A DNA stretch of 64,000 nt from Methanohalophilus mahii DSM 5219 (lineage in GTDB: Archaea; Halobacteriota; Methanosarcinia; Methanosarcinales; Methanosarcinaceae). Location: positions 1-64,000 of the forward strand of contig NC_014002.1 of NCBI RefSeq assembly GCF_000025865.1. The letters run 5' to 3'. A model generated the notes under the pieces. That model saw only the letters and a program-made list of their open reading frames with translations, was not told where the DNA came from and ran no database searches. Below are positions 1-64,000 of the stretch, piece by piece (the stretch's first letter is position 1; the number at the start of each line of letters is the position of its first letter). The position numbers and the translations under genes were made by a program.

Positions 1-19
1 ATAACTGTTAAGAATAGAT

Positions 20-39
20 ACCTATATTTCCATTAGAGT
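20..39 (+). promoter_or_regulatory. Weak origin-recognition-box-like sequence upstream of cdc6
   Basis: CCTATATTTCCA at 21-32 is identical to the core of the much better ORB match at 23644-23655, and the next bases (T-T-A-G-A-G) partly match its C-T-G-G-A-G. Origin recognition boxes often lie beside orc1/cdc6 in archaea. The CCCC tract expected about four bases upstream is only partly present, so this copy is degenerate. The window starts just upstream, so any full origin would lie outside it. Confidence 0.35.
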
Positions 40-166
40 ACTAATAGAGGAAAATTACGTCCTTTTGCATATATCAAATATTGCTAAGAGGAGGTACCCG
101 CTTTGGTTTCAATCTACTAAAAAACGATTAGACGGTATTTATATATTACAAATAGAAGGTGTTTGG

Positions 167-1402
167 ATGGATAATAGTTCACTTGATGGGTTATTTGAAG
201 AGTTATTGGAGACAGAATCCCTTTTTAAGAATAAGGAAGTGTTGAGACCTGCGTATACACCGGAAAATCTTCCTCACCGAAGTGATCAGATAAATAATAT
301 TGCTACGGTACTGGTATCAGCTTTGAGGGGTCATACACCTTCTAATGTTCTCATTTATGGAAAAACAGGTACAGGTAAAACTGCAGTTGCCAGATATGTG
401 GGTATTGAACTTGAAAGGAAAAGTGATCATCTCAATGTACAATGTAATGTCCTTTACATAAACTGTGAAGTAATAGATACACAGTACAGGTTACTGGCCA
501 ATCTTGCAAAACAGTTCGGTGAAGATGTTCCTATGACAGGGTGGCCTACAGATCAGGTTTTTTTCCGATTTAAAGAGGCAGTGGATTCCAGGAAACAGGT
601 TATTATTATAATTCTTGATGAAATTGATAAACTGATTAAGAAAGGGGATGATGTCCTCTACAATCTTTCCCGGATGAATACGGATCTTCAAAATGCCCGT
701 GTAAGCATGATAGGTATTTCCAATGACCTGAAGTTCACTGAATTTCTGGATCCACGTGTGAAAAGTTCTCTGGGTGAGGAGGAAATTATCTTTCCACCCT
801 ATGATGCCGAACAGATAAGCGATATTCTCAGGCAGCGTGCGGCTATTGCCTATAAGGAAAACAGCATGGATGATATGGTAATTCCTCTATGTTCTGCTTT
901 TGCGGCACAGGAACACGGCGATGCACGGCGTGCTCTTGATCTGATGAGGGTTGCCGGGGAAATAGCCGAACGGGAAAAGAAGAATATTATCGAGGAAGAA
1001 CACGTCAGGCAGGCCCAGGAAAAAATCGAAGTGGATCGTATAGTGGAGGTTATCCGTACTCTTCCTACCCAGTCCAAGCTCGCTCTCTATAGTGTAATGC
1101 TGCTACGTAATAATGGCCACCGTAATGTGACAACGGGTGAAGTGTATAACGTTTATAGGCAGTTATGCCGCAATGTTGATACCGATATCCTGACCCAGAG
1201 AAGGGTAACCGATCTCATATCAGAACTTGATATGCTGGGTATCCTCAATGCTATAGTTGTGAGTAAGGGTAGGTATGGGCGTACCAAGGAAATAGTCCTG
1301 AGTGTACCTGTTGAAAGCACCAAGAAAGTATTGCTTGAGGATTATCGTCTCAATATGCTGGCTGATTTCAAACCGGTACTAACAGCCCAGATGCATCTTT
1401 AA
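167..1402 (+). CDS. cdc6: ORC1-type DNA replication initiator (Cdc6/Orc1)
   Basis: Archaeal Orc1/Cdc6 AAA+ ATPase that binds origin recognition boxes and loads the MCM helicase. In the 411-residue protein the Walker A motif GKTGTGKT lies near residues 65-72, Walker B with DEID near 151-154, sensor 1 IGISND follows, and sensor 2 is in HGDARRALDLMR. The last ~110 residues fit the winged-helix DNA-binding domain. An upstream in-frame ATG at 65 exists, but ATG 167 has AGAAGGTG just before it and gives the usual family length. The gene converges on signal peptidase I, with polB beyond; cdc6 close to polB is a recurrent euryarchaeal arrangement. Confidence 0.93.
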   Translation: MDNSSLDGLFEELLETESLFKNKEVLRPAYTPENLPHRSDQINNIATVLVSALRGHTPSNVLIYGKTGTGKTAVARYVGIELERKSDHLNVQCNVLYINCEVIDTQYRLLANLAKQFGEDVPMTGWPTDQVFFRFKEAVDSRKQVIIIILDEIDKLIKKGDDVLYNLSRMNTDLQNARVSMIGISNDLKFTEFLDPRVKSSLGEEEIIFPPYDAEQISDILRQRAAIAYKENSMDDMVIPLCSAFAAQEHGDARRALDLMRVAGEIAEREKKNIIEEEHVRQAQEKIEVDRIVEVIRTLPTQSKLALYSVMLLRNNGHRNVTTGEVYNVYRQLCRNVDTDILTQRRVTDLISELDMLGILNAIVVSKGRYGRTKEIVLSVPVESTKKVLLEDYRLNMLADFKPVLTAQMHL

Positions 1403-1422
1403 GGCGGAATTATTAAATTGAG

Positions 1423-1447
1423 CAGGTTAAACCTGTCCTTCTTTTTT
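1423..1447 (+). terminator. Hairpin plus T tract after cdc6
   Basis: CAGG (1423-1426) and CCTG (1432-1435) form a short stem around TTAAA, followed by TCCTTCTTTTTT. It lies in the 54-base gap between the convergent cdc6 and signal peptidase genes and would serve cdc6. Confidence 0.5.
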
Positions 1448-1456
1448 AGAGATATA

Positions 1457-2011
1457 TCAGGACAACAGTAATCGTATATGTCCAATATAAGGAACCTTAT
1501 AACGGGCAACACCGATGATCCATTCTTCTTTTACAGGAGCAAGATAACTGATCTGGCCCTGCTGGTCATAGTAGCTATTTGTTTTCTTATTGTCCCCTTT
1601 GGTTATGTAACCTTCATGCGGAGCATCAGGTCCCCCTTCCCACATTTGTTCGCCTTCTTCAACAAAATACATGGCCCTGTGGATTACCGGGGTCACTCCT
1701 TTCTGCCCGTAGGGTCGGTATAAGATAACATCTCCCTTTTTTTCAAATGAGATATAGTCTTCAGGTGCATCCCGAAGTGTTTCTATCCGTGTCCTGTCAA
1801 GATCTTCGATAAAGATTATGTCTCCCCTGTACATATGGGGTTCCATACTTCCCGACTCCACCGCAACCATTGGGGTCCACATTCCAAAGAATAGCTGGGA
1901 CAGGATGCCAATAACTGCAAGAATAGCCAGTACTGATAAAGCGTCACGTGCGATTCCCACCCAAAAATTATCGCTATTCTTAAAAGTATGAATTATTTCC
2001 CCTATTTCCAT
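1457..2011 (-). CDS. Archaeal signal peptidase I (Sec11-type)
   Basis: Membrane serine protease that removes signal peptides from secreted precursors. The 184-residue protein has one N-terminal membrane segment (about residues 25-45) and the family motifs: catalytic Ser55 in SGSMEP, His111 in VIHRA in place of the bacterial general-base lysine, and an Asp near 140 in KGDN. The Ser/His arrangement is that of eukaryotic and archaeal Sec11/SPC18 enzymes. ATG 2011 is preferred over the longer frame starting at 2095 because CGGAGA sits nine bases before it and the extra 28 residues look unlike a protease N terminus. The many secreted proteins in this window are likely substrates. Confidence 0.88.
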   Translation of the reverse strand: MEIGEIIHTFKNSDNFWVGIARDALSVLAILAVIGILSQLFFGMWTPMVAVESGSMEPHMYRGDIIFIEDLDRTRIETLRDAPEDYISFEKKGDVILYRPYGQKGVTPVIHRAMYFVEEGEQMWEGGPDAPHEGYITKGDNKKTNSYYDQQGQISYLAPVKEEWIIGVARYKVPYIGHIRLLLS

Positions 2012-2150
2012 GAATATTTCTCCGAATTGGCAAACCAAATTTGTCTGTATCGAGTTTAAACTTATTGGTTTATTTGATAAAATAATGTTTACCAAAGTAT
2101 TGTTATACAGGTAAATTCTTGTAACTACATTACCAATATAGAGGTCTGTA

Positions 2151-3611
2151 ATGCAAGAAATGTCTTTTCTTTCTGATTTGCTTGAAGCAGGCTACCAGGT
2201 GAGTCCTCAGGCAGCCGAGCTTATAACTTCTCACAACAATCCCCGGGCCCTTATCAATCACATACTGGGAAGTGTGGATGATTCGGTATTCGTGATAGAC
2301 GTTGATGATATTGATTTTACGGGATTTGAAGAAGTAAAGGATGTAGAGGTTCCATGCAAACAGGAACCTGTTGCAAATACAACTTCTGCAAATCCCATCT
2401 CCGTGCTTTGCGATATAACAGATTGTTCCACCTGTGTCGGGGAATATATGGAATTTGTACAGTATTTCCGCAACCGTTACAGTCGGCTGAGTGAGATGAT
2501 CAGGGGCAGGGTCAATGCCAGACCCATGGAAAGCCTGAAAGGAAACAGACGTGTACCCGGGGATGAGATTTCCATAATCGGTATGGTATCAGAGATTAAA
2601 AATACGTCCAATGGTCATCGTCTGGTGCGTTTTGAAGACCCTACGGGTTCTTTCCAGGTACTTTTCAGTATGAATGATAAGGATATCTATGAACAATCGA
2701 ACAAGCTTGTCCTTGATGATGTGGTAGGGGTCAGTGGTAATCTCACCAATGACGGCAAACTCCTGATAGCCAAAAAACTTGTATTTCCAGACCTGCCAAA
2801 TATGGGTTTATCCAAAAACGGTAGTCAGGGCAAGGCTCTTTTCATTTCAGATGTGCATATAGGAAGTAATACCTTCCTGCAAGGTCAATGGGACGATTTC
2901 ATGACCTTTGTCAAGAGGGAATCTGACAATCCCGAGCTTAACAAACTAGCACAGCAATTACGCTATATTGTGGTTGCCGGTGATATTGTAGATGGGGTAG
3001 GTATTTATCCAGGACAGGAAGAGGAGCTTACCATACCGGATATTTATGACCAGTATGAGGAAGTTGCCCACTATTTCAACCAGATACCTTCTGATATCAC
3101 AGTAGTTATTGGTCCTGGCAACCACGATGCTGTACGCCAGGCCGAACCCCAGCCCACATTCCCGGAACGTATCAGGAAAATGTTTGATCCCAGGATAAAA
3201 TTCGTGGGCAATCCTGCTCTTGTGGATCTGGATGGTGTGCTTGTGTTGATGTACCACGGCCGCTCTATAGATGATTTTGTGTCAAGCATACAGGGAATCT
3301 CCTACAGTGAACCTGAAAAAGCAATGCTGGAAATGGTAAAGCGTCGCCATCTCTCCCCGACCTACGGCAGCAGGGTTTCTATAGCTCCGGAGAAGACTGA
3401 CCATTTTGTGATCGATCATATACCCGATATACTGCATTGTGGCCATGTCCATACTGTAGGGGTGAAGCAGTACAGGGGTACACTGCTTATCAATTCAGGA
3501 ACCTGGCAGGACCAGACCGAATTCCAGAAACGGGTAAATGTGGTACCTGAACCAGCTAGGGTCCCGGTGGTTGATCTTGCCACCTTTCAGCCGACCATGC
3601 TGCAGTTTTGA
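2151..3611 (+). CDS. polB: DNA polymerase D small subunit (DP1, PolB)
   Basis: Small subunit of the euryarchaeal replicative polymerase PolD; it carries the Mre11-like 3'-5' exonuclease. The 486-residue protein has an N-terminal helical region, a linker, an OB fold at about 130-215 and a calcineurin-like phosphodiesterase domain. Metal-binding motifs are visible in order: SDVHIGS, GDIVDG, GPGNHDA, YHGRSIDDF and HCGHVHT, then NSGTWQDQT. AGAGGT before ATG 2151 supports the start; ATG 2160 is an alternative. The large subunit (polC/DP2) is not in this window. The gene is divergent from signal peptidase. Confidence 0.95.
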   Translation: MQEMSFLSDLLEAGYQVSPQAAELITSHNNPRALINHILGSVDDSVFVIDVDDIDFTGFEEVKDVEVPCKQEPVANTTSANPISVLCDITDCSTCVGEYMEFVQYFRNRYSRLSEMIRGRVNARPMESLKGNRRVPGDEISIIGMVSEIKNTSNGHRLVRFEDPTGSFQVLFSMNDKDIYEQSNKLVLDDVVGVSGNLTNDGKLLIAKKLVFPDLPNMGLSKNGSQGKALFISDVHIGSNTFLQGQWDDFMTFVKRESDNPELNKLAQQLRYIVVAGDIVDGVGIYPGQEEELTIPDIYDQYEEVAHYFNQIPSDITVVIGPGNHDAVRQAEPQPTFPERIRKMFDPRIKFVGNPALVDLDGVLVLMYHGRSIDDFVSSIQGISYSEPEKAMLEMVKRRHLSPTYGSRVSIAPEKTDHFVIDHIPDILHCGHVHTVGVKQYRGTLLINSGTWQDQTEFQKRVNVVPEPARVPVVDLATFQPTMLQF

Positions 3612-3650
3612 ACGTGTATTTTATATAATGCCAGTCAAGAGTTAGTCCGG

Positions 3651-4583
3651 ATGGCTTCAGATTTATTACCTGATATTGGTACATTAATTAAAAAGCAGGG
3701 ATACAGGCTTGCAGGATCTCATTCAGCTGTCAAAACATGTCTGTGGATGAGACGGGCTGTGCGTGAGGAAGGAGAATGTTATAAAGCCCGTTTTTATGGG
3801 ATTTCATCCCACAGATGCCTGCAGATGACCCCAACACTGTGCTGTAACCAGCGTTGCCTGCACTGCTGGAGGCCGGTTGAGCTTGATGTTCCAACCCCTC
3901 AGAAATGGGATTCTCCAGTGGAAATAATGGGGTCTTCAATAGAATGTCAACGCAACCTGATTTCCGGGTTTGGAGGTTCGGCCTCAAGAGAATTGTGGCA
4001 ACAGGCCAATGAGCCTGCACATGTGGCTATCTCTTTATCCGGTGAACCTACCCTTTATCCTTATCTGGATGAACTGATAGAAGAATTCCGAAGCAGAGGA
4101 GTAAGTACTTTTGTGGTAACCAACGGTACTGTCCCTGAAACGATTAAACGCATAAAACCTTCCCAGCTCTACATGAGCCTGGATGCTCCTGAAAGGCAGA
4201 CCTATATGGAAGTTTGTTCCCCAAAGGATCCCTGTTTATGGGATAACATAAATGAATCCCTCAGTATCCTTAAAAATAAAGAATGCAGGACTGCTATCCG
4301 TATTACTCTAATCAAGGGTGTGAATATGTTTGATGTGAAAGGTTATGCGGATCTTATCAGAAAGGCACAGCCTGATATTATTGAAGTCAAAGCCTATATG
4401 CACCTGGGTTTTTCCAGGAACCGGCTTGAAAGGGATGCCATGCCAGGGCACGAAGAAGTCCTTGATTTTGCAAATCAGCTTGGCTGTGAATTGGGTTATG
4501 AAGTTGGCGACCAGGTTGAAATAAGTCGCGTTGTCATGCTTTTTCGTGATGGAAAATTTGTCGCTTCTAAACTCCCCGTTTGA
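3651..4583 (+). CDS. taw1: tRNA-Phe 4-demethylwyosine synthase (Taw1)
   Basis: Radical-SAM enzyme that condenses N1-methylguanosine-37 of tRNA-Phe with pyruvate carbons to make 4-demethylwyosine. The SAM-cluster motif CX3CX2C is at Cys65, Cys69 and Cys72, with a glycine-rich SGEPTLYP strand downstream, and the 310-residue length fits archaeal Taw1. A TATA-like element (TTTTATATAATG) lies about 25 bases upstream of the start region, so it may have its own promoter despite the 39-base gap after polB. Confidence 0.92.
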   Translation: MASDLLPDIGTLIKKQGYRLAGSHSAVKTCLWMRRAVREEGECYKARFYGISSHRCLQMTPTLCCNQRCLHCWRPVELDVPTPQKWDSPVEIMGSSIECQRNLISGFGGSASRELWQQANEPAHVAISLSGEPTLYPYLDELIEEFRSRGVSTFVVTNGTVPETIKRIKPSQLYMSLDAPERQTYMEVCSPKDPCLWDNINESLSILKNKECRTAIRITLIKGVNMFDVKGYADLIRKAQPDIIEVKAYMHLGFSRNRLERDAMPGHEEVLDFANQLGCELGYEVGDQVEISRVVMLFRDGKFVASKLPV

Positions 4584-4596
4584 CGCACTGTCATAA

Positions 4597-4689
4597 CTTA
4601 TATTTATAATAATGGCTTATATTGTAAGCCTAGAGCATAGCGAATATCCCGACATTTTGATTAATTTTTGATTATGGAGTATCCTTACA
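4597..4689 (+). promoter_or_regulatory. Promoter and leader of prf1
   Basis: CTTATATTTATAAT at 4597-4610 is a good archaeal TATA box. A perfect six-base-pair hairpin follows (GGCTTA 4614-4619, TAAGCC 4625-4630). The predicted transcript start is about 4630-4635, so the hairpin lies at the initiation region and could be an operator rather than RNA structure. GGAGT about nine bases before ATG 4690 is the ribosome binding site. Confidence 0.5.
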
Positions 4690-5937
4690 ATGGCCGAACA
4701 ATCTGCTCATGAAAAATATGAATTCAAGAAAAAACTTGAATCCCTCCGAAACAAAAAGGGAAGGGGTACTGAACTCATATCCCTTTACATACCACCTGAC
4801 AAACAGCTGTCCGATGTGACCTCACAGCTTAAGACTGAACACAGTCAGGCTTCCAACATTAAATCCAAGGTCACAAGGACCAATGTGCAGTCTGCAATAG
4901 ATTCCCTGCTTTCCCGTCTTAAATATCTTAAGATCCCGGAAAACGGTATCGTTTATTTTACCGGAGCTGTGGATATAGGTGCGGACAAAACGAATATGGA
5001 AACCACAACCATAATTCCCCCCCAGCCGCTCACGATTTATAAGTATCACTGTGACTCTGCCTTTTTCCTCGAACCGCTGGAAGGGATGCTCAAGGATGCC
5101 AAGACCTACGGTTTGCTTGTGCTTGACAGAAGGGAAGCTACAATTGGTTTACTTACAGGCAAACATATAGAACCCTATCGTAACCTTACCTCAACAGTTC
5201 CCGGTAAACAGAGGAAAGGTGGTCAGAGTGCTCAGCGTTTCCAGCAGCTTAGGCTTATAGCGATACACGATTTCTACAAACGTATAGGAGATGCGGCCAG
5301 TGAAATTTTCCTGACGGTTGACATGAAGGATTTTGAGGGAATATTGCTGGGTGGCCCTTCCCCGACCAAGGAAGAATTCCAATCAGGAGAATTCCTGCAT
5401 CATGAGCTGCAAAGGAAAATACTGGGACTCTTTGATGTGGCCTACACCGATGAATCAGGATTGCAGGAACTTGTCAATGCTGCAAGTGAGCGTCTGCAGG
5501 ACCTGGACCTGATGGTTGAAAAGAATCTTATGCAAAAGTTTTTCAAGGAACTGGTATCTGATTCCGGAAAGGCTGCCTATGGTGAGGAAGTTGTGCGTCA
5601 GAACCTGATGATAGGGGCCGTGGAGATACTGCTGATATCCGAGGACTTAAGGTCTGAAAGAATAAAGGTCAGGTGTACCGACGGGGATTATGAAGACAAC
5701 ATAACCCGGGAAAATCAACCGGATCAGAAAAGTGTAGATGACTTTGGTAACTGCCCTAAATGTGGGTCTCCCCTGGAAGTTGTCGAAAGGGTAGATATCG
5801 TGGATGAACTCTCGGATCTGAGTGACCAGATGGGAAGTGAGGTGGCTTTCATATCAACTGATTTTGAGGAAGGTGGCCAGCTTCTCAATGCTTTTGGCGG
5901 CATTGTTGCTATTTTGCGGTATAATACAGGTATGTAA
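4690..5937 (+). CDS. prf1: Peptide chain release factor aRF1
   Basis: Archaeal class I release factor that reads stop codons and triggers peptide release. The NIKS stop-recognition motif is at residues 56-59 and the GGQ catalytic motif at 177-179, in the order domain 1, domain 2, then the eL30-like C domain containing a CPKCGSP zinc-knuckle stretch. Length (415 residues) is typical. In methylotrophic Methanosarcinaceae aRF1 matters because UAG can also encode pyrrolysine, but no pyl genes are in this window. argS starts nine bases downstream, suggesting co-transcription. Confidence 0.95.
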   Translation: MAEQSAHEKYEFKKKLESLRNKKGRGTELISLYIPPDKQLSDVTSQLKTEHSQASNIKSKVTRTNVQSAIDSLLSRLKYLKIPENGIVYFTGAVDIGADKTNMETTTIIPPQPLTIYKYHCDSAFFLEPLEGMLKDAKTYGLLVLDRREATIGLLTGKHIEPYRNLTSTVPGKQRKGGQSAQRFQQLRLIAIHDFYKRIGDAASEIFLTVDMKDFEGILLGGPSPTKEEFQSGEFLHHELQRKILGLFDVAYTDESGLQELVNAASERLQDLDLMVEKNLMQKFFKELVSDSGKAAYGEEVVRQNLMIGAVEILLISEDLRSERIKVRCTDGDYEDNITRENQPDQKSVDDFGNCPKCGSPLEVVERVDIVDELSDLSDQMGSEVAFISTDFEEGGQLLNAFGGIVAILRYNTGM

Positions 5938-5946
5938 GGTGATCAT

Positions 5947-7650
5947 TTGTATCTTGAATTTGTTAACCAGGTAGTATCGGTACTGGAAAATGCCGTACAA
6001 AGAGCGGGATTTGAACCAGTGGAGATAGCCCCCGAACCTTCCCAACACGCAGACCTCTCTACAAGGGTCGCTTTCAAGCTGGCCGCAGTTGCCAGGAAAA
6101 GTCCGGTGGAAGTAGCAAACCAGATCGTGGAAAATATCCAGCTTCGGGAAAACTGTCTGATCGAAAGTATCGGGACTACCGGGCCCTACATCAATATCAA
6201 GGCCAACAGGACCTATATTGACCGTACCTTTGAGACTGTCAGGAGCAAAAAGGAAGATTTTGGCGGAAATTTTTATTCAGGAAAAATATTGCTGGAACAC
6301 ACTTCGGCCAATCCCAATGGTCCCCTACATGTGGGTCACATACGCAATTCCATAATAGGAGACACCCTGACCAGGATTCTGAGAAAAGCCGGATACGATG
6401 TGGATGCCCAGTATTACGTGAATGATATGGGCAGACAGATTGCCATAGTTTCCTGGGCCCTGGAACATTTCGAAATGGACCCTGATCTCAAATCGGATCA
6501 TGCTATTGCCAATGTATATATCAAGGCCAATGCCCGGCTTGAAGAGGACTCCCAGAAGGTTGAATACATCGATAATTTGATGCAGCGGGTGGAATCCGGG
6601 GATGAGGAGGTCATAAAACGCTTTGATGATGCCGTGGACCTTGCTGTAAAAGGAATTCGCAGTACCTTACTTCGTATGAATGTCCATCATGATTCTTTTG
6701 TTAATGAATCAGGTTTTGTCCGTTCGGGAGCTGTGTCGGATATCGTGGATAAAATCCGAAAAACCGGCCGTGTCGATGTGGATGATGGAGCTCTTGTGGT
6801 GGATCTTTCCGATTATGGATTTGAAAAGACCCTGGTTGTGCAACGCAGGGATGGTACTTCCCTTTATACTACAAGGGATCTTGCCTATCATGAATGGAAA
6901 ACCATGCAGGCAGATCGGATTATTGATATTCTGGGAGCGGATCACAAATTGATCTCCGGCCAGCTCAAAGCCACTCTCAACGCTGTGGGCTTAAAGGAGC
7001 CTGAAATTGTAATCTTTGAATTTGTATCCCTGCCCGAGGGTTCCATGAGTACCCGAAGAGGTCAGTTCATAACCGCTGATGAATTGCTGGACAAGGTTCA
7101 AGCAAGAGCCTTTGAGGAAGTTGAAAAACGCCGCCCTGAAATGTCACCTGAATTTATGGAAAAAGTGGCCGGTATGGTCGGTATCGGTGCTGTAAGGTAT
7201 GATATAATCAAGGTTTCTCCGGAAAAATCCACGGTCTTTGACTGGAAAGCAGCCCTTGATTTTGAAAAACAGGGTGGGCCCTTTATACAGTATTCTCATG
7301 CCAGGGCAAGCAGTATTCTCAAAAAGGCTGGTGAGGAAGGAATATGGGATCCTGCATCAAAACCCAATCCTTCAGTACTGACCGATGAATCCGAGATTAC
7401 CCTGATAAAACAAATTGCTCTGTTTGATAAGGTATTGAAACAGGCTGCAGACGATCTCAAACCTCACATAATCGCTATCTATGGGAGGGAATTGGCGGAC
7501 GCCTTCAACCAGTTCTACAGGTTCTCCCCGGTGCTGGGTGCCGAAACTGAAGAACTCAGGAATGCCAGATTGGGTCTTGTGGACTGTGCCCGGATAGTGC
7601 TGGCCAATGTGCTGGAGACCTTGGGTATGGGTGCTCCAGAATCAATGTGA
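5947..7650 (+). CDS. argS: Arginyl-tRNA synthetase
   Basis: Class I aminoacyl-tRNA synthetase charging tRNA-Arg. An N-terminal Add-1-like domain (about 1-110) precedes the HIGH-equivalent HVGH in GPLHVGHIRN; the KMSKS-equivalent is GSMSTRRG, and the C-terminal ~120 residues form the DALR anticodon-binding domain. The start is TTG at 5947, supported by AAGGTGAT just upstream; no in-frame ATG gives a complete N-terminal domain. The gene overlaps the next one by four bases. Confidence 0.95.
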   Translation: MYLEFVNQVVSVLENAVQRAGFEPVEIAPEPSQHADLSTRVAFKLAAVARKSPVEVANQIVENIQLRENCLIESIGTTGPYINIKANRTYIDRTFETVRSKKEDFGGNFYSGKILLEHTSANPNGPLHVGHIRNSIIGDTLTRILRKAGYDVDAQYYVNDMGRQIAIVSWALEHFEMDPDLKSDHAIANVYIKANARLEEDSQKVEYIDNLMQRVESGDEEVIKRFDDAVDLAVKGIRSTLLRMNVHHDSFVNESGFVRSGAVSDIVDKIRKTGRVDVDDGALVVDLSDYGFEKTLVVQRRDGTSLYTTRDLAYHEWKTMQADRIIDILGADHKLISGQLKATLNAVGLKEPEIVIFEFVSLPEGSMSTRRGQFITADELLDKVQARAFEEVEKRRPEMSPEFMEKVAGMVGIGAVRYDIIKVSPEKSTVFDWKAALDFEKQGGPFIQYSHARASSILKKAGEEGIWDPASKPNPSVLTDESEITLIKQIALFDKVLKQAADDLKPHIIAIYGRELADAFNQFYRFSPVLGAETEELRNARLGLVDCARIVLANVLETLGMGAPESM

Positions 7651-7925
7651 AACCCATGTTTTCCCTCGAACAACTGGTACTGGCCTATATCGGTCTTGCC
7701 AGTCTTTTTTCTTTTGTTATAATGGGGATTGATAAGAAAAAAGCTGTAAAGGGAGCCTACCGCATATCAGAGAAATTCCTTTTCATCTGCGCTTTTGCAG
7801 GTGGCAGCGTGGGTATCCTGGCAGGTATGTACATCTTCAGGCATAAGATTCGCCGCTGGAAGTTCAAGCTGGGTATTCCTTTGATTCTTGTTCTTGAAAT
7901 GTATCTGTATGTGAAATTTATTTGA
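7647..7925 (+). CDS. DUF1294 family small membrane protein
   Basis: A 92-residue membrane protein with helices at about 8-27, 43-63 and 75-91. The MGIDKKKA and FAGGSVGILAGM segments and the charged RHKIRRWKF loop are typical of DUF1294, whose function is unknown. It starts with GTG 7647, overlapping the argS stop, or with ATG 7656. Overlap implies co-translation with argS but does not imply a tRNA role. Confidence 0.8.
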   Translation: MKPMFSLEQLVLAYIGLASLFSFVIMGIDKKKAVKGAYRISEKFLFICAFAGGSVGILAGMYIFRHKIRRWKFKLGIPLILVLEMYLYVKFI

Positions 7926-7928
7926 TAT

Positions 7929-8957
7929 TCAAGACCATTCTGCAAACTCATTCAGATATTTATCCCTTGCCTGTTCCATCGCCCTGATGTTCACAACCGG
8001 GGTCTCAGGTGCAAGACCACTTCCGGGAGCCAGTATATCAACTCCCTCCTCCAGGCATTTGAAAGCTTCCTCCTCAACCTCTTCTGGTGTGCTGTAAAGC
8101 AGGGTATTTGTCGTTGATATGTTCCCTATAAGAATGGTTCTTGAGCCGATCTGGGATTTTGCTTCAGCTACACTGACACTTTCCTCAATACTGATTCCCT
8201 CAAAACCACAGTTTGCCAGTGAGGATAGGATGGATGTCGTATTACCACACATATGCATAACAACCGGTCCTTCAATGGAATGGGTAAGATGCTGGTATGA
8301 TGGTTTGATAAGGGTCTCGAATAACAGACAATCCAGCGTTTCCGGTCCGGCAACCGTATCATCCAGGCAGATTACATCGGCACCGGCTTCAAAAAGTAAT
8401 TTTGCATACCCTTCACAGATGCAGGTTGCTTCCCTGATATACATCTTGAAGGTTTCAGGCTTGAAAAGGGCCCATTTCAGGTAATCCTGTGCCCCTATAA
8501 GATGGTAGACCAGTGTAGCCGGTCCTTCCATTCCTGCAATCAGCGGTACATCCGGTGCAAAGTTTCTCAACCTGCGTGTGGTCTCCAGTACCACCGGTAC
8601 CCTTGCCCTGTCATAAACGTCTGCAGGAATATCGGGGTTTTCCACTTTTTCGGCAAAGGGATGGGATATCACTTCGGGTGGTCTGTTTATGGTTCCCAGG
8701 TCAATTTCACATCCGGCCGCTTCGGCAAGGACTGTCAGGCAAAAGGGGTAGCTTATTGCTTCAAGTCCCCCGACAGTATGTGCTGCCAGCGAGAGTTCTG
8801 CCATCTGAAATGCGCTGGAATGTGCCTGTGGCCAGAACGCCCCGGTAGTTTCCATCAGACCGTTTGTGGCTGTCTGGGTTACCGATAGTACAGGTATTAG
8901 CCCCTCCTCTTTTCCGGCTAGAACATTGAGTAAGTTTTCTCTGAGTCCAGATTGCAT
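7929..8957 (-). CDS. MtaA/MtbA/UroD-superfamily methyltransferase lacking one zinc cysteine
   Basis: Related to methylcobamide:coenzyme M methyltransferases, which use a zinc-activated thiol to take methyl groups from corrinoid proteins. The TIM-barrel sequence runs from VTQTATNG to APETP. The first two zinc ligands are present in HMCGN, but the third, normally the Cys of APGCG, is Ser (DILAPGSGLAP, codon AGT). Thiol activation may therefore be altered, or the protein may act on another substrate. ATG 8957 aligns best with MtbA lengths; in-frame ATGs at 8969 and 8993 are alternatives. It is divergent from a core-MetE-like gene only 68 bases away. Confidence 0.8.
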   Translation of the reverse strand: MQSGLRENLLNVLAGKEEGLIPVLSVTQTATNGLMETTGAFWPQAHSSAFQMAELSLAAHTVGGLEAISYPFCLTVLAEAAGCEIDLGTINRPPEVISHPFAEKVENPDIPADVYDRARVPVVLETTRRLRNFAPDVPLIAGMEGPATLVYHLIGAQDYLKWALFKPETFKMYIREATCICEGYAKLLFEAGADVICLDDTVAGPETLDCLLFETLIKPSYQHLTHSIEGPVVMHMCGNTTSILSSLANCGFEGISIEESVSVAEAKSQIGSRTILIGNISTTNTLLYSTPEEVEEEAFKCLEEGVDILAPGSGLAPETPVVNIRAMEQARDKYLNEFAEWS

Positions 8958-9025
8958 TTTTCTTCCCATTCTCCTATATTGAATATTGCGCAATTGTTAT
9001 TAATGAAGCTTGCTCATTGGAAGGC

Positions 9026-10048
9026 ATGACAGAACTGATTTTCGATGATATCGGCAGTTTCCCTCTTCAGGGAGGAATAAGTGCAGAGTGGTTAAGAGAA
9101 GCAATACCCGCACACGAACCTGCGGCTTTTGATGTCATCAGATCCACATTCCGGCAAAAACTGGATGCCGGTGTGGACGTTGCAACCTATCCTCAGTTTC
9201 AGGATATGAATAAGCAATTCCTTTCAATTCTCAATGATCCTGAATGCATAGAGGGTCCCTTTGACGTAAAGACAAGTTGTGCGAAGATTGTTGAACTTGA
9301 AGCAATCGAAAAAGCTGCAGAAGAGTATCAAACGGAAACCGGTATAAAACCCAATGTCCGTGTTTGTGTGACAGGGCCACTTGAATTATATTTGCAGGAA
9401 TTCGGTGGAACTTCCTATGATGATATACTGGAACTTTTTGGACAAAGCATTGACAAATTTGTGACCAATGCAATCGATAACGCCTCCAATTTCAATGTGC
9501 ATACCGTATCCATTGATGAGCCCAGTATTGGTATCAACCCTCAGGTTATGTTTGATGATGATGAAATTATAAATGCACTGGAAAAAGCCTCTGCAACCGC
9601 TTCCCGCAAGGGAGTAGACGTAGAGATCCATCTGCACTCCCCGCTGTACTACGAACTCCCCTGTCGTACATCAGGTATCAATGTAATTGGTGTGGAATCA
9701 GCAGCCAACCCCACCTATCTGGAACTTATTGATAAAAATGTGCTCGAGGAAACGGATTCTTTCCTCAGGGCCGGTGTGGCACGAACTGATATTTTCAATC
9801 TTGTAGCCATTCTCAATGAAAAATATTCAACCAATGCCTGGCAGAAGCCTGAAATGCTTCAGGAACTGGTAACTGATATGGAAACTCCCTCTACCATACT
9901 CAAGCGTCTGGAACATGCTTATGGAATATTCGGGGACCGGGTCAAATATGTCGGGCCTGATTGTGGTCTGGGTTCCTGGCCGACCCCGGAAATAGCTTCC
10001 ACCCTGCTTGGTAATGTAGCAGAGGCTCTTGATACTTTCAGGAATTGA
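9026..10048 (+). CDS. Core methionine synthase-like protein (MetE C-terminal domain family)
   Basis: A 340-residue single-barrel relative of cobalamin-independent methionine synthase. Short archaeal forms take the methyl group from corrinoids or corrinoid proteins instead of methyltetrahydrofolate. Recognisable stretches are DDIGSFPL, TYPQFQDMNKQF, VTGPLELYL, SIDEPSIG and GPDCGLGSWP. The usual zinc ligands His-x-Cys are replaced by His-x-His (IHLHSPL); a Glu (GVES) and the distal Cys (GPDCG) are retained. ATG 9026 is chosen over TTG 9017. The last 11 bases overlap the convergent SpoIIM-type gene. Confidence 0.78.
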   Translation: MTELIFDDIGSFPLQGGISAEWLREAIPAHEPAAFDVIRSTFRQKLDAGVDVATYPQFQDMNKQFLSILNDPECIEGPFDVKTSCAKIVELEAIEKAAEEYQTETGIKPNVRVCVTGPLELYLQEFGGTSYDDILELFGQSIDKFVTNAIDNASNFNVHTVSIDEPSIGINPQVMFDDDEIINALEKASATASRKGVDVEIHLHSPLYYELPCRTSGINVIGVESAANPTYLELIDKNVLEETDSFLRAGVARTDIFNLVAILNEKYSTNAWQKPEMLQELVTDMETPSTILKRLEHAYGIFGDRVKYVGPDCGLGSWPTPEIASTLLGNVAEALDTFRN

Positions 10049-11039
10049 GTAATGAGGATACAAAAGGTTCCACTATTGAAAGGGCCCATGTAATTATGCT
10101 GGGTGTAATCTCCGTCTCTATGAAAGCGGTTATCAGCAGCAATAGTACAAAGAATAAGTAAATCTTCCAGAATAAGGGAGAAAACAGGATTGTACCTGTA
10201 TTCCTTTCTTCTGTTGCTATATCGGCCTGCAGGTCTGCTATATTATCGGAGACGAAAAGATTTTTGTCCCTTACAAGCCGGCAGTTGGAGTCTGCAATTG
10301 CATACCCTATAGAAGTACTTAAAAGGATTACTGGAATTTCGATTATCCCATGGGGTAGGATTGCGGATATGAAAAAAGTAATATTATAGATAATTCCACC
10401 CACAATTCCATTGATTCCGGCCAGATGGTAACCCGTAAAAGCCCCGTTGAATAAGTGGAAAGCAAAAAGCATTCCCAGAATGGCCCCGTTGGCTGCTGCT
10501 ACGAGCAGGGGAACTGAAAATGGGACTATTGCGGTAAGTAGCTGGAAATGATACCTGCTGTAGCCTGTATAGTTCCATACTAAATTTTCTGCTTTTTGGG
10601 TATTAATGGACTTGAATCCAAAAAAACGCTCAGCAGGCCACTCAAGTACCCTGTAGATCGGATAGAGTGCTTTTTCCATTGCAATGGAGATTTTTGCATA
10701 ATTGTGATGATGCCTGCGGGATGTGATATCCTTCAACAGGAAGCGGTTGAAATAGACAAAAAGCGCAGTACCTGCCGAAGCGGTAAGGGCAGCCAGGCTG
10801 TTAAAAAGGAAGATGGACCAGGCAATTCCCACATATCCTGCACCCCGCTGGACTTTTGAAGTTGCGGCAGAGGTGGTCCTCTCAATAGTCTCATTTATAA
10901 TTACAGGTTCTGCCAGGGCCGTCATGATTGCATAAGTTGCCAGTGCCAGTAAGGCTGTCAATGTGGCTGAATAGGTAAATATTTTCAGACACCACAGAAA
11001 AGCAGACCATTTTATCAGGAAATTTGGTTTGGATGACAT
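10038..11039 (-). CDS. SpoIIM/DUF95-type integral membrane protein
   Basis: A 333-residue protein with about six membrane helices and the DUF95 signature LPHGIIEIPVILLSTSIGYAIA near residues 225-247. The family includes Bacillus SpoIIM and many archaeal proteins of unknown role. An N-terminal extension with two helices (about 18-40 and 75-95) precedes the conserved domain. It overlaps the end of the MetE-like gene and is divergent from the KaiC-like gene. Confidence 0.75.
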   Translation of the reverse strand: MSSKPNFLIKWSAFLWCLKIFTYSATLTALLALATYAIMTALAEPVIINETIERTTSAATSKVQRGAGYVGIAWSIFLFNSLAALTASAGTALFVYFNRFLLKDITSRRHHHNYAKISIAMEKALYPIYRVLEWPAERFFGFKSINTQKAENLVWNYTGYSRYHFQLLTAIVPFSVPLLVAAANGAILGMLFAFHLFNGAFTGYHLAGINGIVGGIIYNITFFISAILPHGIIEIPVILLSTSIGYAIADSNCRLVRDKNLFVSDNIADLQADIATEERNTGTILFSPLFWKIYLFFVLLLLITAFIETEITPSIITWALSIVEPFVSSLLNS

Positions 11040-11094
11040 GTTCCGACCATTTTGGACGATGTTAACTATAACTTTAATATACCTATGAAGTATA

Positions 11095-11114
11095 ATATTA
11101 ATTTAGGTTAATAT
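11095..11114. repeat. Inverted repeat in the SpoIIM/KaiC-like divergent promoter region
   Basis: ATATTAA (11095-11101) and TTAATAT (11108-11114) flank TTTAGG. The element is AT-rich and lies among TATA-like sequences between divergent genes, so it may be an operator or simply promoter composition. Confidence 0.3.
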
Positions 11115-11174
11115 AACATAATGTGTGCATTGAAGACCTAGAAGCTTTATTGCATATATTATTTGAGGGTAGTG

Positions 11175-11912
11175 ATGAAGGCAGAGACTGGAATTGAAGG
11201 ACTTGATGAACTGATAGGAGGAGGTTTGCCACAGGGGCGGGTCTATCTATTGAATGGCTCCCCGGGAAGTGGTAAAACTACCTTTGGTATGCAGTACCTG
11301 ATACATGGGGTGTCTTTCGGGGATGCTGGTCTCTATGTCACATTGATGCAGAATTCCGAACATATTATAGCCGACATTTCTACTTACTCCCTCAACCTGT
11401 CGGCCCTGATGAAAATGAAAAAAATATTCTTTGCAGATCTGGGTCCGGAGATGGAATATGGGTACATGGATGAATTAAAGGAAGTCATAAATCCAGAATC
11501 CAACATGAATCCCTATCCTGTGGAAGGAGAACCTCCCTCTGCTTCAACTGTTTTCAAGGAAATAGCTGCGCATGTAGCGGTCAATGATATCAAAAGGGTT
11601 GTAGTGGATCCTCTCTCATCCATACGTTTTTCCAACCAGGACAAATGTCTGGAAAAAATGGAAATGGCACGGTTTTTACGCAATCTACAGGCACTGGGTT
11701 GCACAACTCTTCTTATAGATGATCAACCCATTCCTGTAAGTGTATCTTCCGAGCATTTCGCTGCCGATGGTGTGATATTGTTCCATAACCCGGCTTCAGA
11801 TGATGAAGATCGCTCTCTCCAGATCATAAAAATGAGAGGTGTGCCTCATCCCGTATCCAGACAGGCTTTCCGGTTTGGGGAAAAAGGCATTGAAGTACTC
11901 GGCAGAAGATAA
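11175..11912 (+). CDS. KaiC-like RecA-superfamily ATPase, single domain
   Basis: A 245-residue ATPase with one RecA-like KaiC domain. Walker A is GSPGSGKTT (near residues 28-36) following TGIEGLDELIGGGLPQG, and Walker B is in KRVVVDPLSS. Single-domain archaeal KaiC homologues usually act in signalling and are unrelated to circadian timing; the partner is unknown here. ATG 11175 is preferred, with GAGGGT six bases upstream, over the TTG at 11163. The stop abuts the stop of the convergent SelB-like gene (11912/11913). Confidence 0.82.
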   Translation: MKAETGIEGLDELIGGGLPQGRVYLLNGSPGSGKTTFGMQYLIHGVSFGDAGLYVTLMQNSEHIIADISTYSLNLSALMKMKKIFFADLGPEMEYGYMDELKEVINPESNMNPYPVEGEPPSASTVFKEIAAHVAVNDIKRVVVDPLSSIRFSNQDKCLEKMEMARFLRNLQALGCTTLLIDDQPIPVSVSSEHFAADGVILFHNPASDDEDRSLQIIKMRGVPHPVSRQAFRFGEKGIEVLGRR

Positions 11913-12953
11913 TTACTCTTTAACAAAGCCGTAACCTGTAAACCGCTGTTTTGCATCCAGGTTCGTGATTATGAACCTGTCCTGCTGCCTGTAGGCTATT
12001 TCGTGGGAGCCATTCAAATGAAGTGTGCATTGCTGACTGGCATTTACCTGCTCGGCTTCCTTTCCATCAATCTCGATCTTCTCAATACGCATGGGCGATG
12101 ACTGCAGGCCTGTGAAGATATGAGGTACATCGGATAGCTTGAGAGGAGAAGCAAAGGAGGAAAGGGTACATTCCAGTACTAGGGATTCAGCAACCTCTTC
12201 CTTTTCAGAAATAATGAAACCCCTTTCAATATCCTTTGACTGGACACCCTTAAGGGCAAGGCCGACCCTGGCACCCGCAGGAGCACTTTTTACATCTTCG
12301 TCATGCATCTGGATAGACCTTACTTCCAGGGGTTTGTCTGCAGGATAGGCTGTCAGTTTTTCTTTTGCATTCACCGTACCCTGTTTCACAATTCCCAGTA
12401 CCACACAGCCAATTCCCGTGACATTGAAGGATTGGTCAACGATTATGCGAACGGGTTTATCGTTGAGTTCTTCATATTCAGAATTGACCTGCTCGTCAAG
12501 TTCAAAGATCTTTTCCTTGATCTCATCCAGCCCTTCGAAGGACTCGGTGGACAGGTTTACAAATTCCCAGTTTGCCAGGGTAGTCGGGGACAGGATTTTC
12601 TGTAAGTTTTTCTGCAGCTCTTCCTGGGCGTAAGGGTATGAGGTATCAGCTTTGGTGAGCACCACAATCCCGTGTTTGTACTGCATCAGGTCCAGGGCCA
12701 TGATACATTCCCCGGCAAAGGCATCAGGGCCTTCCGGTGGAATGCAGAGCAGGGCTATGTCGGAAAGTTGCAGGGCAGTGACAAGGGGTTTGACGGATTT
12801 GGGGTAACCGTTGGCATCGATTGTTGTCATCACCACATCGTTCTTGGCATAATCATACATGGTGATATCTGCAGCTGTGCTTTTTTTACCCAGTTTTGCT
12901 GCCAGGGAAGTCCTGCCGCTTCCCTCACTTCCGATAATTGCTATTTTAGTCAT
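11913..12953 (-). CDS. SelB-like translational GTPase paralogue (EF-Tu domain 2 protein)
   Basis: A 346-residue relative of archaeal SelB/EF-Tu, seen in methanogens annotated as EF-Tu/IF-2/RF-3 family GTPases. The P-loop is GSEGSGRTS, with Arg in place of the canonical Lys; the DxxG equivalent may be DANG, and the base-specificity motif is TKAD. A domain-2-like beta barrel follows (about 165-250), then a third barrel. No selenoprotein gene is visible, so a selenocysteine role is not implied. It lies 47 bases after the RNA ligase and may be the last gene of the CBS operon. Confidence 0.7.
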   Translation of the reverse strand: MTKIAIIGSEGSGRTSLAAKLGKKSTAADITMYDYAKNDVVMTTIDANGYPKSVKPLVTALQLSDIALLCIPPEGPDAFAGECIMALDLMQYKHGIVVLTKADTSYPYAQEELQKNLQKILSPTTLANWEFVNLSTESFEGLDEIKEKIFELDEQVNSEYEELNDKPVRIIVDQSFNVTGIGCVVLGIVKQGTVNAKEKLTAYPADKPLEVRSIQMHDEDVKSAPAGARVGLALKGVQSKDIERGFIISEKEEVAESLVLECTLSSFASPLKLSDVPHIFTGLQSSPMRIEKIEIDGKEAEQVNASQQCTLHLNGSHEIAYRQQDRFIITNLDAKQRFTGYGFVKE

Positions 12954-13000
12954 TGTTACACCTATGCACTAACAGGTGTTTGGTGCATAAATGTGTTACT

Positions 13001-14167
13001 TCACCACAGGTTGCCTTCCCACATTGATTCGGTCTTGTCGGTGGTACTCTGGTTGAGTTTTTGTAGGTTTACCATAAGTTCTCCTCCTGAATATCCAACC
13101 CGGTCAAAAATAGCATCTATGCCAAGTCGTCGGAAATATTCCTCAAATTCCTGCAGGGTTTGTGGATTCTGGAAACGCAATGTAACCTCATCATAGAGTT
13201 TTTCACCGTTGCCAACCCTTCGAACAGAATCGGCCATAGGAGAGAGGATGCTTTTGCCAAGCCTTAAGCACCGTTTCTCCATTGTGTCTTCATCCTCATC
13301 CCATTCCACGGTCTGGAAACCTTCCCTGACTACCCTGGAATACAGATAATCCCGCCCCACTTCATTATAGAACTTGAAAGCATGTTCAAGGTCGGCGCAA
13401 TTACTCTCTGAACATGTATATTTGATAGGTGACAGATCCATATCCAAATCCTTGATGACCACCCCTTCATGTCCCATATCCCCCAGTTTTTTTATGATGG
13501 ACATGATCTTTTCAGCAGCCTCTTTCCTTGCAAACTCTCCCAGGAAAGGAACCTGCTTAAAACCAAAGGATGCGGCCAGTTTTCTTCTTTGTATGACCGG
13601 CAGGGGCTGTCCAGTCTTTTTGTGGCGTATATCGAAGACGAAAAAATCCAGTGTCTGTGTATCGTAGACCTTTTTGGAGACATAAGGATTCTCGGGGCCT
13701 GCCATTTCCCCGTGCACTACAAGATCAGGATATTGTCTGAAAAAGGAGGGGTCTAAAAGATAATTGACTTTTTCTGTGGAATAGGGACAGACATGCCCAC
13801 TGCGTGTAAAAGCGATAAGTTTCCCTGCGTTTTCAATTACACGGACATTATAGCCGTTCATCTTTTCTTCGACTATGAGTTTATCAATTTCTGAAAAATG
13901 GTTATTTATGGAAGGCTCAAGCAGCATTGCGCGCTGTATTTTCGGGAAACCCAGGATTAAATCCAGTTCTCCATCGCGTTTTTGCAGGAGGACACTTCCT
14001 CTTTCTATACCCGAGACGGAGGTTTCAAACCTGAACAAATTCTTGTACTTTCCCCAGTTTCTTGACAGGAGTCTTTTTTCAAGTAGTCTTTCCAGTCTGG
14101 AGACTGACAGCCCTAAAAAGCGGGCTGTCTTTTCCATATCAAGTTCTGGTTTCTCCGAACCTTTCAT
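13001..14167 (-). CDS. ATP-dependent RNA ligase, archaeal Rnl3 type
   Basis: Covalent nucleotidyltransferase of the Pab1020/MthRnl family, homodimeric ligases able to join or circularise single-stranded RNA. Motif I is EEKMNGYNVR with nucleophile Lys102; motif III is around FFVFDI, motif IV EGVVIKD and motif V near IKYT. The 388-residue length fits, including the N-terminal helical part and C-terminal dimerisation domain. It starts nine bases after the last CBS gene, whose final codons supply its GAAGG ribosome binding site, so the two are almost surely co-translated. Confidence 0.88.
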   Translation of the reverse strand: MKGSEKPELDMEKTARFLGLSVSRLERLLEKRLLSRNWGKYKNLFRFETSVSGIERGSVLLQKRDGELDLILGFPKIQRAMLLEPSINNHFSEIDKLIVEEKMNGYNVRVIENAGKLIAFTRSGHVCPYSTEKVNYLLDPSFFRQYPDLVVHGEMAGPENPYVSKKVYDTQTLDFFVFDIRHKKTGQPLPVIQRRKLAASFGFKQVPFLGEFARKEAAEKIMSIIKKLGDMGHEGVVIKDLDMDLSPIKYTCSESNCADLEHAFKFYNEVGRDYLYSRVVREGFQTVEWDEDEDTMEKRCLRLGKSILSPMADSVRRVGNGEKLYDEVTLRFQNPQTLQEFEEYFRRLGIDAIFDRVGYSGGELMVNLQKLNQSTTDKTESMWEGNLW

Positions 14168-14176
14168 TCTTTGCCT

Positions 14177-14953
14177 TCATTTTGCCAGGGTATCAACAAG
14201 GGTGCGCCGGGTGATAAAGCCTGTGAACTCCTCCTCCAGGTTGAGTACCGGTACTCCGCCTATATTGTTCTCGAGCATCATATCAACCACCTCGGCAACA
14301 GGTGTGTTGGTGTAGGCGGTCTTGGTACCCATTTTCATTATATCCTCTACAATCAGGTTCTTGATCCTGGCATCCTGCTGGTTTCCGGATACAAGTTCAC
14401 GGAAGGCTTTCATCGCTTTGGCAATGTCCTGTTCGGTAATTATGCCCTGCAGTTCACCGCTATCCATTACAGGGAACCTTCCCATATTGTTCTCGAGTAT
14501 TATATGCCTTACATGGCTGACCCTGTCGGCTGGATTGACGACTACCGGGTCCTTTATCATCATTTCACCGGCAAAACCATCAAAATAGAGGTTTTGAAGG
14601 ATTTCCTGGGGAGTAACCCAGCCCATTATATCCTCGTTATCGGTGACTATCAGAACCCCGCCTTTCTTTTTCATCAGGGTAATGGCATCATCAATATCGG
14701 TGTCTGGCAGAATTTTCACGAAATTATCCGATACAGCAGTGGCCACATGAAGGGAAGAGGCAGGTTTGGCCCCCTTCTTGCGGGTTCCCAGTTCTTTGGT
14801 AAGATTCCTCATTGTCAGGACACCTACAAGCTGACCACTGTGAGTAACCAGCAGCCTTCTTGTATCGTTCTTTTCCATTATGTCCAGTGCATGAGAAATA
14901 GTGTCTGCTTTATCTACGCTTATTGGTTGTATCATTATGTCCTTTACCTGCAT
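14177..14953 (-). CDS. Four-CBS-domain protein (CBS array gene 5)
   Basis: A 258-residue protein made entirely of four CBS motifs, beginning at [24 protein letters not shown] and [11 protein letters not shown] pairs (Bateman modules) bind adenosine nucleotides or SAM and regulate partners; no catalytic domain is attached. ATG 14953 is chosen because AGGAG lies nine bases before it, whereas the ATG at 14962 touches that site. It is directly followed by the RNA ligase, its best candidate partner by context. Confidence 0.88.
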
Positions 14954-14981
14954 AATAAACATCTCCTGGGAATTTACCTGC

Positions 14982-15821
14982 TCAAGCAGCCCTTATTATA
15001 TCGATTCTGCTCAAGATTCCTACTATCTTTCCTTCCTTTTCGACAGGAAGGCCTGTACGATTGTTTTCTACCATTACTTTGGCCGCATCTGAGAGGTTAT
15101 CTTCGATATTTACAACCCCGTCAAGTTCGACCATTATATCCTCTGCTACCAGAGGTACGTCTTTTACATACCTGTATGTTTTTTCGCCTCCCTGGGTGGG
15201 TTTACGTGCCATTTTAATATTCTTTGACTGCATTTTACCTTCATTGTCCTCCATGGCACTGAGAGCAATATCCCGCGTAGAGATCATACCGACTGTGTCC
15301 CCCATATCGTTAATCACTATTACTTTGCTGACCCTGTGCTTTTCCATTTCATCGATTACATGGTTGATTGTATGATGGCGGTGCACCTCCACAGCGTCAT
15401 CGGTAAGCACTTCGGAAATTTTAGTTGTTAGGGCTCTATCCGCTACATAACGGACTATATCCCCGATTGTTACGATTCCCTGAAGCTTGTTCTTGAACAC
15501 CGGCAGGTTGTTGATCTGATTTTCCAGCATCAGGTTAATGGCCTGGGATACGGATGCATCGGGATAAATAGTGATAATCGGTTCTGCGGTCATCACCATT
15601 TTTGCCGGGATCTTATCGATGGGGCGCCGCCTCCACATTGGTTCTGCCTGTGCAAGGCGGCTGCTAATATCACTTTTTGTGACAATTCCCTTTATTTCGT
15701 CCTCTTCAACAACTATCAAAGTACTGATCTTGTGACGAAACATCAGCTTCCTTGCGTGTGATACAGGTTCCTCTGTTCCAATCACATAGACCGGAGCACT
15801 CATTATATCCGATACATTCAT
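14982..15821 (-). CDS. Four-CBS-domain protein (CBS array gene 4)
   Basis: A 279-residue protein with four CBS motifs starting at [24 protein letters not shown] and AEDIMVEL. Between motifs 3 and 4 is a basic linker of about 30 residues (around [19 protein letters not shown]) that could contact nucleic acid or a partner, an inference only. GGAGGATAGG precedes ATG 15821. It is 28 bases upstream of the next CBS gene. Confidence 0.88.
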
Positions 15822-15844
15822 TTTCCTATCCTCCGTAAGAAATT

Positions 15845-16813
15845 TTATTGTTTGTCTGCCAGTGCAAGCAGGATATCCCTTTCTGTCAGGATTCCCTCCA
15901 GATTACCATCTTTTATTATAGGAAGACATCCTATGCTTTTTTCAAGCATAATTTCTGCTGCTTCCCCGAGATCAGCATCCGGTATTGTCCAAATAAGATC
16001 ATTATGCAAGAGAGAGCTAATCGGGCTGTCGAAAGCCTCATGGACGTTACCCGTGGTGAGTTTTTCAAAAGCTTCCCCGGTTCCCAGATAACTGAGAATG
16101 TCGGAAGATGTAACAACTCCCACAAGTATATTATCCCTGACAATAGGAACTCTTTTGAACTTATTCTCAATCATTGTCCTGGCAACATCCCAGATTGAAG
16201 TTGCTGCATCCGCAGTTTTGACATTTCTGGTCTGCCATTTTTCGACCTTTTTCCCGGTCAGTACTCCTCTTATAAAGGTAAGGAAATCCCTTTCTGTGCA
16301 GATTGCTTCCAGATGACCATCATTGTCCACTACAGGGATGCAGCCGATCTGTTTGTCTATCATCAACTCGAAGGCCTTTTCAATATGTGCATCGTTGCGC
16401 AGACTGTGGACTTCATGTTCCATTATGTAGCGCACCTGTGCATTTATAGCTGAAAGCAGGTTACCTTTGAATTTTTTCTCCACGAAAAGGCTTCTTTCTC
16501 CTCCACCCAGTAGGTCCATTATATCCACTGAAGTGATTATACCTTCAAGTTTTGATGTCCCTGCATTGACAATAGGCATATGCTTGAAATGCATCTTGCT
16601 CATTTTTTTAATGACATCTATTATGGGAGTAGTGGGGTTTGCGGAAATAACATCTTTTGTTGCAACAGCCATCATACTTCCCTCATGTTCGGCTATACGA
16701 GCCTTGAAATTAACATTTCCCCTGTCCATTATACTCTCCATGCTGTAGGCCTTTGGATCCTTGCTGATATCTGTCCCTCCTGGGTTACCGGTATTTTTTT
16801 GTCTGGAACTCAT
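15845..16813 (-). CDS. Four-CBS-domain protein (CBS array gene 3)
   Basis: A 322-residue protein with a charged N-terminal tail of about 50 residues and four CBS motifs (starting near [24 protein letters not shown] and ISSLLHND). The frame opens at GTG 16855, but ATG 16813 has GAGG five bases upstream and is preferred. Spacing to the next CBS gene is 23 bases. Confidence 0.86.
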
Positions 16814-16901
16814 TTTATCCTCTTTTTGAGTACGTGTTTTATCCTTTGAATTCACCTATACCACCCGGTATAATGTGTTGTATCATCACTACAAAGCCTA
16901 C

Positions 16902-17654
16902 TTATTCGGTATAGGCCCTGAGCAGGTCACTTCTGTCCACAATGCCTACGGGTTTGTCTTCCACATCCACTGTTAATCTGCCGACATCATAATGCAGGAC
17001 CTTTTCGGTACATTCTTTCACGGATGTATCCTGTTTGATGCTGTAGGCAGGGGTTGACATTACTTTCTCAACTGGCTGGTTGTGAGTGCTGCCGTCTTTT
17101 TCCCTTACACCGATACGTGCAAACCCTGATTTTATCAGGTCTCTCCTGGTAATCATGCCCATCAGTTTACCTTTCTTTGAGACCACCGGCAGGCCTGTAT
17201 AATCATTTTCAAGCATGGCAGACCAGATTTCCCCGATGTTATCTGTTGGTTTGCATGTGGTGGGCGGAGAGGTCATGATCTCCCTGACAGGTTTTGATAA
17301 ATCCCTATTCACCATTTTGCCAAGAAGATCGGTATTGCTTACAATTCCTACCAGGTTTTGTTCAATGGAACTTTTAACTACAGGACATCTTTCAAGTTTT
17401 GCTTCCAGTAGCAAGGAAGCGGCCTTGTAAATATCAGTCTCGGGTGTTATCTGTGGGACCGAGTTTACAAAACCGGCAACAGTGACATTTGATTTTGTGG
17501 ATGCCACTTTCAAAATATCCTTATCAGTGATCATTCCCGAAACCTTCCCATTGTCGTTCACAACAGGAATTCCCCTTAGAAAATGATCTCTCATCAACTG
17601 GCGAGCATGGGTCACAGTGTCACTTTCGTGCAGATACACTGCGTCCCCTGACAT
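16902..17654 (-). CDS. Four-CBS-domain protein (CBS array gene 2)
   Basis: A 250-residue protein with four CBS motifs (MSGDAVYL, VAGFVNSV, VREIMTSP, VEKVMSTP). ATG 17654 falls inside the first CBS motif: the upstream in-frame residues INET before MSGD resemble the normal V-x-D-I-M entry. The true start may therefore be a non-ATG codon upstream; the frame stays open back to the TAA that ends the preceding gene. AAAGGGGGA at about 17686-17694 is a plausible ribosome binding site for such a start. Confidence 0.82.
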   Translation of the reverse strand: MSGDAVYLHESDTVTHARQLMRDHFLRGIPVVNDNGKVSGMITDKDILKVASTKSNVTVAGFVNSVPQITPETDIYKAASLLLEAKLERCPVVKSSIEQNLVGIVSNTDLLGKMVNRDLSKPVREIMTSPPTTCKPTDNIGEIWSAMLENDYTGLPVVSKKGKLMGMITRRDLIKSGFARIGVREKDGSTHNQPVEKVMSTPAYSIKQDTSVKECTEKVLHYDVGRLTVDVEDKPVGIVDRSDLLRAYTE

Positions 17655-17714
17655 AGTTTCATTTATCTGCGTGCAAAAATCCCCCTTTATTTGCGGCGTT
17701 GGTTTGATGGTTTT

Positions 17715-18317
17715 TTAGTCGTAGTATCCTTCTTCTTCCCTGCAGTCTTCACAGAGAGCCAGCCCGTTTACGCTTGTGAGTTCATCCACATACGAACCAC
17801 AACGCTGGCAGATTCCTCTTTCCAGATAGCTCTCTTCAGGAATCCCTGTTTCCCGGTTCATTTCAATGAGGTTCTCTAAAATAGTGTTAAGACCCGGAGA
17901 AATTGTAAGGATGTCCCTATCTGTAATAATACCAACAATATCTTCCCCCTTATTGACTGCAAGTCTACGTATATTCGACTTTACCATCAGCCTGGATGCT
18001 TCTATAACGTTAGTAGAAGCCTCTACCATTATAATAGGAGATGACATGGTCTCTGTTGCCGGGACAGAGCTGGGTGTTAGGTCCTGCTTTACCACCTTGC
18101 CGACAATATCACGCTCTGTGATTATGCCAATGGGTTTACTTTCCCTGCTTATTATGACGCTGCCGGTGCCTTTTGCCATCATTTCCCTGGCAACCTCAAA
18201 AACGTTGCAGGTAGCATCTAAGCTCACAACATTGCGGGACATAAGGTCCCCAACGGGTATTTGACTCTCGATTCCCCCATAAGATGAGTCTTCGCTGTTA
18301 TGCTCCTGCACGACCAT
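17715..18317 (-). CDS. Two-CBS-domain protein with C-terminal zinc ribbon (CBS array gene 1)
   Basis: A 200-residue protein with two CBS motifs (VGDLMSRN, ATETMSSP) and a C-terminal zinc ribbon with CQRC and CEDC pairs near residues 168-192. CBS plus zinc-ribbon proteins are common in archaea, and the ribbon could bind protein or nucleic acid. GGAGTG lies before ATG 18317 and a TATA box further upstream, so this is the first gene of the CBS/RNA ligase unit. Its frame continues past a single TAA into the next CBS gene. Confidence 0.88.
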   Translation of the reverse strand: MVVQEHNSEDSSYGGIESQIPVGDLMSRNVVSLDATCNVFEVAREMMAKGTGSVIISRESKPIGIITERDIVGKVVKQDLTPSSVPATETMSSPIIMVEASTNVIEASRLMVKSNIRRLAVNKGEDIVGIITDRDILTISPGLNTILENLIEMNRETGIPEESYLERGICQRCGSYVDELTSVNGLALCEDCREEEGYYD

Positions 18318-18350
18318 TGGATCACACTCCTATATAGAATATTTCTGTTT

Positions 18351-18365
18351 ATGCCTTATATAGAT
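18351..18365 (-). promoter_or_regulatory. Promoter of the CBS/RNA-ligase operon
   Basis: On the minus strand ATCTATATAAGGCAT is a strong TATA box with initiation expected near 18334, leaving a leader of about 17 bases that holds the GGAGTG ribosome binding site. Confidence 0.6.
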
Positions 18366-18486
18366 GTTCATTTTGCATTCGAAAGAAATTCATCTGGAAT
18401 ATGTTGGAGTGTTAAATATGAAAATAAATATGCATGAAGGAGAATGTTGCCAAATATTATTTATAGGCCTTTGATGCAGGCAAAAA

Positions 18487-19899
18487 TCACTTTGTAGAGG
18501 GTATATCGAGGACGAATTTTGCTCCATGTGGTGTATTGTCCTTTACTTCAATTTGGCCTCCATATCTTTCTATAACCTTTTTTGAGATATACAGACCCAA
18601 TCCAGAATTGCTATCTCCGCCTTCGGTAAATCCTTCCTTGAAGATTTTTGGCTTTATTTCATCGGGGATCCCTGTGCCGTTATCCACTATAGAAATGTGA
18701 CAATACTTGCCGGAAGGTTCCATTTTAATCCTCATTTTATTGGCTTTACCATGAGCAATTGCATTTTTTATTATATTTTCAAAAACAGAGGATAATGCAT
18801 TATCCGCCAGAACCTTGCATTGGCCCTCAATGGAAATATCCATTTCAATATCTGTACCTGCAGTTTTTTCTATAATTTCCTTCACTTCATAACAGTCAAG
18901 GTCTTTTCCGGTACCGATGAGGTTTTCAAGCCCTTTCATATCATTGATTTTTTGAAAACTGCGGTCAACAGCTTTTTTGGAGATTTGGATATATTTTGGA
19001 TTGGGCCTGGTTTCATTCATCTCCAGGGACATTTTTATGGCACCCAGATTATTAGCCAGGTCATGCCGCAAAATCTTGTTAATTACTTTCAGCATATCGT
19101 TTGCATCGGCAAGTAAATTATGTGACTTTTCCAGTTCATTCTGCTTGGAAATATTCTCCAGTACCACTGTAAGTACGCTGCGAATGCTCAAAGTTAAATT
19201 CAAGAATTCATGTAAACGACTCTGATAGGCTATATTTTCCAGAACAAATATCCCTTCATCCCCGTCCTGTAAAGTTAACCTGAAACAGAAACTCTTTTCC
19301 GAAGGGGCTATTTTGTAATATTTATTGCTCTTAAGAAAAGCTACAATATCCTTTTTCTGGAAATCAGTAAGATGTATGCCACTTTGTGCCTTTGTGTTAT
19401 GTGCCTCAAAATAACACAGGTTTTCGGGCAGGCACATCATTGCAAAGAATTCTTTTGTATGATTTATAATGTCCTCCTTGCGATCATATGAGGAGAGAGT
19501 ATAAATTGAATCCATTGCTATCAAGTAAGAGGACATTTGCTCGTTGAGCTTGCGAATTTCTGCTTCCCTTTGCTCAAGTAGTAATTCCATAAGCTTTGCA
19601 TTAAGGATATACGGACAAGCGTATTTTTCGGTGTCCCGACATTCTTCAGCCTTTATGCGATATATTTCATTATCACATGTGTTCAGCACCTGAGGTAAAG
19701 ATCCTTCATTGGCAGATGTGATTATATACAGAGTACCATGGCTTTCTAGCACCTCTTGCTGTGATTCAGGGTCCCGATTTTCAAAATCCTGTATATTGAG
19801 TATGGATGCGTCCTTTAATCTCTCTTTATTGGAAGTGAGTCCTGTACCATGGTAATAGAGGTCATTTGAAAGCAATATTATAGGGGGTTTAGATTCCAT
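18487..19899 (-). CDS. Sensor histidine kinase co-located with corrinoid methyltransferase genes
   Basis: A 470-residue soluble kinase. The N-terminal ~115 residues are of unassigned type, followed by a coiled segment and a GAF-like sensory domain (about 130-260). The HisKA-like H box is ILRHDLANNLGAIKMSLE near residue 280; the ATPase core has ENIIKNAIAHG, VDNGTGIP and GLGLYISKK. No membrane helix is seen, so it senses a cytoplasmic signal. It starts nine bases after the UroD-like gene, making it the third gene of a corrinoid operon. Kinases of this broad type regulate methyltransferase genes in Methanosarcina (MsmS), which suggests but does not show a methyl-metabolism signal. No response regulator is adjacent. 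Confidence 0.85.
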   Translation of the reverse strand: MESKPPIILLSNDLYYHGTGLTSNKERLKDASILNIQDFENRDPESQQEVLESHGTLYIITSANEGSLPQVLNTCDNEIYRIKAEECRDTEKYACPYILNAKLMELLLEQREAEIRKLNEQMSSYLIAMDSIYTLSSYDRKEDIINHTKEFFAMMCLPENLCYFEAHNTKAQSGIHLTDFQKKDIVAFLKSNKYYKIAPSEKSFCFRLTLQDGDEGIFVLENIAYQSRLHEFLNLTLSIRSVLTVVLENISKQNELEKSHNLLADANDMLKVINKILRHDLANNLGAIKMSLEMNETRPNPKYIQISKKAVDRSFQKINDMKGLENLIGTGKDLDCYEVKEIIEKTAGTDIEMDISIEGQCKVLADNALSSVFENIIKNAIAHGKANKMRIKMEPSGKYCHISIVDNGTGIPDEIKPKIFKEGFTEGGDSNSGLGLYISKKVIERYGGQIEVKDNTPHGAKFVLDIPSTK

Positions 19900-19908
19900 A
19901 ATGATCTG

Positions 19909-20949
19909 TTATTTTTGCAAGGGGTAATTACCATATTTTTTCACAGCGTTTGCTATGTTTAGCAGGGTCTCATGAGAGACATCCCATACCATTTCCCCAT
20001 GATTGTCCGAAAGAATATATCCGCCTCCAGGTCCTGCTTTTTCGATGGCTTGCCTTACTTTATTTTCTGCCTGTCCTGCTGTCCAGTGCCTCATTTCAAT
20101 AGCATTGAGATTGCCCAGCAGAGATATTTTTCCCCTGCACCTGTCCTTTAGCTCAGTCAGGTCCTCCATGGCACTTACTCCCAGAGCAGCAGCCCCTGTA
20201 TCCTGAAGGTCTTCAATGATTGGTATACTGCGTCCGGAAGCCAGATGTGTGGCCACGGCACCATTGATATCGCCGATTGTATCTTTTGCAACCTTATATC
20301 CTGTCTCGAGGAACGTTTCCCTGGGCACTATGGTAGGGGATGATACCGGGTCAAAATAACAAATTGCCGTAGCACCGGCTTCAAGCTGTGAGTTGGCCCA
20401 TTCTGTACAGAATTGTTTGTTCAAATCCATTAATGTCCAGAACTTTTTCCTGTCCTCGTACATCAGGTCAAAATACCTGTCAAATCCCATTTGCATGACA
20501 GGTAACGAAAACGGGGACATCACAACTGCGATAATGGGGATCTCTTCACCCTTTTGACTGTAGAGAATATTGATGGCCTTACGTACCTCATCAAATCCCT
20601 TGTGTCCCATTACATCCGGCACTTCCAGCTCATCGATTTGTTCGAATGATTCGATTATGGGTTTGCCTGCATTGGGTGGACCATCATCATAGAATACGGT
20701 TGAACCACCCCAGGCCTGGGTTTCCAGGGATGCATAAAAGAAAGGATAGAAGCAGTCATGGCCGTATGTTTCCTGCATTTTAAGTTGTGCCTGGGCAACG
20801 TTTTCTCCATTTGAAAAATATTCCTTTGGATGCATATTCAATAACTGTGCACCATGGCCCGTTAGCAGAAGGAAATAAGGAACCCTGTCAGGTTCTTCGT
20901 GACCTAGAGTTGTAAGTACACGTTCCATAGGTGTCATTGCGTCTTTCAT
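19909..20949 (-). CDS. UroD/MtaA-superfamily protein without the zinc-thiol motif
   Basis: A 346-residue TIM-barrel protein of the uroporphyrinogen decarboxylase/methyltransferase superfamily (opening MTPMERVLTTLGHEEPDRVPYF). The zinc ligands of coenzyme M methyltransferases are absent: the usual HxC is THLASG and the distal Cys region reads ILSDNHGE. It is thus unlikely to be a standard MtaA or MtbA and may move methyl groups to or from the neighbouring corrinoid protein. The start overlaps the corrinoid gene by ATGA, with GAGGAGG just upstream, so the two are translationally coupled. Confidence 0.82.
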   Translation of the reverse strand: MKDAMTPMERVLTTLGHEEPDRVPYFLLLTGHGAQLLNMHPKEYFSNGENVAQAQLKMQETYGHDCFYPFFYASLETQAWGGSTVFYDDGPPNAGKPIIESFEQIDELEVPDVMGHKGFDEVRKAINILYSQKGEEIPIIAVVMSPFSLPVMQMGFDRYFDLMYEDRKKFWTLMDLNKQFCTEWANSQLEAGATAICYFDPVSSPTIVPRETFLETGYKVAKDTIGDINGAVATHLASGRSIPIIEDLQDTGAAALGVSAMEDLTELKDRCRGKISLLGNLNAIEMRHWTAGQAENKVRQAIEKAGPGGGYILSDNHGEMVWDVSHETLLNIANAVKKYGNYPLQK

Positions 20950-21593
20950 TTGTGTACCTCCTCTTTATATTGGTCAATCAATTTGTATACATCAGAGGAA
21001 GTCCTTGCCATGTAATCCGCCCCGACTTCCCTGTACAACATATCATCAAACAAAAAAGGAGCACCTCCGGCAATTACCTTCGTTTTCAACCCCTTTTTAT
21101 CCATATGTTTTTTTAATTCCCTGATCTTCAGAGCAATGTTAAGCATCAGGGTTGATGTGAGGAGCAGATCGATACCATCCTCATTGAGTTTCTCAACGAG
21201 CTGATCGAGATTCATGCTATCGTATTCTTTAATTGAATGTCCTGTTGTTCGCAGCATTGAAGTAACAACCTTTTTACCCAGCATGTGATAATCGCCAAGT
21301 GTAGTTATGGCTATTTTGGGATAAGCAATTCTTTCAGGACTTTCAGCAGGCAGAATTTCGTCCATAAGTTGTTCTGCAATCTTGCCTGCCATATAATTCT
21401 GGGAAAGGGCAATTTCCCCTGTATCCCAGGCGGTTCCGATTCTTGTAAGGGCAGGAGACACAATTTCATCGATTACCTGAAAAGTATTATTTTCTGACAG
21501 GGCATCTTCAAGTATTTGTTCAGCATGCACGCGATCAAATTCAAGCAATGCATTTTCAAAATCAAGAGCTTTATTTTTGTTCAAACGATCCAT
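20946..21593 (-). CDS. Corrinoid-binding methyltransferase subunit (MtaC/MtbC-like)
   Basis: A 215-residue protein with an N-terminal helical cap (about 10-85) and a B12-binding Rossmann domain. The base-off/His-on signature DxHxxG is GDYHMLG near residues 101-107, and AGGAPF is the later cofactor-binding loop. Such proteins carry methyl groups on cobalt between two methyltransferases. No MtaB, MtbB, MttB or MtsD-type partner is adjacent; the only neighbours are the UroD-like protein and the kinase. It is the first gene of the operon, with AGGG before its ATG and TATA-like CATTATAAAATACC upstream. Confidence 0.87.
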   Translation of the reverse strand: MDRLNKNKALDFENALLEFDRVHAEQILEDALSENNTFQVIDEIVSPALTRIGTAWDTGEIALSQNYMAGKIAEQLMDEILPAESPERIAYPKIAITTLGDYHMLGKKVVTSMLRTTGHSIKEYDSMNLDQLVEKLNEDGIDLLLTSTLMLNIALKIRELKKHMDKKGLKTKVIAGGAPFLFDDMLYREVGADYMARTSSDVYKLIDQYKEEVHK

Positions 21594-21676
21594 TATAACT
21601 GCCCTGATATATTATAAGTGGTATTTTATAATGAATGTATTAATATCTGTCGTATAACAATCTACAGGAGTAAAGT

Positions 21677-21702
21677 AAAAAAGGCCACGGTCTTAAACCG
21701 TG
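21677..21702 (-). terminator. Terminator of rpa
   Basis: On the minus strand CACGGT and ACCGTG (21686-21702) form a perfect six-pair stem around five bases, and a run of six T follows after GCC. It lies directly after the rpa stop. Confidence 0.6.
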
Positions 21703-21729
21703 AAAAATTGGAAGACAAAATTCACTTTT

Positions 21730-22854
21730 TCAGTCAACTACCACTTTACTTCGTCCTCCTGCGTTGAGCTCCACTTCTTCATTGAAACCGGATTTAGCAA
21801 AAGCGTCGATGATCTTGATCGGGGTATCGATATCTACTTTGTCGACAAGTTCGGCCTTTTCATCCCAGAGCGCAATCCTGATCCTGCCCGTTTCATCGGA
21901 GACATATATATTGGAAACCTTGCCTTCACTTCCATTGCTGCGGGTAAATTCCTTGAGGTCTCCCATACCGGATACTGCTCCTTTGATAGAGTAAGGCTGG
22001 CCCGGGATTATGTCGGCAATCGGGGTATAATCTTCTTCAAATTCCACTTCCCTGTCGGTTTTGCGCAGACTGCTGTGGTTGCCCACCTGTATCTCTACTT
22101 CCTGGCTGTAGTTGTTAAGCCGGGCATAGCCATTGATTATTTCCACGCTATCCCCGTTTTCAAGTTTATCTGCAAGTTCGGTACGCCCGTCCCACAGGGT
22201 AATCCGGATCTTGCCGGTTTCATCCCCGATTGTAATGTTGCGTACCCGTCCTTGAGAACCATCACGTTTCTGGAAAGTGCGAACATCCGATACATCCAGA
22301 ACCATTCCAACGACATTTACATCAGAATCCCCGTCCTTTATGTCCGATATACCGGAGAGGTTAATATTTGCTTTGACATTTTCCTCACTTTCAGAGATGC
22401 CGCCTCCCCTGCCGATATTAACTTCAATTCCTGAGTAACCTTCTTTGGCGTAACCACTGATATTGTAGCTCTTACCAGTACTGATATCACCAGTTTTTAA
22501 GAGGTCTGCAAGATCATCCCATAGTGTTACCCTGATCGAACCTGTTTCATCCGCTACTATAATATTTCCAACCCTGCCTGTGGTGCCATCGTCACGGCTG
22601 AATTCCTTTGGTTCAAAAATAGAAACAGCCTTTCCAGTGAAATTCACATTGGATGATGACTCATTTATATCCGCAATCTTAGTTGTTTCAACGCCCGCAT
22701 CCGTAGCACCGAGGTTATGTGCTACCAGCAGGGCGGCTGTCTGGACATCACAGAGGTTATGCATCTCCTCTATTTTCTCCTCTACCTTTGCTTCAAATTC
22801 TTCCCTGGAAATTATGCCTTCCAGTTTTTCATATACTGTATCGATATCGTCCAT
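21730..22854 (-). CDS. rpa: Replication protein A, three OB folds
   Basis: Single-stranded DNA-binding protein of replication and repair. The 374-residue protein has an N-terminal helical region (about 1-55) and three clearly homologous OB folds, each with a GRVGNI/GRVRNI/GKVSNI stretch followed by DETG-I-R-LWD. There is no C-terminal zinc finger, unlike some Methanosarcina RPA paralogues. ATG 22854 (MDDIDTVYEKLEG) is chosen over 22899 because AGGTG lies five bases upstream and related euryarchaeal RPAs start there. It diverges from kptA. Confidence 0.9.
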   Translation of the reverse strand: MDDIDTVYEKLEGIISREEFEAKVEEKIEEMHNLCDVQTAALLVAHNLGATDAGVETTKIADINESSSNVNFTGKAVSIFEPKEFSRDDGTTGRVGNIIVADETGSIRVTLWDDLADLLKTGDISTGKSYNISGYAKEGYSGIEVNIGRGGGISESEENVKANINLSGISDIKDGDSDVNVVGMVLDVSDVRTFQKRDGSQGRVRNITIGDETGKIRITLWDGRTELADKLENGDSVEIINGYARLNNYSQEVEIQVGNHSSLRKTDREVEFEEDYTPIADIIPGQPYSIKGAVSGMGDLKEFTRSNGSEGKVSNIYVSDETGRIRIALWDEKAELVDKVDIDTPIKIIDAFAKSGFNEEVELNAGGRSKVVVD

Positions 22855-22982
22855 CAGCACACCTGTAATCTTTGATAATAATGAATAGTTAGTCTTCATT
22901 GCAGGACGAATGTGATAAACCTGACGAAACCGGTCATTCCGATAATATAATTAACCATAAGTTCCATCCCTATCGTGATATC

Positions 22983-23606
22983 ATGATCCGAAAGTGTGAA
23001 GAACACGGCTATTTCCGTGGTGAGGAATGCCTCAAGTGCGGGGAAAGAGGTAAATTTATGCTCGATGATGAGCATGAGATGAGGCTGGGACGTTTCGTTT
23101 CCGGTGTCCTCAGGCATTTTCCGGATGATGTAGGGCTGGATATGGATGCTCAGGGCTGGATCGAGCTTGATGCTTTTTGTGAGGCAATGAAAAAACGGTA
23201 TAAGTGGGCAGGCAAGATGCGTCTGGTTTCCCTTGTGGAATCTGATCCCAAACAGAGATATGAAATTGATAACTCTTTCATACGTGCCCGTTATGGGCAT
23301 TCTATAGATGTGGACCTTGATTACCCCCTGTATGATTCTGATGTACTCTATTATGGTGTCAGTCAGGAAGAGGTTGATATGCTTCTGGAAAACGGTATCA
23401 AACCTTACAGGCAGACCTATATTCATCTGAGTAATTCCAGCCAGCGCGCAAGACAGGCGGCGTCGGTGCATACCGATAATCCCGTGATTCTCGAGATAGA
23501 TGCAGCCAGTGCTGCAAAAGATGGATATGAATTCCTCTGTGCCAATGAGGAAATAGTACTCAGCAAAGAAATTTTACCAGAATATATAGAAATTGCAGAC
23601 GACTGA
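22983..23606 (+). CDS. kptA: RNA 2'-phosphotransferase (Tpt1/KptA)
   Basis: Transfers an RNA 2'-phosphate to NAD+, giving ADP-ribose 1'',2''-cyclic phosphate. An N-terminal zinc-ribbon-like part (CEEHGYFRGEECLKCGERGKF) precedes the KptA core, with LGRFVSGVLRH, RARYGHS, YYGV, YIHLSNS and the late EIDA/FLCANEEIVL strands. The function in archaea is unclear, as their tRNA splicing does not need it. ATG 22983 gives the compact family length; the frame opens at TTG 22899, adding 28 residues without a good ribosome binding site. An RNA ligase is encoded elsewhere in the window. Confidence 0.85.
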   Translation: MIRKCEEHGYFRGEECLKCGERGKFMLDDEHEMRLGRFVSGVLRHFPDDVGLDMDAQGWIELDAFCEAMKKRYKWAGKMRLVSLVESDPKQRYEIDNSFIRARYGHSIDVDLDYPLYDSDVLYYGVSQEEVDMLLENGIKPYRQTYIHLSNSSQRARQAASVHTDNPVILEIDAASAAKDGYEFLCANEEIVLSKEILPEYIEIADD

Positions 23607-23641
23607 GTTATTCTAGATATACGGAAAGGATTAGCAGCAGA

Positions 23642-23660
23642 CCCCTATATTTCCACTGGA
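23642..23660 (-). promoter_or_regulatory. Origin recognition box (ORB) for Orc1/Cdc6
   Basis: The plus strand reads CCCCTATATTTCCACTGGA. Archaeal ORBs, read on this strand, have a C tract, about four bases, then TTTCCACTGGA(A); the match includes the G-string complement, its spacing and the dyad half. The core is repeated in weaker form next to cdc6 at 21-32. A single good site is seen, so activity as an origin is unproven. Confidence 0.5.
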
Positions 23661-23986
23661 GGTATATACACTTTTTTAACTCTGCTTTTTTGTTCCTTTG
23701 GTAAGTACCATAAAGTTCTTAAAGGACAAAATCCAACTAGAATTGGTCATTAAAGATATATGATCATTATTAAGATTATCAAATTTCATTAGGTGTTATA
23801 ATCTAATGAATCATCAGCCAATGCAGATAAATTTGGATCATTACGATTGGCTGCCAAGATGGGCGGCCATAGATCAATAAAACGGAAGCATTATCAGATT
23901 TCATCACTCATAGAAGCATATATTTCCGATAGGGTCGGTTATATATTATTGGATAGTTCAGGAAAGATCCAATTACACAAGCAAAA

Positions 23987-24175
23987 TTGAACTTTAACAA
24001 GTTAGTTCGCAGTCTTATGTGCTCATTCGGACTGCTGGTACAACATTTGTCCGTGGGGGACAAAAACATAGAGCCGGCAATATCCGGGCTTGATGTGGTG
24101 ACTTCTGGAAATATTGATTCTGTTTTACTTTGTTTTGATCGCGATTTTAATGCATTCTCTAAGAATAAGGAGTGA
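23987..24175 (+). CDS. Possible small protein upstream of dnaG, unrecognised
   Basis: An open frame of up to 62 codons (TTG 23987) or 52 codons (ATG 24018) ending at TGA 24173-24175, seven bases before dnaG. Its last codons contain the AAGGAGTG ribosome binding site of dnaG, the arrangement expected for translational coupling. The predicted protein is unrecognised, and the start lacks a clear ribosome binding site. It could be a leader peptide, a small gene or chance. Confidence 0.3.
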
Positions 24176-24182
24176 ATCAACA

Positions 24183-25502
24183 ATGCAAAGTACTGATACA
24201 ACAAAATATATCATTCATTCAAAAATCAATGCTGACGGGGTGATAGAACGCCCTGATATAGTAGGAGCTATCTTCGGACAGACCGAAGGTTTGCTGGGGT
24301 CAGATCTTGATCTGCGTGATCTCCAGAAGACCGGCAGGATCGGCAGGATCGAGGTCATTGTAAGCACCAAGGGTGGAAAGACCAAGGGCAACATACACAT
24401 TCCTTCCAGTCTGGACAGGATCGAGACATCAATCCTCGCAGCGTCCCTGGAGACCATTGACAGGGTAGGTCCCTGTTCTGCGAATATTGAGGTTAGCAAT
24501 ATAGAGGATGTTCGTGCGACCAAACGCAAACACATAGTTGAAAGGGCCAAGTTCATTCTCACAGGTATGTTCGATGCCAACCTGCCCGAATCCCAGGAAA
24601 TCGCTGACGAAGTACGTCAATCCGTGCGTGTCGAAGAGATGCAGTTCTTTGGCAAGAATAAGAATATCCCCTGCGGTCCCAATGTTCTTGATTCTGATGC
24701 CATTGTAGTGGTAGAAGGACGTGCCGATGTCCTGAACCTGCTGCGTTATGGTATTAAGAATGCTATCTGTGTGGGTGGTACCAATGTACCTCCTGAGGTT
24801 GCAGAACTTACCCGGAAAAAGACCGTAACAGCATTTACCGATGGTGACAGGGGAGGCAAACTCATTATCAAGGAACTGCTGCAGGTAGCAGATATCGATT
24901 ATGTGGCACGTGCCCCCGATGGTAAAACTGTTGAAGACCTTGTACAACGGGAAATCATACGTGCCCTTCGCCAGAAAGTACCGGTAGAACAGGCCATGGA
25001 AGCCTATTCTATCGATAAACCAGCTGAAAAAACCACAACACCCAGCTCTTCAGGTCCGAAAAAGGGTGGTCGTATTGCCAGGGTTCCAAAACGTGAGAAA
25101 AGGGTCAAACCTGATCGTGCCAGGAATCCCGCTGCCAAAATGAAAAAGATTGCCGAGCCACCTATCAAAAAAGAAAAGCCCAAACCTTCCAGTACAAAAC
25201 CTGCAACATCGCAACATCCTGTTCTGAAACGTTTAAGTTCTCATTCGGAATCTCTTGCAGGTACTCTTGGGGCACGCCTGCTTGATCAGGATGATAAGGT
25301 TGTCAATGAAACACCTGTACGTGATCTTGTGAATACGCTGAAGAATTCAGAAGATAATGTGAAAAGTGTAGTGTTTGATGGTGTTGTTACCCAGCGTATA
25401 CTGGACATAGCATCCAATAAAGGGATCGATACCCTGATCGGCGTGAAAAAGGGCAATATAACCAAAAGTCCTGCAAACGTAAAGGTTTACACATCTGCCT
25501 GA
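24183..25502 (+). CDS. dnaG: DNA primase DnaG (archaeal)
   Basis: Archaeal DnaG-type toprim protein, found with primase activity in vitro and with the exosome in Sulfolobus. In the 439-residue protein the toprim acid is in [13 protein letters not shown] (about residues 178-190) and the DxD motif is TDGDRGG. A basic, lysine- and proline-rich linker of about 75 residues (roughly 275-350) separates this from a conserved C-terminal domain. ATG 24183 has AAGGAGTG about ten bases upstream, which excludes the longer frame from 24114. Confidence 0.93.
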
Positions 25503-25537
25503 TTATAATACGTAAAGTATATCAGTATTTCACACCT

Positions 25538-25551
25538 CTCCTTTGCAGGAG
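25538..25551 (+). promoter_or_regulatory. Hairpin covering the ribosome binding site of the lipoprotein gene
   Basis: CTCCT (25538-25542) pairs with AGGAG (25547-25551) around TTGC, placing most of the AGGAGG ribosome binding site in a stem. It could lower translation of the next gene or act as a weak dnaG 3' end; no T tract follows. Confidence 0.35.
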
Positions 25552-25559
25552 GAAAGTTC

Positions 25560-26024
25560 TTGCAGAGGAGAGGCCTGCTTTTTTTGTTATTGATCTTAAT
25601 ACTGTTTAGTTCAGGGTGTTCTGATATAGGGGATACGGTAAAAGATGTTAATGAAACCGTTACTCAGAGCAAGGAAGATGTTGAGTACCTGAAATGGATG
25701 AAGGCTTCGATCGATATCATCCATTCCGATTATGTCGATATCAAACAGGCTCTTGAAGACCGTGACGTGGCCACACTCGAAAAGGCTGCCGGGAATCTTA
25801 CCAGTCACTGCAGTAAAGCCAAAGGGACAATGCAATCCTTCAATCCATCTCCCAGCCTGCAACCTGTGACTGACAGGTACAGTCAAATTCTCAATCAATC
25901 CTGCAGTCTGGGTACCTTTCTGGAAGAAAATGCAGCCACCCTTAATTTTACAAACGAAACAACCCTGCAGAAAGTTGAGAAAAATATGGGTCTTGTAAAT
26001 AATTCGTTAATACTCAATAATTGA
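25560..26024 (+). CDS. Small predicted lipoprotein, unknown function
   Basis: A 154-residue protein with a signal peptide (LLFLLLILILFSSGC) whose Cys20 is a lipobox cysteine, so it is predicted to be lipid-anchored outside the membrane. The mature part is helical, with no recognised domain; three cysteines beyond the lipobox may not be structural. The start is TTG 25560, with AGGAGG eight bases before it. It lies 57 bases after dnaG. Confidence 0.72.
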   Translation: MQRRGLLFLLLILILFSSGCSDIGDTVKDVNETVTQSKEDVEYLKWMKASIDIIHSDYVDIKQALEDRDVATLEKAAGNLTSHCSKAKGTMQSFNPSPSLQPVTDRYSQILNQSCSLGTFLEENAATLNFTNETTLQKVEKNMGLVNNSLILNN

Positions 26025-26095
26025 AAGTCAACCCTCTGATTGTATATGCAGCAGTTGCCATCTTTGGACATTCAAAAACATAAGGGAAAATAAGA

Positions 26096-26112
26096 AACTA
26101 TATATATTATAG
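26096..26112 (+). promoter_or_regulatory. Promoter of the small RNA
   Basis: AACTATATATATTATAG is a strong TATA box. The centre-to-start distance of 24-27 bases puts initiation at about 26126-26130, exactly where the small-RNA stem begins. Confidence 0.65.
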
Positions 26113-26127
26113 ATTTAATGTGAGGCT

Positions 26128-26250
26128 CGTTGAGGAATACTGCGAAAATACCCCCAAACTCCCCCAATTGAGTATTGCAGTACTGATCCTCCAAAACTCA
26201 TCCCCCACCATCGAGTATTCCTCAACAACCCCTCTTTTTGGCCTTTTTTT
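26128..26250 (+). ncRNA. Stand-alone small RNA with C-rich loops
   Basis: GTTGAGGAATACT (26129-26141) and its exact complement AGTATTCCTCAAC (26214-26226) form a 13-pair closing stem. The enclosed region contains three CCCCC runs (26151-26155, 26161-26165, 26202-26206), complementary in principle to G-rich ribosome binding sites. A TATA box sits 25 bases upstream of the stem, and TTTTTGGCCTTTTTTTT follows it. The left arm can instead pair with an internal GCAGTA...TCCTC segment (about 26178-26192), giving mutually exclusive folds. No protein frame is present. Resemblance to Methanosarcina sRNAs that mask ribosome binding sites is by architecture only. Confidence 0.72.
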
Positions 26251-26334
26251 TAAATCTCCGTCTCGCGATTCGTAATAATTAATTTTAAAAGATTAAAGAA
26301 AAAAGAGATACTGGATTATTGTCTTCCTGGTTTT

Positions 26335-27402
26335 TCAGGAAAGGATTACTTCCAGCTTTTCCTGCTCTGCTGCAAGTTTGACTTCCTGGGAAATACGTTT
26401 GCCTGTGGATAGTCCTTCCTCTATGAAATCGGAGTATGGGGAACCATTGGTGTATATATTGGTCCCTGCTACTATCCTGGCTGAAATCTCGAAGACCTTG
26501 ATCTCAAGCTGGTCTGTAAAAACCGTTTCCAGACAGAAGGACCCGATCATGCCACCAAACAGTTTGAGGGATTCCTCTACAACCTGTTCTCCGAGGGAAA
26601 AAATCTTGGGCATCAGGGATTCCCTGGCTACCAGGGGGATATTGCCAGTAACAACATAGGTAGGCTGCACGTTTGATTCTTCGAGTTCTTTAGGAGAACC
26701 CAGACGGAAGATCTCATCGGCATTGGATTCGACACGCCGGTCCATACTCAGCATTTCAAGAGTTCCGTTACTGAGCCTGTATCCTTCTTGCTTGAGAGGG
26801 GAATAGAAATAGTGTAGATAATAGCGTGTGCCTACAATGAACTCCTGCACGGTGTACTTCTCACTTTCATCTATATTTTCCAGGAATTCCTCATAGTTCT
26901 TGGCAATGAAGAAACCACGTCCTCCTTTGGCACCGTGATATTTGACCATTACAGGACCGTGAATGTCCTCGGGTTCAACAAGCCGGGGCATGTGGATTCC
27001 TGCTCCTTCCAGCCACTCTCTCTCTTTTGTACGGTCTGATTCCCAATTAAGTACGGCACGGTTGCCAAAGGTAGGTACTTCAAGATCAAGGAATTTATCG
27101 GCACCCATATATTCCACAAAGGAACCATGTGGTATTATTATGGCGTTTTTCTGTCTCAAAAGGGGGGCGATATTGGGGATATCCTTGTAACTGTCAACGG
27201 AAATGAACTCATCGGGTTTGGCCAGAGGATAGGCATTATAAAAACGGGGAGGTTCACCTATGCAAATTCCGATTGTTTTTAAACCCTCTTTCCTAGCTCC
27301 ATGGAATATCTGGAGGCTAGAATGAGAACATACCGTGGCAATCGCCAGGTCATCGGCATTGTAGTCTTTCAGGATGTCGGAAATTTGCTTTTTCGTGATC
27401 AT
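26335..27402 (-). CDS. purP: 5-formaminoimidazole-4-carboxamide ribonucleotide synthetase (PurP)
   Basis: ATP-grasp enzyme that uses formate and ATP to formylate AICAR in archaeal purine synthesis. The 355-residue protein has an N-terminal Rossmann-like part (ATVCSHSSLQIFHGARKEG), the ATP-binding KYHGAKGGRGFF loop near residues 155-166, and the C-terminal acidic FEISARIVAGTN motif. AAGG lies before ATG 27402. A TATA-like element (about 27444-27456) and CCGTAA repeats lie upstream. Confidence 0.95.
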   Translation of the reverse strand: MITKKQISDILKDYNADDLAIATVCSHSSLQIFHGARKEGLKTIGICIGEPPRFYNAYPLAKPDEFISVDSYKDIPNIAPLLRQKNAIIIPHGSFVEYMGADKFLDLEVPTFGNRAVLNWESDRTKEREWLEGAGIHMPRLVEPEDIHGPVMVKYHGAKGGRGFFIAKNYEEFLENIDESEKYTVQEFIVGTRYYLHYFYSPLKQEGYRLSNGTLEMLSMDRRVESNADEIFRLGSPKELEESNVQPTYVVTGNIPLVARESLMPKIFSLGEQVVEESLKLFGGMIGSFCLETVFTDQLEIKVFEISARIVAGTNIYTNGSPYSDFIEEGLSTGKRISQEVKLAAEQEKLEVILS

Positions 27403-27450
27403 GATATCGCCTTAAAAGTTACGTTACATTGTTGGAAGTGATATTTAAAT

Positions 27451-27466
27451 TTACGGATTGTTACGG
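27451..27466 (-). promoter_or_regulatory. Direct CCGTAA repeat at the purP promoter
   Basis: On the minus strand CCGTAA occurs twice, ten bases apart (one helical turn), overlapping the upstream side of the TATA-like sequence. GTAAC occurs twice more in tandem downstream (27418-27427). It is a candidate regulator site of unknown identity. Confidence 0.3.
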
Positions 27467-27520
27467 AACAGTTCGCACATTACACTAAATTTATTACTTC
27501 ATTAATTGATACTCCTCTGT

Positions 27521-28213
27521 ATGGAAAACGATGACAATACGGAAAAAGTATTGGTTTTACCTTTAAACGAAGATTCACGTAAAATCACCCAGACCCTTTC
27601 CAATGAGAAATCCCTGAAGATCCTGGAACTGCTCGCAAAACAACCCATGTCTGCAACTTCGATAGCCGAAGAGCTTGATATGCCTCTTACCACTATCAAG
27701 TACAATCTGGATGGCTTGTTGGAATGCGAGCTCATACAGGTAAAGGAGACCAAATGGAGTCGCAAGGGCAGGGAGATCAAGATATACGAACCCATGCAAA
27801 AAATGATCGTGGTAATTCCGGGTAGCAACAAAACCGATCGATCCAGTATCCTCGGCATGCTGCGCAAATACGTGGCAATGGCAGGAGCGGCCCTTTTTGC
27901 AGCATTGGGTATTGAATATCTCAGGAATTTTGAACCTCTGGGACAGACCATGCCACCAGCTACCCCTGCGGTGATGTCTGAGATGCCGGATAGCAATGCC
28001 AGCAACGATACAACCCTTTTTGCTGCCGAAGCTCCTGCAAACGCGACTACAGAAGCTGCCAGGGCAGCCGGTGAATCTGCAGGTGCAGGAGAGGCCAGCA
28101 GTCTGATACCTGCGGATTTCCTGTCTCATATAGGCGTATGGTTCTTCTTCGGATGTCTGTTTATAATAGCAGTACTTGCTTTGTGGGAAATTTATAATAG
28201 GAAAAAGGTATAA
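27521..28213 (+). CDS. Winged-helix (ArsR-like) regulator with C-terminal membrane segments
   Basis: A 230-residue protein. An N-terminal winged-helix domain (about 20-95; SLKILELLAKQPMSATSIAEELDMP is the HTH region) is followed by a hydrophobic segment (about 118-137), an Ala/Pro/Thr-rich spacer and a clear membrane helix near 203-224. Membrane-tethered ArsR-type regulators are known in methanogens, but targets are not. ATG 27521 is chosen; no ribosome binding site precedes it, suggesting a very short leader. It ends 20 bases before truA. Confidence 0.8.
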   Translation: MENDDNTEKVLVLPLNEDSRKITQTLSNEKSLKILELLAKQPMSATSIAEELDMPLTTIKYNLDGLLECELIQVKETKWSRKGREIKIYEPMQKMIVVIPGSNKTDRSSILGMLRKYVAMAGAALFAALGIEYLRNFEPLGQTMPPATPAVMSEMPDSNASNDTTLFAAEAPANATTEAARAAGESAGAGEASSLIPADFLSHIGVWFFFGCLFIIAVLALWEIYNRKKV

Positions 28214-28233
28214 TTGAGCACAAGTGATCCTGT

Positions 28234-29055
28234 ATGAGAGTCGCTCTCAAAATCGCTTATATTGGCTCTTCATATCGTGGTTCTCAGGTGCAGCCCGGAG
28301 TATCCACCATAGAAGGGAAAATTTTTGAAGCCCTTCAGTCCCTTGAGATTATCGAGGATCCTTCCTCTGCCAGGTTTGTAAGTTCCGGGCGTACGGATAC
28401 CGGGGTGCATGCTATGGGGCAGGTGGTGGCTTTTGATACTGATAAACCCAAACTTGCCATTCCCAGGGTGATCAATTCCAAATTACCCGGGGATATATGG
28501 GCGTGGTCCCGTGCTGAAGTTGACAGTGATTTTCATCCCAGAAGGTATGCCATAAATCGTACCTATCGCTACATAACACCTTCAATGGATGCTGACATTT
28601 CAAAACTAAGAGCCGCTTGCAGCATCCTTGAAGGCAGTCACGATTTTGCTAATTTTTGCTTCAGGGATACCGGGCGCAGTACTATTCGCAGAATCGAAAA
28701 GATCGATGTGAGACTTGCCGGCAACCTGCTCAGGATCGATATCACGGCCAACAGTTTCCTGTGGAAAATGATTCGTAAGATTGTAACTGTCCTGTTGCTT
28801 GTGGGCAGTGGTGCCAGAGATCTGGACTGGCTGGAAAACATGCTGGACCCTGCTTCCTATGAGGAGGGTATCAAACCAGCAAAACCCTATGGGCTTATCC
28901 TGACAAATGTGAATTATGGAGATTCGGTCCAATGGGTTGATGACGGTTACTCCATGCGTCGCTCTCGTGAAAGAATAGAAGAATATCTTGTTTATCATCA
29001 GGTGTTAGCCGAGGTAATGGACCAGTTTTTGCCCAAAGAACCAAAGGCTGAATGA
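28234..29055 (+). CDS. truA: tRNA pseudouridine(38-40) synthase
   Basis: Converts uridines 38-40 of the tRNA anticodon stem to pseudouridine. Catalytic Asp55 lies in SGRTDTGVHA; the later motifs NRTYRY and IRRIEKI fit TruA, and the 273-residue length is normal. ATG 28234 follows the upstream gene by 20 bases. The stop overlaps the next start by ATGA. Confidence 0.94.
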   Translation: MRVALKIAYIGSSYRGSQVQPGVSTIEGKIFEALQSLEIIEDPSSARFVSSGRTDTGVHAMGQVVAFDTDKPKLAIPRVINSKLPGDIWAWSRAEVDSDFHPRRYAINRTYRYITPSMDADISKLRAACSILEGSHDFANFCFRDTGRSTIRRIEKIDVRLAGNLLRIDITANSFLWKMIRKIVTVLLLVGSGARDLDWLENMLDPASYEEGIKPAKPYGLILTNVNYGDSVQWVDDGYSMRRSRERIEEYLVYHQVLAEVMDQFLPKEPKAE

Positions 29056-29612
29056 TGCAGTTACGTATCAGGGATGCTGTAATAGATTATGATATAGTCC
29101 ACCGTCCCGTCAAATACGCGAGGCTGGAGTTCAAGGACGGAATGTTGCGGGTAATAGTTCCTAAGGGATATGGTAATGCTGCAGCTTTTATCGAGAAAAA
29201 TACAGACTGGATTTACGACAAACATCTGCATTTGCAGCGAGTGATTGCTCTAGCCGGGGAAAAAAGATTGGAGAAAAAACTCGCTGAGCCTCACTTTCAT
29301 AGTTTGGTGGAAAGTATTGTACAAAGGCTGCAACGTGAACTGGAAGTTGAGGTCAGGGATTTAACTTTCAGGAAAATGAAGAGGAAATGGGCCAGCTGCA
29401 GCAGTAACAAAAAACTTGTTTTTAACCGGCATATGATTTATCTGCCGGATAATCTGATAGAATATATCGTTTATCACGAGCTTTTGCATCTAATCGAGTT
29501 TAAGCACAATAAGAGATTCTGGGGTCTTGTGGAAAATAAATATCCGCAACGCCAAAAGTATGACCTGGAACTTGCAGCATACTGGCATCTAATAAAAAAG
29601 ACATTTTACTGA
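29052..29612 (+). CDS. YgjP/DUF45-type zinc metallopeptidase-like protein
   Basis: A 186-residue protein of the DUF45/YgjP family. The metal site is HELLH (YHELLHLIEFKHNKRFW, about residues 138-154), with a third His in the KHNKRFW stretch; the KRKWASCSSNKKLVFN lead-in is typical. Bacterial relatives are predicted zinc peptidases, and the substrate is unknown. It overlaps truA by four bases and converges on the tRNA methyltransferase gene with a seven-base overlap. Confidence 0.85.
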   Translation: MMQLRIRDAVIDYDIVHRPVKYARLEFKDGMLRVIVPKGYGNAAAFIEKNTDWIYDKHLHLQRVIALAGEKRLEKKLAEPHFHSLVESIVQRLQRELEVEVRDLTFRKMKRKWASCSSNKKLVFNRHMIYLPDNLIEYIVYHELLHLIEFKHNKRFWGLVENKYPQRQKYDLELAAYWHLIKKTFY

Positions 29613-30643
29613 TTATTTTTTTGCAAAATTGTAATATTGCGGGTCAGGCTTCTGTGTATTCTCTGGCTGTACTGTTTCAATATGGTAAATCCCGCATCAA
29701 GCGCGATTTTGTTAATTTCCATCTCCGACACTATCACTGCTTTACTGCCGGGTTTGAGAACCCTGTACATTTCTCCGAAGGATTCTTCGTATAAATGCCG
29801 GATGGATTCTGCCTTGATCATGGCGGATCTGCCATAAGGAGGATCGGTGATCACTGAATCAATACAGCCTTTTTTGAGGGGCAGTTTGCAGGCGTCGCCC
29901 TGCAGCAGGTTATAATCCCCGCCGAAATATTCCAGATTCAATTTTGCTCCCTGTATGATCTCATTGCGTGCTTCCAGGCCGATTACTCTTGAACCCAGCA
30001 TGGCCGCTTCCACAAGTATGCCGGCAGTACCGCAGAACGTATCCAGCAGTCTGGTATCCTTGTTTACTCCTGCAAGATTTACCAGAGCCCGGGCTGTAAT
30101 GGGCATGAGTACTCCTGGATAGAAAAAGGGTTTCTTGTGGGGTGCACGTGCATGGAAGGCCTTGCGATCTATGGATGCAATGACAGAGCCACATACGCAT
30201 TTTTCGGTCAGTATAAGCCGCAGGGTAACATCGGGTTGGTTGAGATTGGCCCTGTATCCCTTCCTGAAAACAGTTCCTCCTACTCTCTGTTCCAGATAGG
30301 CCCCTTCCACGCTGGTATGGTGGTTGACTTTACGAGCTCGTACTACAAAGGTCTGGCCTGCAGAAATATGAGGTTTTATGTCGCAGTTTTCTGCACTTGA
30401 AATAATGGTTTCGGGTTCATTGTTACAGATGAAAGCAACCCGCAGGATATGATGGCACATGGCCAGTTTTCCGGCAATTTTTTCCAATCTACTTTCGGCA
30501 TCCGGCTCTTCAAGTTCCACCACAAGGCAATGGTCATAATGCTGCGTGTATAGTGGCTTGAGACCTTCGGTAGCCAGACAGGCCAGAGCCTCGTCTGCAG
30601 CAATTGCTTCATGGTCTCCGGAAAGTTCAAAAGCGTAGCGCAT
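29606..30643 (-). CDS. trmG10: tRNA (guanine10-N2)-methyltransferase (Trm-G10/Trm11 family)
   Basis: SAM-dependent enzyme that methylates N2 of guanosine 10 in tRNA. An N-terminal THUMP-type domain (about 1-150) precedes a Rossmann methyltransferase with the SAM motif DTFCGTAGILVEA and the N-methyltransferase motif DPPYGRS. ATG 30643 (MRYAFELSGDHE) lies one base after the stop of the DUF1805 gene, giving coupled translation; ATG 30661 within that gene is less likely. Confidence 0.92.
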   Translation of the reverse strand: MRYAFELSGDHEAIAADEALACLATEGLKPLYTQHYDHCLVVELEEPDAESRLEKIAGKLAMCHHILRVAFICNNEPETIISSAENCDIKPHISAGQTFVVRARKVNHHTSVEGAYLEQRVGGTVFRKGYRANLNQPDVTLRLILTEKCVCGSVIASIDRKAFHARAPHKKPFFYPGVLMPITARALVNLAGVNKDTRLLDTFCGTAGILVEAAMLGSRVIGLEARNEIIQGAKLNLEYFGGDYNLLQGDACKLPLKKGCIDSVITDPPYGRSAMIKAESIRHLYEESFGEMYRVLKPGSKAVIVSEMEINKIALDAGFTILKQYSQRIHRSLTRNITILQKNNQ

Positions 30644-30644
30644 A

Positions 30645-30932
30645 TCAGAACATCTTTTCAAGAGCCTGCCTACCGGTCATCCCTTCCTCAATTCCGATAT
30701 CAAGGGCTTTCATGCTCACGGATTTCAGTGATGCCTGCAGTACGTCCTCAAAACTGTCCACGCCGCTGACCACAGCAGCTATATCCCCCAGTTTGTCTGC
30801 GGTTTCCATATTGAGATAGCCACACATCACGTAACCCATGTCGGCTTTGATCATTAGCAGGGAAGCATTTTCCAGTTCCCATTTGAGACCCTGTGCTGTA
30901 CCATTTTCCATTTTGATCTGTTCTATTATCAT
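30645..30932 (-). CDS. DUF1805 family protein
   Basis: A 95-residue protein with the DUF1805 (YunC-like) signature, including GLKWELENASLLMIKADMGYVMCGYLNMETADKLGDIAA. Function is unknown. The frame opens at GTG 30941, but ATG 30932 has GGGTGA upstream and is preferred. It is first in a two-gene unit with the tRNA G10 methyltransferase. Confidence 0.85.
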   Translation of the reverse strand: MIIEQIKMENGTAQGLKWELENASLLMIKADMGYVMCGYLNMETADKLGDIAAVVSGVDSFEDVLQASLKSVSMKALDIGIEEGMTGRQALEKMF

Positions 30933-30941
30933 TTTGCTCAC

Positions 30942-31259
30942 CCGGTTAAATTGAAGTTGGATGGATTATCTTCAAATTTGAAGTAAATTATGTCCTGACT
31001 ATCTTAAAGTAGAAGAAAAGGAAAGATGGTATTTAGAAGCTCTGCTCCACAATTAATTAATTAATTTGACAAAAAACATCCATTATTGCAATGGTGTATG
31101 AAATTCATCTAGCTGAGTATTGTTTCTTGTTTCTATATATAAGTTCAAGGCTTAATATTGATGGGGATTTAGTACACCGTGGACAAAATGTACATTGTGT
31201 AATTTTGTATTATTACGGATGCGAAATCCATGTAATATTAAGATAAAGGGGGAATAAAT
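30942..31259. other. Intergenic region with the promoter and leader of the secreted toroid protein
   Basis: A divergent spacer of 318 bases, AT-rich throughout. TTCTATATATAAG at 31131-31143 is a strong plus-strand TATA box with initiation expected near 31160-31165, giving a leader of about 95 bases. The leader can form small stems (GGAT/ATCC around GCGAA near 31218-31230) and ends with AAAGGGGGA. Nothing coding was seen. Confidence 0.55.
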
Positions 31260-32801
31260 ATTAAAGAATTAAAAATAGTGATAGCTTTTGCTATGTTGTT
31301 AGCCCTGCTGGTTTCCATACCGAGTGGAATGGCTGCAACTGAAGAAGAGATAAACGATTCCATTACTGCGGGAGTGGCATGGCTTGCAGAGCAACAGAAT
31401 CCTGACGGTTCATGGGGTATAGATGAAAAGGTTGCACATACCGGTTTTGCAGTTTTGAAACTTACCGATAGGGCAAAGGAACTGGGGTATGAGAGTCCGT
31501 TTGATCCCGAATATGAATATTCAGATAATGTTACTGACGGTGTGGCTTATATGGAAAGCCAGATGCAGATTGTGGATATAACTGGGGACCCGGCAGATAA
31601 GAATGGGAACAATGAATCAATTAAGTTTTCAAGTTCATGGGGAATGCATCAATCATATAATACAGCTATTGCCCTGATGGCATTTGCCAATCTTCATAAT
31701 TCTACTTATGAGGAAAAAGTTCAGGATATGACTGACTGGTTCATATTTACTCAGAATCCTGATGGTGGTTGGAGGTATACTGGTGTTCAGGAACCAAGTG
31801 ACAACTCCAATACAGGATACGTGGTACTTGGTCTGGCTTACGCAGAAGATGCGGGAGCTGATGTGGGTGATGTCAGGGTTGGATTGAATGATTGGATAAA
31901 CACAATTCAGGATCCGGTCAATGGTGATGCTGATGATGGAGGTTCTTGGTATACAGCAAGCTGGCAGTGGGTCAATTCTCTCAAGACAGGCAACCTGATT
32001 TTTGAAATGGGTTTTGTAGGTGATGATACTGATTCTCAGAGAATGCAGGATGCTGTCGACTACCTTGAACGTCACTGGAACGATGTTGGAACAGGTTCTA
32101 TAGATGATGTGGGATGGAAACCTAATCACTATCAGGCAATGTATGCAATAATGAAAGGTCTGGAATACAATGGAATTGAAACCCTGGAAGTGGATGGTTC
32201 TGAGGTTGGCTGGTTTGATAATTTCTCGGATGTAATTGTGGATACACAAAATCCAGATGGATCCTGGCCTTCAGATCCTTGGGATTACGGAAGTAAACCT
32301 ATTCTTTCAACAGAGTGGGCCCTTCTGACATTGGAAAAAACCACACCTATAAGGGTAATAGATGTTAGTCTTGATGTCAAACCATCCTCCTGCCCCAATC
32401 CGATCAATGTGGACAGTAAGGGGATAATTCCAATTGCCATTGCCGGAAGTGAGGATTTTGATGTGACACAAATCGATCCTGCTACTGTCGAGATTGGTAT
32501 AATGGATGAAGATGGTAACTTGATAGGTGTTTCACCTCTGCGCTGGAGTTATGAGGATGTAACCTGCCCCTACTTCCCGGCGGATGATGACCCATGCTGT
32601 ATCGAGAATCAACCTGATGGTATTACTGATCTCACCATGAAGTTCAAGACACAGGAACTGGTTGGAACTGCAGGCCTTGAAAATTATGCAGGGCAAACTC
32701 TTAATCTTACTGTAACCGGAATGACTGTCGATGACCTGCCGATAATGGGTCAGGACTGTGTACGTATACAGAAAGCAATAAAGAAAGGCAATAATAAGTA
32801 A
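31260..32801 (+). CDS. Secreted prenyltransferase/squalene-cyclase-like toroid protein
   Basis: A secreted protein of about 513 residues. The signal peptide KELKIVIAFAMLLALLVSIP ends at GMAA. An alpha/alpha-toroid follows with QNPDGSWG, QNPDGGW and QNPDGSWP repeats, as in squalene-hopene cyclase and prenyltransferase beta subunits; the cyclase DxDD motif was not found, so enzyme activity is doubtful. The C-terminal ~140 residues start DVKPSSCPNPINVDSKG, a module common in secreted archaeal proteins. The start is inferred as ATT 31260: AAAGGGGGA ends six bases before it, and it restores the basic N terminus; GTG 31278 would be 24 bases from the site and lacks it. Confidence 0.78.
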   Translation: MKELKIVIAFAMLLALLVSIPSGMAATEEEINDSITAGVAWLAEQQNPDGSWGIDEKVAHTGFAVLKLTDRAKELGYESPFDPEYEYSDNVTDGVAYMESQMQIVDITGDPADKNGNNESIKFSSSWGMHQSYNTAIALMAFANLHNSTYEEKVQDMTDWFIFTQNPDGGWRYTGVQEPSDNSNTGYVVLGLAYAEDAGADVGDVRVGLNDWINTIQDPVNGDADDGGSWYTASWQWVNSLKTGNLIFEMGFVGDDTDSQRMQDAVDYLERHWNDVGTGSIDDVGWKPNHYQAMYAIMKGLEYNGIETLEVDGSEVGWFDNFSDVIVDTQNPDGSWPSDPWDYGSKPILSTEWALLTLEKTTPIRVIDVSLDVKPSSCPNPINVDSKGIIPIAIAGSEDFDVTQIDPATVEIGIMDEDGNLIGVSPLRWSYEDVTCPYFPADDDPCCIENQPDGITDLTMKFKTQELVGTAGLENYAGQTLNLTVTGMTVDDLPIMGQDCVRIQKAIKKGNNK

Positions 32802-32813
32802 TTTGAAAATGGC

Positions 32814-32845
32814 GGCATGACCTGATTCATGCCCCTTTTACTTTT
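32814..32845. terminator. Hairpin terminator between convergent genes
   Basis: GGCATGA (32814-32820) and TCATGCC (32827-32833) form a perfect seven-pair stem around CCTGAT, followed by CCTTTTACTTTTTG on the plus strand. It lies between the stops of the toroid protein and the 206-residue secreted protein. Confidence 0.65.
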
Positions 32846-32853
32846 TGTACATA

Positions 32854-33474
32854 TTATTCAATATAAAGGGAAAAATATGATGTATTCCCGATACTGCCCC
32901 TCACAAAAGTAGTATTTTCTCCTTCTGAAACAGTAACATTCTCCATTCCTGCTGTAGAGTTAATATTCACAGTCTCAGGAATTTCGATCACTACTTCAGA
33001 GTGATTCTGTCCCATGAAAGTAAAGTTTGTCCCGGAATCGAGTACTGGAGTATCAAAAATGTAGTGAACACTGTAACGGTTTTCTATCCTGTCCGTCTTG
33101 TTGATATCACCCAGTGTTTCAAAATCCAGCTGTGCTGCGATATCGGTCACCTGGATATTCTCGGAGGAACCATTGATCTGTACATCCATCTCCTCTTCCA
33201 GTTCTCCTTTGAGGTAATTGCGTACTTTGACATCCATTTTCAATACTTCCCAGGCGTTTACAAGCCCGCTGTCGTCTCCCAATTGCGAGTCGATATAATC
33301 TCTATAAAGAATGGCGGAGGAATTTCTGTAAGTTTCGTTGTAATTCCATTCCATGATGTCGTTTTTGAGTATTATGTGATTGCTCCAGGTCATCTGGCCG
33401 GATGCGGGCATGATCAGGATGAATAGTACAAGCAGGATATGTATTGCAACCACCAGTTTACGCAAAACCGACAC
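32854..33474 (-). CDS. Secreted protein of unknown function
   Basis: A 206-residue protein with a signal peptide (LVVAIHILLVLFILIMPASG, then QMTW). The mature part is beta-rich, with many NxS/NxT sequons expected of an N-glycosylated surface protein. No C-terminal anchor or known domain was recognised. It starts one base after the map stop, indicating co-transcription, though no functional link is evident. Confidence 0.7.
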   Translation of the reverse strand: MSVLRKLVVAIHILLVLFILIMPASGQMTWSNHIILKNDIMEWNYNETYRNSSAILYRDYIDSQLGDDSGLVNAWEVLKMDVKVRNYLKGELEEEMDVQINGSSENIQVTDIAAQLDFETLGDINKTDRIENRYSVHYIFDTPVLDSGTNFTFMGQNHSEVVIEIPETVNINSTAGMENVTVSEGENTTFVRGSIGNTSYFSLYIE

Positions 33475-33475
33475 C

Positions 33476-34366
33476 TCAACGAGTAGTGATCTCGCACCCG
33501 TCTTCGGTTACAATCAAAGTGTGCTCTGCCTGGGATACCATTCCTCCACCCACTTCTTTCAGTACAGGGAAGGAAGTAATTATTTCAGCCTTTTCAAGTT
33601 GCATCAGGGCAAGGTCTATTTTGGGAGAGGTCAGCCATCTTTTGGCAAAGGGAAGGGTGCTGTATTCTTTCAGTTCCTTGAGAAGTTTGCGGGCTGCAGG
33701 CATACGTATCGGCTTTTTCTGTATGAACTGGTAAATTTCCGTGAAACTGCCATCTGAGATCTTGCCCGCACCGTCTGTGGCAAAAGGCTCGATGGCTATG
33801 ATGTCTCCTGCCTGAAGTTCCATTCCCTCTCCGATATGACGGTTGGGAATACTTGGCGGGGTATGTGCCTGATAACGTGCAAGGCCGTGGCCGGTGAGGT
33901 TTGCAACAGGTTTGAATCCCTTGTCACGGATTGTATCCTCGATAACCGCTCCGATCTCTGCAGTATTCACACCCCCCTTTACAGTATCTATGGCTGCCTC
34001 CAGTGCCTGTCTGGAAGCATCTACCAGATCCTTATTTCCTGAAAGGTCAACGGTCAGGGCGGCATCGGCAATATAGCCATCCACATGTACTCCCATATCC
34101 AGTTTGACTATGTCCTTTCCAAAAACGGTTGTGTCTCCTGCCGTCGGGGTTGCATGGGCGGCTTCGTCATTACGTGAAAGATTGCAGGGGAAAGCGGGTT
34201 TACCTCCAAGTTCCATTGTACGTTGTTCCACAAACTCGGCTACATCCAGCAGCTTTGCTCCTACCCTGATCTTATCCGCGGCTTCTCCACGTACCTGTGA
34301 CAAAATCTTACCGGCGGTTAGATATTTATCGAGAATATCCTCAACTTCCTGAAATTTATCCTGCAT
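33476..34366 (-). CDS. map: Methionine aminopeptidase, type II
   Basis: Removes N-terminal methionine from nascent proteins. The pita-bread fold carries the five metal ligands in KLDMGVHVDGYIADAAL (two Asp), GHGLARYQAH (His), IEPFAT (Glu) and SQAEHTLIV (Glu). The type II insertion of about 60 residues (PPSIP to the last ligand) is present. ATG 34366 is chosen because AGGTG is five bases upstream; ATG 34372 is too close to it. Confidence 0.95.
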   Translation of the reverse strand: MQDKFQEVEDILDKYLTAGKILSQVRGEAADKIRVGAKLLDVAEFVEQRTMELGGKPAFPCNLSRNDEAAHATPTAGDTTVFGKDIVKLDMGVHVDGYIADAALTVDLSGNKDLVDASRQALEAAIDTVKGGVNTAEIGAVIEDTIRDKGFKPVANLTGHGLARYQAHTPPSIPNRHIGEGMELQAGDIIAIEPFATDGAGKISDGSFTEIYQFIQKKPIRMPAARKLLKELKEYSTLPFAKRWLTSPKIDLALMQLEKAEIITSFPVLKEVGGGMVSQAEHTLIVTEDGCEITTR

Positions 34367-34399
34367 GCTCATCACCTGTTATGACCTTGGAGATAATAG

Positions 34400-35572
34400 T
34401 TATAGTACAAATTCCTTTTCAAAAGTGTTCAGGTTCTCATAACTATGTTCTGTTATCAGGACCAGGTCTTCCAGGCGTATCCCGCCGATCTGTGGATAAT
34501 AGAGACCTGGTTCAATGGTGACGATATTACCCGGCTGCAGGGGTATCTCCCTTAAACCGATTGAAGGTGCTTCATGCACTTCCAGTCCTACACCGTGACC
34601 TGTGGAGTGGATGTAGCCTTCACCTTTTTCGGCATCCGTGGAATATCCCTTTTCTTCGAACACATCACAGACCGCCTGATGTACATCATTTGCTGCAACA
34701 CCGGGTTTAAGCATTCCCAAAGCCGTTTCCTGGGCTGCAAGCACGGCATCGTACATCTGCTGTAATTGTTCTGTAGTTTCTCCCCTGGTTACGGTACGTG
34801 TCATGTCACCGCAGTAGTGGTGTAATTTATGCTGCGGGAAGATGTCGATCACAATGGGTTCGTTTGCCAGCAGCGGTCCCTCGCCATGCCAGTGCGGATC
34901 GGCTGCCCCTTTGCCACAGGCCACAATGGTTCCGTGGGCTCGACAATCATGATCAAGCAGGCAATGTTCAATAATCCTGCGTACCCTCGACGCTGTCAGG
35001 GGTTGACCATCAAGGAAGAGTTTGTTGTCATCGATTTCGGCAGTCTTGATGGCTGCAATGGCTGCCTGCATTGCCTCTTCGTTGGCCTGCTGGACCTGCC
35101 TGATAAGATTGACCTCTCCCTTTTCCTTGACCTCACGCAGTTTTCTTAAGGGACTCTGGATTGGATTGACAGTAAAACCCATCTCCTTGAGCACCTGGGC
35201 GGTATAAACGGGGAAATCCCGGGGTACTGCCACATGTCTCACGCCTTCATTCTGCAGCAGTTGCCCGATACATTCTCCATAGGCCCTGCCCGGGTCGGCT
35301 GTTTCCTTTAGGCGTTTTTTATAATCGCAGAACCTCAAAGGCACGATCTCCTCGATCCTGCTTTCCTTCTGAGCCCTGCTCTTCTCCATATCGGATATCA
35401 ACATCATGTCCCTGGCATTGCGGGTCTGGATATAACAGAAAGGGTCACCTGCAAGGAATTTGGTGGCAAAATACATATCGGCATTGGAAGAATCGGCAAC
35501 GATGAGGTAGGCTTCACATCTATTTTTTGCAAGGGCTGCAGTAACGTCCGGAAAATTGTTTGTCTGCTTCAT
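34400..35572 (-). CDS. M24 family Xaa-Pro aminopeptidase/dipeptidase
   Basis: A 390-residue M24 peptidase with an N-terminal creatinase-like domain (about 1-140) and a C-terminal metal-binding domain. Ligands are visible in VIDIFPQHKLHHYCGDMTRTV (two Asp), STGHGVGLEVHE (His), TIEPGLY (Glu) and IRLEDLVL (Glu). It presumably cleaves Xaa-Pro peptides in the cytoplasm. It lies 33 bases upstream of map on the same strand, an apt pairing of two pita-bread peptidases. Confidence 0.88.
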   Translation of the reverse strand: MKQTNNFPDVTAALAKNRCEAYLIVADSSNADMYFATKFLAGDPFCYIQTRNARDMMLISDMEKSRAQKESRIEEIVPLRFCDYKKRLKETADPGRAYGECIGQLLQNEGVRHVAVPRDFPVYTAQVLKEMGFTVNPIQSPLRKLREVKEKGEVNLIRQVQQANEEAMQAAIAAIKTAEIDDNKLFLDGQPLTASRVRRIIEHCLLDHDCRAHGTIVACGKGAADPHWHGEGPLLANEPIVIDIFPQHKLHHYCGDMTRTVTRGETTEQLQQMYDAVLAAQETALGMLKPGVAANDVHQAVCDVFEEKGYSTDAEKGEGYIHSTGHGVGLEVHEAPSIGLREIPLQPGNIVTIEPGLYYPQIGGIRLEDLVLITEHSYENLNTFEKEFVL

Positions 35573-35745
35573 GTACTGAAATTTGTACTGATGCTACATA
35601 AGGGTATCAGGAGATTAAGAGTTAAATGGGTGTGGAAGTTGTATCTGAGTGAGTAGCAGATTTTCCGACAGTCTCAAATATATTAATTGAGTATTTAATA
35701 TTCAGGCATATTTTAATCTTGATACAGGTAGGGAGATGATTTCTG

Positions 35746-38700
35746 ATGAAAAACAATTCTAAACTGTCTAATAAAAAGCAAGCAGTTAAACTACCGATAC
35801 TGATAATATCAATTGTTACAATTTTAATGGCATTATCAGGTATAGTTACAGCCCTCCCTGATTACGGGACCGATACATACCCAGGTAATTACACACCAGA
35901 TAACCAGCAGGTCTTGCTTATCAACAACAACAGTGATGTAATAGCCGGACTCTGGGAAGGTAACAATACAGGAGTGTATTATTATAATACCAGTAGTACC
36001 AGCTGGGAAAAAGAATCTGGTGCAAGCGATAAAACGAAAGCCATCCAGAGAGCCATAGATAAATCAACAATCGATAATCAAACGATAATAGTTGGGGATG
36101 GAACTTACAACGGAACCCTAAACATAAACAACGATAATGTGAAAGAAGTAATTGGTTACGAAAACAAACCCACAATAGACGCAGAAGTTGGTGGGACCCC
36201 TATAACGATTGATGTTGATGATGTTATAGTAAAAGAACTCAACATAACCAAATCAGGTGGTAAAGAAGCGGGAATCAAAATTAATTCAGACAACGTCACA
36301 ATAACCAACAACACAATAACAAAAAATGGACAGGTAGGAGTCTATCTCTATAGTTCAAGTAATAATACTATTAGCAGTAACGAAATAACAAACAATAAGT
36401 ATTACGGAATCTATCTCTATAGTTCAAGTGTTAATTCTATTTATTTGAATAACTTCCTAAATCATTATCAAGCTCATGTTTATACTGGTAGGTATAGTTC
36501 TTGGGGTTCTTCGAATTTGATGAACTATACTTACGATGGAGAAGAATACACCAACAAATTAGGTAATTACTACGATGATTTTACAGATAGCGATGCAGAC
36601 GATGATGGTGTATGGGATAATACCAAAGGGAACGATAAATATCCATTAGTAGATAAAGCCGGTCATTACAGCAATTTAACTCCTATAGAGGAGATAGTTG
36701 AAGTAGATGGAGTTATTGGAACCAAATATGAAGAAAATCCACCAGGTAATCAAGAGGTATACCTTGTAAATACAACAGGACATATAACAGGTGCATGGGA
36801 AGGAAACATAGACACAGCGGAAGTTATTCAAAGAGCAAATGATGAAGCCACCTCGGATAACCACATAATAATAGTTGGGAACGGAACCTACAAAGGGAAC
36901 TTAGATATAAACAACCCTGATGTGAGAAAAGTAATTGGTTACGAGAATAAACCCACAATAGACGCAGAAAACTCGGGGTCTCCAATAACGATCAATGCTA
37001 ACGATATCACGGTAAAAGAACTCAATATCACCGGATCAGGCAGTAGAGATAATGCAGGGATCAAGATTAATTTGGATAACGCCACAATAACCAACAACAC
37101 AATAAACAATAATCGGAATGGAATCTACCTATATAGTTCTAATAATACTGTTACAACTAACGAAATAACAACTAATAATAAGTATGGAGTCTACCTCTCG
37201 AGCTCAAATAATAATACCGTTACAAGTAACAACATAATAAACAATAATTTAGAGTACGGAGAAGCAGGAATCTATCTCACGCAATCAAGCGATAATACAT
37301 TCATTAGTAATAACGTAACAGACAATTATAGAGGGATTTACCTAGAACAAGGAAATAATAATGTTTTCACTGATAACAATATAACAGACAATATTGGCGA
37401 TTATGTCTATAGGTCTAAGAATTTTCATGGAGTCCATCTCGTAGGTTCAAGTGATAATTCTTTCACTGGTAACAACATAAAAAATATTACTGGTTATAGT
37501 GAAACTCCGAATGGTGTTTACTTTGGTGAATCAAGTGATAATAATACCTTTGCTGGTAACGAAATAACAAACTGTGCTACGAATGGAATCCTCCTCAGTG
37601 GAATTGATAATACTATTACTAACAACAAAATAACAAACAATAAGAATGGAATCCACATCTCAGGAACTGGCTCCGAGGCAAACAATAATAGCATTACTAA
37701 TAACGAAATAACAAATAATACTAAAAAAGGAATATCCTTTTACCTAGCAGATGATAATACCGTTGCTAATAACAATATAACAACTAATGAGAATGGAATT
37801 GAAATCGTAGAATCAAGCAGTTATAATACTGTCGCAAATAACAACATAACAAGTAATGATAATGGAATCTATCTCTATGGGTCAAGTGATAATTCTATTT
37901 ATTTGAATAACTTCATAGATAACGGTAATCATATTTATTTTGATGTTGATGTTAATCCAGATTATGATTCTGATAATTCTTGGGTCTCTCCGGAATTGAC
38001 CTATATCTACAATGAAGGCACAAATACCAGTAGATTAGGTAATTACTGGGATGACTATAAAGGAAACGATGAAGATGGAGACGGAATTGGAGAGACAACT
38101 TACACAATCCAAGAGGATGCTGGCAATGATACCAGGCCATTGGTAAATACAACAAACCAATACAGCATTCCCAAAACTTATAGTGTTTCTTTGGGGACTG
38201 TTTCTGAGTCTGAATCTGTTGGTGTAAATGAGAATGCCAGTTATACTTTAACCGTGAAGAATACAGGTAACCTGGATGATTCCTATAACTTGGTGATTAG
38301 TAGTCCAAGGGCCGATGCTTTTCTGGATAAAAGCTCTCTTAACTTAGCTCCTGGCGAGTCCAAGTCCGTAAATCTAAATGTTTCCTCTGATTCCGGTGGG
38401 AACTTTGATGTAGATGTGTCCGCGATATCAACTAATACAGGACAGAAAGAAATTGTCACCACGACTACAAAGGTGGAACAGTATGGCCTAACAATGAGTG
38501 CTGACTCAACTTCTTCAACGATTAAACCGGGCAACGAAACTAACTACTCACTAACAGTTAAGAACACAGGTAATCGGGAAGATACGTATAATCTGGAAGT
38601 TACAGCTCCATCTTTAAGTCCTGGCCTGACGACCGGTTCTCTCACTATAGCGCCGGGTAACACCCAATTGTTTAATGTCACTCTCTCAAACTCAACCACT

Positions 38701-41247
38701 GGTTCATATACAGCTACTGTAAACGCATCATCAACCAATGATACGGATGAATGGACTGAGAAAACTCTTGAACTAAATGTTGAGAAAGGAGATAATCCGG
38801 ATGTTTCCCTGTCGCTGAATCCAACAACTAAGAGAGTTGAAAGAAATGGAGAGGCAGCCTACACTATCAAGGTTAAGAATACAGGAAATGTAGAGGATAC
38901 GTATTCATTAATTAATGGTTCAGATGCTTCATCGAGTCTAGGAACAAGTAATATGAATCTTGGTCCGGGAGAATCATCAAGCACTATCCTGACAGTTAGT
39001 AACACGAGTGAGATTAAGACCTATGCAACGGATATAACGGTGGAGTCAGATAATTTTGATGTGAGTTCTAGTGGTACTGTATACACAAAAGCGGTTAAGT
39101 CGGTGGATATCATTGCTAGTCCCGGATCACAAACCACAACCCCGGGAAATAATTCAACCTATACTATTAGTATCCTGAATACAGGCATCCAAACCCATAA
39201 CTATACAGTATCCATACCGTCCAAAACATCTAACACCGATTCAACACTTTCAAAAAGCACTATAAATGTTCTGGAAACAGGACAGACTGCTGAAATTAAA
39301 TTGTCTCTTAATAACACCAAATCATTAGCAGGTGGAGAATCCAGGGGAATTGAGGCAGCAATAACGGCTTCAGTAACGGAATCACCTGATAAATCTGATA
39401 CCACAACAGTAAGCTCTCTATATACAGAAGAAGAAGTTTATGGTGTATCTATTTCCAGTGATGTGGTTGAGCAGGCTGTTAAGCCTGGTAATAATGCTAC
39501 TTATCTGTTAACCATACAGAATCTGGGGAACTCAGATGAAACCATAAATCTGTCTAAGTCCGTACAGAAAGGTAATTTGGAGAAAAGTTCTGTGTATTTA
39601 AGCTCTTCTGGTGATTTAGGTGGTGAGAAAGTGGTTAAGTTCAATCAGCCATCTTCTGAGGCAGGTGAAGTAGTTATAACTGCAAATTCAAGCGGAATAA
39701 CTGATTCCTTGATCCTGAATACAAGGGTAGCCGAAATCGACCAGGAATATGTGGTTAACAGTGATGTAGATGATGCGTCAACAGTTACTAACTCAGAAGT
39801 GGAATCATCCACCATAGTTAACTCAGAAGTGATTAATGATTCCGTTGTTAATAGTTCACGTGTGATAGATTCGAGTATAAATAATACAAAGGTTATTGAT
39901 TCGGATTTGTCAAATGTAATGATAAAGAATGGAGTAGTTGAGAATAATCTGATTAAGAAGGGTGTTGTTACGGTTGATGGTACTGAATATGAGTTAACAG
40001 AAGAAGATGAGGCAGTTACCGCTGAGGAATTAGTAAGTTCTCAAGAGTTTGACAGTAACATAGTAGGTTTTTCAGGTGAAATAACTCAGATAACATCACA
40101 AAACTCCAATGTAACCCTCAACATGACAAGCGATGAGAACTATGTAGGTGGGTCAATGAAACTCCAAAGGTCGAGTACCCCACCAACCGATGTCGATGCG
40201 GAGAATACTAAAACTTCTCAATATGTAAGGATTAAACCAACTGTTAATGTAGAGGAATCCACTAAATACTATGTAATAAAACTGTCTTACACTGATGAAT
40301 GGTTAAAACAAGAAAACATTATTGAAGATACTGTGTCTATATATCGCTATGATGAGAACACGGGAGAATGGGTTAAACTCGTGGAAGAAGGAGATCCAAG
40401 TTTTTGTAATGGAGTGGAAAGAAATCTTGAAAATAACTACGTAAAAGCTAATGTAACCAAATTCTCAACCTACGAAATAAACGGACAAAGAATGAATGAC
40501 CGAGAAGACGGAGATAGAGTAGAAGAAGTTTCAGGTACTGATGATGATTCGGTCAGAGTGTCTGTGGGTGAGAGCATGCCGGCTGAGAGTGTCCGCTCAA
40601 CCAATTCTAAACAAAAGGTAGTTTCTGCAGGAGAATCCGTTGAATATAACTTCAGCGAGAGTAGTGGTCCTGTCAAAGGTATAAGTTTCGAGTCAAAAGA
40701 AAATATGGGACGTGTAATTGCCAAGGTGCAGACCCTTGATAAATTGCCCGACGATGTCAAATCACCGACTGAAACTGGTGACAGTGATAGTACTGAATCC
40801 GGTGAAAAAGACCAAACAGCAAGTAAGACTTACAGCACCATGAGCATCACGGTTGGTAAAAGTGGTACTGTATCGGAAAGCAATTCAGATAACACCTTGA
40901 TCGAGTTCGATGTCACCAAAGAGTGGGTCGAGGATAACAACATCGACCCAGAAACAATCCGGATGGAGAGGTATCACAACGGAGAATGGCACGACCTGCC
41001 AACCAACAAAGTCGCAGAAGATGACAATCTGCTGCATTTCACCGCGTTTACTCCCGGATTCTCGATATTCGCTGTAGTTGGTGACGAAATCGATACTGGA
41101 ATTGAGGAGCAAGAGACCGAAAATGATCCTGAGGTAGATGAAACTGTGGAACCCGAACCAGAAACTGAATCCACACCAGGGTTCACATCGCTTCTGATAC
41201 TCGGTGTGATTGGGACTGCCTACATGGTTTTGAGAAGAAAGAATTGA
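35746..41247 (+). CDS. Giant surface protein: beta-helix modules, CARDB-like repeats, PGF-CTERM anchor
   Basis: An 1833-residue secreted protein. A signal peptide (about 1-37) is followed by two NosD-like right-handed beta-helix modules (about 40-310 and 315-805) with many NNTITNN-type rungs. About five Ig-like NEW3/CARDB repeats follow (about 808-1330; each has a TVKNTGN-like strand), then a short repetitive SEVxxSxVxNS helix (about 1345-1410), and two PGF-pre-PGF-type domains. The C terminus is Glu/Pro-rich with TPGFTSLLILGVIGTAYMVL then RRKN, a PGF-CTERM signal for archaeosortase A and lipid anchoring. It is heavily sequoned and probably part of the cell surface or an adhesin. GGGAGATGA precedes ATG 35746. 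Confidence 0.9.
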   Translation: MKNNSKLSNKKQAVKLPILIISIVTILMALSGIVTALPDYGTDTYPGNYTPDNQQVLLINNNSDVIAGLWEGNNTGVYYYNTSSTSWEKESGASDKTKAIQRAIDKSTIDNQTIIVGDGTYNGTLNINNDNVKEVIGYENKPTIDAEVGGTPITIDVDDVIVKELNITKSGGKEAGIKINSDNVTITNNTITKNGQVGVYLYSSSNNTISSNEITNNKYYGIYLYSSSVNSIYLNNFLNHYQAHVYTGRYSSWGSSNLMNYTYDGEEYTNKLGNYYDDFTDSDADDDGVWDNTKGNDKYPLVDKAGHYSNLTPIEEIVEVDGVIGTKYEENPPGNQEVYLVNTTGHITGAWEGNIDTAEVIQRANDEATSDNHIIIVGNGTYKGNLDINNPDVRKVIGYENKPTIDAENSGSPITINANDITVKELNITGSGSRDNAGIKINLDNATITNNTINNNRNGIYLYSSNNTVTTNEITTNNKYGVYLSSSNNNTVTSNNIINNNLEYGEAGIYLTQSSDNTFISNNVTDNYRGIYLEQGNNNVFTDNNITDNIGDYVYRSKNFHGVHLVGSSDNSFTGNNIKNITGYSETPNGVYFGESSDNNTFAGNEITNCATNGILLSGIDNTITNNKITNNKNGIHISGTGSEANNNSITNNEITNNTKKGISFYLADDNTVANNNITTNENGIEIVESSSYNTVANNNITSNDNGIYLYGSSDNSIYLNNFIDNGNHIYFDVDVNPDYDSDNSWVSPELTYIYNEGTNTSRLGNYWDDYKGNDEDGDGIGETTYTIQEDAGNDTRPLVNTTNQYSIPKTYSVSLGTVSESESVGVNENASYTLTVKNTGNLDDSYNLVISSPRADAFLDKSSLNLAPGESKSVNLNVSSDSGGNFDVDVSAISTNTGQKEIVTTTTKVEQYGLTMSADSTSSTIKPGNETNYSLTVKNTGNREDTYNLEVTAPSLSPGLTTGSLTIAPGNTQLFNVTLSNSTTGSYTATVNASSTNDTDEWTEKTLELNVEKGDNPDVSLSLNPTTKRVERNGEAAYTIKVKNTGNVEDTYSLINGSDASSSLGTSNMNLGPGESSSTILTVSNTSEIKTYATDITVESDNFDVSSSGTVYTKAVKSVDIIASPGSQTTTPGNNSTYTISILNTGIQTHNYTVSIPSKTSNTDSTLSKSTINVLETGQTAEIKLSLNNTKSLAGGESRGIEAAITASVTESPDKSDTTTVSSLYTEEEVYGVSISSDVVEQAVKPGNNATYLLTIQNLGNSDETINLSKSVQKGNLEKSSVYLSSSGDLGGEKVVKFNQPSSEAGEVVITANSSGITDSLILNTRVAEIDQEYVVNSDVDDASTVTNSEVESSTIVNSEVINDSVVNSSRVIDSSINNTKVIDSDLSNVMIKNGVVENNLIKKGVVTVDGTEYELTEEDEAVTAEELVSSQEFDSNIVGFSGEITQITSQNSNVTLNMTSDENYVGGSMKLQRSSTPPTDVDAENTKTSQYVRIKPTVNVEESTKYYVIKLSYTDEWLKQENIIEDTVSIYRYDENTGEWVKLVEEGDPSFCNGVERNLENNYVKANVTKFSTYEINGQRMNDREDGDRVEEVSGTDDDSVRVSVGESMPAESVRSTNSKQKVVSAGESVEYNFSESSGPVKGISFESKENMGRVIAKVQTLDKLPDDVKSPTETGDSDSTESGEKDQTASKTYSTMSITVGKSGTVSESNSDNTLIEFDVTKEWVEDNNIDPETIRMERYHNGEWHDLPTNKVAEDDNLLHFTAFTPGFSIFAVVGDEIDTGIEEQETENDPEVDETVEPEPETESTPGFTSLLILGVIGTAYMVLRRKN
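36130..36970 (+). repeat. Intragenic duplication of the beta-helix module
   Basis: Two near-identical stretches (about 36152-36187 and 36933-36968, both encoding IGYENKPTIDAE) lie about 780 bases apart in the giant surface gene. Flanking text (IIVGDGTYNG/IIVGNGTYKG before, VKELNIT after) is also repeated, so a whole module was duplicated. Confidence 0.75.
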
Positions 41248-41249
41248 AT

Positions 41250-41280
41250 GCAGCAATTAATGCTGCTTCTTTATTATTTT
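41250..41280 (+). terminator. Terminator of the giant surface protein gene
   Basis: GCAGCA (41250-41255) pairs with TGCTGC (41261-41266) around ATTAA, followed by TTCTTTATTATTTTTAT. Confidence 0.6.
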
Positions 41281-41447
41281 TATCGATAATCAACCTAAAC
41301 TATTGTTTTGTAATCGACATACTTTTAACTCGAAAGTAGGGTAACTTTTTAATTTTTTGTAGTAACTATTCCCCTAATTTCCCCTAATAAATTATTATTT
41401 TATAATAAGAATTCCCAATGTGATTTCGATCAGAAAAAACACAAAGG

Positions 41448-41582
41448 GGATTAATTTGATGAAGACACCTATATTACATAAATCAGATGAAAGAGGTCAA
41501 GTTCAACTTACTAATTTATGATTTTGATAAGTATATTTCTGTACCCAGTAATTATTCAAATGAGGATTTCTACAGAGCCTAA
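41448..41582 (+). pseudogene. Possible decayed gene fragment (pirin-like N terminus)
   Basis: AAAGGGGA is followed by ATG 41459 and a 20-codon frame (MKTPILHKSDERGQVQLTN...) ending at TGA. Shifting frame by one continues as YDFDKYISVPSNYSNEDFY before a stop near 41580. The two halves together resemble the opening of pirin/YhhW proteins (x-K-x-x-ERG...tFSF..Y..P). The similarity is short and from memory, so the family call is weak; a frameshifted remnant is the simplest reading. Confidence 0.3.
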
Positions 41583-41596
41583 ATTTGTATGCTATT

Positions 41597-41624
41597 TAAA
41601 AAAGAGCTCCCTTTACAGGGAGCT
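41597..41624 (-). terminator. Terminator of the 47-codon gene
   Basis: Read on the minus strand, AGCTCCC and GGGAGCT (41605-41624) form a perfect seven-pair stem around six bases, followed by C and a run of six T. Confidence 0.7.
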
Positions 41625-41680
41625 TAACTATCCAAAACACAGGAAGGAGGTTGTAGAAAGGCCATTTTAGATTTTTGCGC

Positions 41681-41824
41681 TCACCCCCGGTTGTACCCGT
41701 GGCCCGAATAGAGCCGATACATCCTGTTGCGACGCACTTTCCCGTTATTGTCCAAAATGGCTGAAAAGACAATTGCCGGGTCAATATTTTTTCCCTGTTT
41801 GTATAGTACGACTTTCTCTATCAT
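41681..41824 (-). CDS. Small basic protein of 47 residues, unrecognised
   Basis: This short frame encodes MIEKVVLYKQGKNIDPAIVF... ending in YRLYSGHGYNRG. It has every element of a complete gene: a TATA-like CACTATAAATATC upstream (about 41880-41893), GGGGAGA six bases before ATG 41824, and a canonical hairpin terminator 57 bases after the stop. The protein is basic and glycine-ended, without cysteines or membrane segments, and no family was recognised. It is intact beside a decayed fragment and a truncated permease, in an otherwise gene-poor 800-base stretch. Confidence 0.6.
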   Translation of the reverse strand: MIEKVVLYKQGKNIDPAIVFSAILDNNGKVRRNRMYRLYSGHGYNRG

Positions 41825-42075
41825 TTAGTTCTCCCCGATTCTTTAGGTTTTAACCCTGGAAAGTAGATTGGCAGGGAGATATTTATAGTGCTGGAATTGG
41901 GCTACATATGTTAGGGGTTTGGGTAAGGATGGTTGCAGAACCGTACATCACGGCAGGTATCCACGAATGCCTATGTAGAGTTATTTTGTGTAATTTGTAT
42001 ACAAATGTACAGGTACTGAAAGAAAAATCGGATGTTGTGGATGAGCCTTCAGGTAACTCCTTCAGATCATGAGCA
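41825..42075. other. Gene-poor spacer with a palindrome
   Basis: This spacer holds the promoter of the 47-codon gene and the perfect palindrome ATTTGTATACAAAT at 41993-42006. The palindrome is not placed next to a recognised promoter. Nothing else was supported. Confidence 0.4.
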
Positions 42076-42387
42076 TTACAGTTCTCCCATAATTCCTACA
42101 GTAACCCAGCTTAACAGGAAGGCTGTAACAGCAAAAAGAGATACACCTTGTTTGATAAGTTCGCCCCCAATTATATAGCTAGTAATTGGATTTCCTGCAG
42201 CGATACTGCCGATGAGACTTCCTATAAAAGGATCAATCAGAATATTGCCGGTAAAGATTGTAGAGTAGAGAGATTCAGGAACTGCAGCTTTGAGAAGGCT
42301 GATCGCCATTATGACTCCCACAACGACAGGCAAACTTTGATTCAAAGCATTCAGGGTCTTCTTTGCACTTTTCACAATATGGTTCAT
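42076..42387 (-). pseudogene. Truncated permease (ArsP/DUF318-like), probably non-functional
   Basis: A 103-residue hydrophobic frame with helices at about 18-36, 46-68 and 80-100 and the SIAAGNPITSYIIGGELIKQG signature of small permeases of the COG0701 group. The frame stops right after SWVTVGIMGEL, where relatives continue with a loop and another helix. No continuation was found in other frames. It may be a pseudogene, or a shortened but expressed protein. Confidence 0.5.
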
Positions 42388-42444
42388 AGATCCATCATCT
42401 TTTTATGCCCTGTATTTTTGAATAAGTTATAAATGTATTCGCTA

Positions 42445-42515
42445 TTTTTATATAATTAAACATAATACAAATAATGGGTTTCTATTGGCAGTAGACATTT
42501 CAAGGAGATTATACG
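42445..42515 (+). promoter_or_regulatory. Promoter and ribosome binding site of the CAP-domain gene
   Basis: TTTTTATATAATTAAAC (about 42446-42462) is a TATA box, and AAGGAGAT (42502-42509) lies seven bases before the GTG start at 42516. Confidence 0.55.
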
Positions 42516-43451
42516 GTGGAAAAGTTAAAATTTTTGTTAATATTATTTCTGGCAATTGCATTTTTAATTTTCCCGGCAGGTGCTGAGAATCTGTATTCTG
42601 CTGAGGAGAAACAAATGCTGGATTTGATTAATGAAGAACGTGCTGAACAGGGGGTATCTCCTTTACAATTCAATTCTCTGTTAAATGAGGTTAGCAGTGA
42701 ACATAGCAGGGATATGATTGAAAATAATTATTTTGCTCATGATTCCTATGATGGCACATCTTACTGGCAGCGTCTGCAGGATTTTAATTATCAATCGAGC
42801 ACTACAGCCGAAAATATCGCGATGAACGTTCCCTTTGACCTACAGAAGGCTCATGCAAACCTAATGGCTTCTCCGGGTCACAGGACTAATATCCTGAATC
42901 CCGATTATAATGAGATTGGTATTGGGATCTGGGTAGGTGATTATACCTGCAATGGGGTTACCTATTCAAATGCAGCAATGTTCACACAGGATTTTGGATG
43001 GAATACTTCTGCTGATGAGAAAGATCTGCTTTCAATAGAAAGTTACAGCCCACAGGATAATTTCTCTTCAGATCCTGAAAGTACGCAGGAATTTGCTGTA
43101 ACTACGAACCGACCATGCAATATCCGGTGGCTGATGGATGGGGGTGAGGTACGAGAAATTAATAACGAAATGACTTCCTCTTATACTACATCAAAACCTT
43201 CAACTGGTACATATGAGGTTAAGGTAATAGTTGATGATGGAGTTTCTACAGATATCAGGGAATGGTCCTGGACTGTAGTAGAGGATGATATTGATTCTTC
43301 CTATCATGCTTACGATTTTAACCAGAATTGTTTGATGGATACCAGTGAAGTGTCAAAAGCGATCGATGATTATTATGCCGGTAAGTTAGATGTTGCGGAG
43401 ATTTCCCAAATAATCGATTACTGGTACCTTGGCTCTGATGGATATTGCTGA
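42516..43451 (+). CDS. Secreted CAP/SCP-domain protein with dockerin-like C-terminal module
   Basis: A 311-residue secreted protein starting at GTG 42516. A signal peptide (about 1-23) is followed by a CAP domain (about 25-170) with SSEHSRDMIENNYFAHDS, AENIAMN and SPGHRTNILNPDYNEIGIG motifs. An Ig/PKD-like domain comes next (about 185-262). The last 46 residues, opening YDFNQNCLMDTSEVSKAIDD, form a module shared with the two neighbouring convergent genes. CAP proteins are extracellular; their archaeal role is unknown. The module carries a D-x-N-x-N loop like a half dockerin, so calcium binding is plausible. Confidence 0.85.
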   Translation: MEKLKFLLILFLAIAFLIFPAGAENLYSAEEKQMLDLINEERAEQGVSPLQFNSLLNEVSSEHSRDMIENNYFAHDSYDGTSYWQRLQDFNYQSSTTAENIAMNVPFDLQKAHANLMASPGHRTNILNPDYNEIGIGIWVGDYTCNGVTYSNAAMFTQDFGWNTSADEKDLLSIESYSPQDNFSSDPESTQEFAVTTNRPCNIRWLMDGGEVREINNEMTSSYTTSKPSTGTYEVKVIVDDGVSTDIREWSWTVVEDDIDSSYHAYDFNQNCLMDTSEVSKAIDDYYAGKLDVAEISQIIDYWYLGSDGYC

Positions 43452-43534
43452 TAAGCTACTGCTATTACTATGGGTCTTAAGAGGCATCATTCCGGTCAAT
43501 CAAAAAAAGCAATAAACAAGTTGTTCTCCGTAAT

Positions 43535-43565
43535 CTGGCATACTCCCACGACTAAAGTTCGTGGG
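43535..43565 (-). mobile_element. Solitary IS200/IS605-like end relic
   Basis: CCCACGA (43545-43551) and TCGTGGG (43559-43565) form a perfect stem around CTAAAGT, flanked by the CATACT that usually borders such ends. The 23 bases 43535-43557 recur inverted at 56206-56228 with one mismatch. Terminal hairpins of this form are typical of IS200/IS605-group elements in methanogens. No tnpA or tnpB is nearby. Confidence 0.45.
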
Positions 43566-43600
43566 CTTTCTCTGCTCCTACACCCCTTTAATCGTAAACA

Positions 43601-44392
43601 TTAATTCTGGCAATAAGTGTCCCCTGAAAGGAAATAACCTATCAACTGTGAGAGTTTATTGATGGAAAGGTGGCCGGTAAAAAAATCATCTATCCCTGCA
43701 GAAAGTTCTCCCATCTCAATTATGCAGTTCTGGTTTGCATCATATACATCGTATTCAGGCTGGATTACTACTGGTTCCTCATAGAGGGTAATTGTTTCAT
43801 TAATTTTGCCAGCACTTAATTCAAATATCCCGGGTGGTATTGAATTGGTGGTATAATTATCTTCAAAATAACCCTCTGTATCTGCCTTTATCGAGCTGGA
43901 TGCATTGATGGTAAGGTTGACAGTTGATTCTCCATCCTCTGCATGGCCATCAATTATAATATCATAAGTTCCTGATGGTACGTTTGATTGGGATACTGTT
44001 GCAACTCCGGAATCAGCATCTGCGCTCTTTGTAATCCAGAACAATATCTTAACCCGGACATTCAGGTCTTTAACTTTCTCACCTCTCACCTGAAAAGTAT
44101 TGGATCCATCGGGAATTTCAACATCATCTATCCTGTACTTGTAAGTGCCATCAGATACATTGACAGTTTGATTAAAAGAAACAGTTATATCGAGTACTTC
44201 ATCAGGTTGAGCAGTACCATTTATTTTTATGTCCTCTCCCACAACTGGATAATCGGGATATACGGATAATTCTGTGACAGCAGCACTGGAGAGGGGTATT
44301 GCAACAGCAATCATAAGCAATGCGTATAGTATTGTTGTAAAAACTCTAGCACCGCTTCTGTGTGATTTACCTTTAGATTTGATAGTATTCAT
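43601..44392 (-). CDS. Secreted protein with dockerin-like C-terminal module
   Basis: A 263-residue protein with a long basic N region and a signal segment (about 18-37, ending LSSAAV), a beta-rich middle resembling carboxypeptidase-regulatory or CARDB-type folds, and the shared C-terminal module opening YDANQNCIIEMGELSAGIDD. Its ATG lies inside the end of the preceding gene (20-base overlap, different frame), so the two are translationally coupled. Function is unknown. Confidence 0.78.
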   Translation of the reverse strand: MNTIKSKGKSHRSGARVFTTILYALLMIAVAIPLSSAAVTELSVYPDYPVVGEDIKINGTAQPDEVLDITVSFNQTVNVSDGTYKYRIDDVEIPDGSNTFQVRGEKVKDLNVRVKILFWITKSADADSGVATVSQSNVPSGTYDIIIDGHAEDGESTVNLTINASSSIKADTEGYFEDNYTTNSIPPGIFELSAGKINETITLYEEPVVIQPEYDVYDANQNCIIEMGELSAGIDDFFTGHLSINKLSQLIGYFLSGDTYCQN

Positions 44393-45653
44393 CCCCTGAT
44401 AGGTAGTAGGTTACAAATTTTGAAATTTCGACAATAGACATATCCCCAACAAAGAAGTCGTCTATACATGCACTAAGTTCTTCTATTTCAATAGTGTAAT
44501 TCTCATTGAAATCATAGGGATTGTACGGCGCGATGAAGACGTCCTGCTGGCCAAATGCAACAAGACCTTCCCCGGCTTTGTATACTCCTGTAAGCAGAAT
44601 GTATTTATCTTCTGGGAGGTCTGTGGTGGTTATACTGAGGCTAGTTTGGTTTGCCTCTACAGTTTTCATTATAATAGTCCCGTTGTCAGGACCAATTAGT
44701 TCCATTATCTTATTCTGGACATCATTGCGTTCAATATTGGAAGAGTCAATTCCCAGAAGGTCATATCCCTGGATCAGAGGTATTTCATTCACTGTCAGAT
44801 TTGTGCTATCCTTTGAACCATTGCACTCCATTTCAATATCCGCTTTGTACACACTATCCTTTACAAGTACCGCACCATAGGTATAACTGGTATCATTGGC
44901 AGCATTCAGCATGCTGATGTCCACATTTATATTTTCATTTAAATCGACAGCTGAGGATGCAGTTATTACAGAATCATATTCCAGTACTTCAAATCCTGTG
45001 GCAGAAAGGATGAAAGCATCGTAGTCCTGCATTTGGCTTGTATTGAGCAACATAAGTGCCATGTAATCTCCGGCTTCCAGCCCATTACATGTAATCTCAA
45101 GATCCCCATTTCCGTCAAGTTGTTCGTTCGGGTATTTTTTGTATGCATTTTCAGTTAGATCATGTATACTTGCCAGATTTGCCTCTTTGAGATTTTGGTT
45201 AATGTCGCTGATAACTCCCCGGTTTACATTGATGATGTAGAGTTCAACATCATCATAGGCAAACATATCTGAACCATAAAACTCAAGCGATACATCGTTT
45301 TGACCATGTATATCGGTGAACATTGAATGATTTGCAAAGGGATAGGTGACAGTATAATCGTCATCTGCATCCATGGTTATATTTATGGGTGCACTGCCAT
45401 AATTGAAATCTGTCGCATTTATTCCCTTATAGGTAAAAGATATTGGATGAGGTAATTGGAACTCTTCTCCACCCTTAACAGCTATCCAGTTTCCCTCGGT
45501 TTCAGAACTTGTATGATTGGCAAACCCTATGCTTGCATCGTTGATTGTGACATTCACTTCATAGGAATCCGCAACAGCAATACTTCCCAGTCCAATTAGC
45601 AACAGGGTAACTATGAATATGTAACATAATGATTTAAGTCCCTTTGATTTCAT
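44373..45653 (-). CDS. Secreted TIGR04279-type methanogen protein with dockerin-like C-terminal module
   Basis: A 426-residue secreted protein with a signal peptide (about 8-30, ending IAVADS). The next ~240 residues resemble the methanogen extracellular domain I know as TIGR04279 (EVNVTINDASIGFANHTSSE onward), a family assignment made from memory. The last 47 residues are the shared module opening YDFNENYTIEIEELSACIDD. TATA-like CTTAATATAAATATG lies upstream near 45665-45680. It is the first gene of a two-gene secreted-protein unit. Confidence 0.78.
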   Translation of the reverse strand: MKSKGLKSLCYIFIVTLLLIGLGSIAVADSYEVNVTINDASIGFANHTSSETEGNWIAVKGGEEFQLPHPISFTYKGINATDFNYGSAPINITMDADDDYTVTYPFANHSMFTDIHGQNDVSLEFYGSDMFAYDDVELYIINVNRGVISDINQNLKEANLASIHDLTENAYKKYPNEQLDGNGDLEITCNGLEAGDYMALMLLNTSQMQDYDAFILSATGFEVLEYDSVITASSAVDLNENINVDISMLNAANDTSYTYGAVLVKDSVYKADIEMECNGSKDSTNLTVNEIPLIQGYDLLGIDSSNIERNDVQNKIMELIGPDNGTIIMKTVEANQTSLSITTTDLPEDKYILLTGVYKAGEGLVAFGQQDVFIAPYNPYDFNENYTIEIEELSACIDDFFVGDMSIVEISKFVTYYLSGDEYYQI

Positions 45654-46041
45654 GCCCCTACCCCATATTTATATTAAGTATGATTTTTACACATTACTAC
45701 CTTAGTTTCAATATTAAATCATTGGTGAAGGACCCAGATATAAGCATAAGAACGATTTGTCAGGACTTTTGGTAAGGGTTTTAGACAAACCAATTAGATG
45801 TTTCATCTTTTTCCCTCTTGAGGAAGGATTTGAATATCAATCAAACATTCATCTGGTTCAATGTACAGCTACACACTTCTGAAGTTTCAGGAATATCTGA
45901 AATCCTGTGTTGTATACTCACTAGAGTACATTATGAGGTAATATAAGACATCAAAAGAAAGTATTTTCGAATCGATTATTGATATCATTCGTCGCTAAAA
46001 TTTAAGATGAATTGTATTTAACAAGTCGGTTGGCCAGTTAA

Positions 46042-46057
46042 AAATACTGCAGTATTT
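46042..46057. promoter_or_regulatory. Perfect 16-bp palindrome upstream of the transporter operon
   Basis: AAATACTGCAGTATTT is a perfect palindrome ending two bases before the NikR-like site. It may be a second operator for the same or another regulator. Confidence 0.4.
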
Positions 46058-46058
46058 G

Positions 46059-46086
46059 GTATTACGAATTGGACCATTCGTAATAT
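46059..46086. promoter_or_regulatory. NikR-like operator at the transporter promoter
   Basis: GTATTAC (46059-46065), 14 bases, GTAATAT (46080-46086); the nine-base arms TATTACGAA/TTCGTAATA are perfectly complementary. Methanogen NikR signals are described, to my recollection, as GTGTTAC-N14/15-GTAACAC, which this fits with one substitution in the left arm and two in the right. It overlaps the AT-rich TATA region (about 46080-46095), a position suited to repression. Confidence 0.5.
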
Positions 46087-46125
46087 TAATATAACGGCAA
46101 ACAAATCAAGGTGATTGTGATACGG

Positions 46126-47712
46126 ATGATGAATTTAAGAAAAAGTAGCACTTACCTGATTATTTTGTTATGCACTATTTCAATTTTGATTGCTGGATGT
46201 GCGGATCAGCAACAAAATGAAGACAATAATATTAATGAAAATGATACCCAGGCAAAAATCGTCGAAATTGCACAGACTTTTGGGCCTTCAGATAGTCTTG
46301 ACCCTTCCTCCAGATGGGTTGGCTGGTATGTTAGAGAAGCCGGGCTATATGAAACACTGTTCAGTTATGATGAAAATATGGAAATGATACCTGAACTTGC
46401 AACCGGATACGAAGCCATAAACGATACTGCCTGGCAAATAATACTCAGGGAAAATGTGACATTCCATGATGGTACACCCATGACATCAGAAGCAGTCGTA
46501 TATTCGATAAACCGGGTAAGAGATCCCGATAATACACGCAGTAGCCAGTATGACTTTATAGAGAATATAGAGGCTCTCGATGATTATACAGTATTGATTA
46601 CCACAGAAAAACCCTATGCACCTGCTATTGCAAGCCTGACAGATCCGATCGTCTCAATTGTAAATCCTGAGGCTACTGATCTTGCAGTATCTCCTTCCGG
46701 TACCGGTCCTTATGCTTTTGAGTCCTTTGAACCGGGAATAGAACTGGTTGTCAAAAAGAATAATAATTACTGGTCGGGGAAACCACAACTTGATGCTGCT
46801 GTGTTTAACTATGTAAGTGATCCTGTAACCAGATCCCTCAAACTTGAAGGAGGAGATGTACAGATCGCAGACGGTATCCCTCCTGCAGAAGTTGCCCGCC
46901 TGGATGCCAAAGATGATATTAAAATACACAACGAAGAAACCATGCGAACCGGATTCATGTATGTAAATACCAGAAAAGCACCTTTGGACGATATACATGT
47001 AAGACAGGCTATTAATCATGCAATAAACAGAGAGCAGGTCATAGATGCTGCACTGGAAGGCGTGGGTGGTTCACCTGCAGTCGGAGTTTTCCCCTCCCTG
47101 TTTAGCTGGTCTGCAAATGAGCAACTTGATCCCTATGAACACAATCCTGAAAAAGCCCTCGAAATGTTTAGACAGGCAGGTATCGAGGATGTTGATGGAG
47201 ATGGTACACTTGATTATGGAGGAGAAGCCTTTTCACTCAACATAAAAACCTATGCATCAAGACCTGAGATGAAACCTGCTGCAGAAGCAATGGCTGCTCA
47301 ATTCCAGGAGATAGGAATAGAAAGTGAGGCAATCATTCTTGAAAGTGGCGCTCTTAGTGCAGATATGAGTGACGGCAACTATGATCTCGGCCTTTATGCC
47401 TGGGGAGTAGCACCTACAGGAGACCCGGATTATTTCCTGTCACAGCATTTTGCTTCAGACAGCAAATATGCAGGTTGGACGGGTTACTCCAATGAGGATG
47501 TGGATGAATGGCTGAAAATGGGACGTACTACCATGGACAATGATAAGCGTCTGGAATACTACAACAATGTACAAAGAGAAGTATTTGAAGAGTGCCCCGA
47601 AATATTTGTATTCTATTATCGCAAGACTGTGGGTACCTCAGACGAAGTACAGGGCTTCACTATTTATCCCAATGAAATAACCTTCCTGACTGAAGACGTG
47701 AGATTGGAATAA
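46126..47712 (+). CDS. ABC transporter substrate-binding lipoprotein, nickel/peptide family 5 (NikA-like)
   Basis: A 528-residue family 5 solute-binding protein captured as a lipoprotein. The lipobox is LIAGC (near residue 26), followed by a flexible Asn/Gln-rich linker; core motifs include TFHDGTPMTSEAVVYSINR and YVNTRKAPLDDIHVRQAINHAINREQV. Family 5 binds peptides, nickel complexes and other ligands. The operator and embedded methyltransferase favour nickel or a metallophore complex. ATG 46126 is used; GTG 46111 and 46117 are alternatives with AAGGTGAT near. Confidence 0.85.
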   Translation: MMNLRKSSTYLIILLCTISILIAGCADQQQNEDNNINENDTQAKIVEIAQTFGPSDSLDPSSRWVGWYVREAGLYETLFSYDENMEMIPELATGYEAINDTAWQIILRENVTFHDGTPMTSEAVVYSINRVRDPDNTRSSQYDFIENIEALDDYTVLITTEKPYAPAIASLTDPIVSIVNPEATDLAVSPSGTGPYAFESFEPGIELVVKKNNNYWSGKPQLDAAVFNYVSDPVTRSLKLEGGDVQIADGIPPAEVARLDAKDDIKIHNEETMRTGFMYVNTRKAPLDDIHVRQAINHAINREQVIDAALEGVGGSPAVGVFPSLFSWSANEQLDPYEHNPEKALEMFRQAGIEDVDGDGTLDYGGEAFSLNIKTYASRPEMKPAAEAMAAQFQEIGIESEAIILESGALSADMSDGNYDLGLYAWGVAPTGDPDYFLSQHFASDSKYAGWTGYSNEDVDEWLKMGRTTMDNDKRLEYYNNVQREVFEECPEIFVFYYRKTVGTSDEVQGFTIYPNEITFLTEDVRLE

Positions 47713-47722
47713 GGTGGCAGAA

Positions 47723-48499
47723 ATGACTGTAAAACAGCAGATAGAAGAATACTGGGATTGGCGCAGTACAAGTTACACTAACGGCGCCACATCCCTGGGA
47801 GAAGAAGAAAGGGAGCTCTGGAAACAGAGTCTTTTTCCCTATCTGGGCCAAGGTCCGCTAAAAGTACTTGATATAGGTACAGGCAGGGGTTTTCTGGCTC
47901 TTCTACTTGCAGACATGGGACATGAGGTAACTGCTATTGATATATCACAATCCATGCTGGAAAAAGCGCAGAGAGAAGCTATAAAACTCAATCTGGACAT
48001 AAAATTTGAAAAAGGAGATGCAGAAAATCTGGCATTTGCAGATTCAAGTTTTGATGTAGTGGTAAGTAAATATCTTCTCTGGACCCTTCCCGAACCGGAA
48101 AATACGCTTAAGGAATGGAGACGTGTCCTGCTTCCAGAAGGAAAGATTATTGCGATTGATGGAAACTGGTTTGATCCATCACCTGTAAAGAAATTCAAGC
48201 GCAGGATTAGAAAAATACTGCAGGGTATAACACACAGGGACCCTACAACAGGAGTGTTGCGTCAGGGCAAATTCAATCAATATTATTCCCCTCTACATGC
48301 TTCCCTGCCCCTTTATTCAAATGTAAAGCCTGAAAGTATCAGGCCACTCTTTGAAAAAGCAGGTTTTGAGGATATGCAAATTGATTCGTTACCATTGATA
48401 CACAAATATAATTTGAAAAATATGCACCCACTACTGAGACCTCTGAATACAGATACATTCTTCCTGATATCCGGTACTTCCTCTAAGCAGGATAAATGA
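47723..48499 (+). CDS. Class I SAM-dependent methyltransferase embedded in the transporter operon
   Basis: A 258-residue methyltransferase (UbiE/Methyltransf_11 type). Motif I is VLDIGTGRGFLALLLA, the acidic strand-2 end is AIDIS, and motif II/III lies at GDAENLAFADSSFDVVVSKYLLW. ATG 47723 has AAGGTGG six bases before it. It sits ten bases after the binding protein gene and overlaps the permease start by ATGA, so it is fully built into the transporter operon. The substrate is not evident; a small metal ligand to be imported or modified is one inference. Confidence 0.85.
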   Translation: MTVKQQIEEYWDWRSTSYTNGATSLGEEERELWKQSLFPYLGQGPLKVLDIGTGRGFLALLLADMGHEVTAIDISQSMLEKAQREAIKLNLDIKFEKGDAENLAFADSSFDVVVSKYLLWTLPEPENTLKEWRRVLLPEGKIIAIDGNWFDPSPVKKFKRRIRKILQGITHRDPTTGVLRQGKFNQYYSPLHASLPLYSNVKPESIRPLFEKAGFEDMQIDSLPLIHKYNLKNMHPLLRPLNTDTFFLISGTSSKQDK

Positions 48500-49452
48500 T
48501 TATGTTTGCTTATGTGATGAGACGAGTGATATTCCTGATTCCCACTCTCCTTTTAGTTTCAATAATAAGCTTTTCAATCATACATATTGCTCCAGGAGAC
48601 CCGGCGGAATTATTACTTACAGGTCCCGACGGTGTGGCAGATCCGCAGGTTGTAGAAGAGTTCAGGGAAAAAATGGGTTTTGATCAACCATTCCATATAC
48701 AATATGGTACATGGCTAATGCAGATTCTTTCCGGGAATCTGGGTTATTCTTATATGACCGATCAACCCGTGGGAAAAGCCATCCTGCACAAATTTGGTGC
48801 AACTTTTAAATTAGCTTTGGTAAGCATGATATTCACGTTATTGATTGCCATCCCGGGAGGTATAATAGCTGCACTGGCAAAGGATACATGGAAAGATGAC
48901 CTGAGCAGATTTTTCTCTCTTTTTGGTGTATCCATACCGAATTTTTGGCAGGGTTATCTGATGATTCTTGTATTTGCTCTTTTCCTGGATATCCTGCCCG
49001 TGGGAGGTTATGGTGATGGAGGCGATTTTACTCACATGATACTGCCTGCTTTTACTCTTGGGACTTCATCGGCAGCAGTACTCATGCGCCTTATGCGCTC
49101 CAGTCTTTTAGATGTGCTTGATCATGATTATATCCTTGCAGCCAGGGCCCGCGGATTGCCGGAATATATTGTTATTGGCAAGCATGCTCTGAAAAATGCC
49201 TTCATACCGGTAATTACCATGATGGGATTGAGCTTTGGGTATCTTTTGAATGGATCGGTTATAATTGAGACCGTATTTGCATGGCCCGGTATAGGAAGCC
49301 TGATGGTCAATTCAATATATGACAGGGATTATCCCATGATACAGGGGACTCTCCTTTTTGTGGCAGGAATTTTTGTTCTCATCAATCTTTTAGTGGACAT
49401 CTCTTATGCCTATCTTGATCCGAGGTTGAGGTATGATAAAGGGAATATTTAA
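48496..49452 (+). CDS. ABC transporter permease, NikB/OppB-like
   Basis: A 318-residue permease with an N-terminal helix (FAYVMRRVIFLIPTLLLVSII) and about five more. The EAA loop is in DYILAARARGLPEYIVIGKHALKNAFIPVI, which contacts the ATPases. It forms the channel with the next permease. It overlaps the methyltransferase gene by four bases and the next gene by 20. Confidence 0.9.
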   Translation: MIMFAYVMRRVIFLIPTLLLVSIISFSIIHIAPGDPAELLLTGPDGVADPQVVEEFREKMGFDQPFHIQYGTWLMQILSGNLGYSYMTDQPVGKAILHKFGATFKLALVSMIFTLLIAIPGGIIAALAKDTWKDDLSRFFSLFGVSIPNFWQGYLMILVFALFLDILPVGGYGDGGDFTHMILPAFTLGTSSAAVLMRLMRSSLLDVLDHDYILAARARGLPEYIVIGKHALKNAFIPVITMMGLSFGYLLNGSVIIETVFAWPGIGSLMVNSIYDRDYPMIQGTLLFVAGIFVLINLLVDISYAYLDPRLRYDKGNI

Positions 49453-50266
49453 CAGAAGTATGCTGATTGGCCTTATTCTCATTGGGGCAGTAGTGTTCCT
49501 TGCACTGGCAGCTCCGTGGTTGGCTCCTCAGGATCCCCAGAAAACCAATTTTGACCAGAGATTGTTATCTCCTTCTTCAGAATATCCTTTTGGAACCGAT
49601 CATCTGGGACGATGTATCTTAAGCAGGGTTCTGTTTGCTGCCCGCATTAGCCTGTTTATAGGAGCTTCTGTTATAGCAATATCTTTTATCGCCGGCACAT
49701 TAATTGGTTCAGTCTCAGCTTATGCCGGAGGTATTGTAGATGAAACCGTGATGAGATTTGTCGATGGTTTTCTTGCATTTCCCAGTATGTTTATTGCTCT
49801 TGCCATTGCCGGCATATTCGGAGGGAATATGACGGGATTGATCATTGCTTTGTCGATAGTTGAATGGACTGCTTATGCCAGAGTGAGCCGTGGCTCTGTT
49901 CTGACGGTGAAAAACGTGGATTATATCGCAGTCTCGAGAATGATGGGAGGCAGGGCTCCCTATATACTACGTCATCATATTCTGCCAAATATTACATCCC
50001 CCTTGCTTGTAATCTCAACCCTTGGTATGGGAAACGTTATTTTGGCAGCTGCCGGATTGAGTTTCCTGGGATTGGGTGTATCATCTGCTCCAGAATGGGG
50101 AATGATGGTCAATGAAGGCCGCCTGTTCCTACAATCCGCTCCCCACGTTATGTTTTTCCCGGGGATATTTATTGTAATAACTGTCTTGGGTTTCAACTTC
50201 CTCGGGGATGGATTGAGGGATATTTTTGATCCACGAGATACAAAACAGCGTTGGAGGTTGTTCTGA
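49433..50266 (+). CDS. ABC transporter permease, NikC/OppC-like
   Basis: A 277-residue permease with the OppC-type N-terminal extension and the FGTDHLGRCILSRVLFAARISL motif. The EAA loop is in YIAVSRMMGGRAPYILRHHILPNI. GAGG lies before ATG 49433, inside the previous gene. Confidence 0.9.
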   Translation: MIKGIFNRSMLIGLILIGAVVFLALAAPWLAPQDPQKTNFDQRLLSPSSEYPFGTDHLGRCILSRVLFAARISLFIGASVIAISFIAGTLIGSVSAYAGGIVDETVMRFVDGFLAFPSMFIALAIAGIFGGNMTGLIIALSIVEWTAYARVSRGSVLTVKNVDYIAVSRMMGGRAPYILRHHILPNITSPLLVISTLGMGNVILAAAGLSFLGLGVSSAPEWGMMVNEGRLFLQSAPHVMFFPGIFIVITVLGFNFLGDGLRDIFDPRDTKQRWRLF

Positions 50267-51187
50267 TTGCTGAGTATACGGGATCTTAAAGTGGCATTTG
50301 AATCTCATCAGGGACCTATAGTACCGGTTGATTCAGTGGATATGGATATTCTCGATAAGGAAACCTTCACTATAATAGGTGAATCCGGCTGTGGTAAATC
50401 ATTACTTGCAAATTCCCTATTGGGATTGCTTCCTCGCGATGCCCAGGTCTGCGGAAAGGTGTATATGGACGGGGAAGAAATCCTATCATTGAAGGAAAAA
50501 GAATGGCGAAAGATAAGGGGCAATAAGATTGGCCTGGTATTCCAGAATCCTTCAGCTTCTCTAAATCCGGTATTCACCATGCATAAACAGCTATATGAAA
50601 CCCTCAAATACTCGAACAAACCCTCATCCCGGGACAAAATGGTTTCCCTTCTGAAAAAAACAGGGATAAAAAATCCTTTGCGCAGGCTACCACAGTATCC
50701 TCACCAATTAAGTGGGGGAATGAAACAGAGATTTGCAATTGCCCTGGGGATTGCAACCAATCCCGAACTTTTGATAGCAGATGAGCCAACCAATGGGCTT
50801 GACGTAACAGTGAAGTTAAAGATTGTGGAAATGTTATCCAAACTACATGCAGAACGTTCTATCCTGCTAATCACACACGATCTTAATGTAGCTTACAATC
50901 TTTCCGATAAAATAGCGGTGATGTATGCAGGGGAACTGCTGGAGATTGCTCCCGCAAAAAGTTTTTTTGAAAAGCCTATTCATCCCTATTCCAGTCAATT
51001 GCTAGCCTCACATCCGGAAAAAGAAATGATACCAATCCCCGGTTTTACTCCACAGCTTACACAGAGACCCCAGGGATGTCGGTTCCATCCACGTTGTGCA
51101 TTGGCCTGTAGGAAATGTAAAACCGAGCATCCGCAGCTGGAAAAGATAGATGAAAAGAGATATGTGAGGTGTTTTGCCTGTGCTTGA
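50267..51187 (+). CDS. ABC transporter ATP-binding protein, NikD/OppD-like
   Basis: A 306-residue ATPase with Walker A GESGCGKS, signature LSGGMKQR and Walker B LLIADEPTNGLD. The C-terminal OppD/F extension (HPEKEMIPIPGFTPQL to CRFHPRCALACRKC) carries a cluster of four cysteines that may hold an iron-sulfur cluster or metal, as in other OppD-type proteins. The start is TTG 50267 with GGAGG ten bases upstream. Confidence 0.9.
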   Translation: MLSIRDLKVAFESHQGPIVPVDSVDMDILDKETFTIIGESGCGKSLLANSLLGLLPRDAQVCGKVYMDGEEILSLKEKEWRKIRGNKIGLVFQNPSASLNPVFTMHKQLYETLKYSNKPSSRDKMVSLLKKTGIKNPLRRLPQYPHQLSGGMKQRFAIALGIATNPELLIADEPTNGLDVTVKLKIVEMLSKLHAERSILLITHDLNVAYNLSDKIAVMYAGELLEIAPAKSFFEKPIHPYSSQLLASHPEKEMIPIPGFTPQLTQRPQGCRFHPRCALACRKCKTEHPQLEKIDEKRYVRCFACA

Positions 51188-51971
51188 AGTAAAAGCGCTT
51201 GACAAAAGTTATTCCTTCTCAACTATCCCTTTCAGGAAAAAAAGAATCAAAGTACTTGATAATATTTCTTTTCGGATTAATAAACATGAAACACTTTGCA
51301 TTGTAGGAGAAAGCGGCTGTGGGAAAACAACTCTTGCAAAATGTATTGTAAATCTGGAAAACCCCGATAATGGAAAGATTATATTGGAAGGAAGAGATGT
51401 TACATTTCCTGACAGGAAAACTCTCTATTATCTCCACACGAAGGTACAGATGATATTCCAGAATGCGGATACATCTTTAAATCCCAGGCATCACATATAC
51501 GATTCGATGGCTGAACCTCTAAGACTGCAAGGTCAAAATGAGGAAAAAGTCAGGAAAAGAGTATTCCAATTACTGGATCATGTAGGCCTGTCAGAAGAAC
51601 ATCTGCATCGACACCCGCATCAGTTGAGCGGTGGACAGAACCAGAGAATTGCTATAGCTCGTGCAATAGCCCTACATCCGGATTTACTCATTGCAGATGA
51701 AATTACTGCAGCTCTGGATGTCTCGGTACAGGCCCAGATACTTCAATTGCTCAAAACCCTGAAAAAAGAAATGGACATGACCTTGCTTTTTATATCCCAT
51801 GACCTGGCCCTTGTCAAGCGAATCGCAGACAGGGTTGCTGTTATGCAGGACGGCAGACTTGTTGAGATAAATGATACCAATGAGATATTCCATAATCCTC
51901 AATGTCCGTATACAAAAGAGTTAATTTCGAGTATGTCCCAACTTTCTCTAGATAAGCAGATTTTAAAATAA
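51180..51971 (+). CDS. ABC transporter ATP-binding protein, NikE/OppF-like
   Basis: A 263-residue ATPase with Walker A GESGCGKT, signature LSGGQNQR and Walker B LLIADEITAALD (Glu-Ile in place of the more usual Glu-Pro). It lacks the long OppD extension. GTG 51180 is preferred because GAGGTG lies eight bases upstream; TTG 51174 is only two bases away. The gene overlaps the previous one by eight bases. It is the last transporter gene. Confidence 0.9.
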   Translation: MLEVKALDKSYSFSTIPFRKKRIKVLDNISFRINKHETLCIVGESGCGKTTLAKCIVNLENPDNGKIILEGRDVTFPDRKTLYYLHTKVQMIFQNADTSLNPRHHIYDSMAEPLRLQGQNEEKVRKRVFQLLDHVGLSEEHLHRHPHQLSGGQNQRIAIARAIALHPDLLIADEITAALDVSVQAQILQLLKTLKKEMDMTLLFISHDLALVKRIADRVAVMQDGRLVEINDTNEIFHNPQCPYTKELISSMSQLSLDKQILK

Positions 51972-52011
51972 AATTTGTTAAGTATTAAAGTAAATTATAG
52001 GAAAATTGTTT

Positions 52012-52704
52012 ATGCAAACCATTGAATCCATCATCAGGAATTTACTGTCTGAAAATGTATCGATATGGGGTATAGCAAATATGGAAAATACTCCATCTCA
52101 TCCCTATCCTGAGTTGAAGCGTGCTATTGTATTTGGACTTGCTCTTAACAGGGAAGTTATCAGAAATCTTGACTCTGGTCCACACCAGGCCTATATTGAT
52201 GAATGCAATATGGCCAATGAAAAACTTACGTCTATTGGGATGGAGCTTGAAAAAAAATTGCAACAAATGGACTACAGGGCTATTTCCATGACTGCAAGTA
52301 CATCGGATATTAATGAGAAAAAACTGGAAGCTGAATTCCCTCATAAAACCACGGCCACTAAAAGCGGACTTGGATGGGTTGGTAAATGCGACCTTCTTGT
52401 AACAAAGGAATTTGGTAGTGCCCTACGCCTCAATACCGTATTTACCGACGCTCACCTCAAAGCAGGTAATCCTATGGAAAAATCTCTTTGTGGAACTTGT
52501 AGTAACTGTATCGACAATTGTCCTGTGAATGCACCCACCGGTAAACAATGGGATCCATCTGTTCACAGGGATGAAATCATAGACATCCAGCGATGTTATG
52601 GTGAATGCCAAAGGGCTTCCAAGAAAATAAATTTTGATCATCCACTCTGCGGCAGATGTATTATTGCCTGTCCATGGACGCAAAAATATGTTTGTGAAGT
52701 TTAA
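52012..52704 (+). CDS. QueG-like protein with two 4Fe-4S clusters
   Basis: A 230-residue relative of epoxyqueuosine reductase and similar corrinoid iron-sulfur proteins. The cluster motifs are CGTCSNCIDNCPVNAPTG (about 164-181) and CGRCIIACPW near the C terminus, with an extra CYGEC. It is shorter than true QueG and lacks the C-terminal HEAT part. Archaea do not make queuosine, so the substrate must differ. AGGA precedes ATG 52012. It follows the transporter by 40 bases and may be co-transcribed. Confidence 0.75.
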   Translation: MQTIESIIRNLLSENVSIWGIANMENTPSHPYPELKRAIVFGLALNREVIRNLDSGPHQAYIDECNMANEKLTSIGMELEKKLQQMDYRAISMTASTSDINEKKLEAEFPHKTTATKSGLGWVGKCDLLVTKEFGSALRLNTVFTDAHLKAGNPMEKSLCGTCSNCIDNCPVNAPTGKQWDPSVHRDEIIDIQRCYGECQRASKKINFDHPLCGRCIIACPWTQKYVCEV

Positions 52705-52710
52705 CTAAAC

Positions 52711-52748
52711 AGGCGAGAAGTCCCCTTCCGTAAGGTAGGGGATGAAAG
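52711..52748 (+). mobile_element. Solitary IS200/IS605 right-end-like hairpin
   Basis: CCCCTTCC (52722-52729) pairs with GGTAGGGG (52734-52741) with one mismatch around GTAA, followed by ATGAAAGCCG. Such CCCC...GGGGATGAAAGC ends are typical of IS200/IS605 (TnpB) elements, where the 3' end also yields the guide RNA. No tnpB remains nearby. It starts seven bases after the QueG-like stop. Confidence 0.45.
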
Positions 52749-52784
52749 CCGTGCTATATAAAGTATAATTACATAAATTAGTTA

Positions 52785-52891
52785 TAGTTGTCGAAGAATA
52801 ATTCGCAGGAATTTCTGCAGTCACAAATGTAAATGTGGTTGACATATCACAACTTGTAGACCATTTCCTGTCAGGGGACAATTATTACTAA
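52785..52891 (+). pseudogene. Relic of the dockerin-like C-terminal module
   Basis: Bases 52802-52891 read FAGISAVTNVNVVDISQLVD then HFLSGDNYY and a stop. This matches the second half of the module in the three intact genes at 43.3-44.5 kb (SxxxISQLIxYFLSGDxYC). An in-frame TAA precedes it, and the residues before that stop (VEE) still match the ELSAG region loosely. The rest of the gene is gone; an IS-like relic lies just upstream, a plausible cause. Confidence 0.6.
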
Positions 52892-52951
52892 AACTAATTT
52901 TGAATAAAATAATTGTTCCTATACTTTCTTTCTTATCATTCGTACATCTAA

Positions 52952-52994
52952 TCCTTTATAGTGCCAGCAATAAATATACTATAGAGGTGGCGGT
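52952..52994 (+). promoter_or_regulatory. Promoter region of the modular surface protein
   Basis: CCTTTATAGTGCC (52952-52964) is TATA-like, and AGAGGTGGCGG (52983-52993) holds the ribosome binding site of ATG 52995. Confidence 0.45.
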
Positions 52995-54719
52995 ATGAAG
53001 TCTAAAATTAAACTAATCGTATTAGTTGCAATCATTTTTGCAATAATTTCAATAGCGACTGCAGAAAATGCAGAGGCAGAGGAATGCTGTCCCGTAGATA
53101 TACCCTCTGCGATAATCACGATCGAAGCGGGAACTGTACCTGGTAGTAATGGGAATTATTTTGATGTACAACTGAGTAATGTTCCTGCAGGCTACGATAT
53201 AAGTAATGGGACATGGACTGGCTGGTGTGCCGACAGTGAAGTATTCATTACACCTGAAACATTGTATGATACTAATGTCTATTGCAGTGAGAGTTCCTCA
53301 ATGCCTGGCTACACGAATGATGATGAACAATGGGACAAGGTCAATTATGTAATTAACAGATACCGTAATGGAGCCTATGATTCTCAATTAAATTCGACAT
53401 CCAAAGCAGATTGGCAAGAAGTTCAGGCTGCAATCTGGAACCTTACAGATGCGAATCCAAATTACCAAGGATATTTTACAACGGCATCTCAATATATTAT
53501 CGATGATGCACATGCAAACGGAACTGGTTTTTGTCCGGGTGACAATGATATTGCTATCGTGGTGATAGATCCGTATGAAACTCCAGATGACCGTAAACAA
53601 CTGATATTCATTGAAGTAGGTGCCATGATAGATATCGAGAAATCTACCAATGGAGAAGATGCTGACAATAAAACTGGTCCACTGGTACTTAATGGAAACA
53701 ATGTTGAATGGACCTATAATGTGACAAATACCGGTTATTACAATTTGACAGATGTCAGTGTGACCGATGACAAACTTGGGCACATAGGCACTATCTCGCT
53801 ATTGCAGGCAGGCCAATCACAGGAATTCACAGTAAATGGAATTGCTAACCCGGGACAATATGGAAACAATGCAACAGTGGTTGGTACACCGCCATCAGGT
53901 CCCAATGTCAGTGATTCAGATCCAAGCCACTATTTTGGAGTTAATGCAACAATAGGCGATTTCCTGTGGGATGATACGGCAAACAACAATGGAATCCAGG
54001 AACCGGGTGAATCCGGCATTGCTGGTGTAAACGTTAGCCTCTACAACTTCAGTGATGATTCATTGCTGCAGACAACCAAAACCAATGAAAGTGGTTACTA
54101 CAACTTCAGTGTCACTGCAGGGCAGTATTACATAAAATTCGATCTGCTGAATGGTTACCTCTTCAGTCCAGAAAACCAGGGTACTGACAATGAACACGAT
54201 AGTGACGTTGACCCCTCCACTGCGAAGACAGGAAAAATAGACGTTCAAACAACTGATTTCAATATGAGTTTCGATGCAGGAATGTTTAAAGCAATCCCTG
54301 GTATTGATATCGAGAAATCTACCAATGGAGAGGATGCGGACAATGAGACAGGGCCATACATCCGATTAAACTATGAAGTAAGCTGGGTCTACAATGTGAC
54401 CAATACCGGAAATGTCAATCTGACCAGTATTGATGTGACCGATGATGAACTTGGATTGATTGGCACGATTCCATTGTTACAGCCGGGGCAATCTCATGTA
54501 TTGACCGAAAACGCAACTGCCAGTTTGGGCCAATATGAGAACACAGCAACAGCTGTAGGTGTGCCACCAATTGGTCCCAATGTAACCGACTCGGACATGA
54601 GTCATTACTTCGGCCATGATTCGCAACCCGGCTTTGATGTCCCAACGGCAAATCCCCTGTTAATAATAGGAATGCTGGGACTTGCAGGTGCAATGGTTTT
54701 GAGAAGGGAACAGGAGTAA
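52995..54719 (+). CDS. Surface protein with SdrD-B-like and DUF11-type repeats and C-terminal sorting tail
   Basis: A 574-residue secreted protein. The signal peptide (about 1-27) is followed by a Cys-containing N-terminal domain (about 35-205), a first conserved-repeat domain (about 213-315, IDIEKSTNGEDADNKTGP), an SdrD B-like domain (about 318-425, GDFLWDDTANNNGIQEPGE) and a second copy of the repeat (about 435-545). The tail FDVPTANPLLIIGMLGLAGA plus MVLRREQE is a tripartite sorting-type signal with a membrane helix and basic end. The two repeat copies are near-identical at DNA level (53630 and 54306). Confidence 0.85.
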   Translation: MKSKIKLIVLVAIIFAIISIATAENAEAEECCPVDIPSAIITIEAGTVPGSNGNYFDVQLSNVPAGYDISNGTWTGWCADSEVFITPETLYDTNVYCSESSSMPGYTNDDEQWDKVNYVINRYRNGAYDSQLNSTSKADWQEVQAAIWNLTDANPNYQGYFTTASQYIIDDAHANGTGFCPGDNDIAIVVIDPYETPDDRKQLIFIEVGAMIDIEKSTNGEDADNKTGPLVLNGNNVEWTYNVTNTGYYNLTDVSVTDDKLGHIGTISLLQAGQSQEFTVNGIANPGQYGNNATVVGTPPSGPNVSDSDPSHYFGVNATIGDFLWDDTANNNGIQEPGESGIAGVNVSLYNFSDDSLLQTTKTNESGYYNFSVTAGQYYIKFDLLNGYLFSPENQGTDNEHDSDVDPSTAKTGKIDVQTTDFNMSFDAGMFKAIPGIDIEKSTNGEDADNETGPYIRLNYEVSWVYNVTNTGNVNLTSIDVTDDELGLIGTIPLLQPGQSHVLTENATASLGQYENTATAVGVPPIGPNVTDSDMSHYFGHDSQPGFDVPTANPLLIIGMLGLAGAMVLRREQE

Positions 54720-54813
54720 ATTGAGGAAGTATAATCTCTTCCTCTTTTTTCATCTGAATTTAGGTTGTTGATAAAAATAGTTCAGGATTGTAAAAATCCA
54801 CATAATTAATCAG

Positions 54814-54831
54814 ACTTATATACTATATATC
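54814..54831 (+). promoter_or_regulatory. Promoter of the NCS2 permease gene
   Basis: ACTTATATACTATATATC is a strong TATA region 45-60 bases before ATG 54876. Confidence 0.5.
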
Positions 54832-54875
54832 TTTTAATATATCCAGATAATCATAGAATTGTCAGGATATATGAA

Positions 54876-56186
54876 ATGACAGGCGTACTGGAAAACTTTT
54901 TTCATCTGAAAGAACACGGCACAGATATAAAGACCGAAGTTATGGCCGGCCTTGTCACCTTCATGACAGTTGCCTACATTATAGTTGTCAATCCTGCCAT
55001 CCTAGAAGCTGCAGGGATACCCTTCGGCCCTTCTCTGGTGGCCACAATCCTTTCCGCGGTATTTGGAACCCTCATAATGGGTGTCTATGCCAAAAAACCC
55101 ATTGCGATTGCACCCTATATGGGAGAGAATGCTTTTGTTGCTTATACGGTTGTAGGGGTGCTGGGTTATCCCTGGCAGACGGCACTGGGTGCAGTATTCA
55201 TAAGCGGTGTCCTTTTTACAATTCTGACAATTTCAGGTTTCAGGGACAAAATGATCGATGCAGTCCCGAATAACCTCAAATACAGTTTTGTAGCCGGTCT
55301 GGGTCTGTTTATAACCTTTATCGGGCTTGTTAATGCAGGTATTGTTTCGCTGGGAGTGGAAGGGTCTCCCCTTCATGTAGGTGCCCTGGATACAATGCCT
55401 GTAGCCCTTGCTGTACTGGGATTTCTTTTAATCAGCATCCTGATGATCAAAAATGTCAAGGGATCAATTCTGATAGGTATCATTGCTACAGCTCTTTTGG
55501 GATTTGTGACAGGTATTTCCCAAACACCGGATTCGATAGTCAGCATGCCGCCAAGTCTTACACCCATTTTCCTGCAGCTGGATATTTTTGGCGCCTTATC
55601 CTGGGGTTTCTTTGCCGTGATCCTTACAATGTTTACCATGGACCTGATGGATACAATGGGTACCCTTGTGGGTGTATCCATGGAGGCCGGGTATATGGAT
55701 GAGCAGGGCAATCTTCCTGATATGGAAAAACCTTTCCTTGCAGACTCCCTGGCTACAGTATTCGCAGCAATTGCCGGTACCACTACCACAGGTGCATACA
55801 TCGAATCTGCTACCGGTATAAAAGAAGGAGGCAGGACCGGGCTTACTGCAGTCGTGGTTGCACTTCTTTTCATGCTGGGCCTGTTCTTCTATCCCCTCTT
55901 TTCAGCAATCCCGGCAGCTGCCACAGCTCCTGCTTTGATAATTGTCGGTTTTCAGATGATGGCATCGATCAAAAAGATAGATATGAATGATTTGACCGAG
56001 ATGGTCCCTGCAATGGCGGTTATAATCCTGATGAGCTTTACCTATAACCTGGGAATTGGTCTGTGTGCAGGTTTTGTCCTGTTTCCTCTTTTTAAAGTGG
56101 TAAGTGGCAAAAGTAGTGAAGTTAAACCAATAGCCTGGGGACTGTTTGTCCTGTGTACTCTGTTTTTTGTATTCTATCCGTACTGA
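54876..56186 (+). CDS. NCS2-family purine permease (AzgA/PbuG-like)
   Basis: A 436-residue transporter with about 12-14 membrane segments. Motifs typical of the AzgA hypoxanthine/guanine branch are GLVTFMTVAYIIVVNPAIL near the N terminus, IAPYMGENAFVAYTV, DTMGTLVGVS and GTTTTGAYIESATGIKEGGR. It likely imports purine bases by proton symport, the ligand being inferred from family. It has its own promoter and is followed by an IS-like relic. Confidence 0.9.
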   Translation: MTGVLENFFHLKEHGTDIKTEVMAGLVTFMTVAYIIVVNPAILEAAGIPFGPSLVATILSAVFGTLIMGVYAKKPIAIAPYMGENAFVAYTVVGVLGYPWQTALGAVFISGVLFTILTISGFRDKMIDAVPNNLKYSFVAGLGLFITFIGLVNAGIVSLGVEGSPLHVGALDTMPVALAVLGFLLISILMIKNVKGSILIGIIATALLGFVTGISQTPDSIVSMPPSLTPIFLQLDIFGALSWGFFAVILTMFTMDLMDTMGTLVGVSMEAGYMDEQGNLPDMEKPFLADSLATVFAAIAGTTTTGAYIESATGIKEGGRTGLTAVVVALLFMLGLFFYPLFSAIPAAATAPALIIVGFQMMASIKKIDMNDLTEMVPAMAVIILMSFTYNLGIGLCAGFVLFPLFKVVSGKSSEVKPIAWGLFVLCTLFFVFYPY

Positions 56187-56202
56187 ATGTGGTCGAAGTC
56201 AT

Positions 56203-56228
56203 GGGCTTTAGTCGTGGGAGTATGTCAG
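56203..56228 (+). mobile_element. Solitary IS200/IS605-like end relic (inverted copy)
   Basis: CTTTAGTCGTGGGAGTATG (56206-56224) repeats, in inverted orientation, the relic at 43535-43557. The left arm of the expected hairpin is degenerate (AGTCATGGG in place of the complement), so only one half survives. It lies 17 bases after the permease stop. Confidence 0.42.
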
Positions 56229-56304
56229 TCAGTAATATACTACTCATTATTATACGGTATAGTATACTTTTCAATCGGAAACACGAACTTCCACAATAAT
56301 ATTA

Positions 56305-56327
56305 GAAGGAAGTCCATGATTTCCTTC
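56305..56327 (+). repeat. Hairpin upstream of the UDP-GlcNAc operon
   Basis: GAAGGAA (56305-56311) pairs perfectly with TTCCTTC (56321-56327). It precedes the operon's TATA-like CCTATAAATTC (about 56353-56364), so it may be an operator or a leftover permease transcript end. Confidence 0.3.
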
Positions 56328-56385
56328 AAGGCAATCCACCTCCAAAAGATAACCTATAAATTCTTTCACGTTTCATGTTAATCCC

Positions 56386-57606
56386 ATGAAAGCAATCGTT
56401 CTTGCTGCAGGGGAGGGTGTAAGATGTGCTCCCCTCACAAATACCCGCTCAAAGGTCATGTTACCGGTAGCCAATCGACCGATCCTTGAATACGTTATAT
56501 CCGCGCTTGTGGATAACGGGATAGAGGATGTAGTGCTGGTTGTGGGTTATGAGAAGGAGAAGGTAATGAACTATTTTGGAGACGGCAATGATTTCGGGGC
56601 AAGAATTACTTATGTGGATCAGACCTCACAACTGGGTACCGCTCATGCTATAAGCCAGGCCATTCCTGCACTGGGAAATGATAATGAATCGTTCCTGGTG
56701 CTCAATGGGGATAACATCATTGAAAAAGAGACTATCAATAAACTAATCACAAATCATGCAGGGGATGCCACTGTACTAACCACTCCCCGGGAGAAGGTAT
56801 GTGGATATGGAGTGGTCATGAGTGCTGCAGGGAAGGTAAAAGGCATCTTTGAAAAACCCACACGCCAGATAAGTCATATGGTAAATACCGGTATCTATGC
56901 CTTTAACCGGGATATTATTGCAGAAATAGATAAGACTGAGATCTCCGAGAGAGGGGAATACGAAATTACTCATACCCTGCAAAACATGGTGAAAAAGGAT
57001 CGGGATGTCAGGGTTATTGTTACAAAGAATCTCTGGATGGATTCTGTATACGCCTGGGACCTGCTTGATATCAATGCCAGATTGCTGGCAAACTGTGAAT
57101 CAAACATCAGTGATACTTCGGTTGTTTATGAGTCCGTGACCCTGGTAGGTGATGTGGAGATAGGGGATGATACGGTCATCAGGCCCGGTTCTTATATCGT
57201 AGGTCCGATAAAGATCGGGAGCAACTGTGATATTGGACCACAGGTAACAGTCCTACCTTGCACCAGTATAGGGGATAATGTGTCTCTTGGGCCCTATACC
57301 TATATCCAGAACAGTATCCTTATGGATAATGTGCGTGTAGAATCCCACAGTCATGTATCCGAGAGTATTATAGGGTTTTACTGTAACTTTGGTCCCTACT
57401 CCATATGTGAAGCGGATAACGATGTGAATATCGAGATCGAAAATGAACTTGTACCTGTGGAAAAGAGTGGCGTGGTTATCGGGGATGACTGTAAATTTGG
57501 ATCAAGGACCCTTACCGAGGCAGGCACCCTTGTGGGCAATAACTGTACAGTGAGATCGGGTACAAATGTGGATAGGCATCTGCCTGCAAATTCTACAGTG
57601 CTTTGA
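56386..57606 (+). CDS. GlmU-like bifunctional sugar-1-phosphate nucleotidylyltransferase/acetyltransferase (copy 1)
   Basis: A 406-residue protein with an N-terminal nucleotidylyltransferase (LAAGEGVRCAPLTNTRSKVM, residues 5-25) and a C-terminal left-handed beta helix of hexapeptide repeats (about 245-395). Archaeal enzymes of this build (ST0452 type) make UDP-GlcNAc from glucosamine-1-phosphate. In the signature R-x-x-P-L-T, Met/Arg is Cys-Ala here (RCAPLT). The TATA-like element lies about 26 bases before ATG 56386, so the transcript may be almost leaderless. It is first in the operon. Confidence 0.88.
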   Translation: MKAIVLAAGEGVRCAPLTNTRSKVMLPVANRPILEYVISALVDNGIEDVVLVVGYEKEKVMNYFGDGNDFGARITYVDQTSQLGTAHAISQAIPALGNDNESFLVLNGDNIIEKETINKLITNHAGDATVLTTPREKVCGYGVVMSAAGKVKGIFEKPTRQISHMVNTGIYAFNRDIIAEIDKTEISERGEYEITHTLQNMVKKDRDVRVIVTKNLWMDSVYAWDLLDINARLLANCESNISDTSVVYESVTLVGDVEIGDDTVIRPGSYIVGPIKIGSNCDIGPQVTVLPCTSIGDNVSLGPYTYIQNSILMDNVRVESHSHVSESIIGFYCNFGPYSICEADNDVNIEIENELVPVEKSGVVIGDDCKFGSRTLTEAGTLVGNNCTVRSGTNVDRHLPANSTVL

Positions 57607-57615
57607 GGGGATATT

Positions 57616-59436
57616 ATGTGTGGAATCGTAGGTTATGTGGGAAAAACCGGTGCTTCATCGGTGATCATGGATTGCCTGCGCCGGCTGGAGTATAGGGGTT
57701 ATGATTCTGCCGGGTTGAGTGTCTTAAACGGTGATCTGCAGACCTATAAGGCCGCCGGCAGTATCAGTGAACTTGATAAAGTGCTACCTGCAGAGATCAA
57801 AGGCAATATTGGAATCGGGCATACACGCTGGGCCACACATGGGATGCCCAATGATGTGAACGCCCATCCACACTGTTCCTCGGATATCGTGGTAGTGCAT
57901 AACGGGATAATTGAGAATTATCTCAAACTTAAAGAATGGTTGGAAGACGAAGGTTATGAATTTGTATCGGATACTGATACCGAAGTGATTGCTCATCTGG
58001 TGCATTTTAACAGTAATTCCCTGGACCTGTTCGAGGCAGTGCACAAAAGTATGGCAGTGCTGGAAGGCTCCTATGCGATCGCGGTTATGAGTAAGAATAA
58101 TCCGGATACCCTGATCGCTTCCAGGAAGGACAGTCCCTTGATAGTGGGTCTGGGGGAGAATGAATTTTTCACTTCCTCTGATGCCACGGCTTTTGTGGCT
58201 CATACACGTGATGTTATTTTTGTGGATGACAGGGAAATCGTGAAACTGACTCCTGAGAAGGTGGAGTTCTATGATATGGAAGGCCAATTGCTGGAAAAGC
58301 AAATTTCCACGATCGACTGGGATGTGGAGGCGGCAGAAAAGAGTGGGTATGCCCATTTCATGCTCAAAGAGATCCATGAGCAGACACGTTCCCTCCAGAA
58401 GACCTTTGCAGGCAAATTGGCTGAGCTGGAAGGTAATGTCCGGTTAACTGAACTGAAACTTACGGATGAACAGATAAGAAATATAAACAGGGTGGAAATA
58501 ATCGCCTGTGGCACATCCTGGAATGCGGGATTGTTCGGTAAATACCTGCTGGAAACTCTGGCAGGGATGCATACCGATGTCAGTGCCGCCTCTGAGTTTC
58601 GGTACCGGGATCCGGTGATGGATGAAAATGTTCTCACTATTGCAATCACCCAGTCAGGGGAGACGGCAGATACCCTGGCTGCGATCAGGAATGTGGTACA
58701 GTATGAATCAAGTACCATCGCGATAACCAATGTTGTGGGTAGCACCATTACGAGGGAGGCGGAGAATGTAGTGTATACCCATGCCGGACCTGAGATTGGT
58801 GTGGCTGCGACCAAGACCTTCACGGCTCAGTTGATCGCTCTCTATCTTCTGGCAATCTATATGGGCAGAAAACGTAACTATCTCCTGCCTGACGAGGCGA
58901 AGGATGTCATCAAGGCACTCAAAGAATTACCCGGACATGTACAGCAAGTACTGAACCAGAGGGATCAGATCCGCAAAAATGCAGCACAGTATGCTGATTG
59001 TCGGGACTATTATTTCATTGGCAGAGGTCTCAATTACCCGGCGGCCCTGGAAGCGGCTTTGAAACTCAAGGAAATATCCTATATTCATGCTGAAGGGTAT
59101 GCTGCGGGCGAACTGAAACACGGACCCCTAGCTTTATTGGAGAAAGGCACGCCAGTTGTGGCTATCGTTACAAAAAATCGTACCTATGCGAAGATGCTGA
59201 GTAATATCAAGGAGGTCAAGGCACGTGGGGCCGAGGTTATTGCAGTGGCCGATGAAAGGGATCGGGAGATAGGCAAGTATGCAGATCTTGTAATTTTCGT
59301 ACCTGCCACCAATCCCCTGCTATCACCTGTCCTGTCCTCGGTGGCTCTGCAGCTGCTTGCCTATTATACCGCCCTGGAAAAGGGATGCGAGATAGATAAA
59401 CCGCGCAATCTTGCCAAAAGTGTGACTGTGGAATGA
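57616..59436 (+). CDS. glmS: Glutamine-fructose-6-phosphate aminotransferase (isomerising)
   Basis: Makes glucosamine-6-phosphate, the first step of UDP-GlcNAc synthesis. The N-terminal glutaminase opens MCGIVGYVG, with the catalytic Cys exposed after Met removal; the two SIS domains (about 285-425 and 455-596) bind fructose-6-phosphate, with CGTSWNAG and SQSGETADT motifs. The ending is DKPRNLAKSVTVE, as is usual. Length 606 is typical. GAGGGG lies before ATG 57616. Confidence 0.97.
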   Translation: MCGIVGYVGKTGASSVIMDCLRRLEYRGYDSAGLSVLNGDLQTYKAAGSISELDKVLPAEIKGNIGIGHTRWATHGMPNDVNAHPHCSSDIVVVHNGIIENYLKLKEWLEDEGYEFVSDTDTEVIAHLVHFNSNSLDLFEAVHKSMAVLEGSYAIAVMSKNNPDTLIASRKDSPLIVGLGENEFFTSSDATAFVAHTRDVIFVDDREIVKLTPEKVEFYDMEGQLLEKQISTIDWDVEAAEKSGYAHFMLKEIHEQTRSLQKTFAGKLAELEGNVRLTELKLTDEQIRNINRVEIIACGTSWNAGLFGKYLLETLAGMHTDVSAASEFRYRDPVMDENVLTIAITQSGETADTLAAIRNVVQYESSTIAITNVVGSTITREAENVVYTHAGPEIGVAATKTFTAQLIALYLLAIYMGRKRNYLLPDEAKDVIKALKELPGHVQQVLNQRDQIRKNAAQYADCRDYYFIGRGLNYPAALEAALKLKEISYIHAEGYAAGELKHGPLALLEKGTPVVAIVTKNRTYAKMLSNIKEVKARGAEVIAVADERDREIGKYADLVIFVPATNPLLSPVLSSVALQLLAYYTALEKGCEIDKPRNLAKSVTVE

Positions 59437-59449
59437 AGGAGTGTATATT

Positions 59450-60745
59450 TTGAAACTTTTCGGATCATCGGGAATCAGGGGGCTGGCCAATAAGGTAATC
59501 GGTCCCGAACTGGCGTTGAATGTGGGTATGGCCGTGGGTACAATGGCCGATTCGGTTGTGATCGGTAAGGATCCACGTATCGCTGCGGATATGATCGAGC
59601 AGGCTCTGATTGCAGGCCTGTCTGCTACTGGCTGTGAGGTTACGCTGGGGGGACTTATGAGTACGCCCACACTGGCCTTTGCCACTGTGGATTATGATTG
59701 TGGGATTATGATCACGGCTTCACATAACCCTGCAGAGGACGTGGGGATCAAGTTATGGAATCCCGATGGTATGGCTTTTGATTCGCAGCAACAAAAACGG
59801 ATTGAACATATTATTGAAAATAACGAGTATGCAACCGTCACGTGGAATGAAGTGGGGAATGTGAAGTATGAGGAAGGCTTTGTTAAGCGGCATTGCAATG
59901 CCATTTTAAGCAGAATGCAACCAAGTCATAAACGTGTGGTTGTGGATTGTGGTTGCGGTGCTGGATGTACGATTACTCCTTATTTACTCAGGCAACTGGG
60001 ATGTGAGGTAATTTCATTGAACTGCCAGCCGGATGGGTATTTTCCGGCACGCAATTGCGAACCAGCGGAAAAAAATCTGGGTCAACTTATCAAGGCTGTC
60101 AGGGCGTTTGAGGCGGATATCGGGATTGCCCATGATGGGGATGCGGATCGGATGATGGTCGTGGATGAGCAGGGTAACTTTGTCTCCGGGGATGAATTGC
60201 TTGCCCTGTTTGCCCTGCAGCAGAAGCAGGATAAAGTTGTGGTGCCTGTGGATACTTCCATGATAGTGGATGACGCGCTTGGGGATACCAAAGTCCTGCG
60301 CTGCAGGGTTGGGGATGTCTATGTGGCAGAGCAGATCAAAGCTTCAGGTGCTTATTTTGGAGGCGAACCTTCAGGCAGCTGGATCTTCCCGGATGTATCG
60401 TATTGTCCCGATGGCATCTATGCAGCAGCCCGGATTGTAGGAATGATTGAAAACAGCTCTTTATCAAAGATGGTTGTTGATCTGCCTCACTATACCACCC
60501 TCAGAGATACAATCGAATGTGCTGAAGACAGGAAGGAAGCTGCAATGCAGCGAATCAAACAGTCCCTGGAAATGATGGGAAATGTTACTACCATAGATGG
60601 TATACGGGTGGATATGGAAAACGGCTGGGTGCTTGTGCGTCCCTCCGGTACCGAACCGAAAATTCGTATCACTGCTGAGGCCCGGGAGGATGTGGATGAA
60701 TTGTTTGATAAAGTTATGCGTATTGCAAGGGGTGCAATACAGTGA
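59450..60745 (+). CDS. glmM: Phosphoglucosamine mutase
   Basis: Converts glucosamine-6-phosphate to glucosamine-1-phosphate. The phosphoserine loop is TASHNP with Ser91, the metal loop is DGDADR and the sugar-binding loop is GGEPSGSW. The start is TTG 59450 (MKLFGSSGIRG): AAGGAG at 59436-59441 is eight bases before it, whereas the GTG at 59441 overlaps that site. The resulting 431-residue length fits the family. The stop overlaps the next gene by four bases. Confidence 0.93.
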   Translation: MKLFGSSGIRGLANKVIGPELALNVGMAVGTMADSVVIGKDPRIAADMIEQALIAGLSATGCEVTLGGLMSTPTLAFATVDYDCGIMITASHNPAEDVGIKLWNPDGMAFDSQQQKRIEHIIENNEYATVTWNEVGNVKYEEGFVKRHCNAILSRMQPSHKRVVVDCGCGAGCTITPYLLRQLGCEVISLNCQPDGYFPARNCEPAEKNLGQLIKAVRAFEADIGIAHDGDADRMMVVDEQGNFVSGDELLALFALQQKQDKVVVPVDTSMIVDDALGDTKVLRCRVGDVYVAEQIKASGAYFGGEPSGSWIFPDVSYCPDGIYAAARIVGMIENSSLSKMVVDLPHYTTLRDTIECAEDRKEAAMQRIKQSLEMMGNVTTIDGIRVDMENGWVLVRPSGTEPKIRITAEAREDVDELFDKVMRIARGAIQ

Positions 60746-61932
60746 AAGCGTTTATTCTGGCAGCTGGAGAGGGGACAAGAATGCGTCCTTTAACAGACAG
60801 GCGACCCAAGGTAATGCTGCCCATTGGCAACAAACCCATTCTGGAACACATCATCGATGAGGCTGTGGATGCCGGTATCCGGCAATTTGTGATCGTTACA
60901 GGTTATATGGAAAATTCCATCCGGGAATATTTCGGGGACGGTTTACAGAAAGATGTGAGTATCGAGTACGTTTTCCAGAAAGAACAGAATGGAACGGGAC
61001 ATGCCATCGGGTGTGCCGAAGATTATGTGGATGACAGGTTCATTGTGCTTAACGGGGATATGCTGATAAGTTCTGTCCAGATTAAAAATTTGATCACCAG
61101 AGCGGAGGATGCGGTCCTGACGGTGAAGGAAGTGGAAGACCCCTGCAATTTTGGAGTTATCTGTACTGCCGGAGAAAAAGTAACTCAAATTGTGGAAAAA
61201 CCTGAAAAACCCCCGACCAATCTGGCCAATGCAGGCATCTATCTGTTTCCCCAATCAATCTTTGATTATATCCGTAAAACTCCTGAATCACCCCGTGGAG
61301 AAATCGAGATAACGGATTCCATACAGATGCTTATCGATTCCGGTGCCAGTGTGGGTTATGAAGTTTTCAGGGACACGTGGATCGATATCGGCAGACCATG
61401 GGATATGCTCACTGCCAACAAGCATGTATTGTCCGGGCTGGAAGGAAATATAATGGGAGAAGTGGAACCCAATGCTACCTTAAAGGGTGAGATTGTCGTG
61501 GGGGCAGGTACGGTTATCCGCAGCGGTGCCTACATAATAGGGCCAGTGGTTATTGGAAAAGATTGTGATATCGGGCCGAACTGTTTTATCCGGCCGTCCA
61601 CTGCCATAGGGGATAATGTGCGTATCGGCAATGCCGTGGAGATCAAGAACTGCGTGGTAATGGATGAAACCAATATCGGACACCTGAGCTATGTGGGGGA
61701 TAGTGTGATCGGCCATGACTGTAATTTCGGAGCCGGTACCAAGGTTGCCAATCTCAGGCACGACGGTCGCACTATCCGCGTCATGATTAAAGGGGAAAAG
61801 GTGGATTCAGGCCAGCGCAAACTGGGAGTTATAATGGGAGATGGTGTGCATACCGGCATCAATACCTGTATCAATGTGGGTAGTGTGCTCAAAACGGGCA
61901 GGTGTACGGGATTGGGGGAAGTTGTGAAGTGA
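60742..61932 (+). CDS. GlmU-like bifunctional sugar-1-phosphate nucleotidylyltransferase/acetyltransferase (copy 2)
   Basis: A 396-residue paralogue of the first gene of this operon, starting at GTG 60742. The nucleotidylyltransferase signature LAAGEGTRMRPLTDRRPKVM is intact, and the hexapeptide helix spans about 230-390. The two copies differ at the signature (RMRPLT here, RCAPLT in copy 1) and in acetyltransferase-loop residues. One may prefer glucosamine-1-phosphate and the other another sugar, or they may act as a complex. It closes the operon. Confidence 0.88.
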   Translation: MKAFILAAGEGTRMRPLTDRRPKVMLPIGNKPILEHIIDEAVDAGIRQFVIVTGYMENSIREYFGDGLQKDVSIEYVFQKEQNGTGHAIGCAEDYVDDRFIVLNGDMLISSVQIKNLITRAEDAVLTVKEVEDPCNFGVICTAGEKVTQIVEKPEKPPTNLANAGIYLFPQSIFDYIRKTPESPRGEIEITDSIQMLIDSGASVGYEVFRDTWIDIGRPWDMLTANKHVLSGLEGNIMGEVEPNATLKGEIVVGAGTVIRSGAYIIGPVVIGKDCDIGPNCFIRPSTAIGDNVRIGNAVEIKNCVVMDETNIGHLSYVGDSVIGHDCNFGAGTKVANLRHDGRTIRVMIKGEKVDSGQRKLGVIMGDGVHTGINTCINVGSVLKTGRCTGLGEVVK

Positions 61933-62019
61933 TGGTATGCCAAAAGGGTAATTGAATCTGACTATCATTAAGATTGTTATTTTTGAATCATATGAAGTCC
62001 TTTTTGCCAGCATAAATAT

Positions 62020-62040
62020 ATGCCATATATGGGCATTTTT
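62020..62040 (+). terminator. Terminator of the UDP-GlcNAc operon
   Basis: ATGCC (62020-62024) pairs with GGCAT (62032-62036) and a T tract follows. It lies 88 bases after the last operon gene. Confidence 0.45.
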
Positions 62041-62202
62041 AAGTTCGCCAACAGATATTATGCTTTCATCCATATTTTGAAGAGTATTTTCAATCTCCTC
62101 CATCATCGGCCCCATCATCTGCATCATCGGCTCCCAGATAGCAACCACCATGCAGGTCTGCCTGATGATACTTATCTGAAGTGATCTTTCTTCCCCGCTT
62201 TT

Positions 62203-63648
62203 TCAATGTCTCCAGAAAGCAGGTGTCAGCAGAACCATTACTGTAAATACTTCAAGTCTGCCTATCCACATGTTTGCTGTAAGAACCAGCATCCCGAGGT
62301 CGGGAAGAGTGCCGTAATTCGCCATGGGTCCCACAAGTCCAAGCCCGGGTCCGACATTCCCCAGGGTTGCGATTGAAGCACTGAGAGTGGTGACAAAATC
62401 AACTCCCATCAGGGAAAGCAGTGTTGCACTTGCAATAAAGATCATGAAATATATGATCAAAAAAGAAACAATGGCATGCATAATCTCTTCGGGAATTCTT
62501 CTATGATTGAACCGTATGGGCCTGATCGCTTTTGTGTGAATCGTTCTGAACAGTACATTATCTGCATATTTCATCAGAAGCAGCACACGTACTACTTTAA
62601 TTCCGCCTGATGTGGAACCTGCACACCCGCCAATAAACATCAGCAAAAATAAGATAAAACGGGATGAGTCAGGCCACATGTTAAAATCGGTGGTAGCATA
62701 ACCTGTGGTTGTCAGTATGGATACAACATGGAAGAGACTGTATCTGAAGGAATCAGCAATTGCATATACTTCACCTCTGGTGAGGGTATATGCCAGGACC
62801 AGGGTTGCAATTAGAATGATTAAAAGATAGAACTTGAATTCTTCATCTTTTATCAGGCTTGTCTTATCAGAAAAGATGGTTTTGTAATGCAGAGCAATGT
62901 TGGCTCCGCCAAGGATCATGAAAATTAAGAAGATACCTTCTACGGTGGTGTTATTAAAGGCTGCTATACTGTCTGAATATGTTGAAAAGCCGGCACATGA
63001 TATGGAGGTGAAGGTATGGGTTATGGCATCATAAGCGTTCAATCCTGCAAAGTAAAGTAAGATAAATTCGACAATTGACAGGCCTACATAAACAAACCAG
63101 AGCAGAGTTGCAGTTTCCCTAATCCTGGGGCGCAGCTGTTCTTCTTTTAAGCCAGGGACTTCTGCACGAAACATCTGCCGTCCTGCAACCCCAAGTTTTG
63201 GGAGTACTACTATAAATAAAAGAATGATACCCATTCCACCCACCCATTGGGTCATTGCTCTCCAGAACAGGAGGCTTTTACTATAACTTTCAATATCAGC
63301 AAGAGCAGTAGCTCCGGTTGCAGTTACTCCTGACATGGCTTCAAAAAGGGCATTAATCGGGGGTGTACCTTCAAAGATGTAGGGCATTGAGGAAAAGATT
63401 GCAGCGGTAAGCCAGCCCAGGGCTACAATCATGAAACCTTCTCTCATGTTCCATTCGCCCCTTTCCTCCGTTAGCATCAACGAAAATATAAATGCAATCA
63501 AGAGGGTGATTGTCAGGGAAAGGGAAAAAGGAAAGAGTGATTCACCGTAGTAAACTGCTACCATGAATGGGATTATCATTAAACCGCCAATTATCCACAG
63601 GATAGACCCGATGGCGCCAAGAACTATATTAATCCTTAATCCACTCAT
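62203..63648 (-). CDS. trkH: TrkH-type potassium uptake membrane subunit
   Basis: A 481-residue K+ channel-like subunit with four M1-P-M2 repeats. The filter glycines are in TATGATAL, SCAGFST, TTTGYATT and NVGPGLG. It normally needs a TrkA NAD-binding ring; no trkA gene is in the window, although one may lie beyond the neighbouring gene or elsewhere. K+ accumulation fits a salt-adapted methanogen. Confidence 0.93.
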   Translation of the reverse strand: MSGLRINIVLGAIGSILWIIGGLMIIPFMVAVYYGESLFPFSLSLTITLLIAFIFSLMLTEERGEWNMREGFMIVALGWLTAAIFSSMPYIFEGTPPINALFEAMSGVTATGATALADIESYSKSLLFWRAMTQWVGGMGIILLFIVVLPKLGVAGRQMFRAEVPGLKEEQLRPRIRETATLLWFVYVGLSIVEFILLYFAGLNAYDAITHTFTSISCAGFSTYSDSIAAFNNTTVEGIFLIFMILGGANIALHYKTIFSDKTSLIKDEEFKFYLLIILIATLVLAYTLTRGEVYAIADSFRYSLFHVVSILTTTGYATTDFNMWPDSSRFILFLLMFIGGCAGSTSGGIKVVRVLLLMKYADNVLFRTIHTKAIRPIRFNHRRIPEEIMHAIVSFLIIYFMIFIASATLLSLMGVDFVTTLSASIATLGNVGPGLGLVGPMANYGTLPDLGMLVLTANMWIGRLEVFTVMVLLTPAFWRH

Positions 63649-63815
63649 GTTTGACAGTACACCTGGAATTTAGTCTTCCTCTATGTTAAGAATCATTGCC
63701 TATATAATAAACGCTGCAATGATTGTTTTGGTGGAGTGTCAACTATTCCTTCGGAGGTTTAGTTGGTGTTGGTTAGTTTTTAATAAAGAAAAACCAAACT
63801 TGTAATCAGATAAAA

Positions 63816-64000
63816 ATGACCTTCAATGATAGAATAACCATAAGTCACGAAATTTGCGAAGGCAAACCTGTAATCAAAGGGACCAGGATATCGGTAGATT
63901 TTATAATAGAACTTCTGGGAAATAACTGGACCCATGATGACATTCTGGAAAACTATCCTCAACTTGATAAAGAGGATATACTTGCAGCATTAAAATATGC
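63816..64000 (+). CDS. DUF433 family protein, truncated by the window end
   Basis: The first 61 codons of a DUF433 protein: ITISHEICEGKPVIKGTRIS is the family hallmark, followed by VDFIIELLGNNWTHDDILEN. DUF433 proteins carry a small HTH-like fold and are frequently antitoxins paired with a PIN-like DUF5615 toxin; any partner would lie past the window. The frame runs to the window end without a stop. Confidence 0.85.
   Translation, partial: MTFNDRITISHEICEGKPVIKGTRISVDFIIELLGNNWTHDDILENYPQLDKEDILAALKY

Follow-up and report, generated by a model that had tools for sequence, protein, structure and literature searches.

A candidate C-rich small RNA beside purP in Methanohalophilus that may mask ribosome-binding sites

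The window that we analysed, 64,000 nt in length, is the start of the 2,012,424-base chromosome of Methanohalophilus mahii. In it, a gap of exactly 310 nt lies between a small lipoprotein-like ORF (ending at 26024) and a convergent purP gene, and this gap holds a well-supported gene for a putative small RNA (sRNA). The features of the locus are as follows.

25560..26024, plus strand: upstream flanking ORF, small and lipoprotein-like, without Pfam match
26099..26106, plus strand: TATA box TATATATA, preceded by A-rich BRE-like bases and located 30-32 nt before the stem in 8/8 genomes
26129..26251, plus strand: sRNA gene, a 98-nt core (26129-26226) with a T-rich 3' tail; single copy in 8/8 genomes of the genus
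26129..26141, plus strand: closing stem, 5' arm GTTGAGGAATACT, of which the first 12 nt never vary
26151..26155, plus strand: C run 1, UACCCCC, 4-6 C depending on species
26161..26165, plus strand: C run 2, no species having fewer than 4 C
26179..26205, plus strand: near-invariant internal segment AGUACUGAUCCUCCAAAACUCAUCCCC, carrying the anti-Shine-Dalgarno motif CCUCC (26186-26192 is AUCCUCC); seen in this genus only
26202..26206, plus strand: C run 3, C5
26214..26226, plus strand: closing stem, 3' arm AGTATTCCTCAAC, of which the last 12 nt never vary
26235..26251, plus strand: T-rich putative terminator TTTTTGGCCTTTTTTTT, a T-rich stretch 3' of the stem in 8/8 genomes
26335..27402, minus strand: convergent flanking gene for a PurP-type formate ligase (PF06849 and PF06973), adjoining the sRNA in 8/8 genomes

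The perfect 13-pair stem starts 30 nt downstream of the TATA box in M. mahii and encloses a 72-nt loop that contains three C5 runs and one CCUCC. The T tracts that follow occupy 26235-26239 and 26244-26251. A first-pass annotation of this DNA had already described a stand-alone RNA gene with a TATA box, a 13-pair stem, three C5 runs and a T tract in the gap. The sequence matches this description, and both the shuffling of the core (fold z = -6.3, with 0 of 200 shuffles equally stable) and the conservation in 8/8 genomes reported below support it. The same annotation had the stem begin at the expected first transcribed base. Its position does fit what is expected of an archaeal promoter, with the small correction that the first base is 26129 rather than 26128. 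The predicted transcript would be about 107-123 nt long, depending on where its ends are placed, and the gene probably extends over about 100-123 bases overall. Box C/D, H/ACA and bulge-helix-bulge RNAs were considered by eye and set aside, as their defining boxes were not seen.

A few observations on the neighbourhood can be mentioned here. In clade A (defined below) the promoter region (26060-26112) shows strong conservation ahead of the TATA box, and the segment CTATATATATTATAG across the box is an imperfect palindrome that could be a regulator site. The lipoprotein-like protein evolves fast, with 40-82% identity within the genus, while the products of dnaG and purP, which flank its gene, are 77-98% identical. 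In G007 the dnaG and lipoprotein neighbours were not found inside the stretch examined.

The eight genomes compared fall into two clades: A, six close relatives that include M. mahii, and B, which consists of G003 and G007. Between the clades, the 12-nt stem arms are 100% identical (a figure of 96% for the 3' arm is due to an alignment gap, the arm itself being identical in all genomes), the 28-nt internal motif is 95% identical and C run 1 88%. Identity drops to 22-44% in the linkers ahead of the internal motif; between the TATA box and the start it is 44%, and in the region 3' of the stem 35%. The stem arms, the C runs and AGUACUGAUCCUCC(A)AAACUCAUCCCC have been kept in both clades despite altered linkers and flanks. 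This is an RNA-like conservation mosaic of the kind expected for a plus-strand non-coding RNA gene. The stem pairing and the C runs, whose persistence in relatives had been proposed as a check, are both kept within the genus, the former invariant in 8/8 genomes and the latter with lengths that differ by one base among species, shifting the reading frame. Covarying stems had also been anticipated. None were seen; since the closing stem is invariant in all genomes, covariation speaks neither for nor against it. The stem is extended differently in the two clades, by CGA/UCG in A and by GAU/AUC in B with bulges on opposite sides, which may be taken as a mild sign of selection on pairing. Across the core the fold z-scores of the species folded range from -4.1 to -7.0. 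The properties by which intergenic archaeal sRNAs are recognised (own promoter, intergenic site, non-coding character as judged by frame-shifting indels, and termination signal) are thus found together in the eight genomes.

The element is single-copy in 8/8 Methanohalophilus genomes and always stands beside purP. It occurs on contigs of Methanohalophilus euhalobius, M. profundi and two further Methanohalophilus. Searches with an exact pattern found it neither in 178 other genomes of the order nor among the other genera in a collection of 84,980 species, and viral contigs gave no match. A covariance model returned only chance-level matches in 104 other genomes of the family; the weak matches in other genera (E 0.06-0.4) sit in unrelated sequence and were rejected. 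At the purP locus of 23 genomes from other genera no such element was seen, even where the neighbouring gene is similar. Conservation across Methanosarcinaceae, as the first-pass annotation had expected, is therefore not supported by covariance model, pattern or synteny. Rfam gave 0 matches across the window; at the locus the top sub-threshold score was 15.4 bits against a cutoff of 41.2, so that the sRNA does not belong to a known Rfam family by this measure.

What might such an RNA pair with? We counted exact complements of the sRNA in fixed regions of 1,999 script-called genes, ignoring mRNA structure. The -25..0 region contains 22 ten-mers where 5.7 are expected and 65 nine-mers where 23.4 are expected, an excess ratio matched by 0 of 1000 dinucleotide shuffles, and 9- to 11-mer complements show no excess at -60..-35 or +30..+55 of the same genes. 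The strongest complementary patches are UACCCCC, AUCCUCCA and the 3' arm UAUUCCUCAA; the complement of C run 1, GGGGGTAT, occurs 7 times before starts (1.04 expected). When CCTCC, TTCCTC and C5 were held fixed and the rest shuffled, the excess dropped to p of about 0.02-0.10, a range that depends on word length and start calling. Since it is weak once the anti-Shine-Dalgarno motifs are fixed, the excess may reflect those motifs alone. Each clade's sRNA is slightly better matched to its own genome than is that of the other clade (181/65/22 versus 166/55/16 in one of the two genomes compared, 42/15/5 versus 30/12/4 in the other). A screen for conserved targets in 245 ortholog pairs (440 kb of G003) gave no excess over a mirrored control. 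The sRNA thus appears suited to ribosome-binding sites mainly via its anti-Shine-Dalgarno motifs, with a weak specific component. The earlier suggestion that the C stretches pair with G-rich ribosome-binding sites fits the position of the excess, which is weak beyond the anti-Shine-Dalgarno motifs, and no conserved target was found. The particular target named, before 31260, is not supported: GGGGGA is present there, but no more than about 6 nt of it match the C runs.

We consider it probable, if well short of certain, that the locus encodes a regulatory sRNA peculiar to the genus, which stands alone, acts in trans and masks ribosome-binding sites. Its own TATA promoter would start transcription at about 26129 and the T tract would end the RNA. 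The long closing stem might tie together and protect both ends of the RNA and display the large C-rich loop. If the loop is accessible in the cell, its CCUCC and C4-C6 patches could pair with the G-rich ribosome-binding sites of several mRNAs, and such pairing would be expected to block initiation of translation, making the sRNA a presumed repressor. A point against this reading is that in clade A CCUCC is partly paired within a weak inner hairpin.

Other explanations of the locus have to be weighed against this one. A 51-aa ORF that starts with GTG is open across the element (26120-26275), and the ends of the element form a perfect inverted repeat, so one may think of a small protein gene or of a MITE-like element. 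We give these hardly any credence. The one-base indels in the C runs, which shift the frame between species, argue against coding, and a mobile element is difficult to reconcile with one copy per genome at an orthologous site in 8/8 genomes and no further copies. It is also very improbable that the functional RNA is the minus-strand one, a G-rich hairpin within the 3' UTR of purP. The minus-strand fold is somewhat more stable (-25 to -34 kcal/mol) and purP points that way, but the TATA box, the start of conservation and the T tract suit the plus strand in 8/8 genomes, and among the eight genomes compared the minus strand is without a consistent TATA box. Moreover, the clade B helix AUUAGUAC/GUACUGAU contains a U-G pair, and on the minus strand these two positions would form a C-A mismatch.

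The remaining explanations accept a plus-strand RNA and differ in how it acts. In a 3'-truncated RNA that stops shortly past the internal CCUCC (26129-26194; -14.4 kcal/mol, z = -3.8), GAGGA and UACUGCGA pair with UUGCAGUA...UCCUC. Truncation has the same effect in both clades, the 5' arm GAGGA pairing with the internal UCCUC (z of -3.8, -2.5 and -2.2). The helix that extends this pairing is clade-specific, namely UACUGCGA/UUGCAGUA for A and UUAGUAC/GUACUGA for B. The second fold, foreseen by the first-pass annotation as an alternative pairing of the 5' arm, is therefore real as a folding intermediate or as the structure of a truncated form. One could go further and suppose that GAGGA, a mimic of the Shine-Dalgarno sequence, masks the internal UCCUC until the completed 3' arm frees it. 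The competing fold makes the switch once suggested conceivable, yet we hold it to be quite improbable: the fold with the closing stem (-23 to -25 kcal/mol) is far more stable and dominates in the full-length RNA, the inner helix of clade B coexists with the closing stem, the GAGGA/UCCUC pairing arises automatically because two UCCUC copies are present, and no trigger is indicated. A less likely explanation that nevertheless deserves attention is that the conserved non-coding RNA has its main partner elsewhere than in ribosome-binding sites: either a protein, bound through the invariant stem sequence and the C patches, or, by antisense pairing, read-through RNA of purP. The stem arms are invariant in sequence as well as in pairing, suggesting sequence-specific recognition, and no mRNA target conserved between the clades was found. 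Gene and purP face each other in all genomes; in G003 and G007 about 24 nt separate the end of the core from the stop codon of purP, and the convergent transcripts probably overlap there. Against such a partner stand the location of the complement excess specifically in the ribosome-binding region and the C runs with CCUCC, which are typical motifs for pairing with mRNA.

If the masking of ribosome-binding sites is accepted, the sRNA can be compared with known systems. To our knowledge, few archaeal sRNAs have known partners; the literature that we searched yielded no sRNA study of Methanohalophilus, a genus of halophilic methanogens, and no sRNA with a known partner in it. The C-rich anti-Shine-Dalgarno design is best known from Firmicutes, and a C/U-rich binding loop occurs in RepG of Helicobacter pylori. 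RepG targets a G-repeat of variable length in the leader of tlpB mRNA (PMC8295292); the Methanohalophilus RNA would likewise be an sRNA for a G-rich tract in mRNA leaders, with the difference that no such single target was found. IsrR, the iron-sparing sRNA of Staphylococcus aureus, shares with it a set of C patches that differ in length, stems whose primary sequence is conserved with little covariation, pairing with Shine-Dalgarno regions (predicted in our case) and confinement to one species group (PMC9410917). IsrR differs in being bacterial and Fur-regulated, with several stem-loops and a canonical terminator (PMC9410917), whereas the Methanohalophilus sRNA has one long end-closing stem and an archaeal promoter; the three-stem layout of IsrR (H1-H3) is not seen, one closing stem being conserved, and sequence homology was not detected.

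Closer in phylogeny are two sRNAs of Methanosarcina mazei. sRNA162 is 191 nt long and has three stem-loops as well as a linker of 39 nt (PMC3510493), and sRNA154 has two loops and additionally stabilises nif mRNAs (PMC5867862). All are intergenic methanogen sRNAs of narrow phylogenetic range in which a loop or single-stranded region masks (here, is proposed to mask) a ribosome-binding site (PMC3510493, PMC5867862). Homology to them, for which the first-pass annotation had suggested a comparison, was not borne out in that covariance model and pattern found no match to the sRNA in the other genera of the family, Methanosarcina included. We judge that the proposed action would resemble that of sRNA154 and sRNA162 and the design that of IsrR, and that the sRNA is homologous to neither. 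As no homology to IsrR, sRNA162 or sRNA154 was found, it would be a new, genus-restricted trans-acting sRNA. If confirmed, it would mean that C-rich anti-Shine-Dalgarno sRNAs arose independently in Archaea. The gene is compact, single-copy and conserved in the genus, with a clear division between stem and C patches.

As to which mRNAs might be masked, the best single match is that of clpB (chromosome positions 410859-413468, minus strand), with 13 contiguous pairs from the ribosome-binding site to the start codon. This match is present in some clade A species only: G001 and G002 carry an altered form and G003 and G007 lack it. With the match broken in 4/8 genomes and its quality equalled in about 10% of shuffles, clpB was rejected as a conserved target. 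Matches were also found for three universal stress proteins, both nitroreductases, a ferritin, a CMD-family protein and a TPP enzyme fused to rubredoxin. For one of the universal stress proteins, orthologs in the other clade A genomes were not found to have the exact GGGGTATT site. A stress/redox theme among the targets is a lead only; it was discarded as a functional finding, 10% of anchored shuffles equalling its family enrichment. A ranking of targets by RNAduplex was set aside, since long gapped duplexes dominate it. The most far-reaching speculation would make the RNA a self-masking global regulator, with the Shine-Dalgarno mimic of the 5' arm concealing the anti-Shine-Dalgarno core as long as the 3' arm is unfinished, and the finished RNA restraining stress/redox mRNAs (those of the three universal stress proteins, both nitroreductases, ferritin, ClpB and the CMD-family protein) as an archaeal counterpart of the iron-sparing C-rich sRNAs. 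We regard this as a long shot. Apart from these candidates, at least four near-identical ORFs (MSVAGRSHLPIYSCKYSKRKYTQHQLL...) at chromosome positions 477064, 886177, 1407047 and 1956915, probably encoding an insertion-sequence transposase, share an upstream segment that resembles a pairing site of the sRNA.
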